A stretch of DNA of 42,049 bases from Nitrospirales bacterium. GTDB taxonomy: Bacteria; Nitrospirota; Nitrospiria; Nitrospirales; UBA8639. Both the position numbers and the translations under genes were made by a program. The stretch spans positions 1 through 42,049 of the forward strand of contig JAAXIB010000064.1 of assembly GCA_012270585.1 (NCBI GenBank), given 5' to 3'. The notes beneath the pieces are model-generated. The model ran no database searches, was not told the DNA's origin, and saw nothing but the letters and a program-made list of their open reading frames with translations. Shown piece after piece: positions 1-42,049 of this stretch. How positions within the stretch are numbered: the stretch's first letter is position 1; the number at the start of each line of letters is the position of its first letter.

Positions 1-20
1 AGGAGGTTATTTTCATACCA

Positions 21-1205
21 ATGACCGTCGTCCCGATTTTCGTGCTGTTGTGTGGCGTGGGGTTTTGTTCCTTTGTCAGCTACAATCTGGTCCGCATGCC
101 GGCCTTGGCTCCGTTTGCCGAATCGTTGGGTGCCGGACCGGTCACGGTGGGGTTTATTGTCGCCGCGTCGACCATGACGGGGATCCTGCTGAAGCTCCCC
201 GTTGGAACGTTATCCGATCTGGTGAATCGGTCACGCCTGATGCTGATTGGCGTCCTGGCGTTTGCCTTACCCCCTTTTGTCTATCCGTTGGTGCCCAACC
301 TGGAAGTTCTCACGGTGTTGCGGGTGGTCCACGGATTGGCCACGGCCGTTTTTACGCCGTTGGCCCTCGCCATGGTGGCGGAATTGTATCCCGCGACGAG
401 AGGTGCGGCATTGGGCTGGTATACCTCCGCGGCGCAAGGTGGAGCACTGTTGGGCCCGATGCTGGGTGGATGGATCATCGATACGGCCGGATATACGGAA
501 ACGTTTCTCACCGGTGGTGGGTTCGGGCTGGCGGGGCTCGCGTTGTATCTGGTGCTGTGGTGGCGCTATCCCGTCCCGTCGCGTACCGTGAAGCTGGAGG
601 CCAAGGTGCTCCTTTCAAACGTGCTGCAAGGCTTGCGGACCGTGTTGCGACATCTTCAGATGGTGGCGGCAAGTGTTGCGGAGGCCTCGAAGATGATGGC
701 CAACGGCACCCTGATGGCGTTCCTGCCGTTGTACGGGCTTTCCATCGGGCTGAGTTTGGCAGAGAGTGGGTTGTTGTTCGGAATACAAGGGTTCACGTCG
801 TTTCTCTCCAAGCCGGTGATGGGTCGCGTATCGGATCACGTCGGGCGACGACCGTTGATTGTCTCTGGTCTTTTGATTTGCGGCATGGCCATCATGGCCG
901 TTCCCCAGGCTTCCCATTTGGGGTGGCTGCTCCTGTGCGCGGCGGGATTCGGATTCGGCGAAGCCATCATTACGTCGTCATCAGCCGCGATGATTGCGGA
1001 TCTGGGAAACGCCGAGAACGTCGGCGCCGGCATGGGGCTGCGTGGGACCATCATGGACATCGGGCACGCCGGCGGGCCGATCCTGGCAGGTGTGCTTGTT
1101 GTCGCGATCAGTTATACTGGGGCGTTCACCATCATCGGATGCCTGCAAGTGATCACGGCGGCAGGTTTTTGGATAGCGACCGGCCGGCGGTTCGGGCGTC
1201 TCTAA
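21..1205 (+). CDS. MFS transporter, drug/metabolite exporter type
   Basis: A 394-residue hydrophobic protein that should form about 12 membrane helices. The loop after the second helix carries a motif A-like stretch (GTLSDLVNRSR, near residue 62), and the equivalent loop in the second half has GRVSDHVGRRP, so both halves of the MFS fold are visible. Families with this pattern are inner-membrane proton-coupled antiporters; the substrate cannot be read from the sequence. The AGGAGG at bases 1-6 lies 14 bases from the ATG, which is long, so the start is not certain. The protein looks full length. It precedes the riboflavin synthase gene on the same strand, but nothing in it indicates flavin transport. 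Confidence 0.85.
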   Translation: MTVVPIFVLLCGVGFCSFVSYNLVRMPALAPFAESLGAGPVTVGFIVAASTMTGILLKLPVGTLSDLVNRSRLMLIGVLAFALPPFVYPLVPNLEVLTVLRVVHGLATAVFTPLALAMVAELYPATRGAALGWYTSAAQGGALLGPMLGGWIIDTAGYTETFLTGGGFGLAGLALYLVLWWRYPVPSRTVKLEAKVLLSNVLQGLRTVLRHLQMVAASVAEASKMMANGTLMAFLPLYGLSIGLSLAESGLLFGIQGFTSFLSKPVMGRVSDHVGRRPLIVSGLLICGMAIMAVPQASHLGWLLLCAAGFGFGEAIITSSSAAMIADLGNAENVGAGMGLRGTIMDIGHAGGPILAGVLVVAISYTGAFTIIGCLQVITAAGFWIATGRRFGRL

Positions 1206-1242
1206 CGGGACCGTTGCGTATCGACAGAAAGGATAACCGGGC

Positions 1243-1371
1243 ATGGAAGAAGCAATGACAACGGGCGACGTCGTCATTGGGTTGCTGGCCGCGGCGGGAG
1301 TCGTCATCCTGATCGTGGTGTTTATCGTCGTGTTTCGCATGGTGTTTCTTGGCAACGACAAGGACAAGTAA
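1243..1371 (+). CDS. Small single-pass membrane protein (42 aa)
   Basis: A 42-codon ORF preceded by AGAAAGGATAA. The product has an acidic N-terminus, one hydrophobic helix (from about residue 10, GDVVIGLLAAAG, to about residue 35) and a charged tail (GNDKDK). It ends one base before the GTG start of riboflavin synthase, so the two are almost certainly co-transcribed and probably translationally coupled. I do not recognise the family. The spacing and good membrane-protein composition argue that it is real. Confidence 0.6.
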   Translation: MEEAMTTGDVVIGLLAAAGVVILIVVFIVVFRMVFLGNDKDK

Positions 1372-1372
1372 C

Positions 1373-2029
1373 GTGTTCAGCGGGATCGTCGAGGAAATGG
1401 GCGTGATCAAGTCCCTGGTGCGGGGCCTTGCCGGCGCGCGCTTGTCAATTCTGGCGAATACCGTTCTCAAGGGTCTTCAGCCTGGTGAAAGCGTGAGTGT
1501 CTCGGGGGCCTGCCTGACGGCTTCCGATGTTGGCGAAACGGACTTTTCCATTGACGTCTCAGTCGAAACCCTGGGTCTCACCACGCTGGGCATGCTCACG
1601 GCAGGTGCGACCGTGAACCTCGAACGGGCTTTGAAACTGAACGACCGTCTGGGCGGCCATCTCGTGACGGGGCATGTGGATGGAACCGGCATCCTTCGAG
1701 AGCGTGCTCAAACCGGCAACACGTTGCTGCTGGCGTTTGAAGTGCCGGAATCCATTCTCCGGTATTGTATTCTCAAAGGATCAATTACCGTGGATGGGGT
1801 CAGTCTGACGATCAACAGCGTGTTGGAGCAGGGGGTGTCCGTGGCGGTTATTCCCCACACGGCCAAGGTCACGACGTTGGGGATCAAGCAGCCCGGGGAC
1901 GCCGTCAACCTGGAGTCGGACCTGATTGGCAAGTACGTTGAGCGGCTGCTTCAACACAGCGGCAAGTTGCCGGAAAAATCGACTCCGGTCATCGACCGCG
2001 ACTACCTGCAGAAACACGGGTTGACGTAG
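1373..2029 (+). CDS. ribE: Riboflavin synthase, alpha subunit
   Basis: The enzyme dismutates two 6,7-dimethyl-8-ribityllumazine molecules to riboflavin and a pyrimidinedione, the last step of riboflavin synthesis. The 218-residue product begins MFSGIVEEMG, the usual N-terminus of the family, which decides for the GTG at 1373 over the in-frame ATG at 1349 that lies inside the preceding small gene. Two lumazine-binding barrels are visible: the first with SGACLT and GHLVTGHVDGTG, the second with KGSITVDGVSLTI. Length is normal. No other rib genes are in the window. Confidence 0.95.
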   Translation: MFSGIVEEMGVIKSLVRGLAGARLSILANTVLKGLQPGESVSVSGACLTASDVGETDFSIDVSVETLGLTTLGMLTAGATVNLERALKLNDRLGGHLVTGHVDGTGILRERAQTGNTLLLAFEVPESILRYCILKGSITVDGVSLTINSVLEQGVSVAVIPHTAKVTTLGIKQPGDAVNLESDLIGKYVERLLQHSGKLPEKSTPVIDRDYLQKHGLT

Positions 2030-2043
2030 GTCAACGATCATCG

Positions 2044-2208
2044 ATGGTATCCTCACTGATTAAAAGACTGCCGGTGCCCGTTCGCGTCTTGTTTTTTGCC
2101 ATGCTGGTATCGATTACGATCCCATTGCTGTTGTGGCTGATCGTACAATTTTATGAATGGAGTTGTGCCAACTGGATCACGTGCGAGCCTTTGGGCGGGC
2201 AGTACTGA
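2044..2208 (+). CDS. Small membrane protein (54 aa)
   Basis: A 54-residue ORF starting 14 bases after ribE. It has a basic N-terminus (LIKRLPVPVR), one long hydrophobic helix (about residues 17-37) and a short C-terminal segment with two cysteines (SCANWITCEP). The N-in topology suggested by the basic residues would place the Cys-containing tail outside the cytoplasm. No family recognised. Position at the end of a short ribE operon and sensible composition support it, but a chance ORF is not excluded. Confidence 0.5.
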   Translation: MVSSLIKRLPVPVRVLFFAMLVSITIPLLLWLIVQFYEWSCANWITCEPLGGQY

Positions 2209-2246
2209 CTTCCGTAAGTAGGGTCCCACCTCGGCTTTAGTAAAAA

Positions 2247-2530
2247 CCCTTGTCCCTGGCGGGAGAGAGCAGGGTGAGGGGGACGTTCCTCTTTCTGTCA
2301 TCCTCGACGCTTGTCCCCGACTCGATCGGGGATCCAGACAATCTCTAAAGGATCCAGGCGGTTTTCTTGTTGTCTCTTTCTGTCATCCTCGACATTTTTA
2401 ATCGAGGATCCAGGGTCGTTGTTTTTTCTGCGGTTGCGAGGAGAAAGACCCTGGATCCTCGCGTTCGCAAGGATGACAGAAAAAGCAATCGGGAGGCTTT
2501 ATCTGTCAACGAATTGCTGAACACAGACAG
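2247..2530. repeat. Cluster of dispersed palindromic repeats
   Basis: The 359-base gap between the small membrane protein and the phosphatase gene holds no gene but several dispersed elements. There is a degenerate GGGAGAG-type element at 2247-2284. Two copies of the CTGTCATCCTCGAC...GAGGATCCAG palindrome lie at 2295-2339 and 2380-2415, and an inverted relative at 2447-2482 (CCTGGATCCTCGC...AAGGATGACAG). A TGTCAACGAATTGCTGAAC element follows at 2504-2524. The gap lies between convergent genes, a common place for such elements. A role in transcription termination is possible but not shown. Confidence 0.75.
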
Positions 2531-2567
2531 GGATGACAGAAGGAAGAGTGGAAAGGACGGGCGGCGC

Positions 2568-3338
2568 TCATCCGACCGGCGCGATCAGCACCACGGTCGT
2601 ATTGTCCCGGCCTCCCCGAACATTGGCCTGATCAATGAGCGCCTGACACTTTTGTTCCGGTGGGTGCGACCGCACCGTCATCAGGACGCCCAGGATGTCT
2701 TCATCATTCAGCATTTTATTCAGGCCGTCGCTGCACAGGAGAACCTCATCCGTTTGTTGAAGTTCGACCGTCGAGACGTCGACCTCGACCGCAGGGCTGA
2801 CGCCGATGCCTCGGGTGAGTACGTGCCCGTATGGGTGAGTGGTCGGTGTTGATTTGGGCAACAATCCTTGTTGGATGCGTTCTTCGAGCACGGTGTGATC
2901 CCTGGTCAATGCGGAAATCCGTCGATTCCGAATGAGATAGGCCCGGCTGTCACCTGCATGGGCAATCCAGGCGAGAGGGGAGGAAGGTACCGGCAGAAAG
3001 AACAGTACCACGGTCGTTCCCATACCGGTAAATTCGGGGTTGGCTCGGGCATAGGCCCGAACGGTTTCATTGGCATGTCCGATCGCCGACCGTAAAAACG
3101 TGGGAATCTCATGCGTGGCCGGCAGCCCTTGTGTCACACGTTCCGTCACGAAGCCGCGAATCGCGTCGACTGTTGTTTGACTGGCTACGTCTCCGCCTGC
3201 GTGTCCGCCCATGCCGTCGGCAACAACCCACAGTCCCAGTTCATTCGAGGCCAGAAAGGCGTCCTGATTCGCGGGACGTACACGGCCGACGTGCGTCATG
3301 CCGGCTCCCTGCCATCGTACCGTGTGGTCCATAATCAA
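2568..3338 (-). CDS. PP2C-family serine/threonine protein phosphatase
   Basis: A 256-residue metal-dependent phosphatase of the PrpC/Stp type that removes phosphate from Ser/Thr residues. The metal-binding motifs appear in order: VGRVRPANQDAF near the N-terminus, VVADGMGGHAGGDVAS, WIAHAGDSRAYL, LLCSDGLNKML and GGRDNTTVVL at the C-terminus. No membrane segment or extra domain is present. Its ATG overlaps the stop of the upstream exonuclease gene by four bases (ATGA), so translation of the two is coupled. No Ser/Thr kinase lies in the window, so the substrate is unknown. Confidence 0.93.
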   Translation of the reverse strand: MIMDHTVRWQGAGMTHVGRVRPANQDAFLASNELGLWVVADGMGGHAGGDVASQTTVDAIRGFVTERVTQGLPATHEIPTFLRSAIGHANETVRAYARANPEFTGMGTTVVLFFLPVPSSPLAWIAHAGDSRAYLIRNRRISALTRDHTVLEERIQQGLLPKSTPTTHPYGHVLTRGIGVSPAVEVDVSTVELQQTDEVLLCSDGLNKMLNDEDILGVLMTVRSHPPEQKCQALIDQANVRGGRDNTTVVLIAPVG

Positions 3339-4096
3339 TCGCGTCTGGGGCCCTGCCGCGCCCGAAGGGCCTGATACAGATATTCGGCAAGCGGATCGAG
3401 ATTGCGGACGTCCGCCTCATTGTACGCACGCAGCGTGTCGCCGGCCTGCTCGTCTCCGGCTTGCCATGCGTGCCATAAATTGACGGCGTCCCAGCCATCC
3501 AGGCCTTGCAGGTCGTCGGAGCGAGCCAGCCCGAGTTCGGCTTCGATGCGTTTTAACCCGCCCCGCAAGCCTAATCGTCTGGCGGCGAAACACAGGTCGA
3601 AATGGGCGTGGGAGAGATCCAGTCTGGGATAGCTCATCCGCAAATAGGGCAGGTCGAACCCCGATCCGAAAAACGTCACGATCAGATCGTACTTGGACAG
3701 TTCTTCCTGCAAGCGATCCTGCGTCAGGTTTTGGTGACGAACCAGCGTGGTCATCGAGTGGTTGCCGTACAAGCCGACCATGGTGATCTCGCCTTCTCCG
3801 GCCGGGTACCCGTTGGTTTCGATGTCCAAAAACACCGTCCGCGCGCGAAAGGCTTCGAACAGTCGCCACTGATGCGTTGCCTTGAACCGCTTGGCGACCG
3901 TGCGCCATTGCGCACTTTGGAAATCTTCCCACACTTCTGCAACTTCACGATCATAGAGAGCCTTTCGTGCGGAACCGATGCCCAAGGCGGTGGAAGTCTC
4001 AAGAAATTGCCGCCAGTGGGCCATGCCGTCGGCCCACAGACGCCGTTCCGTGGTCTCTCCGATACCCTTCAGAAAAATGAACGAACATTCAAGCAT
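3335..4096 (-). CDS. RNase H-fold DEDDy exonuclease (YprB/ribonuclease H-like family)
   Basis: A 253-residue protein whose second two-thirds form a DnaQ-like 3'-5' exonuclease domain. Exo I is FLDIETNG (D91, E93), Exo II is FGSGFDLPYL (D148), and Exo III is YNEADV (Y225, D229), giving the DEDDy set. The arrangement and the AARRLGLRGGLKRIE segment match the YprB-like ribonuclease H-like family, usually annotated as predicted exonucleases. The first 80 residues are a helical N-terminal extension. It is the first gene of a two-gene operon with the PP2C phosphatase (4-base overlap). An AGGAGG lies 14 bases before the ATG, longer than usual. Confidence 0.85.
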   Translation of the reverse strand: MLECSFIFLKGIGETTERRLWADGMAHWRQFLETSTALGIGSARKALYDREVAEVWEDFQSAQWRTVAKRFKATHQWRLFEAFRARTVFLDIETNGYPAGEGEITMVGLYGNHSMTTLVRHQNLTQDRLQEELSKYDLIVTFFGSGFDLPYLRMSYPRLDLSHAHFDLCFAARRLGLRGGLKRIEAELGLARSDDLQGLDGWDAVNLWHAWQAGDEQAGDTLRAYNEADVRNLDPLAEYLYQALRARQGPRRD

Positions 4097-4190
4097 GACT
4101 GAGTCGTACGCCTCCTGTTTCTTGCGCTCGCATTCGGCAACACGCTACAGTCGGTCACCGGGAAATTCAAGGAGATGAACAAATGAGTGA

Positions 4191-4291
4191 TGTAGGTCGG
4201 GTTAGCAAAGCGTAACCCGACATCTTGCTTCGCTCAGGACAACCGCTAGTCATAGAATTGTTGGATTACGCTACGCTAATTCAACCTACAA
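4191..4291. repeat. REP-like inverted pair (BIME-like element)
   Basis: Two related palindromic units lie head to head. The first reads TGTAGGTCGGGTTAGCAAAG and continues to a matching arm (stem GTCGGGTT/AACCCGAC). The second, near 4260-4290, is the same type on the other strand (stem GTTGGATT/AATTCAAC, one G-T pair), with AGC/GCT-rich loops in both. Such pairs are characteristic of REP/BIME elements moved by TnpA-REP enzymes. No such transposase is in the window. The element marks the left border of the accessory region. Confidence 0.65.
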
Positions 4292-4362
4292 CTGACCTTG
4301 ATCCTGAGTTTGTTTACGAAAAGTGCCGCATCGTACAACAAAGCACTTCAGCGGACGGGTAA
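4292..4362 (+). pseudogene. Truncated 3' end of a DUF2442 gene
   Basis: These 71 bases match 6737-6807, the end of the intact DUF2442 gene, with six differences (about 92% identity), including the LDPEFVYEKCR coding stretch and the stop codon. Nothing upstream belongs to the gene: the REP-like element directly abuts it. This is therefore a decapitated copy that kept the 3' end and the adjoining attC-like site. Confidence 0.75.
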
Positions 4363-4389
4363 CGCCGCCGCTGATGCCGAGCGTTAAGC
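4333..4389. other. attC-like recombination site 1 (candidate)
   Basis: The 57-base segment starts GTACAAC (consensus RYYYAAC, one mismatch) and ends GTTAAGC (fits GTTRRRY). Inside are the inverted arms TCAGCGG and CCGCTGA around a short loop. Size, end boxes and internal hairpin are those of short integron attC sites. The site overlaps the 3' end of the truncated DUF2442 gene, and the next gene starts 15 bases later, as in gene cassettes. No integrase is visible, so the assignment is tentative. Confidence 0.45.
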
Positions 4390-4404
4390 GTGAGGGTTAA
4401 ACAT

Positions 4405-5064
4405 ATGGCTCTCGAAGAAAAAATTCGGAATAAATTTGATAAACTCATTAGTTCATCTGCAACTTTGAAACTTGGTAATAGACACGGTCAGATTCTGAAC
4501 GACCAACATAGTCAAGCTTGTAAGGCATGGCTTGCCTCAGCTCACAATTTAGCCCATTGGGTTTTAGCGTCATCGTCAAATCCCTACAAAACTGCCATCG
4601 ACAAAATCTGTTCTACTGATCGTGGCTTGCGAATTCCTGACTCTGTTGGTGCAGTCGCTGCAATGCTTGAATCACTATTGAGTGATATTGATAACGGCTT
4701 AATTTCATCAATTGAAAATCAGACAAGAGCTGTAGTTTTTGATGATTTTCTTGATCACGCCAAAGAATATGCAGAGCAAAACTTATCAAAAGAATCAGGT
4801 GTCATATCCGGTGTCGTGTTCGAAGATGCCTTGCGTACAATTTGCCGGAATCATGACATCGAAGAAAAAGGGCACAAATTGGACGAACTCATATCGGTAT
4901 TATCAAAGCAAGGGATTTTTAATGAGACCAAAGCAAAAAGGGCACGAGTCGCCGCACATGTGAGAACTAAAGCAACACATGCTCAGTGGGATGAATTTGA
5001 TATATCTGACGTAAAGACAACGATAGAATTTACCGAAGAACTCATTACTAGTAATCTTTGCTAA
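4405..5064 (+). CDS. Hypothetical protein, HEPN/DUF4145-like C-terminal region
   Basis: A soluble, largely helical 219-residue protein. The ATG at 4405 is chosen over the GTG at 4390 because GAGGG lies eight to nine bases ahead of it. The second half (KLDELISVLSKQG, then ARVAAHVRTKATHAQWDEF) resembles C-terminal regions of HEPN/DUF4145-type proteins common in defence and abortive-infection genes. That likeness is by eye only and no catalytic motif is certain. Codon use is clearly A/T-richer than in the flanking housekeeping genes, a sign of transfer. It directly precedes the secreted-protein gene and sits between two attC-like sites. Confidence 0.7.
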   Translation: MALEEKIRNKFDKLISSSATLKLGNRHGQILNDQHSQACKAWLASAHNLAHWVLASSSNPYKTAIDKICSTDRGLRIPDSVGAVAAMLESLLSDIDNGLISSIENQTRAVVFDDFLDHAKEYAEQNLSKESGVISGVVFEDALRTICRNHDIEEKGHKLDELISVLSKQGIFNETKAKRARVAAHVRTKATHAQWDEFDISDVKTTIEFTEELITSNLC

Positions 5065-5076
5065 TTGGAGATAGTT

Positions 5077-5634
5077 GTGAGATCGCGAATCATATTGTTG
5101 CTTGTTCTGATGCTGCCAGTAGTTGCATCGGGAGAGCCGACGGAAACGCCAGAATATCTAATGTCTGAACCTATGTCCCTAATGGACTGGGGTATATATC
5201 AGGCGGGTAAGAAAATGGAATCCTTCAAGAATCTCAATAACGTCCAGCCCCCACTTTTCTCAACATATTACACGGGTGGTTGGGCGCGATACGATTGGGA
5301 CGAAAACAGGATTGTTCTTTTAGGGATGTTTTATGGCAACGGCATACAAGACGAATGCACAGAAAACTTGAAGAAGCTAAAAGGTGCATTCGTGGACTTT
5401 ACTTGGGATGAAAAAGAACAAAGGGAAGCCGCAGAAAGGGTGCTAAATGGGCTTTTTAGTCACGAGGCAGACTATCAAACAAAAGGCAGACCTAGTGATG
5501 TTGGAAAACAGTTGGTCCACATCACAATAGTGGAAGCGCATATCATAACAAGCCAGAGCGAGGGCTTGCCTAAGACTACTGTCAAATGCAAGAGCACTTT
5601 CAAATCGTCAGAGTTATCGATAATAGCAAAATAG
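5077..5634 (+). CDS. Secreted hypothetical protein (signal peptide)
   Basis: A 185-residue protein with a clear signal peptide: basic start, hydrophobic core ILLLVLMLPVVA, likely cleavage after VASG or nearby. The GTG at 5077 is preferred over TTG 5065 because TTGGAGA lies six to seven bases upstream. The mature part is polar with two spaced cysteines and no recognised family. The gene starts 12 bases after its neighbour and ends one base before a GCCCAAC box, so both genes fit one cassette. Composition is A/T-rich like its partner. Confidence 0.65.
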   Translation: MRSRIILLLVLMLPVVASGEPTETPEYLMSEPMSLMDWGIYQAGKKMESFKNLNNVQPPLFSTYYTGGWARYDWDENRIVLLGMFYGNGIQDECTENLKKLKGAFVDFTWDEKEQREAAERVLNGLFSHEADYQTKGRPSDVGKQLVHITIVEAHIITSQSEGLPKTTVKCKSTFKSSELSIIAK

Positions 5635-5635
5635 A

Positions 5636-5712
5636 GCCCAACAATTACATGTGCTCGGGTAGGAAAAACTGCCGTATCGTTTTGTTTTTCCCTGCCGGTG
5701 GTGATATTAGGC
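5636..5712. other. attC-like recombination site 2 (degenerate candidate)
   Basis: GCCCAAC (5636-5642, perfect RYYYAAC) follows the stop codon of the secreted protein, and ATTAGGC (5706-5712) closes the element 77 bases later. That box departs from GTTRRRY at the otherwise invariant G. Between them GGTAGGAAAAAC pairs with GTTTTTCCCTGCC with one bulged C and one G-T pair, like the extrahelical bases of attC hairpins. A factor-independent terminator is a competing reading, although no T-tract follows the stem. Confidence 0.35.
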
Positions 5713-5738
5713 GATGATGGTCGTGTGTAGAAAACAAC

Positions 5739-5997
5739 ATGCCGGTTATCAGTAGATTTCTCGGAATTGTCATCGCCATGTTTTGGGATGATCATGTTCC
5801 CGCGCATTTTCACGCGAAGTATGGCGAGTATGAGATAATCGTTCACATCCACACGGGTGTTTGTGGAGGGACAATTTCCAAAACGGGCACTTCGACATGT
5901 GATAGAGTGGTACGAGCTACATAAGGATGAACTTTTGGACAGCTGGGAAAGGTGTCGTAGAAAAGAGGCTCCGAATCCCATCGAACCTTTGGAATAA
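5739..5997 (+). pseudogene. DUF4160 gene with a +1 frameshift
   Basis: The first 39 or so codons encode the DUF4160 N-terminus (MPVISRFLGI, then HVPAHFHAKYGEYE). The rest of the domain (VEGQFPKRALRHVIEWYELH) continues in the next frame to a stop at 5997. Removing one T near 5860 in GGGTGTTTGTGG restores an 85-residue protein of normal length. The frame break is either a real mutation, a sequencing error at a short T run, or a shift site. DUF4160 proteins are small, of unknown function, and usually precede a DUF2442 gene, as here. Confidence 0.75.
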
Positions 5998-6289
5998 TTC
6001 GATCTTTCTCCATGTGACTCATGCAAAACCTCTCGACGGCTACCGGGTAGAAGTAGGTTTCGACGACGGACGCGAAGGTATCGCGGACCTCACGGAAGCC
6101 CTCGAAGGACCGGCGTTCGAGTCATTGAAGGATCCAGATGTGTTCAGGAAGTTTCGGGTTGACGAAGAACTTCAGACTATCGTGTGGTCCAACGGAACGG
6201 ATCTGGCACCGGAATATATCTATTATCAGGCATTTCGAGACGATCCGGAACTTCAAGCTACCTTTCGCAAGTGGGGCTATGTCGTCTGA
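5927..6289 (+). CDS. DUF2442 domain protein (pair 1)
   Basis: The recognisable DUF2442 domain runs from LHVTHAKPLDGYRVEVGF to the C-terminus, with GREGIADL, FRKFRVDEELQTIVW and NGTDLAPEYIY, the usual landmarks. The ATG at 5927 lies within the 3' end of the DUF4160 gene in another frame and adds about 26 residues foreign to the family. A GTG at 6014 would start inside the domain, so the true start is uncertain. DUF2442 proteins are small, of unknown function, and are partners of DUF4160. The coupled arrangement resembles toxin-antitoxin pairs, which is inference. Its stop overlaps the start of a second DUF4160 gene. Confidence 0.75.
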   Translation: MNFWTAGKGVVEKRLRIPSNLWNNSIFLHVTHAKPLDGYRVEVGFDDGREGIADLTEALEGPAFESLKDPDVFRKFRVDEELQTIVWSNGTDLAPEYIYYQAFRDDPELQATFRKWGYVV

Positions 6290-6536
6290 CCCGGTGCTTC
6301 ACACGGACCGGCTATGCGGGGCTGGCGAGCACCCTCCGCCTCACTTTCATGTTTATTACGCTGAACATAAAGCAAAGGTTGATATTCGCACTTGTGAGAT
6401 TATTGACGGCACGTTGCCAAAAAAGCAGACGAAATTAGTTTTGGCTTGGGCAGAGCTGCACCATGAAGATCTTGTGGCAAATTGGGAACTCGTCATGAAT
6501 GACGAAGAACCATTTAAGATTCAACCATTACAATGA
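6279..6536 (+). CDS. DUF4160 domain protein (pair 2)
   Basis: An 85-residue product with the family core PPPHFHVYYAEHKAKVDI, the LPKKQTKLVLAWAELHHEDL helix and a C-terminal EPFKIQPLQ. The ATG at 6279 overlaps the end of the preceding DUF2442 gene by 11 bases, indicating translational coupling. The first 17 residues (DPVLHTDRLCGAGE) differ from the usual family start (P-I-S-x-F-x-G-I), suggesting divergence or N-terminal decay. It is followed by a second DUF2442 gene 10 bases downstream. Confidence 0.75.
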   Translation: MSSDPVLHTDRLCGAGEHPPPHFHVYYAEHKAKVDIRTCEIIDGTLPKKQTKLVLAWAELHHEDLVANWELVMNDEEPFKIQPLQ

Positions 6537-6546
6537 GGACAATCTG

Positions 6547-6807
6547 ATGCACCGTGCTGTGGTATCTGTTGAGTGTCGAGAAGATTACATCTTGTCAATA
6601 GTTTTTGATAATGGAGAGGGCGGATTACTGGATATGAAGCCTTACTTAAATCTTGGGGTTTTTAAAAAAATACAAAATCCAAGCGTCTTCGAGACAGTTC
6701 ATGTCTCGTTTGACACAATTGCATGGGAATCTGGCGCTGATCTTGATCCTGAGTTTGTTTACGAGAAGTGCCGTATTGTACAACAAAGCGCTTCAGCGGA
6801 CGAGTAA
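6547..6807 (+). CDS. DUF2442 domain protein (pair 2)
   Basis: An 86-residue protein with the domain landmarks VSVECREDYILSIVFDNGEG, FKKIQNPSVF and SGADLDPEFVY. The ATG at 6547 follows GAGGACAATCTG. The last nine residues (QQSASADE and stop) are encoded by an attC-like site, as often seen in integron cassettes. Its terminal 71 bases are duplicated at 4292-4362. Function unknown. The DUF4160-DUF2442-DUF4160-DUF2442 order is a tandem duplication of a two-gene unit, although the two pairs have diverged strongly from one another. Confidence 0.8.
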   Translation: MHRAVVSVECREDYILSIVFDNGEGGLLDMKPYLNLGVFKKIQNPSVFETVHVSFDTIAWESGADLDPEFVYEKCRIVQQSASADE

Positions 6808-6832
6808 GCCGCCGCTACGTTTAGCGTTACCC
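6778..6832. other. attC-like recombination site 3 (candidate)
   Basis: This is a near copy of site 1: GTACAAC at the left, the arms TCAGCGG and CCGCT, and GCGTTACCC at the right (GTT conserved, then ACC instead of RRR). Total 55 bases. It overlaps the end of the DUF2442 gene, and the next start codon lies nine bases downstream. The same hairpin core in sites 1 and 3 shows a shared origin. No integrase is seen. Confidence 0.45.
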
Positions 6833-6840
6833 GAAAAGCA

Positions 6841-7296
6841 ATGTCACACTGGAATTACAGAGTCATCAGGGAGCATCATCCCGAACCAGACTCGGTGGCG
6901 TATCAAGTCCACGAGGTGTATTACCGGGAGGACGGCGGCATAGAAGGTTGGACACAAGCACCAGTTGCGCCTATGGGTGAAACGGCTGAGGAACTCAGAG
7001 AAGACATCAGGTATTTTCTCCATGCGTTCCGTCGTCCTATACTTGAAGTAAAAGAAACAGACGAAGGGGCAACCCTCGTTTCTGACGATACGGGCGATGC
7101 CATCAATGATGGCCACTATTTCGAACTCATGGATCGGGCGTCGGTCGCATTAGATTACATGTATCAATTTCTTGGCAGCCACCCGCTTATCAGGAAAGAC
7201 AAAACACTGCAAGGCATGTATGAAAAAGCGGAGGAGGCTTTAGCTGAACTCTATCAACGAGCCGGCCTGTTGGAGTTTGATAGAAGCAGCAGCTAA
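6841..7296 (+). CDS. Conserved hypothetical protein (151 aa)
   Basis: A soluble, acidic 151-residue protein beginning SHWNYRVIREHHPEPDSV, with ETAEELREDIRYFLHAF in the middle and a helical C-terminus. I know similar-looking short proteins as uncharacterised ORFs scattered among bacteria, but can name no domain. It begins directly after attC-like site 3, so it would be the first gene of the next cassette. No strong ribosome binding site is seen, which is also common for cassette genes. Confidence 0.7.
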   Translation: MSHWNYRVIREHHPEPDSVAYQVHEVYYREDGGIEGWTQAPVAPMGETAEELREDIRYFLHAFRRPILEVKETDEGATLVSDDTGDAINDGHYFELMDRASVALDYMYQFLGSHPLIRKDKTLQGMYEKAEEALAELYQRAGLLEFDRSSS

Positions 7297-7370
7297 CAGG
7301 GCAAGCCCAGTTCACTTCACTTTTCGGCGTCTGATTTGCAACATGATGTCTTACGTAGAGGAGAGATCTT

Positions 7371-7556
7371 ATGGCAATAGCGAAAGAGAAGATGAAGGAA
7401 GTAATCGAGTCGCAGCCGGATGACGCAACTTATGAGGAAATCCTGCGCGAACTTACGTTCGAACGCATGATCGAGCGTGGTCTTACGGATTCCCGAGAGG
7501 GCCATGTGATATCAAATGAGAAGATGGAGCACCGTATTCGCTCGTGGCAGAGATAA
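7371..7556 (+). CDS. Orphan antitoxin of a RelE/ParE-type module
   Basis: A 61-residue, highly charged protein (KEKMKEVIESQPDDATYEEI then ELTFERMIERGL) of the small antitoxin type that precedes RelE/ParE toxins. A good ribosome binding site (GAGGAGAG) lies upstream. At its 3' end the first codons of a toxin overlap its stop (GTG at 7544, VAEIRWT, the typical ParE start), but that reading frame runs into unrelated sequence after about eight codons. The toxin has therefore been deleted and the antitoxin stands alone. Confidence 0.75.
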   Translation: MAIAKEKMKEVIESQPDDATYEEILRELTFERMIERGLTDSREGHVISNEKMEHRIRSWQR

Positions 7557-7570
7557 GGTGGACAAATTTC
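7544..7570 (+). pseudogene. 5' stub of a ParE/RelE toxin gene
   Basis: GTG at 7544 opens a frame coding VAEIRWTN, the usual first residues of ParE-type toxins, overlapping the end of the antitoxin gene by 13 bases as in intact modules. After about eight codons the similarity stops and the sequence continues into the leader of the cyclophilin-like gene. The junction marks a deletion boundary between accessory and core DNA. Confidence 0.55.
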
Positions 7571-7621
7571 TTTCTACCTGCGTTCCGGGGCTTGCGATCG
7601 AAATATGGGGAGAACTTGCTG

Positions 7622-8011
7622 ATGGACGACAAACCAAAGCGGATTAAAATGACGGTTGGCGGCGTTGCCGTGGAAGTGGAGTTGAAACCGACGCGCACGG
7701 CGCAGGCCATCTACGACGCCTTGCCGGTTGAAGCCAAGGTGAACCAATGGGGAGAGGAATTTTATTGCCGGCTTCCCGGAGTCAAGGACTACCGTGAAAC
7801 CGCGACGACGAATGTGAAAGTGGGAGACGTCGCGTATTGGGGGCTTGGGGGCATGTTGGCTGTTTTTTTTGGACGAACCCCCATGAGTATTGGGGAAGAC
7901 CCGGTCCCGGCGGATCGGGTCAACGTCGTCGGACGGTTGATCGGAGATCCAACGGTGCTTCATGGAGCCGTCGGCGCCACGATGATGAAAGTCGAAAAGG
8001 TTGCTTCATAA
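7622..8011 (+). CDS. Cyclophilin-like fold protein (TM1367/DUF3830-type)
   Basis: A 129-residue protein with the small beta-barrel pattern of the cyclophilin-like family: an early strand (KMTVGGVAVEVELKPTRTAQ), a central EEFYCRLPG, then GDVAYWGLGGMLAVFFGRTP, PADRVNVVGRL and VEKV. Proteins of this fold have no proven isomerase activity. The ATG at 7622 has GGGGAGA eight bases upstream; the in-frame GTG at 7544 belongs to the toxin stub. It is followed four bases later by the first DUF507 gene, so the two form an operon. Confidence 0.8.
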   Translation: MDDKPKRIKMTVGGVAVEVELKPTRTAQAIYDALPVEAKVNQWGEEFYCRLPGVKDYRETATTNVKVGDVAYWGLGGMLAVFFGRTPMSIGEDPVPADRVNVVGRLIGDPTVLHGAVGATMMKVEKVAS

Positions 8012-8015
8012 CGGG

Positions 8016-8297
8016 ATGCGAGTGACCGAGGAGCGCATTCGATTGCTGGCAACGGCTGTCGTCGAGCGCTTGCAGGAACAAGGGCTTTTGGAGATTGCCG
8101 GGTCGAAAGAACGTTTGATCCATGACGTCCGGAAAGCCGTCACCGACGAGCTTTCCGTGGAAGACCGGCTTCATGCGGAAATTCGGGCCCTGTTGAAACA
8201 TTATGACGCGGAGTTTCAAAGCGGTCGATCGGATTATCAGAAGATGTTCATCATGGTGAAAAACAAGTTGGTCAAAGAGCGCGGGTTGATCCTGTAG
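8016..8297 (+). CDS. DUF507 family protein (copy 1)
   Basis: A 93-residue helical protein beginning MRVTEERIRLLATAVVERL, the typical DUF507 opening, followed by VEDRLHAEIRALLKHY and a C-terminal MFIMVKNKLVKERG. ATG 8016 is chosen over TTG 8001 because it gives the family N-terminus. DUF507 proteins occur mainly in Nitrospirota, deltaproteobacteria and Aquificae and have no assigned function. A second diverged copy follows about 100 bases downstream. Confidence 0.85.
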   Translation: MRVTEERIRLLATAVVERLQEQGLLEIAGSKERLIHDVRKAVTDELSVEDRLHAEIRALLKHYDAEFQSGRSDYQKMFIMVKNKLVKERGLIL

Positions 8298-8390
8298 GGG
8301 CGAATGGCCCTACGTTCTACCTTCCCTCACCCCTCCTTACAAAGGAGGGGAAGACAATAGCGGGAATGGTCAACGAATTACTGAACCACT
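8294..8390. repeat. Short dispersed repeats between DUF507 genes
   Basis: This 107-base gap contains three elements: a GTAGGG/CCCTAC hairpin right at the stop codon (8294-8313), a CCCCTCCTTACAAAGGAGGGG palindrome-type element (8322-8354), and an AATGGTCAACGAATTACTGAAC element (8365-8386). The first could attenuate readthrough but lacks a T-tract. Confidence 0.65.
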
Positions 8391-8404
8391 AAACACGTTG
8401 CCGT

Positions 8405-8689
8405 ATGGAGTCCCTCTTATCCGACGACAAGCAGACGCATCTTTCTCACGTGATTCTTCAGGCTCTTCAAGAGACGCCTGAAGGGACGTTGCGTGGCGCT
8501 TCCTCTCAAGCGTTGAAAGAAATCAAATGCCTCCTGACGGAGTCGATGAAAGCCGAGGAGCACATCCATCAGTTGGTTCGATCCCGCCTGAACTCCTACT
8601 CCAGACGGATTCCCGAAGGCTCCTCGGAATGGGACGTGCTGTACGAGAAGACCTATCGGGAAGAACTTCGAAAGCGTCGACTTGGCTAG
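8405..8689 (+). CDS. DUF507 family protein (copy 2)
   Basis: A 94-residue helical protein with the DUF507 layout: HVILQALQE, a central EIKCLLTESMKAEEHIHQLV and a C-terminal SEWDVLYEKTYREELRKR. It matches copy 1 in arrangement (the ExxIxxLVxxxL helix) but is strongly diverged, so the duplication is old. No good ribosome binding site stands before ATG 8405. No function is known. Confidence 0.75.
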   Translation: MESLLSDDKQTHLSHVILQALQETPEGTLRGASSQALKEIKCLLTESMKAEEHIHQLVRSRLNSYSRRIPEGSSEWDVLYEKTYREELRKRRLG

Positions 8690-8813
8690 TGGCCGGGTAA
8701 AGAGTGTAAGAAACCCCGGCTGGATCTGTCCCAGATCGACGTGCTACATTATCCCTTGAAAGTGATTCTAAGCTTGGCAGGTCTGTGGTACGTCGTTCTT
8801 TAGGATTTTCCTC

Positions 8814-9662
8814 GTGAGCGGAGTTTTTCCTTTCGTCTGGTCGATCTTGATCGGCTTTCTTCTCATTCCCGGTACGATTACAGCACAGGATAAAGTGAAG
8901 GGTCACCTGATCGTCGAGGACGTCCTGGCTCGACCGGGGACTTCCGTGACGTTGAAGGCTACCTTGATTGAAAAAGGGTTATTGGGCAACAAAGGCTTGG
9001 GAGGTGAGACCATTACCTTTACCATTCAGGGCCAGCATGCCGGTACGGCGCTCACCGGCGGAGATGGCCGGGCCTTCCTGGAATTCAAGACCCACATGCG
9101 GGGCAATCACAAGATTGTCGCGACCGTTGAATCCAGCCCACGCGTCGAATCCGTGGCAGGGAACGGAAACCTGGCGTCCTGGGAACGCCGGCGTCCGATT
9201 TTATTGGTGGACTTTTCCACTCTTCTTCAAAAGGATGGTTCGATCCCGTTGCCGATCATTCCCGGCGTCGGGAGCCTTGGGGCATTGGGAAAGCCTCAGG
9301 AGAATGCCGCGCATGAGCTGTCGAAGTTGGCCGAATTTTATTACAACGTGATCTATGTGCATGAACACCAGGGTACGGCTCTGCACGAAACCCGTGAATG
9401 GTTGAGGCGGCACGAATTTCCCGTCGGGATTACGAGAATGGTTCCCCAGGACGCCAAGGCTTTGTTGGCATTTATGGAAAAATTAAAAGAGGGCGGATGG
9501 GATAACCTGGAAGCCGGTATCGGACGAACGCGGGAATTTGCACAAACGTTGGTAAAAAACCGGATCAAGACGGTGATCTTCCCCGATCCCAGGGAAAAAA
9601 AGAAATACCCGCGACGTGCCAAAATCGTCAACTCATGGAAAGAAGTCAGGAAACAATTATAA
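8814..9662 (+). CDS. Secreted Ig-like plus HAD/LNS2-like protein
   Basis: A 282-residue protein with a signal peptide (about residues 1-24, cleavage near ITA-QD). Residues 28-110 look like a bacterial Ig-like domain of the Big_1 kind (VTLKATLIEKG, GGETITFTIQG, GTALTGGDGRAFLEF). Residues 127-270 resemble a HAD/LNS2-like Rossmann domain: RPILLVDFSTLL in place of DxDxT (D133 kept, the second Asp replaced by S135), then FYYNVIYVHEH and a TREWLRRHEFPVG segment. Lack of the second Asp argues against phosphatase chemistry. GTG start, no clear operon partner. The C-terminal tail is strongly basic. Confidence 0.65.
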   Translation: MSGVFPFVWSILIGFLLIPGTITAQDKVKGHLIVEDVLARPGTSVTLKATLIEKGLLGNKGLGGETITFTIQGQHAGTALTGGDGRAFLEFKTHMRGNHKIVATVESSPRVESVAGNGNLASWERRRPILLVDFSTLLQKDGSIPLPIIPGVGSLGALGKPQENAAHELSKLAEFYYNVIYVHEHQGTALHETREWLRRHEFPVGITRMVPQDAKALLAFMEKLKEGGWDNLEAGIGRTREFAQTLVKNRIKTVIFPDPREKKKYPRRAKIVNSWKEVRKQL

Positions 9663-9695
9663 CTTCGGACGATTCTTCGACAAGGCCGACGTCTT

Positions 9696-11066
9696 ATGAA
9701 GACCGGTAAACCGCGCACGATTTTCGTCTGCCAGGAATGTGGTGGTCAAACGCCGCGGTGGGCGGGGCGTTGTCCGGATTGCGGCCAGTGGAATTCCCTG
9801 AAAGAGGAGAGCACTGTTCGACACCGTGGCCAGAGAGCGGTTGGCGACAGAGAATCTGCGATGCCGATCAACGAAGTGGCCGTCACCAAGGAGGTCCGGT
9901 TTGCCACCGGGTTGACCGAACTCGATCGCGTCCTCGGCGGTGGCGTCGTCCCCGGCTCCATCGTTCTCGTCGGCGGCGACCCCGGCATTGGAAAAACCAC
10001 CTTACTGCTTCAGGCCTTGCATGGGTTGGAACAATTCAATCCGCCGGTGCTCTATGTGACGGGTGAAGAATCCGCTCAACAGATCAAAATGCGCGGCGAT
10101 CGTTTGGGCGTACTGAGTTCCTCGTTGTACATTCTGACGGAGACGTCTCTCGAAGGCGTGCTCAAAGTCGCAGACACCCTGAGTCCAACGGCTTTGGTGG
10201 TGGATTCCGTTCAGACCGTCCACACCGACCAGGTGACGTCCGCTCCCGGAACGATCAGTCAGGTGCAGGAAGTGGCGTGCCAGCTCATGTGGTACGCCAA
10301 ACGAACGGGCGTGCCGGTTTTCCTCATCGGACACGTGACGAAGGAGGGTATGATTGCCGGTCCCAAATTGCTGGAGCATATCGTGGATACCGTCCTGTAT
10401 TTCGAAGGCGACAAGAGCCACGCCTACCGTATTCTGCGAGCCGTGAAGAATCGGTTCGGGGCGACCAATGAAATCGGCGTGTTTGAAATGAACGATGGAG
10501 GGTTACAGGAGGTGGCCAATCCGTCCGAACTGTTTTTAGCGGGTCGGCCCGCGAGGAGTACGGGGTCGGTCGTGGTGTCGAGCCTGGAGGGAAGTCGCCC
10601 GATTCTGGTCGAACTGCAAGCCCTGGTCACGGCCACGGGGTATGCGATGCCCAAGCGGATGGCCAATGGTATAGAATTGAATCGTGTGGCGCTGTTGCTG
10701 GCCGTGGTCGAAAAACGATTGGGGTTACACCTGTCCGGCCATGACGTGTATTTCAACGTGGTGGGGGGGCTTCGACTCGATGAGCCCGCGATTGACGTGG
10801 GTATCGTCGCGGCCATCGTCTCCAGTTTTCGCGACCATGCGCTCGACGGGCAGACGTGCTGCATTGGGGAAGTCGGCTTGGGAGGGGAGATCCGTCCCGT
10901 CAGTCAAGTCGATTTGCGAATTCGTGAAGCCATGAAGCTGGGTTTTCAACGGTGCATATTGCCTCAGGGGAATATAACCAAGCAGTTGGGTAACCCGGGG
11001 ATTGAGCTCTATGGGGTGCACGAAGTCGGTGAAGTGTTTGCTCACGTGGTGACGTCAGCATCGTAG
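9696..11066 (+). CDS. radA: DNA repair protein RadA/Sms
   Basis: A 456-residue RecA-like ATPase that processes branched recombination intermediates and acts as a helicase. In order: a zinc finger (CQECGGQTPRWAGRCPDC), a Walker A motif (GDPGIGKTT), a Walker B region (ALVVDSVQT), the RadA-specific KNRFG motif (AVKNRFGATNEIG) and a C-terminal Lon protease-like domain (ELNRVALLLAVVEKR, CCIGEVGLGGEIRPV). Length and order are normal. It is followed by a lipoprotein gene 26 bases downstream. Confidence 0.97.
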   Translation: MKTGKPRTIFVCQECGGQTPRWAGRCPDCGQWNSLKEESTVRHRGQRAVGDRESAMPINEVAVTKEVRFATGLTELDRVLGGGVVPGSIVLVGGDPGIGKTTLLLQALHGLEQFNPPVLYVTGEESAQQIKMRGDRLGVLSSSLYILTETSLEGVLKVADTLSPTALVVDSVQTVHTDQVTSAPGTISQVQEVACQLMWYAKRTGVPVFLIGHVTKEGMIAGPKLLEHIVDTVLYFEGDKSHAYRILRAVKNRFGATNEIGVFEMNDGGLQEVANPSELFLAGRPARSTGSVVVSSLEGSRPILVELQALVTATGYAMPKRMANGIELNRVALLLAVVEKRLGLHLSGHDVYFNVVGGLRLDEPAIDVGIVAAIVSSFRDHALDGQTCCIGEVGLGGEIRPVSQVDLRIREAMKLGFQRCILPQGNITKQLGNPGIELYGVHEVGEVFAHVVTSAS

Positions 11067-11092
11067 CATCCATCTGTTGAAGGGACCGGTAC

Positions 11093-11899
11093 GTGTCGTA
11101 TTTCAGGAGTTCGTTCTTCTCGTGGGTTGCCGGCGGGGTGTTGTTCCTCAGTCTTGGCGCGTGCGCCGGTCGTGCTCCATCACCGCCGGTCGCGCCTGGA
11201 CCCGCGCTGACTCCCCAAGAAGTTCTTGCGGCCCTCCACGCCCGTGAGGCGAACGTGACAAGTTTAAAGGGATTGTTTCAGGCCGACGTTCAAGGGTCGT
11301 TTTCCCCGTTTTCATACCGCATTCAAGGAACTCTGTTGTACCAACGACCACGATCGATTCGCTTGAAAGGGTTTACACAATTCGGTGGTACGGTCTTCGA
11401 TTTCCTGTTGCACGGACAATCGTATGCACTGCGTACGCCAGACCGTCCGAACCCCGTGGTCGGGCACGTGCCGGATTTTCGTCGTCTTGGGGCTCTCAGC
11501 GTCCCTGTTCAATTAAGTTTGCGTGCCATAGATCTTCTTCTTGGAAAAATGCGATGGACGGCAGAACAGTTTCGCGAGGTTCAGGTTGCGAAAACGGCCT
11601 ATCGATATACCGTGTCCATGTCTCCTGAGAATGGTCGGAATAAATCTTTTCTGCAACACGTGTGGGTGGATCGGCATTCAGCTCTGATTCAAGCTATTGA
11701 ATATCTCACATCGGAGGGGAAATTGTTGGTAACCCTTACGGCTTCGGATTTTCGCAACGTGGGATCGCACGAGCAAGCGGTGGTGCTACCCTTTTTGGTT
11801 CAAGTGAAAGAATACGTGACGTCGGGATCGATCACATTGGAGTTTTCTGAGCTTGTGGCCAATGTTCCGGTGTCCGGAAACGAGTTTGCACTTCCGTGA
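11093..11899 (+). CDS. Outer-membrane lipoprotein, LolA/LolB-like fold
   Basis: A 268-residue protein with a lipoprotein signal peptide ending in LGAC (lipobox, Cys about residue 24) followed by a proline-rich linker. The rest is a LolA/LolB-like half-barrel: VTSLKGLFQADVQG, then SYRIQGTLLYQRPRSIRLKG and FDFLLHGQSYAL, as in DUF4292/LolB-type lipoproteins. Such proteins carry or insert lipoproteins, but this one is only a structural relative and its cargo is unknown. GTG start. It lies between radA and tsaB on the same strand. Confidence 0.75.
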   Translation: MSYFRSSFFSWVAGGVLFLSLGACAGRAPSPPVAPGPALTPQEVLAALHAREANVTSLKGLFQADVQGSFSPFSYRIQGTLLYQRPRSIRLKGFTQFGGTVFDFLLHGQSYALRTPDRPNPVVGHVPDFRRLGALSVPVQLSLRAIDLLLGKMRWTAEQFREVQVAKTAYRYTVSMSPENGRNKSFLQHVWVDRHSALIQAIEYLTSEGKLLVTLTASDFRNVGSHEQAVVLPFLVQVKEYVTSGSITLEFSELVANVPVSGNEFALP

Positions 11900-11944
11900 T
11901 ACAGGCATGTCATCCGGGTGCTGCCGCGAATCTTTGGGACGCCA

Positions 11945-12646
11945 ATGAAACTCCTCGTCGTTGAAACCGCCACACGGTACCAGAGTGTGGCGCTCATGGA
12001 TGGAACGGTATTATTGGCGCAACAGAATCAGGAAGACTGTTCCTCCCACGCCAGTTCCCTGCTCCCTGCCATTCAAACCCTCCTGGCCTCGCTGCAATGC
12101 CCGTTCTCCGTCATAGAGGGCCTTGCCGTTTCCGCAGGTCCCGGGTCTTTTACGGGTTTGCGCGTGGGTCTTTCGACTATGGTAGGATTCCGAACTGTCA
12201 CGGGGTTGCCCCTTGTCATCGTGCCGACGCTGGAAGCGATGGCATGGAGTCATCGAACTTCCGTGCACCCCGTGTGTCCCGTGCTGATTGCCCGAACCAA
12301 TGAAGTGTATTGGGCCCAGTTTCAATGGAAAAACGGATGCGTGGTTCGGTTACTGGAAGATCGGGTTGGCACGATTCGGGAGATGATGGATTCGATTCAC
12401 CGGCCCACGGTCCTGTTTGGAGAGGGATGGTTGCGTCATCAGGGCGTGATCATGGAAGCGTTGGGCGATGGTGCCATCTGTGGCGCGGCGGAGTCGATGA
12501 ATCCGTCTGCCTACCACGTCGGGCTGGCGAGTTTGGACGCTTTTCAAGCCGGAAAATTCGCCGGCTCCGTTATCGCGCCGCATTATGTTCAACGTTCGGA
12601 AGCGGAAGTCCAATGGGACCTCAAAAGACGGCGCCCGTTGCCCTGA
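11945..12646 (+). CDS. tsaB: tRNA threonylcarbamoyladenosine biosynthesis protein TsaB
   Basis: TsaB partners TsaD and TsaE to add threonylcarbamoyl to A37 of ANN-decoding tRNAs. The 233-residue protein opens with LLVVETATRYQSVAL, has the HASSLLPAIQTLL helix, and the family motif AVSAGPGSFTGLRVGLS. Start ATG 11945 gives the canonical N-terminus; the in-frame ATG at 11918 would add nine foreign residues. It is followed directly by rimI, the usual neighbour, with start codons nearly overlapping. The tsaD and tsaE genes are not in the window. Confidence 0.93.
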   Translation: MKLLVVETATRYQSVALMDGTVLLAQQNQEDCSSHASSLLPAIQTLLASLQCPFSVIEGLAVSAGPGSFTGLRVGLSTMVGFRTVTGLPLVIVPTLEAMAWSHRTSVHPVCPVLIARTNEVYWAQFQWKNGCVVRLLEDRVGTIREMMDSIHRPTVLFGEGWLRHQGVIMEALGDGAICGAAESMNPSAYHVGLASLDAFQAGKFAGSVIAPHYVQRSEAEVQWDLKRRRPLP

Positions 12647-12656
12647 TTATCGCACG

Positions 12657-13157
12657 ATGGTGACCCGAACCTCATCTCGTCTCGATTTTCACGTTCACCC
12701 GTTCCATTCCCGGGATTTGGACGACGCCCTCGCCATTGAACAGGAATCGTTTTCGGCGCCCTGGACGAGGGGGATGTTTGAAGCAGAGTTCCTGGGAAAT
12801 CCCTTCAGCCGGTTTCTCGGAGCCTTTTGTCATAGCGAGGGGCCTCCCGCAAATCGGCTTCTGGGGTATATCTGTTACTGGGTGGTCTTTGAGGAGTTGC
12901 GCCTGATGAACCTGGCAGTGCGACCGGATTGCCGGCGCCGGGGAATCGCGAGCCATCTGGTCCGGCATGCCATAGGGGAGGGGATGACTCAAGGAACGAC
13001 ACGGGCCCTTCTGGAAGTCCGGGCCGGTAATTGCCTGGCCCTGAAGCTGTATCAGGCTTTGGGATTTCGGCAATATGGCTGCCGCCGGTCCTACTATACG
13101 AACCCGGATGAGGATGCTATTCTTATGCAATTGCAGTTGGCGGAAAATCTTCAATGA
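12657..13157 (+). CDS. rimI: Ribosomal-protein-alanine N-acetyltransferase RimI
   Basis: A 166-residue GNAT acetyltransferase. Visible motifs: an EQESFSAPWTRGMFEAEF helix pair, LRLMNLAVRPDCRRRGIASHL (acetyl-CoA binding Q/RxxGxG/A type loop RRRGIA), and LEVRAGNCLALKLYQALGFRQYG, the RimI-specific signature. RimI acetylates the N-terminal alanine of ribosomal protein S18. ATG 12657 starts 11 bases after the tsaB stop, and the upstream in-frame ATG lies inside tsaB. The tsaB-rimI pairing is widespread. Confidence 0.92.
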   Translation: MVTRTSSRLDFHVHPFHSRDLDDALAIEQESFSAPWTRGMFEAEFLGNPFSRFLGAFCHSEGPPANRLLGYICYWVVFEELRLMNLAVRPDCRRRGIASHLVRHAIGEGMTQGTTRALLEVRAGNCLALKLYQALGFRQYGCRRSYYTNPDEDAILMQLQLAENLQ

Positions 13158-13202
13158 TCCTATTCACTTATTGACTGTTTATTTTGACAAAGGAGGGGTC
13201 TC

Positions 13203-13445
13203 ATGCTGACTGATGACCAAATTGCCGAACACCTCCGTAACACCAATGCCGATTTTCGTGAACTCCAGGAGGCTCATCATCAATTGGACGCGCAACTCCA
13301 GGAATTGTTGAAAAATCATATCCTGACTCCTCAAGAAGAAGTCCTCAAAAAACAGATTCAGAAAGAAAAGTTGGGCAAGAAGGACCGCATGGCAATGCTC
13401 ATCCGCGAATGCCGGAACGAGCAACAAAAAACCGCAGCATCGTAA
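13203..13445 (+). CDS. DUF465 (YdcH-like) coiled-coil protein
   Basis: An 80-residue protein, almost entirely one helical hairpin: NADFRELQEAHHQLDAQLQEL, then TPQEEVLKKQIQKEKLGKKDRM. This is the DUF465/YdcH pattern, a short cytoplasmic coiled coil of unknown function. A strong ribosome binding site (AAGGAGGGG) stands before the ATG. It ends 42 bases before tatC. Confidence 0.85.
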   Translation: MLTDDQIAEHLRNTNADFRELQEAHHQLDAQLQELLKNHILTPQEEVLKKQIQKEKLGKKDRMAMLIRECRNEQQKTAAS

Positions 13446-13487
13446 CGCATAATCGGCGGTTCTAGGTTCACCGTTCCGCAACAGGCA

Positions 13488-14276
13488 ATGGCCACACTCG
13501 TCCATCCGTTTACTCGCCATATCCGTGACGTGAAGCGTCGGCTGATTATCGTCGGGGTGACGATTATGGTGGCGTTTGTCGCGACGTTTTCAATTTCTGC
13601 CGATTTGATTGAATGGTTCAAGCGGCCTTTTGCGGATGATCTGTTGTTTTATGGCCCGGCTGAAGCCTTGTTTGCGTCGATCAAGATCTCGTTTCTCGCC
13701 GCAATCGTGGTCAGCCTGCCCGTCATCCTTTATCAATTTTGGAAATTCGTTCAACCGGCCTTGTTGCCCGGAGAACAAGGCTGGGGTATTCCCCTGTTTC
13801 TGCTCGCCACCGGCTTTTTCGTGCTGGGTCTGGTCTTTTGCAATTTAGTGATTCTCCCTCTGGTGATTGATTTTTTTGTTTCATTCGGGCTGGAGCGTGA
13901 ACTCAAACCCGAATTGGCCGTCGGTACTTACGTGGATTTCAACGTGAAGTTCCTGATCGCGTTCGGGTTTGCGTTTGAAATTCCGTTGGCGCTTTCTCTC
14001 CTGGCACGAGCGGGGCTGGTATCTCACGCGCGCCTGGCGCAATACCGCCGGCATGCGGCCATGTTGGCGCTGATCCTGTCGGCGGTCATCACGCCCGATG
14101 CCACCCTGTTTACGATGCTCCTCATGGCCATTCCACTGATCGTGTTATATGAAATCGGCGTTTGGGGCGCCAGGATCTTTGGCCGCACTCCTCTCGAACC
14201 TGAAAAAGAAGACAGCGACGACCACGAAGACGAGACGTCATTGCCAACCGGAACGGCGGGTCATCGTGTGTCCTGA
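13488..14276 (+). CDS. tatC: Sec-independent translocase TatC (copy 1)
   Basis: A 262-residue membrane protein with six helices, the receptor for twin-arginine signal peptides. The first helix is preceded by PFTRHIRDVKRRL, a divergent version of the usual HLxELRxRL. The loop with EALFASIKISFLAAIVVSLPVILYQFW and the conserved FGFAFEIPLALSLL (with its Glu) are present. The tail is acidic and polar. Its N-terminal signal-binding motif departs from consensus more than that of the second TatC at 21165. No TatA or TatB gene lies in the window. Confidence 0.93.
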   Translation: MATLVHPFTRHIRDVKRRLIIVGVTIMVAFVATFSISADLIEWFKRPFADDLLFYGPAEALFASIKISFLAAIVVSLPVILYQFWKFVQPALLPGEQGWGIPLFLLATGFFVLGLVFCNLVILPLVIDFFVSFGLERELKPELAVGTYVDFNVKFLIAFGFAFEIPLALSLLARAGLVSHARLAQYRRHAAMLALILSAVITPDATLFTMLLMAIPLIVLYEIGVWGARIFGRTPLEPEKEDSDDHEDETSLPTGTAGHRVS

Positions 14277-14303
14277 ACAAACGTACCAGTTCAGGGTTGC
14301 CTC

Positions 14304-15356
14304 GTGACGTCGCACGTGTCATTCCGCGTAGTATCCTTCTTTCTCCTCATCATTGCGTTGGGAGGCGTTCCCTGTTTAGCTGAAGACCGGGGGCATCCCA
14401 ATCCATTTGAACGCGACGGCGGCGTGCCGCCGAGTATCCAGGCCTTGGCGACGACGGGCGGGGGAGTGCTCTATGCCGGTTCGTTCGGGTTCGGGGTGTT
14501 TTTCAGCGACGACTACGGTGAGACGTGGGAATCGATCAACGGCGGTTTGGGGGATCGCTTTATTCTCTGTTTGAGTGCTGATGAGAACGGGACGGTATAT
14601 GCCGGGACGGTACGCGGCGGTGTCTTTCGGACAACAGGAGATGGAAAAACTTGGGAATCAATCAAAGCCGGCTTGAGACTCGTGGAGGTCAAATCCCTCC
14701 TGACTCATCATGGGACGATTTATGCGGGCACGGGGAAAGGCGTCTATCAGTGGAGCGAAGCCGCTCAAAAGTGGTCTTCCGTTGCATCCGGTCTCGAGCA
14801 AATGCTCATTGCAAGCATGGCAATGACGAACACGTCCCAATTATTCGCCGGTACCGCCGGCCAAGGACTGTATCAGGTCGATGCAACGAAACATGGCACA
14901 GTTCGATGGCAAAAAGTGGGTGATCCGCTGGTGGATCCCAAGGAACATCTGATCCATACGTATATTCGTGTGACGACGATCAGTCCTCAACAACATGTGT
15001 ACGTGGGCACCCAGGATGGAGGTGTGTATCGCAGCAAGGATTCAGGGAAGACGTGGCAGCCGATCGGTCGTTCGCTGCCGAATGATTCGATTCGCGGCAT
15101 CATCGCCACGGGGGCGGTGTTGTACGTCGCCACGGGTCGAGGGATTTTCAAGAATAATTTTCAAAATTCCGAATGGGTGCCGGTGAATAACGGGTTGACC
15201 GAGTTGTCGATTCAGGTCTTGATGGCCTCTTCGGAGGGTGAGTTGTACGCCGGAACCAACGCAGGTGCCTTTCGCAGTCAGGACGCCGGCAATCATTGGG
15301 TTAATATCAGCGAAAAACTGGGCATTCATGACGCGATGCCCCGACCCTATTTTTGA
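14304..15356 (+). CDS. Exported beta-propeller protein (Ycf48/sialidase-like repeats)
   Basis: A 350-residue protein with an N-terminal signal peptide (FRVVSFFLLIIALGG, cleavage near LAE) and at least six repeats of about 45 residues that each carry the pattern YAGT or YVGT followed by GGVFRTTGDGKTWESI or SKDSGKTWQPI. These Asp-box-like repeats form the propeller of sialidase, Vps10 and Ycf48-type proteins. It probably acts outside the inner membrane as a binding scaffold, with no catalytic residues evident. It lies between tatC and a cyclophilin gene. The signal peptide lacks a twin-arginine pair. Confidence 0.8.
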   Translation: MTSHVSFRVVSFFLLIIALGGVPCLAEDRGHPNPFERDGGVPPSIQALATTGGGVLYAGSFGFGVFFSDDYGETWESINGGLGDRFILCLSADENGTVYAGTVRGGVFRTTGDGKTWESIKAGLRLVEVKSLLTHHGTIYAGTGKGVYQWSEAAQKWSSVASGLEQMLIASMAMTNTSQLFAGTAGQGLYQVDATKHGTVRWQKVGDPLVDPKEHLIHTYIRVTTISPQQHVYVGTQDGGVYRSKDSGKTWQPIGRSLPNDSIRGIIATGAVLYVATGRGIFKNNFQNSEWVPVNNGLTELSIQVLMASSEGELYAGTNAGAFRSQDAGNHWVNISEKLGIHDAMPRPYF

Positions 15357-15367
15357 AAGGAGAACGT

Positions 15368-15883
15368 ATGTCCGACATGATCGAGGTCACCACCAACACC
15401 CGTGCCACCATTGCCGTGTCGTCTCAGGGCGAATCCTGGGGAGACATTGTCCTGAAATTTTATCCGGACGTGGCTCCGAATCATGCCAGGAATTTCTGCA
15501 AACTCGCAGCGGAAAAGTTCTACGACGGGACCACGTTTCATCGAGTCATACCCGGATTCATGATCCAAGGCGGCGATCCCAACAGCAAAAACTCCGACCG
15601 CTCCAATCATGGGATGGGTGGCCCCGGGTATCACATCAAGGCTGAGTTCAACAACAGGCAACACAAACGGGGCGTGCTCTCGATGGCTCGGGCCCAGGAC
15701 CCGGACAGCGCAGGGTCACAGTTTTTTGTCTGCGTAGCCGATTCGCTGTTTCTCGACGGTCAATATACGGCATTCGGAGAAGTCGTCAGCGGGCTGGAAG
15801 TCGTTGATCGCGTCGTCAACGTCAAGCGTGATGGTCGCGACAATCCCCTCGACCGCGTTGAAATGACCGTGACGGTTTCGTGA
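15368..15883 (+). CDS. Peptidyl-prolyl cis-trans isomerase, cyclophilin type
   Basis: A 171-residue cyclophilin that isomerises X-Pro bonds during folding. Motifs: NHARNFCKLA, FYDGTTFHRVIPGFMIQGGDP (catalytic Arg in FHRV), GVLSMARAQDPDSAGSQFFVC and a final FGEVVSGLEVVDRV. There is no signal peptide, so it is cytoplasmic. AAAGGAG lies seven bases before ATG 15368, which decides against the in-frame TTG at 15353. It begins after the propeller gene, partly overlapping its last codons in the leader. Confidence 0.95.
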   Translation: MSDMIEVTTNTRATIAVSSQGESWGDIVLKFYPDVAPNHARNFCKLAAEKFYDGTTFHRVIPGFMIQGGDPNSKNSDRSNHGMGGPGYHIKAEFNNRQHKRGVLSMARAQDPDSAGSQFFVCVADSLFLDGQYTAFGEVVSGLEVVDRVVNVKRDGRDNPLDRVEMTVTVS

Positions 15884-15886
15884 CCA

Positions 15887-16120
15887 CTCCCTCTCCCCAA
15901 AGGTGGGAGAGGGCTGGGGTGAGGGGGCCTTCGCCTTTCCGTCATCCCCGACGTTCTTAATCGGGGCTCCAGCGTCTTTCCGTTTCCTGTCATCCTCGAC
16001 ATTTGTAATCGAGGATCCAGTGTCTTTACTTTTGTTTCTGGGTTTCGTTGTCGCCGCGCGATCTTATGGCACTAATTTCACCCTCTCCCCAAGGTGGGAG
16101 AGGGCTGGGGTGAGAGGGCA
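15887..16120. repeat. Cluster of dispersed repeats ahead of tRNA-Thr
   Basis: The roughly 300-base gap between the cyclophilin gene and tRNA-Thr holds two copies of the CCCTCTCCCC...GGGAGAGGGCTGGGG hairpin element (15887-15929 and 16080-16119) bracketing two GTCATC...GATCCAG palindromes (about 15941-15976 and 15987-16022). The first hairpin copy follows the cyclophilin stop by a few bases. No gene is seen. Confidence 0.75.
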
Positions 16121-16183
16121 TGAAAAACGTGGAATAAAAGATTGATGAACTAAGGAAATCTCGAAAAGCAAAGGAAGAAGAAA

Positions 16184-16258
16184 TGGAGCTGGCGAGAGGA
16201 ATCGAACCTCCAACCAGCGGTTTACAAAACCGCTGCTCTGCCATTGAGCTACGCCAGC
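16184..16258 (-). tRNA. tRNA-Thr (UGU)
   Basis: A 75-base cloverleaf read on the minus strand. The acceptor arms are GCTGGCG and CGCCAGC, and the anticodon stem AGCGGT/ACCGCT encloses the loop TTTGTAA, giving anticodon TGT. The T-arm contains GGTTCGATTCC. The discriminator is T and CCA is encoded in the DNA. A cluster of toxin-antitoxin remnants begins just upstream of its 5' end. Confidence 0.93.
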
Positions 16259-16267
16259 CTCACGCCT

Positions 16268-16296
16268 ATTGTTGCGTACACAGATCACTTTGACAA
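16268..16296 (-). promoter_or_regulatory. Candidate promoter of tRNA-Thr
   Basis: On the minus strand TTGTCA (bases 16296-16291, five of six matches to the sigma-70 -35 box) is followed after 17 bases by AACAAT (16273-16268, four of six matches to the -10 box). The -10 box lies nine bases before the tRNA 5' end, as expected. Confidence 0.4.
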
Positions 16297-16314
16297 GAGA
16301 TGAATGTGACTTAG

Positions 16315-16431
16315 AAGAAAAAGGAAATCGCTGTCACTCCAGAAGTTGCAAGTACTATACCATTGCCTAGTCTGCTTACCCCCAAGCAATTGGCAACCTT
16401 GCGACGGCTGATCAAGGAGGAATTCGAGTGA
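16315..16431 (+). pseudogene. C-terminal remnant of a RelE/HigB-type toxin
   Basis: An open stretch of 38 codons with no start ends in LLTPKQLATLRRLIKEEF and overlaps the GTG start of the next gene in the GTGA fashion usual for toxin-antitoxin operons. The ending resembles the C-terminal segment of RelE/HigB toxins (T-P-x-Q-x-x-x-L-R-x-L-I-K-E-E). The rest of the gene is absent: the tRNA promoter lies immediately upstream. The preserved overlap and AAGGAGG suggest the downstream antitoxin is still translated. Confidence 0.5.
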
Positions 16432-16718
16432 AGCAAAAGGACTTTGATCGCTTGGTGACAAGTGTGAAACAGGCAGGAGCTATTCGTCGAGGGCAACTGA
16501 AGCCTGGACGGACGACCGATGTTAGGCCCGAAGACGTGCAGGCAATTCGTACCCGGTTAAAGAAATCTCAGCAAGAATTCGCCCTGATGATTGGCGTCAG
16601 CTTGGCGACACTTCAGAACTGGGAACAAGGGCGGCGGCAACCGGAGGGACCGGCCCGCGCCTTGTTACGGATCGCAGTAAAGAGTCCTCAAGTCGTTGCC
16701 AACGCCTTGACATCCTGA
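16428..16718 (+). CDS. NadS-like HTH antitoxin/transcriptional regulator
   Basis: A 96-residue DNA-binding protein. The N-terminal part ends in GQLKPGRTTDVRPEDV, and the C-terminal half is an XRE-type helix-turn-helix (IRTRLKKSQQEFALMIGVSLATLQNWEQGRR). This is the architecture of NadS/HigA-like antitoxins that repress their own operon. The GTG start at 16428 overlaps the toxin remnant, with AAGGAGG seven bases upstream. The partner toxin is truncated, so this is probably an orphan regulator. Confidence 0.8.
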   Translation: MKQKDFDRLVTSVKQAGAIRRGQLKPGRTTDVRPEDVQAIRTRLKKSQQEFALMIGVSLATLQNWEQGRRQPEGPARALLRIAVKSPQVVANALTS

Positions 16719-16778
16719 GCTTATCTGCTGTTCACTACCCCTGTCTGCATCGAAAGTAAACTTTAGGAGAGGTTCGGC

Positions 16779-17108
16779 ATGCGAACAGAAAAGCTCTTTT
16801 TGCGATGTTATGCTAAACAAATGCCGAATGGTCAATGGTATGCCATGTGTATTGACCTCAATATTGACGCTGAAGCAGAAACGCTTCCAGCCGTGAAATC
16901 TTCATTGGAGGATGCCATTCTTGGTTATTTGGAAACCGTGATGGACGCGGACAATCGATCATCTTTTGAAGTACTACTGCGCCGTCCGGCTTCTTTGTCG
17001 CATCGTCTTTTCTATTATTTCGTCAAACATGTCACAAAAATTCGCAATGTTGTGAATTTTCATGTCTTTGAAGAGCCTGTCCCTATCCGTCTTGCGCTCT
17101 CCTCTTAA
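16779..17108 (+). CDS. hicB: HicB-like antitoxin
   Basis: A 109-residue protein with a partial HicB fold: FLRCYAKQMPNGQWYAMCIDLNIDAEAETLPAVKSSLEDAI gives the beta-strand, strand, helix order of HicB N-domains. The C-terminal part (HRLFYYFVKHVTKI) is not a recognised DNA-binding domain. It neutralises HicA by direct binding, in the usual model. An AGGAGAGG site stands before the ATG. The gene ends in TAATG, where the last A of its stop is the first base of hicA. Antitoxin-first order is reversed from many hicAB loci. Confidence 0.75.
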   Translation: MRTEKLFLRCYAKQMPNGQWYAMCIDLNIDAEAETLPAVKSSLEDAILGYLETVMDADNRSSFEVLLRRPASLSHRLFYYFVKHVTKIRNVVNFHVFEEPVPIRLALSS

Positions 17109-17377
17109 TGGGTTCGAAAAAATATCTTCCCCTCACGCCTGATGAACTCCGGCGCGTGCTTAGAGCATTTGGCTTTGTACGAAAACGTACGCGCGGGGAT
17201 CATGAGCAGTGGGGAGGGACGATTAATGAAAAACGTCGGGTTATTACAGTCCAATTAATTAGTGGAGAATATTCGATCGATCGCATGAAGACGATTATCC
17301 GAAATATGGACATCACAGCAGATGAATTCTATGGACGAGATGAATCCATTGCGAAGCGGCATTCTGGTAAAAAGTAA
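17108..17377 (+). CDS. hicA: HicA-family mRNA interferase toxin
   Basis: An 89-residue toxin of the dsRBD-like HicA/YcfA fold: LTPDELRRVLRAFGFVRKR, then GDHEQW with the catalytic His, RVITVQL and a final IDRMKTIIRNMDITADEF, close to the canonical G-T-L-R-x-I-L-R-Q-A-G ending in spacing. It cleaves mRNA when free of HicB. Its ATG overlaps the hicB stop by one base, so the pair is coupled. It appears intact, the only complete module in this cluster. Confidence 0.87.
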   Translation: MGSKKYLPLTPDELRRVLRAFGFVRKRTRGDHEQWGGTINEKRRVITVQLISGEYSIDRMKTIIRNMDITADEFYGRDESIAKRHSGKK

Positions 17378-17453
17378 ACTGTCTTTACTCTAGTATTATC
17401 TGCTGATTTTGCAGGATATACGCCGATCATCTGATATTTATCTGGAAGGAATA

Positions 17454-17627
17454 ATGCACTGTATCGTTATCGTGTAAGCCGAAGAGGAAGGAAATTTCCA
17501 TGTCAGGTGTTTTGCTTTCAAGGCTGTCATGCGCAGATAGAAAGGCAGGAAGAAGCGCTAGGAAACATCTGGAGGCGATAACTGCATCCTTGGTAGGAAA
17601 GCTTAAGATCCCTTTCACTCAACTTTA
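17454..17627 (+). pseudogene. Broken HicB-family antitoxin gene
   Basis: Starting at an ATG preceded by GGAAGGA, HicB-like signals appear in different frames: YRYRVSRRG, then FCFQGCHAQIERQEEALGNI (the LPGC-x-x-Q-G-x-T-x-E-E-A-L-x-N-I motif of HicB), then ITASLVGKLKI in the third frame. At least two frameshifts separate them. The remnant ends at the left end of the insertion sequence. Confidence 0.55.
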
Positions 17628-18340
17628 GGGGCTGTCCTAGCTAAGGGCTAGTGGTAGGCGTGTTTATACCAGGATCTAAGCTGCTGAAGCAGGGCTTGAT
17701 GATTGGCTCCATTGAAGCGCCATTCACACTCCTTCAAAAACCAGTAAAAATTCTCGGGTTTGAAGCCGTTGAACTTCCGCAAGTGCCGCTTTGCCTGGTT
17801 CCAGAAGTGCTCAAGGCCGTTGATATGTTTGTCGTGGTCGGCAAAGCGGCTGGAATGGTTGATCCGTAGATGGTGAAACTCACTGACGTCCAACGCATTG
17901 TAAGCCCGAAAGGCCTCGGTGTACACGATGCTGTCCGGCTGCACGTGCTGCCGGATAATCGGCCGGAGATTGGCCGTGTGGGCGGTCGGGACCATCGCGG
18001 TGTAGACCTTCCCGCCCCGCTTCAACAGCTCGAAGACGACGACTTTGCCTGCGGCTCCGCGTCCGCGTCGGCCCTTGCGAATCCCGCCGAAATAACTCTC
18101 GTCGGCCTCGACTTTCCCCGACAAGCGATAGCTCGGCAATTTGCCCGCGATGAGCTTACGCAGCCGCAGGTAGACCCCAGCCGCCGTGTTGCGATGGCCC
18201 CCAATGATCTCTGCGGCTGCCCGCGCCGTGGCCCCAGCGACGAACAGCTTTAGGAGGGCCCCTTGTTTGTGGGGACTTAACCGAGTCCAGCGGATATACA
18301 CTTGGCTATTCTAAACGTTTTGCTTAGCCAGGACAGCCCC
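17628..18340 (-). mobile_element. Insertion sequence, IS1595 family (IS1016-like)
   Basis: A 713-base element bounded by 18-base terminal inverted repeats: left 17628-17645 (GGGGCTGTCCTAGCTAAG) and right 18323-18340, with one mismatch. It holds one transposase gene on the minus strand. The eight bases on each side are CAACTTTA and CAAAAAAA, so no clear target duplication remains, suggesting an old copy or a rearrangement at one end. It abuts the broken HicB gene. Confidence 0.88.
17648..18301 (-). CDS. IS1595-family transposase
   Basis: A 217-residue DDE-type transposase of the IS1016 group. Order: N-terminal helix-turn-helix region (LSPHKQGALLKLFVAGATAR), first catalytic Asp in EADESYFGG (D67), then VYTEAFRAYNAL where the family normally has TD: the second catalytic residue reads Glu (E129), and finally HINGLEHFWNQAKRHLRKFNG with the third acidic/Asn position. 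The D-to-E change may impair catalysis. The GTG start at 18301 gives a full-length protein. Confidence 0.88.
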   Translation of the reverse strand: MYIRWTRLSPHKQGALLKLFVAGATARAAAEIIGGHRNTAAGVYLRLRKLIAGKLPSYRLSGKVEADESYFGGIRKGRRGRGAAGKVVVFELLKRGGKVYTAMVPTAHTANLRPIIRQHVQPDSIVYTEAFRAYNALDVSEFHHLRINHSSRFADHDKHINGLEHFWNQAKRHLRKFNGFKPENFYWFLKECEWRFNGANHQALLQQLRSWYKHAYH

Positions 18341-18392
18341 CAAAAAAATGTGTTGTTTATTCGCATTACATGACCCCATTTACAAGGTGCAA

Positions 18393-19349
18393 CTAAGTCA
18401 TTTCTAGGAGCACCTTCAACACGCCTTTGGTTGCCGCGTAGGCAAAGGCGTCGGCGGCTTGTTCAATCGGAAAGCGCTTGTGGATGAGCGACTGCACGTC
18501 AACGGCGTTTTCCCGGAGCAACGCGATCGCCGGCGGGAACGGGCCGCACCGTGAGCCTACCACGGTGATTTCATGAACCACGAGTAAAGTCATGTCCACG
18601 GCGGTCTGCCCATGGTAGGTTGATTTGAGCACGATAGTTCCCCGGGGACGAACGTATTCACGAGCCAATGCGAACCCATCGGGTGTGCCGGTAGCCTCGA
18701 TCACGATATCGAATCCTGGAGAAAGCGAGGCGGGATCCTGGTTGGTGTGAATGCCGCGAGCGACAAGGATCTGCAATTTTTCCTGATGACGTCCCAGGAC
18801 CGTCAAGCGGCATCTGGTACGATGCAGGACTTGGGCGCATAGCAACCCCAGTTTTCCATCACCGATGACCAGAACCCGGTCCGTTGCGTCGATAGGAACC
18901 TGTTCGAGAATTTGACAGGCAGCGGCAAGGGGTTCGGTAAAGACAGCCTGATCGTTGGTGATCTCATCGGAAAGAAGGTGGAGATTTTCTGCAGGCAGGG
19001 AGAGAAAATCGGCGAAGGCTCCGTCCCGGCGGTCGATGCCCAGGGTCGTTCGACGTGGACAATGGGTCGGTCGTCCGGCTTGGCAGACCGGACAGACCAG
19101 GCAGGCCGCGTTGATTTCACCGACAACCCGCTTTCCGATGAGGTCCGGATGGTGCGGGGCCTCTTGGACGATTCCGACGAATTCATGTCCCGGTACCCCT
19201 TGAAAGCCCATATAGCCCTGTACCAATTGCAGATCCGTGGCGCAGATCCCCGCCTGGATGACCCGAACGACGGCTTCAACGCCGGCTGGTGCCGGGATGG
19301 GGTACTGCTCGCAATATTCCAAGCCGGAACGTAAGGTCAGGGCGCGCAT
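18393..19349 (-). CDS. Zinc-dependent alcohol dehydrogenase, MDR family
   Basis: A 318-residue medium-chain dehydrogenase. The catalytic-zinc residues are in AGICATDLQL (Cys) and PGHEFVG (His-Glu). The structural-zinc lobe has four cysteines in CLVCPVCQAGRPTHC. The Rossmann domain shows VLVIGDGKLGLLCAQ (GxGxxG-like) and FDIVIEATG. It oxidises an alcohol or sugar alcohol with NAD(P); the substrate cannot be told. At 318 residues it is somewhat shorter than the usual 340-370. It stands alone, divergent from degP. Confidence 0.88.
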   Translation of the reverse strand: MRALTLRSGLEYCEQYPIPAPAGVEAVVRVIQAGICATDLQLVQGYMGFQGVPGHEFVGIVQEAPHHPDLIGKRVVGEINAACLVCPVCQAGRPTHCPRRTTLGIDRRDGAFADFLSLPAENLHLLSDEITNDQAVFTEPLAAACQILEQVPIDATDRVLVIGDGKLGLLCAQVLHRTRCRLTVLGRHQEKLQILVARGIHTNQDPASLSPGFDIVIEATGTPDGFALAREYVRPRGTIVLKSTYHGQTAVDMTLLVVHEITVVGSRCGPFPPAIALLRENAVDVQSLIHKRFPIEQAADAFAYAATKGVLKVLLEMT

Positions 19350-19449
19350 CTGGTTAAAGGTCTATGAGTTGAACAGTCATTTGCTCAAGCTTCGCGTCCG
19401 ATTCCCCTCCTTTGTTCCCGCTCTCTTTTAACGCGTTCTTGATTTGCCT

Positions 19450-19479
19450 TTGAACAGCAAAAAGGGATTAGTGTAAAAT
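19450..19479 (+). promoter_or_regulatory. Candidate sigma-70 promoter of degP
   Basis: TTGAAC at 19450-19455 and TAAAAT at 19474-19479 are 18 bases apart, matching the -35 box in four and the -10 box in five positions. Transcription would start near 19486, about 100 bases before the degP ATG. A sigma-E or Cpx site was not recognised. The rest of this 234-base gap shows nothing further. Confidence 0.4.
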
Positions 19480-19583
19480 CTGTTAATTGTAGCTGTCTTT
19501 CCGGGAAACGGCGAGGGAATCCGGTCCGATCTGTTTCTCGCGGGGGTGCTGATTTGAGCCATTAACGTTAAAGGATAAACTTT

Positions 19584-21077
19584 ATGATTATGGAAACTTT
19601 ACACGGGTGTCGCAAGGGGAAATTTTCAGTCGGTCTCGCCGTCCTGGCCTTCATGGGGATCATGGCCGTTTTTCCGTCCCGGCCGGCGTCGGCAACGGTG
19701 CCCGAGGCCTTTAGCAAGGGATTCTCCGACATCGTCGCGAAAGTGCAACCCGCCGTGGTGAACGTCGCGGTTGCAGAATCAGCCAGCCCCAGGGGACCCA
19801 GACGGTTGCCCCCGGGCCCCTTTGGAGGCCCGCCCGGACCACCCGGTCCTCCCATGCCGCCACCCGGTCCTCCCGGCCGGCCACCGTTTGGGCCTCCCGG
19901 CATGAGTGCCGGATCCGGTGTCATCATTAGTCCGGAAGGATACATCGTGACCAACAATCACGTCGTGGAAGAGTCCACGGACATTAGGGTGACGACCTTT
20001 GATGGAAAGGAATTTGCCGCGAAAGTCGTGGGGACAGATCCGAAAACGGACTTGGCCGTAATCAGGATCGAAGGAAAAAATCTCCCGTTCATTTCATGGA
20101 GTCCACACGAGACGATCAGGGTGGGCGATCTGGTCCTGGCCGTGGGGAGCCCCTTTGGCCTGAAGTCGTCCGTCACAATGGGCATTATCAGTGCGATGGG
20201 ACGGGAAAACGTCGGAATCACGGAATACGAGGAATTTATTCAGACTGACGCGCCGATCAATCCCGGCAATTCCGGTGGCCCCCTTGTGAACATGGCGGGT
20301 GAAATTGTCGGTATCAATACCGCCATTTTCTCGCGTACCGGCGGCTCGGAAGGGATTGGGTTCGCCATTCCCGTTGATATTGCCAAGAATATTACGGACA
20401 GCCTGATCAAGAGCGGACGCGTCGTACGAGGGTGGATGGGGATCGCGATTCAAGAGTTGAGTCCGGCCCTGGCCCGGTCTTTTCAGTTGCCGGAATCCCA
20501 TCGGGGTGGGGTGCTGATCAGTGAAGTGAATGAAAAGGGTCCATCCGCGGGCGGAATATTGCAACGGGGAGACGTGCTGCTCGAATATCGCGGCCAAAAG
20601 ATTCGAGACGTCAATCACCTCCGAAATATCGTCGCGCGGACGCCGGTCGACTCCGAGGTTGAAGTCACCGTTTTACGCAACGGCGAGAAAAAGACGCTGA
20701 CCATGAAAGTGGGAGAACGTCCGACGGATGAGGTGCTTGCCAGTGGAAGAAGCTTCGCGCCCCCCGCGACAATGGAAAAGCTCGACAATGTTCTTGTCGG
20801 CTTGGACGTCGGACCCTTGACGGATGAGCGAAGGAAACAATTGAATCTCCCTGAAGACGTGGCCGGCGTCGTAGTGAATGAAGTGAAACCCGGGAGTGCG
20901 GCGGAATCAGCGGGCATGCAACAAGGGGACATCATTCAGGAAGTGAATCGGGAAGTCGTGAAAAGTCTGGCCGATTACGAACGGATTGCCCCCACGATCG
21001 AGAAAGAACAGCTAGTTGTTCTCTTCATAAGTCGGAGAGGGAACAATCTCTTTGTGGCGGTCAATCCTCCTCAATAA
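19584..21077 (+). CDS. degP: HtrA/DegP-type periplasmic serine protease
   Basis: A 497-residue protease-chaperone that degrades misfolded exported proteins. A signal peptide (about residues 1-38, ending PASA) is followed by a trypsin-like domain with His126 (TNNHVV), Asp156 (TDLAVI) and Ser230 (GNSGGPL). Two PDZ domains follow (GWMGIAIQEL onward, and a second from about residue 390 with GVVVNEVKPGSAAESAGM). Between the start of the domain and the catalytic His lies a Pro/Gly-rich segment (residues 76-106) in the loop LA position. Another ATG two codons later could serve as start. Confidence 0.95.
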   Translation: MIMETLHGCRKGKFSVGLAVLAFMGIMAVFPSRPASATVPEAFSKGFSDIVAKVQPAVVNVAVAESASPRGPRRLPPGPFGGPPGPPGPPMPPPGPPGRPPFGPPGMSAGSGVIISPEGYIVTNNHVVEESTDIRVTTFDGKEFAAKVVGTDPKTDLAVIRIEGKNLPFISWSPHETIRVGDLVLAVGSPFGLKSSVTMGIISAMGRENVGITEYEEFIQTDAPINPGNSGGPLVNMAGEIVGINTAIFSRTGGSEGIGFAIPVDIAKNITDSLIKSGRVVRGWMGIAIQELSPALARSFQLPESHRGGVLISEVNEKGPSAGGILQRGDVLLEYRGQKIRDVNHLRNIVARTPVDSEVEVTVLRNGEKKTLTMKVGERPTDEVLASGRSFAPPATMEKLDNVLVGLDVGPLTDERRKQLNLPEDVAGVVVNEVKPGSAAESAGMQQGDIIQEVNREVVKSLADYERIAPTIEKEQLVVLFISRRGNNLFVAVNPPQ

Positions 21078-21164
21078 CGTAGGCATCATGGCGGGTCGCG
21101 GACCGGATCAAGGCTGTCGTTGACGGGGTCCCCAAGCAGGAACAAAGAGGCGTAGCGAGAACAC

Positions 21165-22091
21165 ATGGCGGAACAATCGAAATTTTTCAAGTGGATGCAG
21201 GACAAGGTCTTTAATCCTCTCGAGGATAAAAAGATGCCGGTCATGCAGCACTTGTTTGAATTTCAGAAGCGGCTGACGAAAGCCGTGGTCCTCGTGGCCT
21301 TGTTTTTCATCGGGACGTTTTTCTACGCCGATACCCTGGTGCAGTGGTTGCGTATTCCATTGCAGAATATGTTTGTTCCCGGAAGCCTGGAATGGGTGCC
21401 GACCGATCTGCCGAAGATTCCCTTTATCTTTCTGTCGCCGGCTGAAGCCTTGTGGCAAAATCTCAAAGTCGCGGCCCTTTTTGCCCTGGTGCTCGCAACG
21501 CCTTATATCCTGTGGGAAATATGGGCTTTTGTGGTTCCCGGCTTGCACGCACAGGAACGCCGGTTCGTGGCGCCGTTTGTCTTGACGAGTGCCCTCGCTT
21601 TTTATTTGGGCTTGGGATTCTGTTTCTTCTTCGTGTTGCCGTTTGCCCTGAATTTTCTGATTTCCTACGGCGTCAAGGCGGGGTTCATTCCGCAATTGTC
21701 GATTGCCAGTTACGTGGGATTCGCGCTGTGGTTCCTGGTGATCTTCGGCCTGATTTTTGAGGTGCCGCTGGCGCTTACACTTATGGCTAAATTGGGGTGG
21801 GTCGATGCGCCGTTTTTGAAACGGTACCGAAAATGGGCGTTTTTGGGGTCGTTTCTTTTTGCCGCACTTTTAACACCGACCCCCGATCCCTTTAATCAAT
21901 GTCTCATGGCCTTGCCGATGTATTTCTTCTATGAAGTGGGGATCATCAGTGCCGGCTTCTTTAAGAAAAAACAGGAGGCAAGTGAAACAGAAGAGAAGGG
22001 TGACGCAGGTTCCTCGTCAAAGGAATCCGGCGTGCTGCAACCCCAAACGGCAACCGGTGGTCACGATGACGAATACGTGGGTGTGCCCTGA
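21165..22091 (+). CDS. tatC: Sec-independent translocase TatC (copy 2)
   Basis: A 308-residue six-helix protein, larger than copy 1 because of an N-terminal helical extension (residues 1-24) and a longer periplasmic loop. Signature parts: VMQHLFEFQKRL (variant of HLxELRxRL), LSPAEALWQNLKVAALFALVLATPYILWEIWAFVVPGL and FGLIFEVPLALTLM with the conserved Glu. The polar tail is Lys/Glu-rich. Its neighbours handle molybdenum cofactor, suggesting it may export molybdoenzymes, which is inference. It is clearly not a recent copy of the 13488 gene. Confidence 0.94.
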   Translation: MAEQSKFFKWMQDKVFNPLEDKKMPVMQHLFEFQKRLTKAVVLVALFFIGTFFYADTLVQWLRIPLQNMFVPGSLEWVPTDLPKIPFIFLSPAEALWQNLKVAALFALVLATPYILWEIWAFVVPGLHAQERRFVAPFVLTSALAFYLGLGFCFFFVLPFALNFLISYGVKAGFIPQLSIASYVGFALWFLVIFGLIFEVPLALTLMAKLGWVDAPFLKRYRKWAFLGSFLFAALLTPTPDPFNQCLMALPMYFFYEVGIISAGFFKKKQEASETEEKGDAGSSSKESGVLQPQTATGGHDDEYVGVP

Positions 22092-22108
22092 CGTCTTCAT
22101 TCGGCCAC

Positions 22109-22588
22109 ATGATTGACGTCGCAATCTTGGTCATCAACGGCAAAATCCGTTCCGGAGAGGCGGAAGATCGTGGGAAGGAGAGTCTTTGTCAATATCTGCA
22201 AGACCAGAACGTCCGTCTTGTGGAGTATGAAGTCGTGCAGGATGATCGCGAGGTCATTCGCAATCATCTGGTAAGCCTGTGTGACAAACAGGATCTCCAG
22301 GTGATTTTCACCGTAGGAGGAACCGGGGTGCGGCCCACGGATTGGGCTCCGGAAGCCACGCGGGACGTTATCGAGAAAGAAATCCCCGGCATCGGAGAAG
22401 CCATGAGGACGGAGAGTCTGAAAAAAATGAGGACGGCCATGTTGTCCAGAGGAACGGCAGGAATTCGAGGCAAGACTTTGGTGGTCAATCTTCCGGGCAG
22501 GGGTGCGATCGATAATTTAGCGACACTGTTTCCGATTCTCGATCACACCGTTGGAAAATTATCCGGTGCGTCTTCCGGTAAAAAATGA
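22109..22588 (+). CDS. moaB: Molybdenum cofactor biosynthesis protein, MoaB/Mog family
   Basis: A 159-residue protein that binds or adenylylates molybdopterin. Visible: VAILVING, FTVGGTGVRPTDWAPEAT (the TGGTG signature is replaced by VGGTG, as in several MoaB proteins) and IRGKTLVVNLPGR (P-G motif). It lies 17 bases after tatC and is separated from mrp by a repeat-containing gap. Whether it acts as Mog or MoaB is not decided by sequence alone. Confidence 0.9.
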   Translation: MIDVAILVINGKIRSGEAEDRGKESLCQYLQDQNVRLVEYEVVQDDREVIRNHLVSLCDKQDLQVIFTVGGTGVRPTDWAPEATRDVIEKEIPGIGEAMRTESLKKMRTAMLSRGTAGIRGKTLVVNLPGRGAIDNLATLFPILDHTVGKLSGASSGKK

Positions 22589-22654
22589 TGAAGAAAGTCG
22601 CTGGCATGACGGTTGTGTATCATCAACGGACAGAGAATTCATATAAAAAGAGTT

Positions 22655-22692
22655 TCCTCTCCCTTGATGGGAGAGGATAAAGGTGAGGGTGA
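22655..22692. repeat. CTCTCCC...GGGAGAG hairpin element
   Basis: The element CCTCTCCCTTGATGGGAGAGG, with the trailing GGTGAGGG, is one more copy of the dispersed hairpin family. It sits in the 320-base gap between moaB and mrp, directly before the DUF559 remnant. A T-tract does not follow. Confidence 0.7.
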
Positions 22693-22814
22693 TGAGAGTC
22701 TCGTCAAAGGCACAACACTTGCGGCAGCACTCAACTGATGCCGAACGGGTGCTGTGGATGTGTCTGCGAAACCGTCAATCGGCTTCCGTAGTAAAGGAAG
22801 GGAATCAGCGGTGA
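22692..22814 (+). pseudogene. N-terminal remnant of a DUF559 endonuclease gene
   Basis: A 40-codon ORF encodes SSKAQHLRQHSTDAERVLWMCLRNRQ, the characteristic start of DUF559 (Vsr-like) proteins (A-R-x-L-R-x-x-x-T-D-A-E-x-x-L-W-x-x-L-R-N-R-Q), then stops after unrelated residues. The remaining 80 or so residues, including the catalytic region, are missing. Remainder of the gap up to mrp holds nothing recognisable. Confidence 0.65.
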
Positions 22815-22908
22815 CTCCAGGAGGGGGAGTGGCTGACCAGGAATGATGAAATAGGCTTTTGACCGTGTGTTCTTCGATTGACCGCGGCAGGAGAGGGGGG
22901 AGGCGTTC

Positions 22909-23868
22909 ATGAGTACTGAATTGAAAATGTTTCAACCTTCAACGACACAAGGCGATGCCTGTACGTATATGTGGGCGTGCGCCATCTGTGAAGAGAATGA
23001 AACGTGCCAAAAAGACAAGGAAGGTCACAGCCGATGGTTGGTGGCCAAACGCATGGAGCGGATCGACTACAAGATTCTCGTCATGAGTAATAAGGGTGGC
23101 GTCGGCAAGAGCACCGTCTCGACGAATCTGGCCGTCAGCCTGGCATTAAAAGGTTATGAGGTGGGTATCTGCGACATGGATATTCACGGCCCCAATATTC
23201 CCAAAATGGTCGGCGCCGAAGGCCAACGCCTCAAGATCAGCACGGGCGGGGGGATTATTCCCCATCAGGCCTACAACATGAAAATCGCCTCGATGTCGTT
23301 CCTGCTTCAAAATTCCGATGATCCCATTATCTGGCGCGACGCCTATAAATTTGAATTCATCAATCAGTTACTCGGCGGCGTCGAATGGCAGGACTTGAAT
23401 TTTCTCATCGTGGATTTGCCGCCGGGAACGGGTAACGAGTCGGTTACGACGATCGACCTGATCGGGGAGGTGACCGGGTGCGTGATTATTTCGACCCCGC
23501 AAGAGGTAGCCTTGCTCGACGCCCGAAAGTCCGTCACCTTCGCACGGGACAGTGAATTGCCGATTATCGGGATCGTGGAGAACATGAGCGGTCTCGATTG
23601 CCCGCATTGCCACCAGCACATCGAAGTCTTTCGACTGGGCGGGGGAGAAGCGTCCGCCCACGATATGGGCGTTCCCTTTTTGGGAAGAATTCCACTCGAT
23701 CCCGAAGTGGTGCGGCAAAGCGATTACGGCGAACCCTATGCGCTGTTCCATTCCGATTTGCCCACGGCCGACGCGTATCATGACATTGCCAATAAAGTTG
23801 ATGACTTTTGCAAGAAAAAAGGGTCGCTGGTGCAGATCGCAACCAAGAGCCCATTCAAGAAAAAGTAG
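22909..23868 (+). CDS. Mrp/ApbC-type Fe-S cluster carrier ATPase
   Basis: A 319-residue P-loop protein that carries and delivers [4Fe-4S] clusters. The deviant Walker A is NKGGVGKST (residues 61-69), with MDIHGPNIPKM and DLPPGTGNE following, all typical of Mrp. The CPHC pair (C231, C234) bridges clusters at the dimer interface. Unusually, an N-terminal segment has four extra cysteines (C18, C24, C27, C33 in spacing C-x5-C-x2-C-x5-C). A strong GGGGGGAGG precedes the ATG. It starts an operon-like run through moeA, mobB and the cytochrome. Confidence 0.92.
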   Translation: MSTELKMFQPSTTQGDACTYMWACAICEENETCQKDKEGHSRWLVAKRMERIDYKILVMSNKGGVGKSTVSTNLAVSLALKGYEVGICDMDIHGPNIPKMVGAEGQRLKISTGGGIIPHQAYNMKIASMSFLLQNSDDPIIWRDAYKFEFINQLLGGVEWQDLNFLIVDLPPGTGNESVTTIDLIGEVTGCVIISTPQEVALLDARKSVTFARDSELPIIGIVENMSGLDCPHCHQHIEVFRLGGGEASAHDMGVPFLGRIPLDPEVVRQSDYGEPYALFHSDLPTADAYHDIANKVDDFCKKKGSLVQIATKSPFKKK

Positions 23869-23874
23869 AGACGC

Positions 23875-25101
23875 ATGGACGGGTTGACCTCTCTCACGCA
23901 AGCACAACGGATCGTGTTGGACGCTGCCGCCACGTTGGGGTGCGAGAAAGTCGGATTGCTGGACGCCTTGGGACGGGTTCTGGGTGAGGATATCGTGGCG
24001 CCACGGGATAATCCCCCGTGGAACAATTCTGCCATGGATGGTTTTGCCGTCCGGTGGGAAGACATCAAAAAGGAACATGAAATCACCAAGCCGGCGGAAT
24101 TGACCATCGTCGAAGACGTACAGGCCGGCCAGGTTGCCAAGAAATCCGTAGGCCCCGGCGAAGCCATTCGTATCATGACCGGCGCCCCGGTTCCGGATGG
24201 AGCCGATACGGTGGTGCGGGTCGAATTCACGGAACCCTCCGACACCAGCGTGCGGATTTTCCAACCCGAACCCCAGGGCGCCAATATTCGTCCAAAGGGG
24301 GAAGACGTCAAAGAAGGAGAATGCATCATTCCGAAGGGCACCCAATTGCGTCCTGCGGAAATCGGCATGCTCGCGATTTTGGCGAAATCGTTTGTGCTGG
24401 TGCATCAACGTCCCCGAGTAGCGATCCTGTCAACGGGTGATGAACTGGCCGATCTCGATGAGAAATTCGACGAGAACAAAATCGTCAACTCGAACAGCTA
24501 TGGCATTGCGGCGGCGGTTCAGGAGGCTGGTGGGATCCCGCTCTTGCTGGGCATTGCCAGGGATACGCCCGAATCGCTCAAGGAAAAGATCTCGCAGGGC
24601 TTGGGCTGTGACATTGTGGTGCTCTCCGGCGGCGTGTCCATGGGCGATTACGACTTCACCAAAGTCGTGTTCGCGGAACTCGGAGCCGACATGCATTTCT
24701 GGAAATTGGCGATTCGCCCCGGACAACCCCTGGCCTTCGGAAAGATCCAAGGCAAGTTGGCTTTCGGGTTGCCTGGAAATCCCGTGTCATCCATGGTCAC
24801 GTTTGAACAGTTGGTCCGGTTGGCGGTCATGAAGATGGGAGGTTGTCGGCACCTGGAGCGTCCGGTGGTTGAGGCCGAGTTTCAGGAAAAGTTTTCCAAA
24901 CATCCTGATCGCCGGCATTTCCTTCGAGGTATCCTGGAACAAAAAAACGGAAAACTCACCGTTCGAACCACCGGGCCGCAAGGGTCCGGGATTTTGACGT
25001 CCATGGTCAAAGCCAACGGGTTGATTGATATTCCCGAAGACGTGGAAAAGGTCAATCCCGGCGATATCGTTCGAGTGCAAGTGCTGAGTAAAAATTTTTA
25101 A
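23875..25101 (+). CDS. moeA: Molybdopterin molybdenumtransferase MoeA
   Basis: A 408-residue enzyme that inserts molybdate into adenylylated molybdopterin. Visible motifs: NPPWNNSAMDGFAVR near the N-terminus, GEAIRIMTGAPVPDGADTVVRVE, VAILSTGDEL, CDIVVLSGGVSMGDYDF and FGLPGNPVSSMVTFEQLV, in family order. Domain IV closes the C-terminus. It starts six bases after mrp and ends three bases before mobB. Confidence 0.96.
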   Translation: MDGLTSLTQAQRIVLDAAATLGCEKVGLLDALGRVLGEDIVAPRDNPPWNNSAMDGFAVRWEDIKKEHEITKPAELTIVEDVQAGQVAKKSVGPGEAIRIMTGAPVPDGADTVVRVEFTEPSDTSVRIFQPEPQGANIRPKGEDVKEGECIIPKGTQLRPAEIGMLAILAKSFVLVHQRPRVAILSTGDELADLDEKFDENKIVNSNSYGIAAAVQEAGGIPLLLGIARDTPESLKEKISQGLGCDIVVLSGGVSMGDYDFTKVVFAELGADMHFWKLAIRPGQPLAFGKIQGKLAFGLPGNPVSSMVTFEQLVRLAVMKMGGCRHLERPVVEAEFQEKFSKHPDRRHFLRGILEQKNGKLTVRTTGPQGSGILTSMVKANGLIDIPEDVEKVNPGDIVRVQVLSKNF

Positions 25102-25104
25102 CTT

Positions 25105-25608
25105 ATGGCGCCACCCATCCTATCCTTTGTCGGACGTTCAAACAGCGGGAAAACTACGCTGATTGAACGGGTCATTCCCGAACTCACCCGTGCAGGGTAT
25201 CGGGTGGCAACGGTGAAACACGCGGGCCATGGGTTCGAGTTGGATACGGAGGGCAAGGACAGTTGGCGACACAAACAAGCCGGGGCGCATGCCGTTATCG
25301 TAATTTCCAAGGGAAGCCTCGCCATGTTTGCCGACGTCTCCGAAGAAATGAAAGTCGAAGAAGTGCGGGACCGGTTTCTCGACAGCCGCACGGATTTAAT
25401 TATCGCAGAGGGATGGAAAAGCGAAGGCTATCCGAAAATTGCCGTCGTCCGTGAACAACTGGAAGAGGTGAACGTCGCCGTTGACGGGTTGTTGGCCGTT
25501 GTTTCGATGAAGCCCATAGAAGCGTCCGTGCCGTGCATTGATCGTGATGATATTGCGACGCTGGCCAAGTTGATTATTCAGCACTACCCCAAGCCTCCTT
25601 CAACCTGA
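25105..25608 (+). CDS. mobB: Molybdopterin-guanine dinucleotide biosynthesis protein MobB
   Basis: A 167-residue P-loop GTPase that assists attachment of the guanine dinucleotide to molybdopterin. Motifs: FVGRSNSGKTTLIERVIPEL (Walker A), VATVKHAGHGFELDTEGKDS (the MobB-specific K-H-x-x-H segment) and DLIIAEGWKSEGYPKI. Length is normal. mobA is not in the window. It sits tightly between moeA and the cytochrome gene. Confidence 0.93.
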   Translation: MAPPILSFVGRSNSGKTTLIERVIPELTRAGYRVATVKHAGHGFELDTEGKDSWRHKQAGAHAVIVISKGSLAMFADVSEEMKVEEVRDRFLDSRTDLIIAEGWKSEGYPKIAVVREQLEEVNVAVDGLLAVVSMKPIEASVPCIDRDDIATLAKLIIQHYPKPPST

Positions 25609-25609
25609 C

Positions 25610-26311
25610 ATGAACCGAAGGACCGTCATCGTCCTCCTGGTCGCCGTCGTGGTCCTCGGTCTGGCTGGGACGGCGGCCATCCCTGTCACCAACCATCCCG
25701 AGTTCTGCGCGTCCTGCCATACGATTCGTCCATCGGTCGACAGTTGGAAAACGTCGTCTCACAAAGACGTCACCTGTGTGGCGTGTCACGTTCGACCGGG
25801 CTTGCAGGGATTTATCGAAGATAAAGTGTACGCCGGCCTGAAAGACGTGGCGATCACGTGGTTCGGGACGCCGACCGCGCCCCATGATTTGCAAGCGCAG
25901 GTGGATTCAAACGTCTGTTTGAGCTGCCATCGTGCCATACTCAGGGTGTCGGAAGTTTCGACGAGAGACCTGCCGAAGCCCGTCAATGATATCGGATTGA
26001 TCATGAGTCACCGAAGACACATGGAAGCCTTTCAAAAACGTGGGCAAGGGGAGGGCTGTACCACCTGTCACGCGAGGGTGGTCCACGGCAAGCCTGTCAA
26101 GGGGTATCCCATCGTGATACCACGGGGTCACGTCAAGTTGGACATGCAGCCGTACCATCCCGAACATCCCGAAGGCTCGGCGTTATGGAAATCTTCCTTG
26201 GCTGATTGTGTGCGGTGCCACGACAACAAGACCTCATTTGAAGGCAAGGTGCTCAGCAAAGATTGTGAAGTCTGTCATCTCCCGGACAAAATCGGAGATT
26301 TCCTGTTTTAA
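25610..26311 (+). CDS. NapC/NirT-type membrane-anchored six-haem cytochrome c
   Basis: A 233-residue protein with an N-terminal membrane anchor (about residues 5-25) and six CxxCH sites at residues 33-37, 56-60, 103-107, 150-154, 200-204 and 219-223. The first two and the layout (HPEFCASCHTI, WKTSSHKDVTCVACHV) follow the NapC/NirT/NrfH quinol dehydrogenase family, which usually has four or five haems. It should pass electrons from the quinone pool to a periplasmic partner or back. It starts one base after mobB, so it is in the molybdenum cofactor operon. Confidence 0.88.
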   Translation: MNRRTVIVLLVAVVVLGLAGTAAIPVTNHPEFCASCHTIRPSVDSWKTSSHKDVTCVACHVRPGLQGFIEDKVYAGLKDVAITWFGTPTAPHDLQAQVDSNVCLSCHRAILRVSEVSTRDLPKPVNDIGLIMSHRRHMEAFQKRGQGEGCTTCHARVVHGKPVKGYPIVIPRGHVKLDMQPYHPEHPEGSALWKSSLADCVRCHDNKTSFEGKVLSKDCEVCHLPDKIGDFLF

Positions 26312-26330
26312 CCCCACGTAGACGGCACCG

Positions 26331-27059
26331 ATGTCGGCACCGATCGTTCGCGTTCAAAATCTGACTAAACGGTTCGGCGATTTCACCGCGGTGGATCACG
26401 TGTCGTTCGAGATCCAACCGGGAGAAACCATTGGTCTGCTCGGACCCAACGGTGCGGGGAAAACCACGACCTTTCAAATGCTCCTGGGGGTGATTACGCC
26501 CACGCATGGGACGATCGAAATGTTGGGACTCGATCTCCTGCACCATCGGGAAACGATTCTCCGGCAGGTCAATTTTTCATCCACCTATATCTCGATGCCC
26601 TATGCCCTGACCGTGGAAGAGAACCTCCGGGTGACGGGTTGGTTGTATGGGGTATCGGATATCGACAGGCGGATCGACGACGTCGTCAAAAAACTCGAGA
26701 TGGAAGACATGCGCCATAAAGTGACCCGCAAATTGTCGTCCGGACAAATGACGCGGCTGACGTTGGCGAAGGCGGTCCTGACCGAACCGAAAATCCTGTT
26801 TCTCGACGAACCTACGGCCAGTCTGGATCCGGATATCGCCCACAAGGTCAAAGGGTTTTTAAAGGAATATCGTGCGACGTCCGGCCTGAGCATGTTGTAC
26901 ACGTCGCACAACATGCGGGAAATAGAAGAAATGTCCGACCGGATCGTGTTCCTGCAACGGGGAAAAATTATCGCCGAAGGAACCGCCGAAGAAGTCATTG
27001 CGCAATACGGCGAAGACGACCTCGAACGGGTCTTCCTCAAAATCGCCCGTGAAAGGTAA
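26331..27059 (+). CDS. ABC transporter ATP-binding protein
   Basis: A 242-residue ABC ATPase: Walker A GPNGAGKTT, signature LSSGQ, Walker B ILFLDEPTASLDP, switch His in TSHNMREIEE. The order and the TLAKAVLTEP stretch fit the ABC-2 exporter ATPases. It probably drives the permease encoded 87 bases downstream. Nothing shows the substrate. It follows the cytochrome gene by 20 bases. Confidence 0.95.
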   Translation: MSAPIVRVQNLTKRFGDFTAVDHVSFEIQPGETIGLLGPNGAGKTTTFQMLLGVITPTHGTIEMLGLDLLHHRETILRQVNFSSTYISMPYALTVEENLRVTGWLYGVSDIDRRIDDVVKKLEMEDMRHKVTRKLSSGQMTRLTLAKAVLTEPKILFLDEPTASLDPDIAHKVKGFLKEYRATSGLSMLYTSHNMREIEEMSDRIVFLQRGKIIAEGTAEEVIAQYGEDDLERVFLKIARER

Positions 27060-27145
27060 CGATCGTCTCTACCCCGGATCAAATCCGTGGCAAACTCAAC
27101 TACCCAAGAGCAGGTGATCCCGAGAGTTAGGAGTAAGACACACTC

Positions 27146-27937
27146 ATGAACGTCGGTCGTATTTCCGCACTGATATCCAGGCATTTGTTTCTCTACCGCC
27201 GGAGTTTTCCCCGGTTGCTGGAGATCTTTTACTGGCCCTTGTTGGATTTGGTGGTGTGGGGATTCATTACGATGTATCTGGCCCAGGAAGGTAAAGGGCT
27301 GCACGGGGCCGTCGTCTTTTTTCTGGGCGCGCTTATTTTCTGGGACATTCTCTTTCGGGCGCAACAGGGGATCACCATCTCGTTCCTCGAAGAAATCTGG
27401 TCCAGAAATCTCATGAATTTATTCGCGAGCCCCCTCACCGCCGGAGAATTTCTGGCGGCGATGATGGCCATGAGCATCTTCAAGGTCGCCGCCGTTTCCA
27501 TCATCATGGCGTTTAGCGCCCTGTTCTTTTATTCCTACAACGTCTTCATCATGGGGCTGACTCTGATCCCGTTCGTTCTGAACCTGATTGCCGCCGGATG
27601 GCTCATCGGGATTCTGACCACGTCGGTGATTATGCGATTCGGCCAGCAAGCCGAAGTCCTCGCCTGGGGGCTCGTTTTTCTGTTCCAACCGATCTCCTGT
27701 GTGTTCTATCCGCTGTCCGTGTTGCCGGACTGGTTGAAACCACTGGCACTGGTCAATCCGGCCGCGCACGTATTTGAAGGCATGCGGGAGGTCTTACTGA
27801 ATCAGGTCGTACCATGGTCACACCTGTGGTGGGCGATGGGTCTGAACGGCCTGTATCTGCTGATTATGATCGCGATCTATCAATACACGTTTGCCGTGTG
27901 TAAGGATCGTGGCATGCTGGTCCGGGTCGGGGAGTAG
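27146..27937 (+). CDS. ABC-2 type transporter permease
   Basis: A 263-residue membrane protein with about six helices and the ABC-2 fold: a long N-terminal amphipathic start (RHLFLYRRSFPRLLEIFYWPLLDLVVWG), then FLEEIWSRNLMNLFASPLTAGEF, a loop with PISCVFYPLSVLPDWLKPLALVNPAAHVFEGMR that is very typical of ABC-2 permeases, and a final helix. It forms an exporter with the ATPase before it. Substrate unknown. Confidence 0.92.
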   Translation: MNVGRISALISRHLFLYRRSFPRLLEIFYWPLLDLVVWGFITMYLAQEGKGLHGAVVFFLGALIFWDILFRAQQGITISFLEEIWSRNLMNLFASPLTAGEFLAAMMAMSIFKVAAVSIIMAFSALFFYSYNVFIMGLTLIPFVLNLIAAGWLIGILTTSVIMRFGQQAEVLAWGLVFLFQPISCVFYPLSVLPDWLKPLALVNPAAHVFEGMREVLLNQVVPWSHLWWAMGLNGLYLLIMIAIYQYTFAVCKDRGMLVRVGE

Positions 27938-27976
27938 GGTCGCCTTCCAGATCAGGCCTGAAGGCGCCTTCTCCTT

Positions 27977-28278
27977 CTGTCATCCCCGACTCGATCGGGG
28001 ATCTGGTGTCTTTTGCTTTCTTCTGCTTTCTTCTGCTTTTGTTCCTTTCTGTCATCCTCGACGCCTGTCCTCGACATTTGTAATCGAGGATCCAAATCGA
28101 GGATCTAAATCGAGGATCCAGGAGTTTTTGTTCCAGGCGGGTTCGCATGAATGGAGGGCCAGAAGAGTAAGACCCTGGATTCCTGCTTTCGCAGGAATGA
28201 CAGCAAAGAAAATCGAGGATCCAGGGTCTTTGTTTTTCCCCCTCACCCCAGCCCTCTCCCACGATGGGGAGAGGGGGA
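27977..28278. repeat. Cluster of dispersed palindromic repeats
   Basis: The 410-base gap between the permease and nitroreductase genes is made mostly of repeats. These are GTCATCCCCGAC...GGGGATCTGG (27977-28010), a multiple GTCATCCTCGAC...GAGGATCC array (28049-28122, with three partial GAGGATC units), a CCTGGATTCCTGCTTTCGCAGGAATGACAG unit (28171-28203) and a CCTCACCCCAGCCCTCTCCC hairpin (28238-28277). The 18 bases at 28297-28314 match 4-21 at the window start. It lies between convergent genes and no gene is visible. Confidence 0.8.
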
Positions 28279-28347
28279 ATCGGGAATGACAAAAGCAGGT
28301 TATTTTCATACCAAAGGTGCGGGAAGATCACGCGGCTACGAATCCCC

Positions 28348-28962
28348 TTATGAACGGTCTTTGCTCCCGAAGCATCCGGCTACGATGATTTCGTCCAACG
28401 GGCGCCGGTCGTTTGGACATTCCATCTCTTGAAGATGCGAGGGCAAGGATTCCTTGGGCGCGCGCTTTCCAATGGCGATCATGGCCAGGACTTCGTAGTT
28501 TTCGGGTACGTACAGTTCTCTCCTGGCCTTTTCATAATCGAATCCCTGCATGCCGTGTACGACCAATCCCCGTCGTGTGCCTTCCAGCGCCAGATTTTCC
28601 CAGGCTGTGCCCGCATCAAAGGCATACGTGGCGGCGGGCTTGTCATTACGTTCAAAGAGCTTTCTGGACGTGACGACGACCAACACGGCGGCCTGCTGCG
28701 CCCATGCCCTGTTGCCTTCGAGCAGCAAATCCACAAACGTGTCCCAGAATTTGGTTTGTCGTTTCGCATAGACGAATCGCCACAGTTGCGCATTATACGA
28801 CGACGGGGCCCAGCGAGCCGCTTCAAACAGAGGCATGAGTTCATCGTCGGATAATTCCTCGCCGTTCATCGAGCGGGGAGACCATCGGTTGAGAATAAGG
28901 GGATGAATGTCATAGTTCGTCTTCCTCTGTTTTCGTACTTCTTCCGTTAGTGAGTCGTTCAT
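28348..28962 (-). CDS. Nitroreductase-family protein
   Basis: A 204-residue FMN-dependent reductase of the nitroreductase superfamily. Motifs: HPLILNRWSPRSMNGEELSDDEL near the N-terminus, FEAARWAPSSYNAQLWRFV (FMN-binding serine/asparagine region), AVLVVVTSRKL, GTAWENLALEGTRRGLVVHGMQGF and a C-terminal IAIGKRA. Such enzymes reduce nitroaromatics, quinones or flavins with NAD(P)H. AAAGGAG lies seven bases before the ATG on the minus strand. It stands alone. Confidence 0.9.
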   Translation of the reverse strand: MNDSLTEEVRKQRKTNYDIHPLILNRWSPRSMNGEELSDDELMPLFEAARWAPSSYNAQLWRFVYAKRQTKFWDTFVDLLLEGNRAWAQQAAVLVVVTSRKLFERNDKPAATYAFDAGTAWENLALEGTRRGLVVHGMQGFDYEKARRELYVPENYEVLAMIAIGKRAPKESLPSHLQEMECPNDRRPLDEIIVAGCFGSKDRS

Positions 28963-29060
28963 GATGCACTCCTTTCGTGCACTTATGTTAAAGACAGAGG
29001 CGAGATGGTCAAGCCGTTTGTCGTGTTCGTTGTCGGTGTTTTTTGTGCATGCGACTCTAC

Positions 29061-29168
29061 CCCACCCGGCCTCCCCTTACAAAGGGGAGGGAATAATGGC
29101 ATTCCATTCTGATGCCCCTCCTCTGTAAGGACGGGAACTTTTTCCGAAGAGGGAAAAGTTGGGAGGTA
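29061..29168. repeat. CCTCCCCTTACAAAGGGGAGG element pair
   Basis: The gap between the NFACT and nitroreductase genes carries CCTCCCCTTACAAAGGGGAGG (29070-29090) and a degraded inverted partner (GCCCCTCCTCTGTAAGGACGGG, about 29113-29134), then GGGAGGTAGAGAGG. The pair looks like the two ends of a small collapsed element. No gene is seen. Confidence 0.6.
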
Positions 29169-29175
29169 GAGAGGA

Positions 29176-30627
29176 TCAACCGGATTCCTTCAACCGATTC
29201 AAGCGTGCCTGATCCACGAAGGCCCATGAGCTTTTTTCCTGAGTCACCGTGACCGACCCGGGTTTCGCGCCTTTGGGTTTCCTGACGTTTTTTCTCAAGG
29301 TATAGATGACTTCGCCTTTTCCGCTTTTTCGTAAATTGCTGTAAAACAAGGCCAGTGTTACGGCGTCCTTCAAGGTTTCTGGTGGCACCTGCTGTTTCTT
29401 TTCGAGTTTGATGACCACGTGCGACCCTGGGGTACCCCTGGCGTGCAGCCAAAGATCGTCGGGTTTGGATACCTTGAAGGTGACGGTGTCATTGTCTTTG
29501 GCGGTTTTCCCGACCAGGATGATCTTTCCGTCCTGAGAGTAAAATTGGCGGTAGGGGACAGCCGGTTGTCTCTTTGCCCCGGAAGGTTCGGGATCGTATA
29601 GCGGAGGCTGCCGGTCCGGTTGCGGCGGTGCACGTTCAACTACTTGCCGGGATGAATCAGCCATTTTTCCACTTTCCAATTCCTCTAGTTCTTTCTGAAG
29701 TTTCGCCAATTCCTTTTTCGTCTCCTCGAGTCTGGGCACCAGGTTCTTTTGGGCTCCGGTAAATTTTCCGTGCTTTGTGAAATAGTCTTTCAGATTCCCG
29801 GGTCCGTCTTTTTCAGGGTCTAGCGGAAGCGTGAGTTCCGGCAGTGTTTCCTCAAAGTAATCAACCACTTTAATGTGTTTCTGCCCTTTTCCAATGGAAG
29901 AGACGTGGTTTTTCAATAGCTCGCCGTACCGTCCATACTCACGAAAGGCGCAGACTTTTTCAAAATCCCGGGTCAATTTCATTATCCGGCGCTGCAATTT
30001 GTTGACGTGTTTGCGTAAGTGAACGATCTGTTGATGACGTTGATCCTCGATCCACGCGTTCTGTTCGGATAGGGAATGAGACGCTTCGATGCGTTCGGAG
30101 ACGGGGAAATGTATCCCGTCGGTATCATGCACGGGTGGGAGCGATTCCTGGGGCATTTCGGCGCCCCACGGGCAAGGGACAAGGGTAAACGGTTGCCCAA
30201 CCGGTTGGCGACTTGGTTTGAGTGCCCGCAGCACCGTGGTCTGGGCATCCAGGACGAAGATATTGGCCGAACGTCCGATCAGCGCGACGACCAGAAAGAA
30301 CACGCGCTCGCCCTTCTTTAGCTCGAACCACACGATACGATCCCGAGGCGTTTGGGTGAGACGATGAATTTTTGCTCCCAGGAGATGAGCGCGCAAATAT
30401 TGGCAGAACGAAGGAGGAGTTGGCGCGCACGGGATTTTTTGACTCAGGATATGCACCCGTCCGTGCCGGGAATGGGCTGAGAGTAAGAGTGAAAGAGAAC
30501 GTCCCGGCCGGCGAAGAAAAAGAATAATCGTATCGGGTGCCGGTTGCTGGATTTTCTGGATAAATCCGCCAACGCAAACGGGTGCCATTTCGGTGAGGAC
30601 GGCATTCACGTCATCGAGGTTTAACAC
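29176..30627 (-). CDS. NFACT (RqcH/FbpA-like) family protein
   Basis: A 483-residue protein with an N-terminal NFACT-N domain (LNLDDVNAVLTEM, then LLSAHSRHGRVHI), a long central coiled coil (about residues 200-330, RKHVNKLQRRIMKL and LEETKKELAKLQKEL), and the C-terminal NFACT-R domain (PDDLWLHARGTPGSHVVIKL). In the RqcH branch these proteins add alanine tails to stalled nascent chains on 50S subunits. At 483 residues it is shorter than the usual 550-600. GTG start. It is transcribed away from trpA. Confidence 0.85.
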   Translation of the reverse strand: MLNLDDVNAVLTEMAPVCVGGFIQKIQQPAPDTIILFLRRPGRSLSLLLSAHSRHGRVHILSQKIPCAPTPPSFCQYLRAHLLGAKIHRLTQTPRDRIVWFELKKGERVFFLVVALIGRSANIFVLDAQTTVLRALKPSRQPVGQPFTLVPCPWGAEMPQESLPPVHDTDGIHFPVSERIEASHSLSEQNAWIEDQRHQQIVHLRKHVNKLQRRIMKLTRDFEKVCAFREYGRYGELLKNHVSSIGKGQKHIKVVDYFEETLPELTLPLDPEKDGPGNLKDYFTKHGKFTGAQKNLVPRLEETKKELAKLQKELEELESGKMADSSRQVVERAPPQPDRQPPLYDPEPSGAKRQPAVPYRQFYSQDGKIILVGKTAKDNDTVTFKVSKPDDLWLHARGTPGSHVVIKLEKKQQVPPETLKDAVTLALFYSNLRKSGKGEVIYTLRKNVRKPKGAKPGSVTVTQEKSSWAFVDQARLNRLKESG

Positions 30628-30732
30628 GATTCTTGCTCTTCAGATTTCATCAGGACAAAGTGGTGCGTGACTATCACTCTATCCCACCAGATTTTCTCCA
30701 ACAAAGAAAGGGAAAATTGTGGCCGGGAAGCC

Positions 30733-31554
30733 TTACTCGGCGCCGTTACCGGAGATGGCGGCTTTCAAGCTGGCCGTGAAGCGGCTGACTCCGTGAATGA
30801 AATCGGGAGAGTGTTGGAGTTCTTCGATTTTGCGGACGAGGGCGCTGCCCACGATGACGCCATCGGAAAAGGCCGCGATTTGGCGGGCATCGTCGGGTGT
30901 GGCAATGCCGAACCCCACGGCTACGGGCTTCCCGGCTTTCTTTTGGATCGCGCGTACGTTGTGTTTGATGGAATCTCTATCCCGTAATTGCGCCCCGGTG
31001 ATTCCGGTGATGGACACGTAGTAGATGAATCCGCTGGTGCGCTTGATTACTTCGGCTTTTCTCACCGCGGTGCTCGTCGGCGCGAGAAGAAAGATCAGGC
31101 ACGGTCCCTTCTCGGCGGAGGCTTGTTGCAGCGGATCGGCTTCTTCAGGAGGCATGTCCGGAATAATGACTCCATCAACCCCGGCCAGTACCGCTTCGTG
31201 ACAGAATTCCCGTTCCCCTATTGCCATAATGGTGTTGTAGTAGGTCATCAGAATGAGCGGCACCTGGGTTTTGGTTCGCAAGGATTTGACGGTCCGTAAA
31301 ATACTGCGAAGCGAAGTGCCTGCCCGCAACGCCCGTTCGGCTGCTTTTTGGATCACGGGGCCATCGGCGATGGGATCGGAAAACGGCACGCCGATTTCAA
31401 TCAGGTCGGCTCCCGCTTTTTCCAATGCCACGATCAGGGCTTCCGTATCAGCCAATGAAGGGTCTCCGGCCATGAGATAGGGGATCAACGCTTTTTCTCC
31501 TTGGCGTCGAAGCCGATCAAAGGTGGCGGTGATACGATTGGAAGGAGCGGACAT
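30733..31554 (-). CDS. trpA: Tryptophan synthase alpha subunit
   Basis: A 273-residue TIM-barrel enzyme that cleaves indole-3-glycerol phosphate and passes indole to the beta subunit. Motifs include LIPYLMAGDPSL, GADLIEIGVPFSDPIADGP (with catalytic Glu) and VAVGFGIATPDDA. It is the last gene of the trp operon; its ATG lies six bases after the trpB stop. Confidence 0.97.
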   Translation of the reverse strand: MSAPSNRITATFDRLRRQGEKALIPYLMAGDPSLADTEALIVALEKAGADLIEIGVPFSDPIADGPVIQKAAERALRAGTSLRSILRTVKSLRTKTQVPLILMTYYNTIMAIGEREFCHEAVLAGVDGVIIPDMPPEEADPLQQASAEKGPCLIFLLAPTSTAVRKAEVIKRTSGFIYYVSITGITGAQLRDRDSIKHNVRAIQKKAGKPVAVGFGIATPDDARQIAAFSDGVIVGSALVRKIEELQHSPDFIHGVSRFTASLKAAISGNGAE

Positions 31555-31560
31555 GTTGAA

Positions 31561-32754
31561 TCAGAGTTGGATGCCCCGTATCTGGGCAATCTGGTTGACG
31601 TCTTTATCCCCGCGTCCCGACAGGTTCATGATCAGGATTTGGTTTTTCTTCATCTTCGGTGCTCGCTTTATGACTTCGGCAACGGCATGGGCGCTTTCCA
31701 GAGCGGGGATAATCCCTTCTTCCCGGGCCAGTAGATCGAAGGCTTCCAGGGCTTCCTGATCGGTCGCCGAAGTGTATTGAATGCGACCCGAGTCGTGGTG
31801 CATGGCGTGTTCAGGGCCGACCGCGGGATAATCGAGCCCGGCAGACACCGAGTGTGTACTATTGACTTGGCCGTGCCGGTCTTGCAGCAAGTAGGTCATG
31901 GTTCCATGAAGCACGCCCGGTACGCCACCGGCAAATCGAGCGGCATGTTTGCCACTGGCCAACCCCATTCCACCGGCTTCCACCCCTATCATTTGAATCC
32001 GGGCATCCTTGATAAACGGGTAGAACAGGCCGATGCTGTTGCTCCCGCCTCCCACGCAGGCCACTAGGCAATGGGGGAGTGTGCCTTCTGATGCCAGGAT
32101 TTGGCGTCGCGTTTCCCGGCCGATCACCGATTGAAAATCGCGTATCATCATCGGATAAGGATGTGCACCCAGCACGGAACCCAGCAGGTAATGCGTGGTG
32201 CGTACGTTCGTGGTCCAGTCACGCATGGCCTCGCTGATGGCGTCTTTGAGCGTCCGGCTATCCGCGTCCACGCCGGTAACTTTCGCTCCGAGCAAGCGCA
32301 TGCGAAAGACGTTGAGGGCTTGGCGGGCCATGTCTTCAGTCCCCATGTACACTTCCGCTTCCAGCCCGAACATGGCGGCGATGGTCGCGACCGCGACGCC
32401 GTGTTGTCCGGCACCGGTTTCTGCGATGATTCGCCGTTTCTTCATGCGTTTCGTCAGTAGAGCCTGGCCCACGGTGTTGTTGATTTTGTGCGCGCCGGTA
32501 TGACAGAGGTCCTCTCGCTTGAGATAGATCCTGGCTCCACCCAACGTCCTGGTGAGTTGTTTGGCGAAGTAAAGGGGAGTCGGGCGCCCCACGTATTGCC
32601 TTAAACAGTCATGGAATTCTCTTTGAAAACTGCGGTCCAGGCGAACTTTCGCATAGATCTTTTCCAGTTCCAGAATGGCCGGCATGAGGGTTTCGGGAAC
32701 GTATTGCCCTCCATACTTGCCGAACCGGCTTTGTTTGACGGGGACTCGTGCCAT
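31561..32754 (-). CDS. trpB: Tryptophan synthase beta subunit
   Basis: A 397-residue PLP enzyme that condenses indole with serine. The PLP lysine lies in [13 protein letters not shown], and [33 protein letters not shown] (phosphate-binding loop) and [13 protein letters not shown] are all in place. Length is typical. Between it and trpF lies 267 bases of repeat-rich DNA, so the operon has been widened here. Confidence 0.98.
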
Positions 32755-32819
32755 GGAACCTTGCTGCCGTTTCAGAGAAATAGCCTTCCTGTTGTGTTCG
32801 TTGCCCGTGTTTATGTACG

Positions 32820-32976
32820 TTTGGCTCTATCCCACCCCCGCTTTTGCGGGGGCAAGCCTAGCTCAGCCTCCCCTTACAAAGAGGAGGAACAGATAATGAG
32901 AAGACGTCATTTCTGGTTAAGAGTTCTCCGAAGTCCTTGCTTTTCCCCCTCCAGGAGGGGGGAGGGGAGGTAGAGA
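32820..32976. repeat. Repeat-rich insertion between trpF and trpB
   Basis: The gap contains a perfect CCCCCGC TTTT GCGGGGG hairpin (32835-32852), a CCTCCCCTTACAAAGAGGAGG element following it, and a CCCTCCAGGAGGGG element (about 32947-32962). The hairpin is followed by GCAAGC rather than a T-tract on either strand, so it need not stop transcription. On the minus strand trpB must be read through these elements or have its own promoter. Confidence 0.65.
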
Positions 32977-33021
32977 CGTTGCCTGAGCGACGGATTTCGG
33001 ATCGAACTATACCGGCTCGAT

Positions 33022-33657
33022 TTATGATGAGACAAGTTTCACGGCCCGAATAAAGGCCGTCACTTTGGCCGGATCCTTTTTGCCGGGATTGGCTTCGACG
33101 CCGCTGCTGACGTCCACGCCGTAAGGCTGCACTTTACGGATCGCCTCCTGGACGTTCTCTGAAGTAAGTCCCCCGGCAAGCAAAAAGGAAAAAGACCGAG
33201 CGGCTTCCGCCGCAAGGTTCCAGTCTGCGGTTTTGCCGGTTCCTCCATAGGCCGTCGCTGAAAAGGCATCCAGGACGAATCCCCGAACTCGGGACCGGCC
33301 CTTATACTCGGCCATGGCGAATAAGGTGTTACGGTCACGAAGCCTGATCCCCCGGATAACCGGTCGTCCGAGCGATTCACAATACTCGGCCGACTCGTCT
33401 CCATGAATTTGTGCGAGCGCCAATCCGCATTCATCCATGGTCTTGCGGACGTTGTCGGGTTCCGCGTTGATGAATACCCCGATGGGCAACACGAACGGCG
33501 GCAAGTTGACCACAATGGACTTGACGACGTTCAGACTGACGTTGCGCGGGCTTTTTCTGTAAAAGACGAAACCGAGCGCATCAGCTCCGGCGTCGATGGC
33601 TTGCAGGGCATCGATGGAGTTCGTGATCCCACAGATTTTAATTTTCGGCAGAGTCAT
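33022..33657 (-). CDS. trpF: Phosphoribosylanthranilate isomerase
   Basis: A 211-residue TIM-barrel isomerase converting phosphoribosylanthranilate to its carboxyphenylamino-deoxyribulose form. Motifs: KICGITNSIDALQAIDAGADALGFVFY (catalytic Cys), QIHGDES and LLAGGLTSENV, GVDVSSGVEANPGKKD at the C-terminus. Normal length. It starts 24 bases after trpC. Confidence 0.96.
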   Translation of the reverse strand: MTLPKIKICGITNSIDALQAIDAGADALGFVFYRKSPRNVSLNVVKSIVVNLPPFVLPIGVFINAEPDNVRKTMDECGLALAQIHGDESAEYCESLGRPVIRGIRLRDRNTLFAMAEYKGRSRVRGFVLDAFSATAYGGTGKTADWNLAAEAARSFSFLLAGGLTSENVQEAIRKVQPYGVDVSSGVEANPGKKDPAKVTAFIRAVKLVSS

Positions 33658-33681
33658 GGCCTGATGATCGTCAAGCGGTTG

Positions 33682-34536
33682 TTAGATCCAGCGGGCTCCT
33701 TGCCCGGGCCGTTGAGCTTCGTTGTCCTGCCTGGTCGTACCTCGCAGGGCTAGAATCTTGGTGCCGATGTCATCGGCCCGAACCAGCGATTCGCCCACCA
33801 GCATGGCCTTGGCCCCGGCTTCCAGAATCTGTAACACGTCCTCGCGCTTGTGAATCCCGCTTTCACTCACGATGACTTTCTCCGAAGGAATCCGGGGGGC
33901 CAGACGCCGGGTCACCGAAAGATCGGTGGAGAAGGTTGTGAGGTCCCGGTTATTGATGCCGATCAAGGCCGCGTCCGGAATGCGTTCCAGGACCCTGTCG
34001 ATTTCCGATTCGTCGTGCGTTTCGATCAGCACGTCGAGTGCCAGGCCCTTGGCCATTGTATAGAAGTCTTCGAGTTGAATCCGATCCAGGGCCGCCACGA
34101 TGAGCAGGACCGCGTCGGCCCCATAGGCGCGTGCTTCATAGAATTGGACGTCTTCGATCATGAATTCCTTGTTCAACGCCGGCAGCCCCACGTGGTCCTT
34201 GACCCGGGCCAGGTGCTCCAAATGCCCTTGAAAGAATTCGTGATCCGTCAACACCGACACCGCCGCCGCTCCGTGTTCTTTATACGTGCCGGCAATCCCG
34301 ACCGGGTCAAACCGGTCTTCAAATTCCGGACGCATCAATCCCTGGCTGGGTGACGCCTTCTTGACTTCCGTAATCAGGGCCGGGCACTCCGGTGTACGGG
34401 CCTCCTCCAAGGCGTTGATAAAACCGGCCGGCACCGGCCGGTCGGCGATTTTTCCCTTGAGGCCGGTCAGGTATCCACGGCTTTTTTTTCGGCGGAGTTC
34501 CGCCTTCTTATGCTCCAGGATTCGATCCAGGATCAT
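33682..34536 (-). CDS. trpC: Indole-3-glycerol phosphate synthase
   Basis: A 284-residue TIM-barrel enzyme. Visible: ALITEVKKASPSQG (substrate phosphate and catalytic Lys), LNKEFMIEDVQFYEARAYGADAVLLI, ALIGINNRDLTTF and IVSESGIHKREDV. It forms the indole ring of tryptophan. Its ATG overlaps the trpD stop by four bases (ATGA). The C-terminus runs about 20 residues beyond the barrel. Confidence 0.97.
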   Translation of the reverse strand: MILDRILEHKKAELRRKKSRGYLTGLKGKIADRPVPAGFINALEEARTPECPALITEVKKASPSQGLMRPEFEDRFDPVGIAGTYKEHGAAAVSVLTDHEFFQGHLEHLARVKDHVGLPALNKEFMIEDVQFYEARAYGADAVLLIVAALDRIQLEDFYTMAKGLALDVLIETHDESEIDRVLERIPDAALIGINNRDLTTFSTDLSVTRRLAPRIPSEKVIVSESGIHKREDVLQILEAGAKAMLVGESLVRADDIGTKILALRGTTRQDNEAQRPGQGARWI

Positions 34537-35552
34537 GCAGCGGCCTCGTTCGAAAACCGGACAAGTTTTTGAAATTTCTCGTAAGCGGCGCCGCTGTCCA
34601 AGGCCTGTGCGGCCCGGTCATATCCTTCCTTCAGACTTTTGGCTTTTCCGCAGGCCACGAACGCCGGGGCGGCATTAATGAGCACCACGTCCCGCTTGGC
34701 GCTACGGTGTCCCTTGAGAATCTCCCGGATGATGGCCGCATTATCTTCGGGGGTTCCGCCCAGCAGGTCTTTCGGGCTCACCCGGGTCAATCCGAAATCT
34801 TCCGGGACCAGGTGATAACTGGAAATCCGTCCGGCTTTGCCTTCGGACACGTACGTAAAATCAGTCAACGTGATTTCGTCCAATCCATCCTTGCCGTGCA
34901 GCACGAAACAATGCTGGGTCCCCAGGCGGATGAGGACCTGGGCCAGTTTTTCCGTCAGGGCCTGATCATAGACTCCTAAAATTTGGATGCCGGCGCCGGC
35001 GGGGTTGGACAAGGGGCCCATGATGTTCATCAGCGTTCGGATGCCCATTTCGGAACGGGGCTTGGCGCAATGTTTCATCGCCCCGTGATAGAGGGGCGCG
35101 AACAAGAAGCCGATACCGATGTCATTGACGCAGGCTTCCACCCGTTCCGGAGGAAGATCGATTTTGATGCCCATGGCGGTCAACACGTCCGCACTCCCTG
35201 AGCGTGAGGAGACCGACCGGTTGCCATGTTTGGCAACGGTGATGCCGCCTCCGGCCACCACGAACGCCGTCGCGGTGGAGATATTAAAGGTATTGGATCG
35301 ATCGCCGCCGGTTCCGCAGGTATCCACGACCTGGGGATCTCCCACGTGGATGCGCACGGCCATTTCCCGCATGGCTTTGACCGACCCCGTGATTTCTTCG
35401 ACGGTTTCGCCTTTCATCCGAAGACCCATGAGGTAGGCGGCAATTTGGGACTCGGATGTGGCACCCTGCATGATTTCAAGCATGACATCATGGGCTTCCT
35501 TTTCCATGAGGTTGATGCCGTCAACCAGTTTTGCGAGCGCATCTTTGATCAT
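34533..35552 (-). CDS. trpD: Anthranilate phosphoribosyltransferase
   Basis: A 339-residue enzyme that joins anthranilate and PRPP. The PRPP loop [17 protein letters not shown] and [21 protein letters not shown] are intact, with the [17 protein letters not shown] segment. Start and stop overlap trpG and trpC by four bases each, so trpG-trpD-trpC are translationally coupled. Confidence 0.98.
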
Positions 35553-36142
35553 GCCGTGTTCCCCTCACCATTCCCGGATTCGGGTTCAAGAAAATTTCGC
35601 AACAGATTCATGCCGGATTTCGTGAGTATCGATTCCGGATGGAACTGCACGCCTTCCGCACCCGTCGGAAGATGCCGGAGTCCCATGATTTCGCCTTCCT
35701 CGGTCATCGCCGAAATTTCAAAATCGCCCGGCAAGGTGTCCTTATTGACGATCAGCGAATGATACCGCGTGGCCTCGAACGGGTTGGGCAAGCCTTGAAA
35801 AATCGTTTGATTGTCGTGCTTGACCAGCGACGTTTTCCCGTGCATCAGACGCTCGGCGCGGATAATTTCACCACCGAAGGCAAAGGCCAGGGACTGATGC
35901 CCCAGGCAGACGCCCAACAGCGGAACGCGCCCGGCAAAACGTCGAATCACTTCCACGGAAATTCCCGCCTCGTTGGGCGTGCAAGGGCCGGGTGAGATCA
36001 CAATGCATTTCGGATCCAGTTTCGTGATCTCATCCACGGTGATTTTGTCGTTTCGATACACGTCAACGTCGGCGCCCAGTTCTCCGAGGTATTGGACCAG
36101 GTTGTACGTAAAGGAATCATAATTGTCGATCATGAGCAACAT
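35549..36142 (-). CDS. trpG: Anthranilate synthase component II (glutamine amidotransferase)
   Basis: A 197-residue class I amidotransferase providing ammonia to TrpE, and possibly also to PabB for folate. The catalytic Cys is in [15 protein letters not shown] and the His-Glu pair in VQFHPESIL. The start [15 protein letters not shown] is used; the longer frame beginning at 36193 would add 17 foreign residues arising from a repeat. It is separated from trpE by a 467-base stretch. Confidence 0.96.
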
Positions 36143-36184
36143 ACGATTACCACCCGTAGAGGCAACACCTTCACCTTTCCTTCC

Positions 36185-36487
36185 TTCTGTCATCCCCGAC
36201 GCCTGTCCTCGACGCTTGTCCTCGACATTTGTAATCGAGGATCCAAATCGAGGATCTTAATCGAGAATCCAGCGTCTTTCTTTTCCTTCCGTCCGCAAAG
36301 GCAACAACCCTGGATTCCTGCTTTCGCAGGAATGACAGAAAAGGAAATCGAGGATCCAGTGCCTTTGCTTTTGCCTTCGTCCCTTTCTGTCATTCTCGAC
36401 ATTAGTAATCGAGAATCCAGTGTCTTTTCTTTTCCTCCGCTTTGCGAAGAGACAGCCCCTGAATTCCTGCTTCTGCAGGAACGACGG
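36185..36487. repeat. Long array of dispersed palindromes between trpE and trpG
   Basis: Inside the trp operon lie at least four to five palindromic units. A compound GTCATCCCCGAC...TCCTCGAC...GAGGATCC stretch spans about 36185-36272. A CCTGGATTCCTGCTTTCGCAGGAATGACAG unit is near 36310-36340. GTCATTCTCGAC...GAGAATCCAG is near 36388-36420, and a degraded relative ends near 36487. The remaining gap to trpE (36488-36609) shows nothing else. The array separates trpE from trpG, which usually adjoin. Confidence 0.82.
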
Positions 36488-36609
36488 ATTCGGGCTGTTT
36501 TCGTTTCGATGACAGATTGAAAATGTTGTTTGCATTCTTGTGTTCATTGTCGGCAAATGAGTCAACATTTTCTCTTTGTTGTCCGTCGCTTGTTGTCTGT
36601 TTCCAAGTA

Positions 36610-38106
36610 TTATTCCAATCCCTGTTCCGCCAGTTCGATGCTTCGCATCATGGCGCGGGCCTTGTTGCACGTCTCCTCGTATTCTCTTGTCGGGTCCGAA
36701 TCGGCGACGATCCCCGCGCCGGCTTGAATAAAGGCGTCCCGGCCTTTAATGACAATGGTGCGAATATTGATACAGGTATCCATATTACCCGAGAAACTGA
36801 AATAGCCCACGGCGCCGGCATAGGGGCCTCGTTGCGTGGGTTCGAGTTCTTCGATGATCTGCATGGCCCGAATTTTCGGCGCACCCGAGACCGTGCCGGC
36901 CGGGAAGCACGCCTTCATGACGTCATACGCGTCTTTCCCCGGATTCAACGTACCCGTCACTTGCGAGACGATGTGCATGACGTGAGAGTATCGTTCGATT
37001 TTCATGAACGGATCAAGCGCCACCGTGCCCGTTCGAGCCACGCGCCCGACGTCGTTCCGCCCCAGATCGACCAGCATGACGTGTTCGGCGCGTTCCTTGG
37101 TGTCGGCCAACAGTTCTTCAGCCAACGCCTGGTCCTCCGCGACCGTGTCCCCGCGTTTTCGCGTACCCGCGATCGGCCGGACGACGACCTGGTCCTCTTC
37201 GCACCGGACCAGGATTTCCGGTGAGGATCCGACCAGTTCGACTCCCGCCACCCGGAGATAGAACATGTACGGTGAAGGATTGATCACCCGTAACGCGCGA
37301 TAGATTTCCAGCGGGGGCGTATGGATTCGGGTCTGCCATCGTTGGGAAACCACGGCCTGTACGATATCGCCGGCCTGAATATATTCTTTGGTCCGCATCA
37401 CCATTTTTTCAAAGTCAGCCTGGGTCATATTGGAGGTAAAACGCGGAACGTGCCGGCGTGCGGAGGCAGCGTGGTATCGCAAGGGAGTCTTGAGCTTCGC
37501 AATCATTTTTTCGATCCGGGTCACGGCATCCACGTATGCGGACCTGATGTCCGGTTTGGTGGAAGAAGCAATATGCGCATTGGCCACGACTTTGATCGTA
37601 TGCCGTACGTTGTCAAAGATCAAAAGCGTATCCGTGACGAAGAAAGCAAACAGGGGCAATCGTGCGGAATCCTTGGGATACCCGGGAATCGGTTCGAAAA
37701 ATTGCACCACGTCATACCCCAGATAGCCGACGGCGCCCCCGACAAAGCGAGGGAGGCCGGGCACCCGCACCGGCTGAAACTCGTCCAGCATGGCCCGGAT
37801 ATGAGCTAACGGATTGTGTCCCAACGGACGTGTTTCCATTTTGCGGCCCTGTTTGACGTGGAGGTTGCCGCCGTCTTCCCACAGCACCCGGGTGGAACTG
37901 TTGCCCAAAAAGGAATACCGCGCCCAGTGCTCGCCGCCTTCGATACTTTCAAACAGGAAAGCCGTATGGCCCGAATTGATTTTCGAAAACGCGCTCACCG
38001 GCGTTTCTCGATCCGCCAGAATTTCCCGATACACCGGCACCAGATTTCCCTTCCGGGCCAACTGGCGAAACTGCGCAAAACTTATTGAATAACAAGGATT
38101 TTTCAT
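36610..38106 (-). CDS. trpE: Anthranilate synthase component I
   Basis: A 498-residue chorismate-utilising enzyme forming anthranilate. Visible: FLFESIEGGEHWARYSFLG (allosteric tryptophan-binding region), VGSSPEILVRCE, RPIAGTRKRG, DLGRNDVGRVA and FPAGTVSGAPKIRAMQII. ATG 38106 starts the family-like MKNPCYSISFAQF; a TTG at 38133 and GTG at 38115 are weaker. It is the first trp gene. No leader with tandem Trp codons precedes it. Confidence 0.96.
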   Translation of the reverse strand: MKNPCYSISFAQFRQLARKGNLVPVYREILADRETPVSAFSKINSGHTAFLFESIEGGEHWARYSFLGNSSTRVLWEDGGNLHVKQGRKMETRPLGHNPLAHIRAMLDEFQPVRVPGLPRFVGGAVGYLGYDVVQFFEPIPGYPKDSARLPLFAFFVTDTLLIFDNVRHTIKVVANAHIASSTKPDIRSAYVDAVTRIEKMIAKLKTPLRYHAASARRHVPRFTSNMTQADFEKMVMRTKEYIQAGDIVQAVVSQRWQTRIHTPPLEIYRALRVINPSPYMFYLRVAGVELVGSSPEILVRCEEDQVVVRPIAGTRKRGDTVAEDQALAEELLADTKERAEHVMLVDLGRNDVGRVARTGTVALDPFMKIERYSHVMHIVSQVTGTLNPGKDAYDVMKACFPAGTVSGAPKIRAMQIIEELEPTQRGPYAGAVGYFSFSGNMDTCINIRTIVIKGRDAFIQAGAGIVADSDPTREYEETCNKARAMMRSIELAEQGLE

Positions 38107-38282
38107 GACCGGCACGGTAGCATGCGGCTTCAAAACAAGTCAATGAAACACAGAAGACGAGCCCGGTTTCCTGGCTGCATGCGGTTCCTGCAAATACAAA
38201 AGAGAGACTGCCTGAAGGGGATGGGAAGGATGCTTGAACGTGCTGGATTAACGAGGGGCTCAGAGGATATCTTCCGTGGTCA

Positions 38283-38291
38283 TGGTATAAT
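38283..38291 (+). promoter_or_regulatory. Extended -10 promoter; palindromic -10 shared with trpE
   Basis: TGGTATAAT at 38283-38291 is a perfect extended -10 element facing the FAH gene. The surrounding GGTATAATACC is palindromic, so the other strand reads GGTATTATACC with TATTAT as a -10 box facing trpE. TTGCCT lies 15 bases ahead of it on that strand, slightly short spacing. The 279-base divergent gap holds no other clear signal. Confidence 0.45.
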
Positions 38292-38384
38292 ACCGCGTAT
38301 CACTAAAAGGCAATTTGGCCGGAAAATGTGCCAACCGGGCAACGCAGCGAAAATTCCCGTTATCACGTCCACCATAAACGCTTG

Positions 38385-39185
38385 ATGAAAATTATCCGAT
38401 TTCAGGATCATACGGGTGTCGTTCGCTATGGCGAGCAGGTGGACGAGGGGTCGGCTCGACTCATCGAGGGAACCATTTTTGAAACCTATCGGGTCACGGA
38501 CAGGGTTGTTCCGATTGGAAAGCTTCTCGCTCCGGTTGAACCCCGAAATATTCTTTGTGTGGGCTTGAATTACCGGCGGCACGCGGAAGAAACGGGCGCA
38601 AGGATTCCCGAATATCCCGTGCTGTTTATCAAGGCGGTCAATGCGCTGACCCATCCCGGTGATCCCATTGTCATTCCCAAAGTCGCTCCCGGGCAAGTCG
38701 ATTGCGAAGGTGAATTGGCGGTGGTGATTGGAAAGCCCGGGAAGAACATTGAATCGCACCAGGCCTTCGACCACGTGCTGGGGTACACGTGCGCCAACGA
38801 CGTCAGCGCCCGTCGTTGGCAAAAAGAGGGAGGGGGTAAACAGTGGAGCCGGGGAAAATCCTTCGATACGTTTTGCCCTCTCGGTCCTTGTCTCGTTACC
38901 CCTGACGAGATTCCGAATCCCAATACCCTCAAAATCAAAACCACGCTCAATGACGAAACCATGCAGGATTCGACCACCGCGGACATGATTTTCGATGTCC
39001 CGTCCCTGATCAGCTTTTTGAGCGAGGGGACGACGTTGTTGCCGGGAACGGTTATTCTGACGGGTACTCCGCAGGGCGTCGGGTTTGCACGAAACCCGCC
39101 GGTCTTTCTCAAAGAAGGGGACCGGGTCGCCATTGAAATCGAACGAATCGGAACGCTCGTCACTCCCGTCTCCGAGGAAGTGTAA
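38385..39185 (+). CDS. Fumarylacetoacetate hydrolase (FAH) family protein
   Basis: A 266-residue hydrolase/isomerase/decarboxylase of the FAH fold. Motifs: ILCVGLNYRRHAEETG, CEGELAVVIGKPGK (metal-binding Glu), YTCANDVSARRWQ, GPCLVTPDEIPNPNTLKI and LTGTPQGVGFARNP. Family members split or isomerise 2-keto acid derivatives such as fumarylpyruvate or acylpyruvates. The substrate is unknown. ATG 38385 gives the canonical start; an upstream in-frame ATG lies in the leader. Confidence 0.9.
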   Translation: MKIIRFQDHTGVVRYGEQVDEGSARLIEGTIFETYRVTDRVVPIGKLLAPVEPRNILCVGLNYRRHAEETGARIPEYPVLFIKAVNALTHPGDPIVIPKVAPGQVDCEGELAVVIGKPGKNIESHQAFDHVLGYTCANDVSARRWQKEGGGKQWSRGKSFDTFCPLGPCLVTPDEIPNPNTLKIKTTLNDETMQDSTTADMIFDVPSLISFLSEGTTLLPGTVILTGTPQGVGFARNPPVFLKEGDRVAIEIERIGTLVTPVSEEV

Positions 39186-39229
39186 AAGGGACGGGGCGTG
39201 CAGGGAATGGTCAACGAATGAACGAACGG

Positions 39230-40786
39230 TTACGACCGGTTCGTTCCGGCGGGCGGGTCCAAATAGTTTCGTGCTTGCCAGACGAGGACGAGCACGGGTA
39301 ACCCCAACACGGCAGTCAACGTGAAAAAGCTTGCATAACCAAGGTCGTCCACGATGGTGCCCGAGTATCCTCCCAGAATTTTGGGAAATAGGGTCATGAG
39401 CGAGCTGAAGATGGCATATTGCATGGCGGTAAATCGAATATTGGTGAGGCTGGAGAGAAAAGCGACAAAGGCGGCGCTGGCCAATCCCGCGGACAGGTTA
39501 TCGACGGAGATCACCAGATAGAGCATGCCCAGATCGTGTCCCACGGCGGCCAACGCGATAAACAGGAGGTTGGTGGTTACGGATAAAAAGGCACCGAGCA
39601 ACAGAATGCGAATCACGCCGTATCTGACGGACAGGAGACCTCCCAGAAACCCGCCGGCAATGGTCATGAACAGCCCGAAGGTTTTCACGACGCCGGCAAT
39701 TTCCGGCTTAGTGAATCCTACGTCCTGGTAGAACACGTTGGCGATGACACCCAACACGATGTCGGAAATACGGTACACTCCGATCAACAGCAACAGCAGT
39801 AAAGCGGATTTCAACCCATATCGCCTGAAGAAGTCTTTCAGCGGGGCCATGTAGGTGTCCTGCATCATGTCCCGGCTGACGACTCCGGCTCGAATCATCA
39901 GCGTGGCGATCAGCCATGCCACCACCACGCCCATGCCCAGTCTCGCCGTTTCGACCAGGAATCGCGCACCGGCTTCGGCCCCGAGCATGCCGGTCAGCGC
40001 GCGGCTGACGACGATCGCCGGTTCCGAGGAATAATAGAAGACCAGGATGAATCCGGTAACGGCCGCCACGAACATGAACAGGATTCCCGCGTGATCGCCG
40101 GTTGACCGGGCAGGCATGCGCGTGTCATGGGAGTTCGGTTCGGAAATCATGAGCGTCGTGAGCACGCCCACCGACATGGCTGCGGCCATGATGAGATAGG
40201 CCTCTTGCCATGCCTGATAGTCATAGGCGCCCTTGGCCGACCCGAAGGCGCTGGCCAGGAACAGGGCCCCCGCTCCCGAGACGAGCATCCCGATGCGATA
40301 CCCCGCGATATAGGTGGACGACATCAGGGCTTGGAGCGAGACGTCTGCGGATTCAATTCGGTAGGCGTCAATCACGATGTCCTGGGTGGCGGATGAAAAA
40401 CCCAGCAGCACGGCGGCCAATGCCATCGCGGTCAGGTGCCCCTGCGCCGGGTCGACCAGTGCCATGCCGGTGATCGCGGCAATGATGGAACCTTGCGCAA
40501 GCAGCATCCACCCGCGCCGCCGTCCCAACCTTGCGGTCAGGAGAGGCACGGGCAAGGTATCCACAAGTGGCGCCCAGACGAATTTGAAAGAGTAGCCCAA
40601 GGCCGCCCAACTGAAGAAGGTCACGGCCGACCGCTCGACGCCGGCCTCACGCAACCACAAAGAGAGCGAAGAAAAAATCAACAGGAGGGGAAGCCCGGCC
40701 GAGAAACCGAGAAACAACATGGTGATGACCCGCGGGTGGCCGAGCGACTGCAAGGAAAGCCGCCAGGATTGGGAAGTCGCGAGCAT
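39230..40786 (-). CDS. ampG: AmpG-like muropeptide permease (MFS)
   Basis: A 518-residue membrane protein with about 14 helices, typical of the AmpG branch of MFS. Sequence features: LGFSAGLPLLLIFSSLSLWLREAGV (the AmpG start helix), WAALGYSFKFVWAPLVD, DIVIDAYRIE, SAAFVAFLSSLTNIRFTAMQYAIFSSL. AmpG imports anhydromuropeptides for cell-wall recycling. No ampD or ampC is seen nearby. The gap upstream (40787-40967) has no terminator. Confidence 0.9.
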   Translation of the reverse strand: MLATSQSWRLSLQSLGHPRVITMLFLGFSAGLPLLLIFSSLSLWLREAGVERSAVTFFSWAALGYSFKFVWAPLVDTLPVPLLTARLGRRRGWMLLAQGSIIAAITGMALVDPAQGHLTAMALAAVLLGFSSATQDIVIDAYRIESADVSLQALMSSTYIAGYRIGMLVSGAGALFLASAFGSAKGAYDYQAWQEAYLIMAAAMSVGVLTTLMISEPNSHDTRMPARSTGDHAGILFMFVAAVTGFILVFYYSSEPAIVVSRALTGMLGAEAGARFLVETARLGMGVVVAWLIATLMIRAGVVSRDMMQDTYMAPLKDFFRRYGLKSALLLLLLIGVYRISDIVLGVIANVFYQDVGFTKPEIAGVVKTFGLFMTIAGGFLGGLLSVRYGVIRILLLGAFLSVTTNLLFIALAAVGHDLGMLYLVISVDNLSAGLASAAFVAFLSSLTNIRFTAMQYAIFSSLMTLFPKILGGYSGTIVDDLGYASFFTLTAVLGLPVLVLVWQARNYLDPPAGTNRS

Positions 40787-40933
40787 CGTTCTTCTCTAAC
40801 CTGAAAAATTCATCCCCATGAAGCCCGGTTTTGATCGGGGAGCCTTGCCGGGTAGTGTACCATGCTCTAGTATAAGCCGTCCTTCAATACGTTGACGGAA
40901 TGGTTGGCCTAGGTGGGGAAAGAGGAGGCAGAA

Positions 40934-41017
40934 ATGGTCAACGAATGCCTGGTGGAGCAAGAGAGCCATGACGAAATACACCGACTTTATCAATTATCAC
41001 CTGTCGATGTTGGTTGA
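40934..41017 (+). CDS. Possible 27-aa leader ORF upstream of the methyltransferase
   Basis: AGGAGG at 40923-40928 is five bases before ATG 40934, a much better ribosome binding site than that of the methyltransferase at 40968. The short frame encodes 27 residues and overlaps the methyltransferase start in a different frame, ending at 41017. Its start coincides with a GGTCAACGAAT repeat. It could control translation of the methyltransferase, or be a by-product of the repeat. Confidence 0.25.
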   Translation: MVNECLVEQESHDEIHRLYQLSPVDVG

Positions 41018-41921
41018 TGAAACGCGGACGGGCGCCTACAGTCACGCGATTTCCAAGGTCGTGAAACCGGGTGACGTGGTGGTGGACGTGGGTTGCGGAT
41101 CAGGCATTCTTTCCTTCTTCGCGTGTCGCGCCGGTGCCCGCCACGTGTATGCCGTGGAGAGCGAAGCCGTTATCAAGATTGCCGAACTCGTGGCAGCGGA
41201 AAACGGGTTTCGGGATCGGATCACGTTTTATCACGACCGGTCTTTCAACGTGGAATTGTCTGAACCCGCGGACGTGATCGTCACCGAGACGATGGGCACG
41301 TTCGGGTTTGAAGAGGGGATTCTCGGATCGCTGACCGATGCCAGGGATCGCTTTCTCAAAAAAGGCGGCACCCTCATTCCCCACGGAGTGGACCTGTTTC
41401 TCGTCCCCGTCGAACTGCCGCAATTTTATGAACACGTGGTCGACTTTTGGGTGAACCGGTGCCAGGGATTCGATTTTTCACCCGTTCGGCACTTGACGGT
41501 GAACAACTTTCATCCGCTGAAGCTGCATGAAGGAACGTTTCTCGGCGATCCCATGCGCGTGCAAGAGGTTGAATTCGGGAGCACGACACAGGCGGAAGTC
41601 AAAGCCAACTTCTCCGTCTATGCCAAACGCCGGGGCTGGTTTCATGGACTGGCGGGGTGGTTCAGCGCCGAATTGATCCCGGAACTGTCCATCTCCAATG
41701 GCCCCAGGGATAAAGCCTCGCATTGGGGCCTGGCCTTTTTCCCCATCGACCGGCCCGTCTCCGTGGAACGCGGCAACCGTATCGAGGTGGAAATGTCCTC
41801 AACGCGAAACGGGGAGTACTGGCATTGGAACGTCGCAGTCAACGGGCTGCGGTTTGAACACTCCACGGCCAAAGGGTCCCTGCCTTCCGTTCCAGAACAC
41901 CCAACCCCGAATCTTTCATGA
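40968..41921 (+). CDS. PRMT-like SAM-dependent methyltransferase
   Basis: A 317-residue Rossmann methyltransferase resembling protein arginine methyltransferases. Order: YHLSMLVDETRTGAYSHAI (like the YxxxxxxMLxDxxRT element), VVVDVGCGSGILSFFACRAGA (SAM site, residues 38-58), VESE, then TETMGTFGFEEG (E107, E115/E116 in the place of the double-E loop), ARDRFLKKGGTLIPHG, and SHWGLAFFPIDRP (residues 251-263, in the place of the THW loop). The double-E and THW features are what set PRMTs apart. The target is unknown. The start ATG has only a weak ribosome binding site. Confidence 0.8.
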   Translation: MTKYTDFINYHLSMLVDETRTGAYSHAISKVVKPGDVVVDVGCGSGILSFFACRAGARHVYAVESEAVIKIAELVAAENGFRDRITFYHDRSFNVELSEPADVIVTETMGTFGFEEGILGSLTDARDRFLKKGGTLIPHGVDLFLVPVELPQFYEHVVDFWVNRCQGFDFSPVRHLTVNNFHPLKLHEGTFLGDPMRVQEVEFGSTTQAEVKANFSVYAKRRGWFHGLAGWFSAELIPELSISNGPRDKASHWGLAFFPIDRPVSVERGNRIEVEMSSTRNGEYWHWNVAVNGLRFEHSTAKGSLPSVPEHPTPNLS

Positions 41922-41951
41922 CAACCTGGGCGCGTTATGCCTTCTTTCCGT

Positions 41952-42036
41952 CACCCCCCTCTCCCCATCGTGGGAGAGGGCTGGGGTGAGGGGGAAAAAG
42001 CAAAGACCCTGGAACCTCACTTGCCTTGTCTGTCAT
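41952..42036. repeat. Dispersed repeats at the window's end
   Basis: After the methyltransferase stop a CCCCTCTCCCC...GGGAGAGGGCTGGGG hairpin element occurs at 41952-41996, followed by GACCCTGGAACCTC...TGTCATTGGTATG, a decayed member of the GGATCCAG/GTCAT family. No gene is present in the remaining bases. Confidence 0.7.
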
Positions 42037-42049
42037 TGGTATGTTGCTT

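Follow-up and report, generated by a model that had tools for sequence, protein, structure and literature searches.

The window, by which we mean the whole 42 kb stretch of Nitrospirales chromosome that was analysed, very probably carries a small, partly decayed CALIN, a cluster of integron cassettes that lacks an integrase, with a yprB-like gene on one side and a cyclophilin-like gene on the other. In an integron, each cassette is closed by a hairpin, the attC site, whose bottom strand is cut by the integrase IntI between G and TT, and whose R boxes follow the consensus sequences RYYYAAC (R'') and GTTRRRY (R'). Two sites in the window, attC1 and attC3, are genuine attC sites, and they stand together with boundaries at the G|TT position in a genome without IntI, which bears out the CALIN, or decayed array, proposed by an earlier sequence-only reading of this DNA. 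From left to right, the cluster would be composed of a dhiA remnant, attC1, a HEPN gene with an exported-protein gene, a decayed attC2, a dhiTA pair with a broken toxin gene, an attC trace, a second dhiTA pair, attC3, an unknown gene for a 151-aa protein and a decayed attC4. Every cassette would once have been closed by an attC site. The dhiA (DUF2442) 3' end ahead of attC1, the attC trace and attC4 extend the earlier description. The features are listed below, where G065, G081, G173, G187, G199, G202, G277, G303, G357 and G387 designate same-genus genomes.

3335–4096, minus: left flanking gene, which by resemblance would be a yprB-like nuclease; fixed left border, with homologs there in same-genus genomes
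4192–4291, plus: copy of a palindromic element interspersed in the genome, fused with the dhiA remnant; same junction in G199
4292–4362, plus: 3' end left over from a dhiA-like (DUF2442) gene, with its stop codon in attC1
4333–4389, plus: attC1 (site 1); R'' GTACAAC, R' GTTAAGC; profile 50.5, covariance model 34.7 bits
4405–5064, plus: HEPN-domain gene, cassette B; PF05168 23 bits (cut-off 22)
5065–5634, plus: gene of unknown function, cassette B; signal-peptide-like start, judged by eye
5636–5712, plus: site 2, likely a decayed attC by comparison with G173; R'' GCCCAAC, R' ATTAGGC; fails both models
5739–5998, plus: dhiT-like toxin gene (DUF4160); two PF13711 pieces in different frames, hence frameshifted
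5927–6289, plus: dhiA-like antitoxin gene (DUF2442); PF10387 51.2 bits
6284–6308, plus: possible attC 5'-arm trace, 3' arm lost; 22nd best 5' arm of about 42,000 positions
6309–6536, plus: second dhiT-like gene (DUF4160); N-terminus missing, the PF13711 match (72.5 bits) beginning at profile position 12
6547–6807, plus: second dhiA-like antitoxin gene (DUF2442); PF10387 51.7 bits; stop codon inside attC3
6778–6832, plus: attC3 (site 3); R'' GTACAAC, R' GTTACCC (degenerate); profile 42.7, covariance model 21.2 bits
6841–7296, plus: conserved unknown 151-aa protein (MSHWNYRV...), cassette D
7291–7349, plus: attC4, decayed; R'' AGCTAAC, R' changed to ATGATGT; homolog in G303 intact
7371–7556, plus: small antitoxin-like ORF, common to G387, G199 and G065
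7568–7622, plus: what is left of a vapC-like (PIN) gene, its 3' end, fused to the beginning of the cyclophilin-like gene
7623–8011, plus: right flanking gene, cyclophilin-like; PF04126 108.8 bits; fixed right border

Recognition of attC1 and attC3

Two attC models were made for this analysis, neither being IntegronFinder's default attC model: a two-arm profile with an arm-pairing term, trained on 13 attC sites from integron loci in other genera of the same phylum, and a covariance model (CM) built from 17 attC sites of the phylum, again from other genera only. The L helix covaries strongly in the CM training set, where one position at its base is unpaired in 16 of 17 sites and the extrahelical A is present. 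On both strands of the window, the two best profile places are exactly 4333–4389 and 6778–6832, while the third best scores 21.7 and the maximum of 400 dinucleotide shuffles of the window is 31.3. When the two training sites most like sites 1 and 3, both with the CAGCGGAC motif, are left out, the two places score 48.2 and 39.0 and the shuffles reach 32.0 at most. The CM gives only two matches in the window, the same sites 1 and 3, with E values of 8.7e-7 and 0.0026; these lie 2.4 kb apart and form the cluster of at least two CM-recognised attC sites by which a CALIN is defined. When the whole genome is searched with the CM, attC1 alone passes E 0.1, attC3 dropping out at that search size, and no attC site beyond those of the window appears. 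Rfam has nothing at the attC-like sites, its only match being a tRNA.

The R box R' of attC1 (GTTAAGC) fits the consensus, from which those of attC3 (GTTACCC) and site 2 (ATTAGGC) deviate, and the R'' shared by attC1 and attC3 (GTACAAC) is one base off, whereas that of site 2 (GCCCAAC) fits. Pairing between R'' and R' is poor, at 65% of R-stem cells, in attC1 and attC3 taken with their homologs, so an initial search for near-perfect R-box pairs missed both sites. The L helix is well kept in the same-genus homologs, with 95% of its pairs retained and two-sided changes at two of them. Folding of the bottom strands, a check that the sequence-only reading had put forward, gave a hairpin for attC1 (z −2.2) and no significant fold for attC3 (z −0.2); these scores are uninformative, since a good attC of L140 also falls near zero (z 0.05).

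The two sites are not independent, because they are copies of one dhiA-attC unit: the dhiA-end stretches at sites 1 and 3 are 91% identical, and both sites lie at dhiA-like ends. One may ask whether they are simply two copies of a dhiA 3' end, in an ordinary toxin-antitoxin island without an integron past that duplication and homologous recombination have built; the fused repeat and the broken genes do show ordinary recombination. We consider this very improbable, given that both sites are detected by models derived from unrelated attC sites beside intI genes, that attC sites of unrelated sequence are cassette boundaries of the same locus in G173 and G303, and that the 151-aa gene is flanked by attC sites in Nitrococcus. 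A dispersed repeat, which the sequence-only reading had kept as an alternative to be checked by looking for the segments at many places, was rejected for attC1 and attC3, as their core is found just twice in the genome; the core of the neighbouring palindromic element has 46 copies, compared with 0 in the control.

Decayed sites and cassette boundaries

Of the three attC sites originally claimed, sites 1 and 3 are confirmed in position, whereas site 2 fails both models (profile 3.4, equal to background; no CM match), shuffled sequences fold as well as its bottom strand (z −0.7), and it is recognised by comparison with relatives alone. In G173 a true attC (profile 40.0, R' GTTAGGT) precedes the matching DUF4160 gene, and the homology between this genome and the window starts with the first T of A|TTAGGC (5707), which is the exact G|TT cleavage position. 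Site 2 is also present in G187, likewise without the G, and just its 5' arm remains in G303. This comparison and the homology edge make it likely that site 2 is a former attC, now decayed, that marks an old boundary. Downstream of the 151-aa gene, the window reads AGCTAAC...GCAACATGATGT, and this attC4 is missed by both models, while its homolog in G303 (L127) is intact (CM 18.9 bits, E 0.04). The 6284–6308 segment comes after the first dhiA-like gene and four relatives have block edges at 6291–6307, which hints weakly at the trace of a fifth attC.

Comparison with eight relatives places 11 of 20 homology-block edges inside the four sites, which occupy 7.6% of the region; after clustering, 8 of 13 edges are in sites (binomial p ~1e-6, the edges not being fully independent). 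Some block edges also fall outside attC sites, and homologous recombination between attC copies could likewise put breakpoints inside them. The sequence-only reading had proposed to look for the same sites beside other genes, and they were found there: the HEPN gene comes next after the dhiA-attC end both at site 1 and in G187, and homologous ends at site 3 and in G199, G387 and G277 lead into the 151-aa gene. Both this switch of the downstream gene and the G173 edge at 5707 agree with cassette boundaries at G|TT of R', as in a CALIN. Later rearrangement may have used the repeated dhiA-attC ends as substrates of homologous recombination.

Genes of the cluster

The GC content drops to about 0.42–0.51 over the island, in agreement with the A/T-richness noted before, and the stop codons are indeed located at the sites, inside sites 1 and 3 and, with an end at 5634, just ahead of site 2. 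The dhiA remnant at 4292–4362 aligns with the end of the ORF at 6547–6807 and with intact copies in G187, G387 and G277. In cassette B, the HEPN gene (dN/dS 0.19) is directly 3' of an attC in G187 too; the product of the following gene (dN/dS 0.27 versus G187) has no match in Pfam, NCBIfam or PADLOC, and PADLOC gave no match for any gene of the window.

The order DUF4160 then DUF2442 occurs twice in the window, with PF13711 and PF10387 above cut-off, and corresponds to the dhiTA toxin and antitoxin shown to work in Dickeya dadantii (PMC8198452). The window pairs share this gene order with the Dickeya system and differ from it in lying in integron cassettes, in having both toxin copies damaged, and in missing the NCBIfam equivalog cut-offs (DhiT, 45.8 and 59.6 bits versus 100; DhiA, 22.9 versus 200). 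The frame of the first dhiT-like gene is open in G173, G187 and G357, and the second is full length in G387; the genomes are mostly draft assemblies of uncultured bacteria, in which frameshifts and gaps are possibly assembly errors. The true start of the dhiA-like ORF at 5927–6289 is probably further in than listed. With dN/dS values of 0.18–0.19 for the second dhiA-like gene and 0.12–0.18 for the 151-aa gene, the HEPN, exported-protein, antitoxin and 151-aa genes are under purifying selection (dN/dS 0.12–0.27 overall).

The 151-aa gene provides independent evidence of a family that travels as a cassette, since in Nitrococcus (L140) an intact attC site lies on each side of it, and in a Desulfobacteraceae sequence (L142) it is directly 3' of one attC. 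Relatives of the protein are found in Gammaproteobacteria, Gemmatimonadota and Scalindua, and its predicted structure (mean pLDDT 76.5) has no convincing solved relative (best E 0.004, TM < 0.3). The named relatives are Nitrospira sp. bin75 and further Nitrospirales MAGs.

Gammaproteobacterial MAGs carry the 151-aa gene at ~80% identity, in one case behind a dhiA-like end, and the repeated dhiA-attC units would supply homology for recombination. The block may therefore have come ready-made, by transfer of an island (e.g., among symbionts of one host) and recombination between dhiA-attC units, with IntI acting in an earlier host only. We hold this to be a reasonable possibility, short of probable, as the homology break at 5707 lies at the IntI cleavage point and not inside shared sequence. 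Such an arrival is compatible with the CALIN reading, as it concerns only the route by which the cassettes came.

At the right end of the island, the counterpart of the antitoxin-like ORF (7371–7556) is followed in G065 by a ParE-family toxin gene (ParE match), and relatives have intact PIN genes whose ends align with the vapC-like remnant.

The locus in the genus and integrons in the phylum

The integrase reported as absent from the stretch is also absent from the genome, which is rated 100% complete: its best match to TIGR02249 reaches 86 bits, versus a cut-off of 265, and the matches are two tyrosine recombinases only, one XerC-like beside a trmFO-like gene and one XerD-like. A complete integron, with intI adjoining the array, is thus not what this genome holds. 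IntI is absent from all 14 genomes of the genus, own genome included; no integrase remnant was seen at the locus, and no plasmid record matched the dhiA-attC3 stretch. In the phylum as a whole, IntI is present in 99 of 396 genomes and 72 of 169 sampled genera, two of them other genera of the same family, with cassette arrays downstream of intI on the same strand. At the order level, 112 of 197 genomes have attC sites (~2 expected by chance at the threshold used), as do 26 of 35 sampled genera.

The sequence-only reading had held a CALIN to be unexpected outside well-known integron hosts. This part does not stand, because IntI and attC sites are widespread in Nitrospirales and CALINs have been published for Ca. 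Nitrospira inopinata (PMC9024848). The kind of element is already known, and the host is of a lineage in which integrons are common yet little described. The Ca. Nitrospira inopinata CALIN resembles the window in having at least two close attC sites and no IntI, in the same order, whereas the window belongs to another genus and its array occupies a conserved locus in which two relatives carry nothing. Its sites are also fewer and more decayed than in published CALINs, which on average carry almost six attC sites (IntegronFinder 2.0, PMC9024848). A similar case is Treponema phagedenis, in which intI was lost while attC sites remain on the chromosome (PMC3607928); the window differs in that intI is present in no genome of the genus, and in that the locus need not have been the integron's own site.

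The cyclophilin-like right-border gene is present in all 14 genomes. In G081 and G202 the yprB-like and cyclophilin-like genes are ~120 bases apart and the locus is empty, whereas in G065, G387, G173, G187, G357, G277 and the window the gap measures 1.2 to 5.4 kb, with differing contents; related content is on broken contigs in G303 and G199. Since the locus holds, across the genus, dhiTA, VapBC, a ParE-type toxin, a KAP NTPase, GmrSD and VRR-NUC proteins, we regard it as a toxin-antitoxin and defence hotspot.

The cassettes would have been inserted by an IntI, either a resident one that was later lost or one acting in trans, and would have been retained by selection or addiction as toxin-antitoxin and defence-like genes while the attC sites decayed. 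The varying contents between species, the presence of IntI in two other genera of the family and the good scores that attC1 keeps in G187 and the window might suggest that an IntI in trans (from a plasmid, the DNA of another cell or an unsampled species) exchanges the cassettes to this day. Continued mobility of this kind seems unlikely to us, considering that none of the 14 genomes has IntI, that several species show decay of sites 2 and 4, that R-box pairing is poor genus-wide and that block edges lie outside attC sites too. It is similarly doubtful that the fixed locus is a platform without its own integrase, still gaining or exchanging toxin-antitoxin and defence cassettes via IntI in trans or recombination of attC ends.

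The cluster is an example of integron cassettes in a Nitrospirales genus that is uncultured and has no resident integrase. The cassettes are a source of toxin-antitoxin and defence-like genes there, and these genes stay under purifying selection as the recombination sites erode. That over half of the genomes sampled in the order have attC sites suggests a larger part for integrons in shaping Nitrospirota genomes than the few published cases indicate. The more interesting by-products of the analysis are the fraction of Nitrospirota genomes with intI and attC and the graded decay within one genus, in which 14 genomes with one locus, empty, intact or decayed, constitute a natural series for how cassettes become fixed genes.

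The yprB-cyclophilin locus

The palindrome GTAGGTCGGGTTAGCNNAGCGTAACCCGAC is interspersed in the genome, occurring at 4192-4221 of the window and at 45 further positions, and its copy number of 46 compares with 0 in the control. The stems of the copies carry compensating changes (GGATT/AATCC), and the palindrome is a REP-like element, joined to gene ends at the yprB-cyclophilin locus. In five same-genus genomes (G065, G387, G173, G357 and G199) the yprB-like gene of this hotspot is adjoined by a conserved ORF of ~150 codons (MNxNPQITGNMGMYYTCYKLS...), which belongs to no Pfam family and looks nuclease-like by eye. The window lacks this ORF and retains the repeat located behind it in the relatives. 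The window also carries a transposase gene:

17648-18301, minus strand: IS1595-family transposase gene

attC sites and integrons in relatives

In the same-genus genome G202, an isolated attC (L118 1501-1558; G202:C55:12210-12267) precedes an AbiJ-like gene, at a locus other than the yprB-cyclophilin gap, which stands empty there. Among the genomes of the order, several that are nearly complete (G200, G208, G383 and others) hold 8-11 attC matches each, with no IntI match in the phylum-wide survey. In G200 these matches are spread across several contigs, which suggests many insertions outside arrays.

The integrons of the phylum have intI followed by downstream attC arrays on the same strand (G141:C1:2406073-2416071, L054, L056, L058). 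Treponema integrons share this orientation, while class 1 integrons are divergent.

Follow-up and report, generated by a model that had tools for sequence, protein, structure and literature searches.

The DNA window analysed here, which is the whole 42,049-base contig C59 of genome G000 (2.5 Mb, 89 contigs), very probably carries two type II toxin-antitoxin modules of the DhiT/DhiA type (DUF4160/DUF2442) whose decay took place within an insertion hot spot of the genome. The locus represents a known system that has worn out, and not a new system. Both toxin genes in the window are broken, a point missed in the preliminary description of this DNA; hence, the pairs in the window are not working two-gene units. 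The array consists of the following four genes.

5739..5997, forward strand: DhiT-like toxin 1 (DUF4160), with a frameshift near 5856-5865 (Pfam; orthologue alignment)
6014..6289, forward strand: DhiA-like antitoxin 1 (DUF2442), open frame (reading frames; Pfam)
6279..6536, forward strand: DhiT-like toxin 2 (DUF4160), with the N-terminal ~17 residues replaced at the junction with the end of pair 1 (Pfam; comparison with G004)
6547..6807, forward strand: DhiA-like antitoxin 2 (DUF2442), open frame (reading frames; Pfam)

The order DUF4160-DUF2442-DUF4160-DUF2442 at 5739-6807, as given in the preliminary description, was confirmed by four Pfam matches far above chance. The first DUF4160 domain scores 35.8 and 32.5 bits in two frames, and the second scores 73.9 bits; the first and second DUF2442 domains score 52 and 51 bits, respectively. 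The Pfam cut-offs for DUF4160 and DUF2442 are 23 and 23.9 bits. The strong divergence described between the pairs was also found: the toxins are 42% identical, a value calculated for the intact orthologues from G001 and G004 and not for the broken window copies, and the window antitoxins are 27% identical. The genes had further been described as overlapping or abutting. Their tight order stands, but the overlap of the second DUF4160 gene with the first DUF2442 gene is a junction artefact, since the intact copy of toxin 2 in G004 has its own start and N-terminus. Genome G000 contains a third DUF4160/DUF2442 pair, open and unbroken, at C72:131825-132254, and a DUF2442 3' fragment on contig C71.

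The DUF4160 domain of toxin 1 is split, the frame of 5739 encoding Pfam positions 1-41 and that of 5857 positions 37-65. In the alignment, the toxin 1 orthologues of G001, G011, G012 and G009 are intact, and a one-base frameshift sets the window apart from them. Outside the lesion, the dN/dS of the window toxin 1 is 0.02-0.04 versus four relatives. The gene is thus otherwise strongly conserved, and the frameshift either arose very recently or may be a fault of the assembly. If the frameshift were a sequencing or assembly error, toxin 1 would be intact in the organism and a working pair 1 would stand beside a truncated pair 2. Both the low dN/dS and the absence of the lesion from the intact orthologues favour this possibility; nevertheless, we consider it rather unlikely. 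The toxin 1 orthologue of G008 is broken independently of the window lesion, and the 41 related genomes studied contain 5 split toxin loci versus one internal stop among the paired antitoxins. In addition, the usual start codon of antitoxin 1 is also lost: the codon used by six relatives (at 6002) is changed in the window, where the possible starts are GTG 6014 or the in-frame ATG 5927. Due to this loss, an intact antitoxin 1 means here an open frame only.

Decay of pair 2 is seen at its junction with pair 1. The second DUF4160 domain lacks Pfam positions 1-10, and the first ~17 residues of the window toxin 2 are substituted by run-on sequence from the end of pair 1. The junction removes the conserved residues M1, P2, F7, G9 and I10 (numbering of A2). 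With toxin 1 frameshifted and toxin 2 deprived of its N-terminus, neither protein should be toxic. The open antitoxin frames, if they act at all, may be anti-addiction leftovers. The retention of an antitoxin after the loss of its toxin is a pattern described in the literature, and anti-addiction is one of the roles proposed for it (PMC7192599, PMC8198452). In this respect, the window resembles the orphan antitoxins of degraded type II toxin-antitoxin loci reported in a survey of Klebsiella (PMC7192599), with the antitoxin kept and the toxin lost. The groups reported in that survey are other antitoxins from another genus, whereas the DhiTA family is concerned here.

The array is located in a variable region between two conserved genes. 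The features of this region and its flanks, besides the array itself, are listed below.

3335..4096, reverse strand: gene of the left flank, conserved among relatives, for an RNase_H_2-type exonuclease-like protein (Pfam RNase_H_2, 109.9 bits)
4173..7621, no strand: variable region in which the array lies, an insertion hot spot between the two conserved genes (flank comparison)
4187..4291, no strand: ~100-bp MITE/REP-like element with similar inverted ends (sequence; blastn of 4171-4292)
4292..4362, forward strand: remnant, the 3' end of an antitoxin gene like the second DUF2442 gene, 92% identical to 6737-6807
4405..5064, forward strand: HEPN-domain protein, weak match, with an R-x4-H motif (Pfam HEPN, 23.0 bits versus a cut-off of 22)
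5065..5634, forward strand: uncharacterised protein with a signal-peptide-like N-terminus (by eye), no family match
6841..7296, forward strand: uncharacterised 151-aa protein, no family match; present at the same locus in G004, G013 and G008
7371..7556, forward strand: 61-aa antitoxin-like protein that precedes a ParE toxin in G005, without significant family match
7544..7567, forward strand: remnant, the first 8 codons of a ParE toxin gene whose frame is open in G005
7579..7647, forward strand: remnant of a vapC (PIN) toxin gene, comprising its stop and the 22 codons before it
7622..8011, forward strand: gene of the right flank, conserved among relatives, for a cyclophilin-like protein (Pfam Cyclophil_like, 109.6 bits)

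The left flank DNA (3335-4180) is present in 10 of the 14 congeneric genomes and the right flank DNA (7567-8297) in all 14, the genome of the window being counted in both cases. Two relatives have an empty site, with a gap between the flanks of 37 bp in G010 and 54 bp in G003. The gap amounts to 1.1-5.3 kb in G001, G004, G005, G011, G012 and G013, and the locus of G008 is divided between two contigs. According to the segment maps, the hot spots of G001, G011 and G012 retain pair 1, and that of G004 retains pair 2. Antitoxins persist at the locus with the toxin broken or gone in the window, G008, G012 and G013. Toxin 2 is missing from both G012 and G013, where hardly any sequence separates the left flank from antitoxin 2; G013 has also kept antitoxin 1 and lost most of toxin 1, and in G008 the broken toxin 1 lies beside an open antitoxin 1. 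Contrary to this pattern, G005 retains only a short piece across the boundary of toxin 1 and antitoxin 1, and all that G008 has of antitoxin 2 is its tail, which shows that antitoxins, too, are lost. Across the relatives, one genomic site is found intact, half-broken or empty, a natural series useful for understanding how toxin-antitoxin modules die.

The hot spot contains the remnants of four toxin genes, none of them at full length. The ParE toxin of G005 is open (Pfam ParE, 48.4 bits), and a longer form of the vapC gene in G008 matches PIN with 57.4 bits. More copies of the element at 4187-4291, which we take to be a MITE, were found with blastn in the hot spots of several relatives, and the junction at 4292 is common to the window and G008. 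G012 also encodes the HEPN protein of 4405-5064 at this locus. Next to it in the window, no antitoxin partner was recognised.

The cassette setting mentioned in the preliminary description is valid if it denotes a hot spot of insertion whose content changes, but the searches for an integrase and attC sites did not bear it out in the sense of an integron. That these genes form an integrase-less array of integron cassettes appears improbable. One attC-like stem is found at 4333-4389 and also at the antitoxin 2 end in G012 and G013, and a GTTRRRY-like stretch lies directly ahead of pair 1 in G001 and G009. However, the loose attC rule yields 0-3 matches per 42 kb of shuffled DNA, and the stem at 4333-4389 is near that rate. 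The 20-base attC-like site occurs only at the antitoxin 2 end, apart from one match with two mismatches in G000:C34. No TIGR02249 integron integrase above the cut-off was found in G000 and 13 congeneric genomes, where the assembly could be incomplete. Integron cassettes were rejected as an explanation on the basis of these three unsupportive searches. Two separate observations concern the same subject: G013 has matching changes on both sides of the attC-like stem, and a genome of the same order encodes a full integron integrase (TIGR02249, 460 bits) at G032:C25:739-1683.

The assignment of the decayed modules to the DhiT/DhiA type is based on a family already known from experiments. The preliminary description considered the pair a candidate undescribed system with no established function, and both statements were wrong: Dickeya dhiTA was shown experimentally in 2021 (PMC8198452), an independent Thermus module was reported in 2025 (PMC12724237), and NCBIfam carries DhiT and DhiA models. 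This closes a would-be discovery, as the pair is DhiTA, an already demonstrated toxin-antitoxin module. The guess of a toxin-antitoxin system was right in kind, with DUF4160 being the toxin and DUF2442 the antitoxin.

For dhiTA of Dickeya dadantii 3937, the overexpression of the toxin is reported to inhibit growth in Dickeya and E. coli, and the co-expression of the antitoxin to abolish this effect (PMC8198452). According to the same report, the two genes share a transcript, and promoter activity falls in the presence of the complex, i.e., the module is autoregulated; in the E. coli experiment described there, plasmid maintenance was not raised. The Thermus plasmid module is reported to increase plasmid persistence (PMC12724237). 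In the experiments described in that paper, no Thermus transformants were obtained with a construct devoid of the second ORF, and neither of the deletion constructs disturbed E. coli; a heterodimer was predicted by AlphaFold 3. DUF4160/DUF2442 is also entered in a table of toxin-antitoxin systems (PMC12654330). When the module is intact, the small protein DUF4160 would inhibit growth of the cell that makes it, and would be bound and neutralised by DUF2442, which is co-translated with it, as others have shown in Dickeya and partly in Thermus. The pair would also repress its own promoter, as shown in Dickeya.

The window has the layout of this family, namely DUF4160 beside DUF2442, the toxin gene first and short spacing. 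A full-length open toxin gene is absent from the window, toxin 1 being frameshifted and toxin 2 N-terminally replaced. The domain pair, the toxin-first order and the overlapping or abutting genes are shared with Dickeya dadantii 3937 DhiTA, as presented in Table 1 of PMC8198452. Unlike Dickeya DhiTA, the window has two tandem modules with both toxins broken and scores below the equivalog cut-offs. The NCBIfam DhiT model gave 61.2 bits for the window toxin 2 and 73.0 bits for the intact toxin 1 orthologue (equivalog cut-off 100), and the DhiA model gave 23.8 and 15.5 bits (equivalog cut-off 200); these values point to the same superfamily and stop short of strict equivalence to the Dickeya equivalog. 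The domain pair, its order and similar protein sizes (87 and 92 aa in Thermus) are also features of the Persistence-Enhancing Module of Thermus thermophilus, as described in PMC12724237. Thermus plasmid homologues are 54.7% identical to the intact toxin 1 orthologue. In contrast to the working, plasmid-borne Thermus module, the window copy is broken and resides in a contig of a 2.5-Mb assembly. Relatives of DUF4160 were found in 5 GenBank phage records and 28 PLSDB plasmids, which indicates that the family travels on mobile DNA. A search of the viral contig set with antitoxin 1 found zero relatives.

The obligate pairing of DUF4160 and DUF2442, proposed as a check in the preliminary description, was supported, in a near-obligate form, by two sets of loci. 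For the first set, genome contigs were scanned with a DUF4160 alignment, and the best 80 of at least 555 confirmed loci were kept, so this set leans to closer relatives; the scan used the N-terminal motif, and N-truncated toxins were therefore missed. A DUF2442 match begins no more than 47 bases downstream of DUF4160 in 77 of these best 80 loci. In two of the three exceptions, L151 and L176, the contigs end 21 and 148 bases past the toxin, respectively, and in L174 the DUF2442 gene lies upstream. A stop, frameshift or insert was found in 5 of the 80 toxins of this best-scoring set, and all 77 of its antitoxins are open. At locus L044 (G040:C8), DUF4160 and DUF2442 form one open frame, perhaps a natural fusion via an indel.

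In the 41 related genomes, 56 DUF4160 matches were merged into 51 loci. An adjacent DUF2442 gene is present at 49 of them (47 downstream and 2 upstream), both remaining toxins are themselves damaged, and DUF2442 adjoins each of the 38 undamaged toxins. The damaged toxin loci number 13 (5 split, 5 N-truncated as judged by profile coverage and 3 with an internal stop), and 11 of these adjoin DUF2442. Among the paired antitoxins, one has an internal stop (G005:C22, where the toxin is also split) and one is short at the N-side (G024). Damage to the toxin only was found in 10 of the 49 pairs versus 1 with damage to the antitoxin only (two-sided sign test, 0.012; the events are not independent). DUF2442 occurs without a toxin in 32 of 81 matches, 3 of which are fragments; some of these unpaired genes may have other roles or belong to toxins too divergent to detect. 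Since damage falls mostly on the toxin and the unpaired copies are mostly antitoxins, the data support DUF4160 as the toxin. The window locus, where the DUF4160 genes break and the DUF2442 genes persist, adds evolutionary evidence on which partner is the toxic one.

An AlphaFold2 model of the toxin homologue from locus L144 (mean pLDDT 94.3) features five strands followed by one long helix. A Foldseek comparison of this model with the PDB gave no match under E 0.001, and the best VIA-align hits, polo-box chains with Z 4.9, were not reliable. No sequence relative with a solved structure was found for the DUF4160 toxin (best E 0.058). Reading a toxin mechanism or a new fold from the L144 model was rejected, as an absent PDB match is evidence for neither. 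Among the toxin residues that vary little or not at all are H19, H23, H25, W57, H61 and W69, and this conservation in the alignment suggests an active or metal site. It is conceivable, and we propose it tentatively, that DUF4160 attacks RNA or a nucleotide in an enzyme-like manner through the conserved H19, H23, H25 and H61. With no sequence-related solved structure found for its toxin, the family is still worth biochemical study.

The predicted fold of the antitoxin-1 homologue from L144 (pLDDT 95.2) is similar to that of the DUF2442 protein NE0471 (PDB 2auw, E 3.4e-05, TM 0.76 by query length), the 2auw chain being longer (151-170 residues versus 95). NE0471 presumably has a C-terminal DNA-binding domain. 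The resemblance of the DUF2442 fold to this putative DNA-binding protein, together with the high conservation of both genes, would be compatible with DUF4160/DUF2442 being a paired regulator or enzyme rather than a toxin-antitoxin module. That seems very unlikely in view of the growth inhibition and rescue reported in Dickeya and E. coli (PMC8198452), the zero transformants reported for the Thermus plasmid without the second ORF (PMC12724237), and the asymmetric decay and orphan antitoxins in the 41 related genomes.

A defence role had also been suggested for the array and was unsupported. The location in a hot spot whose contents change between relatives and the HEPN-domain neighbour would suit a working anti-phage defence island, but the search of 7 region proteins against PADLOC-DB gave 0 matches at E <= 0.05 and the toxins of the array are broken, and such an island is highly improbable.

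All six single frameshifts examined in DUF4160 genes (G001:C1, G002:C14, G005:C22, G019:C72, G015:C122 and 5739-5997 of the window) have a net +1 offset at differing sites; the 5 split toxin loci of the 41 genomes and the G015 locus share this offset, which is probably due to chance or insertion bias. The idea that frameshifted DhiT genes are not all dead, with ribosomal +1 frameshifting yielding low toxin in several genomes and gating toxicity at translation, is extremely unlikely, and programmed frameshifting was rejected as the main reading because the window lesion is absent from the orthologues and the lesion sites differ between genes. Besides the decayed DhiT/DhiA modules, the contig contains dispersed repeat families at 2291-2480, 15885-16127, 28038-28279, 36176-36488 and 41952-42037.
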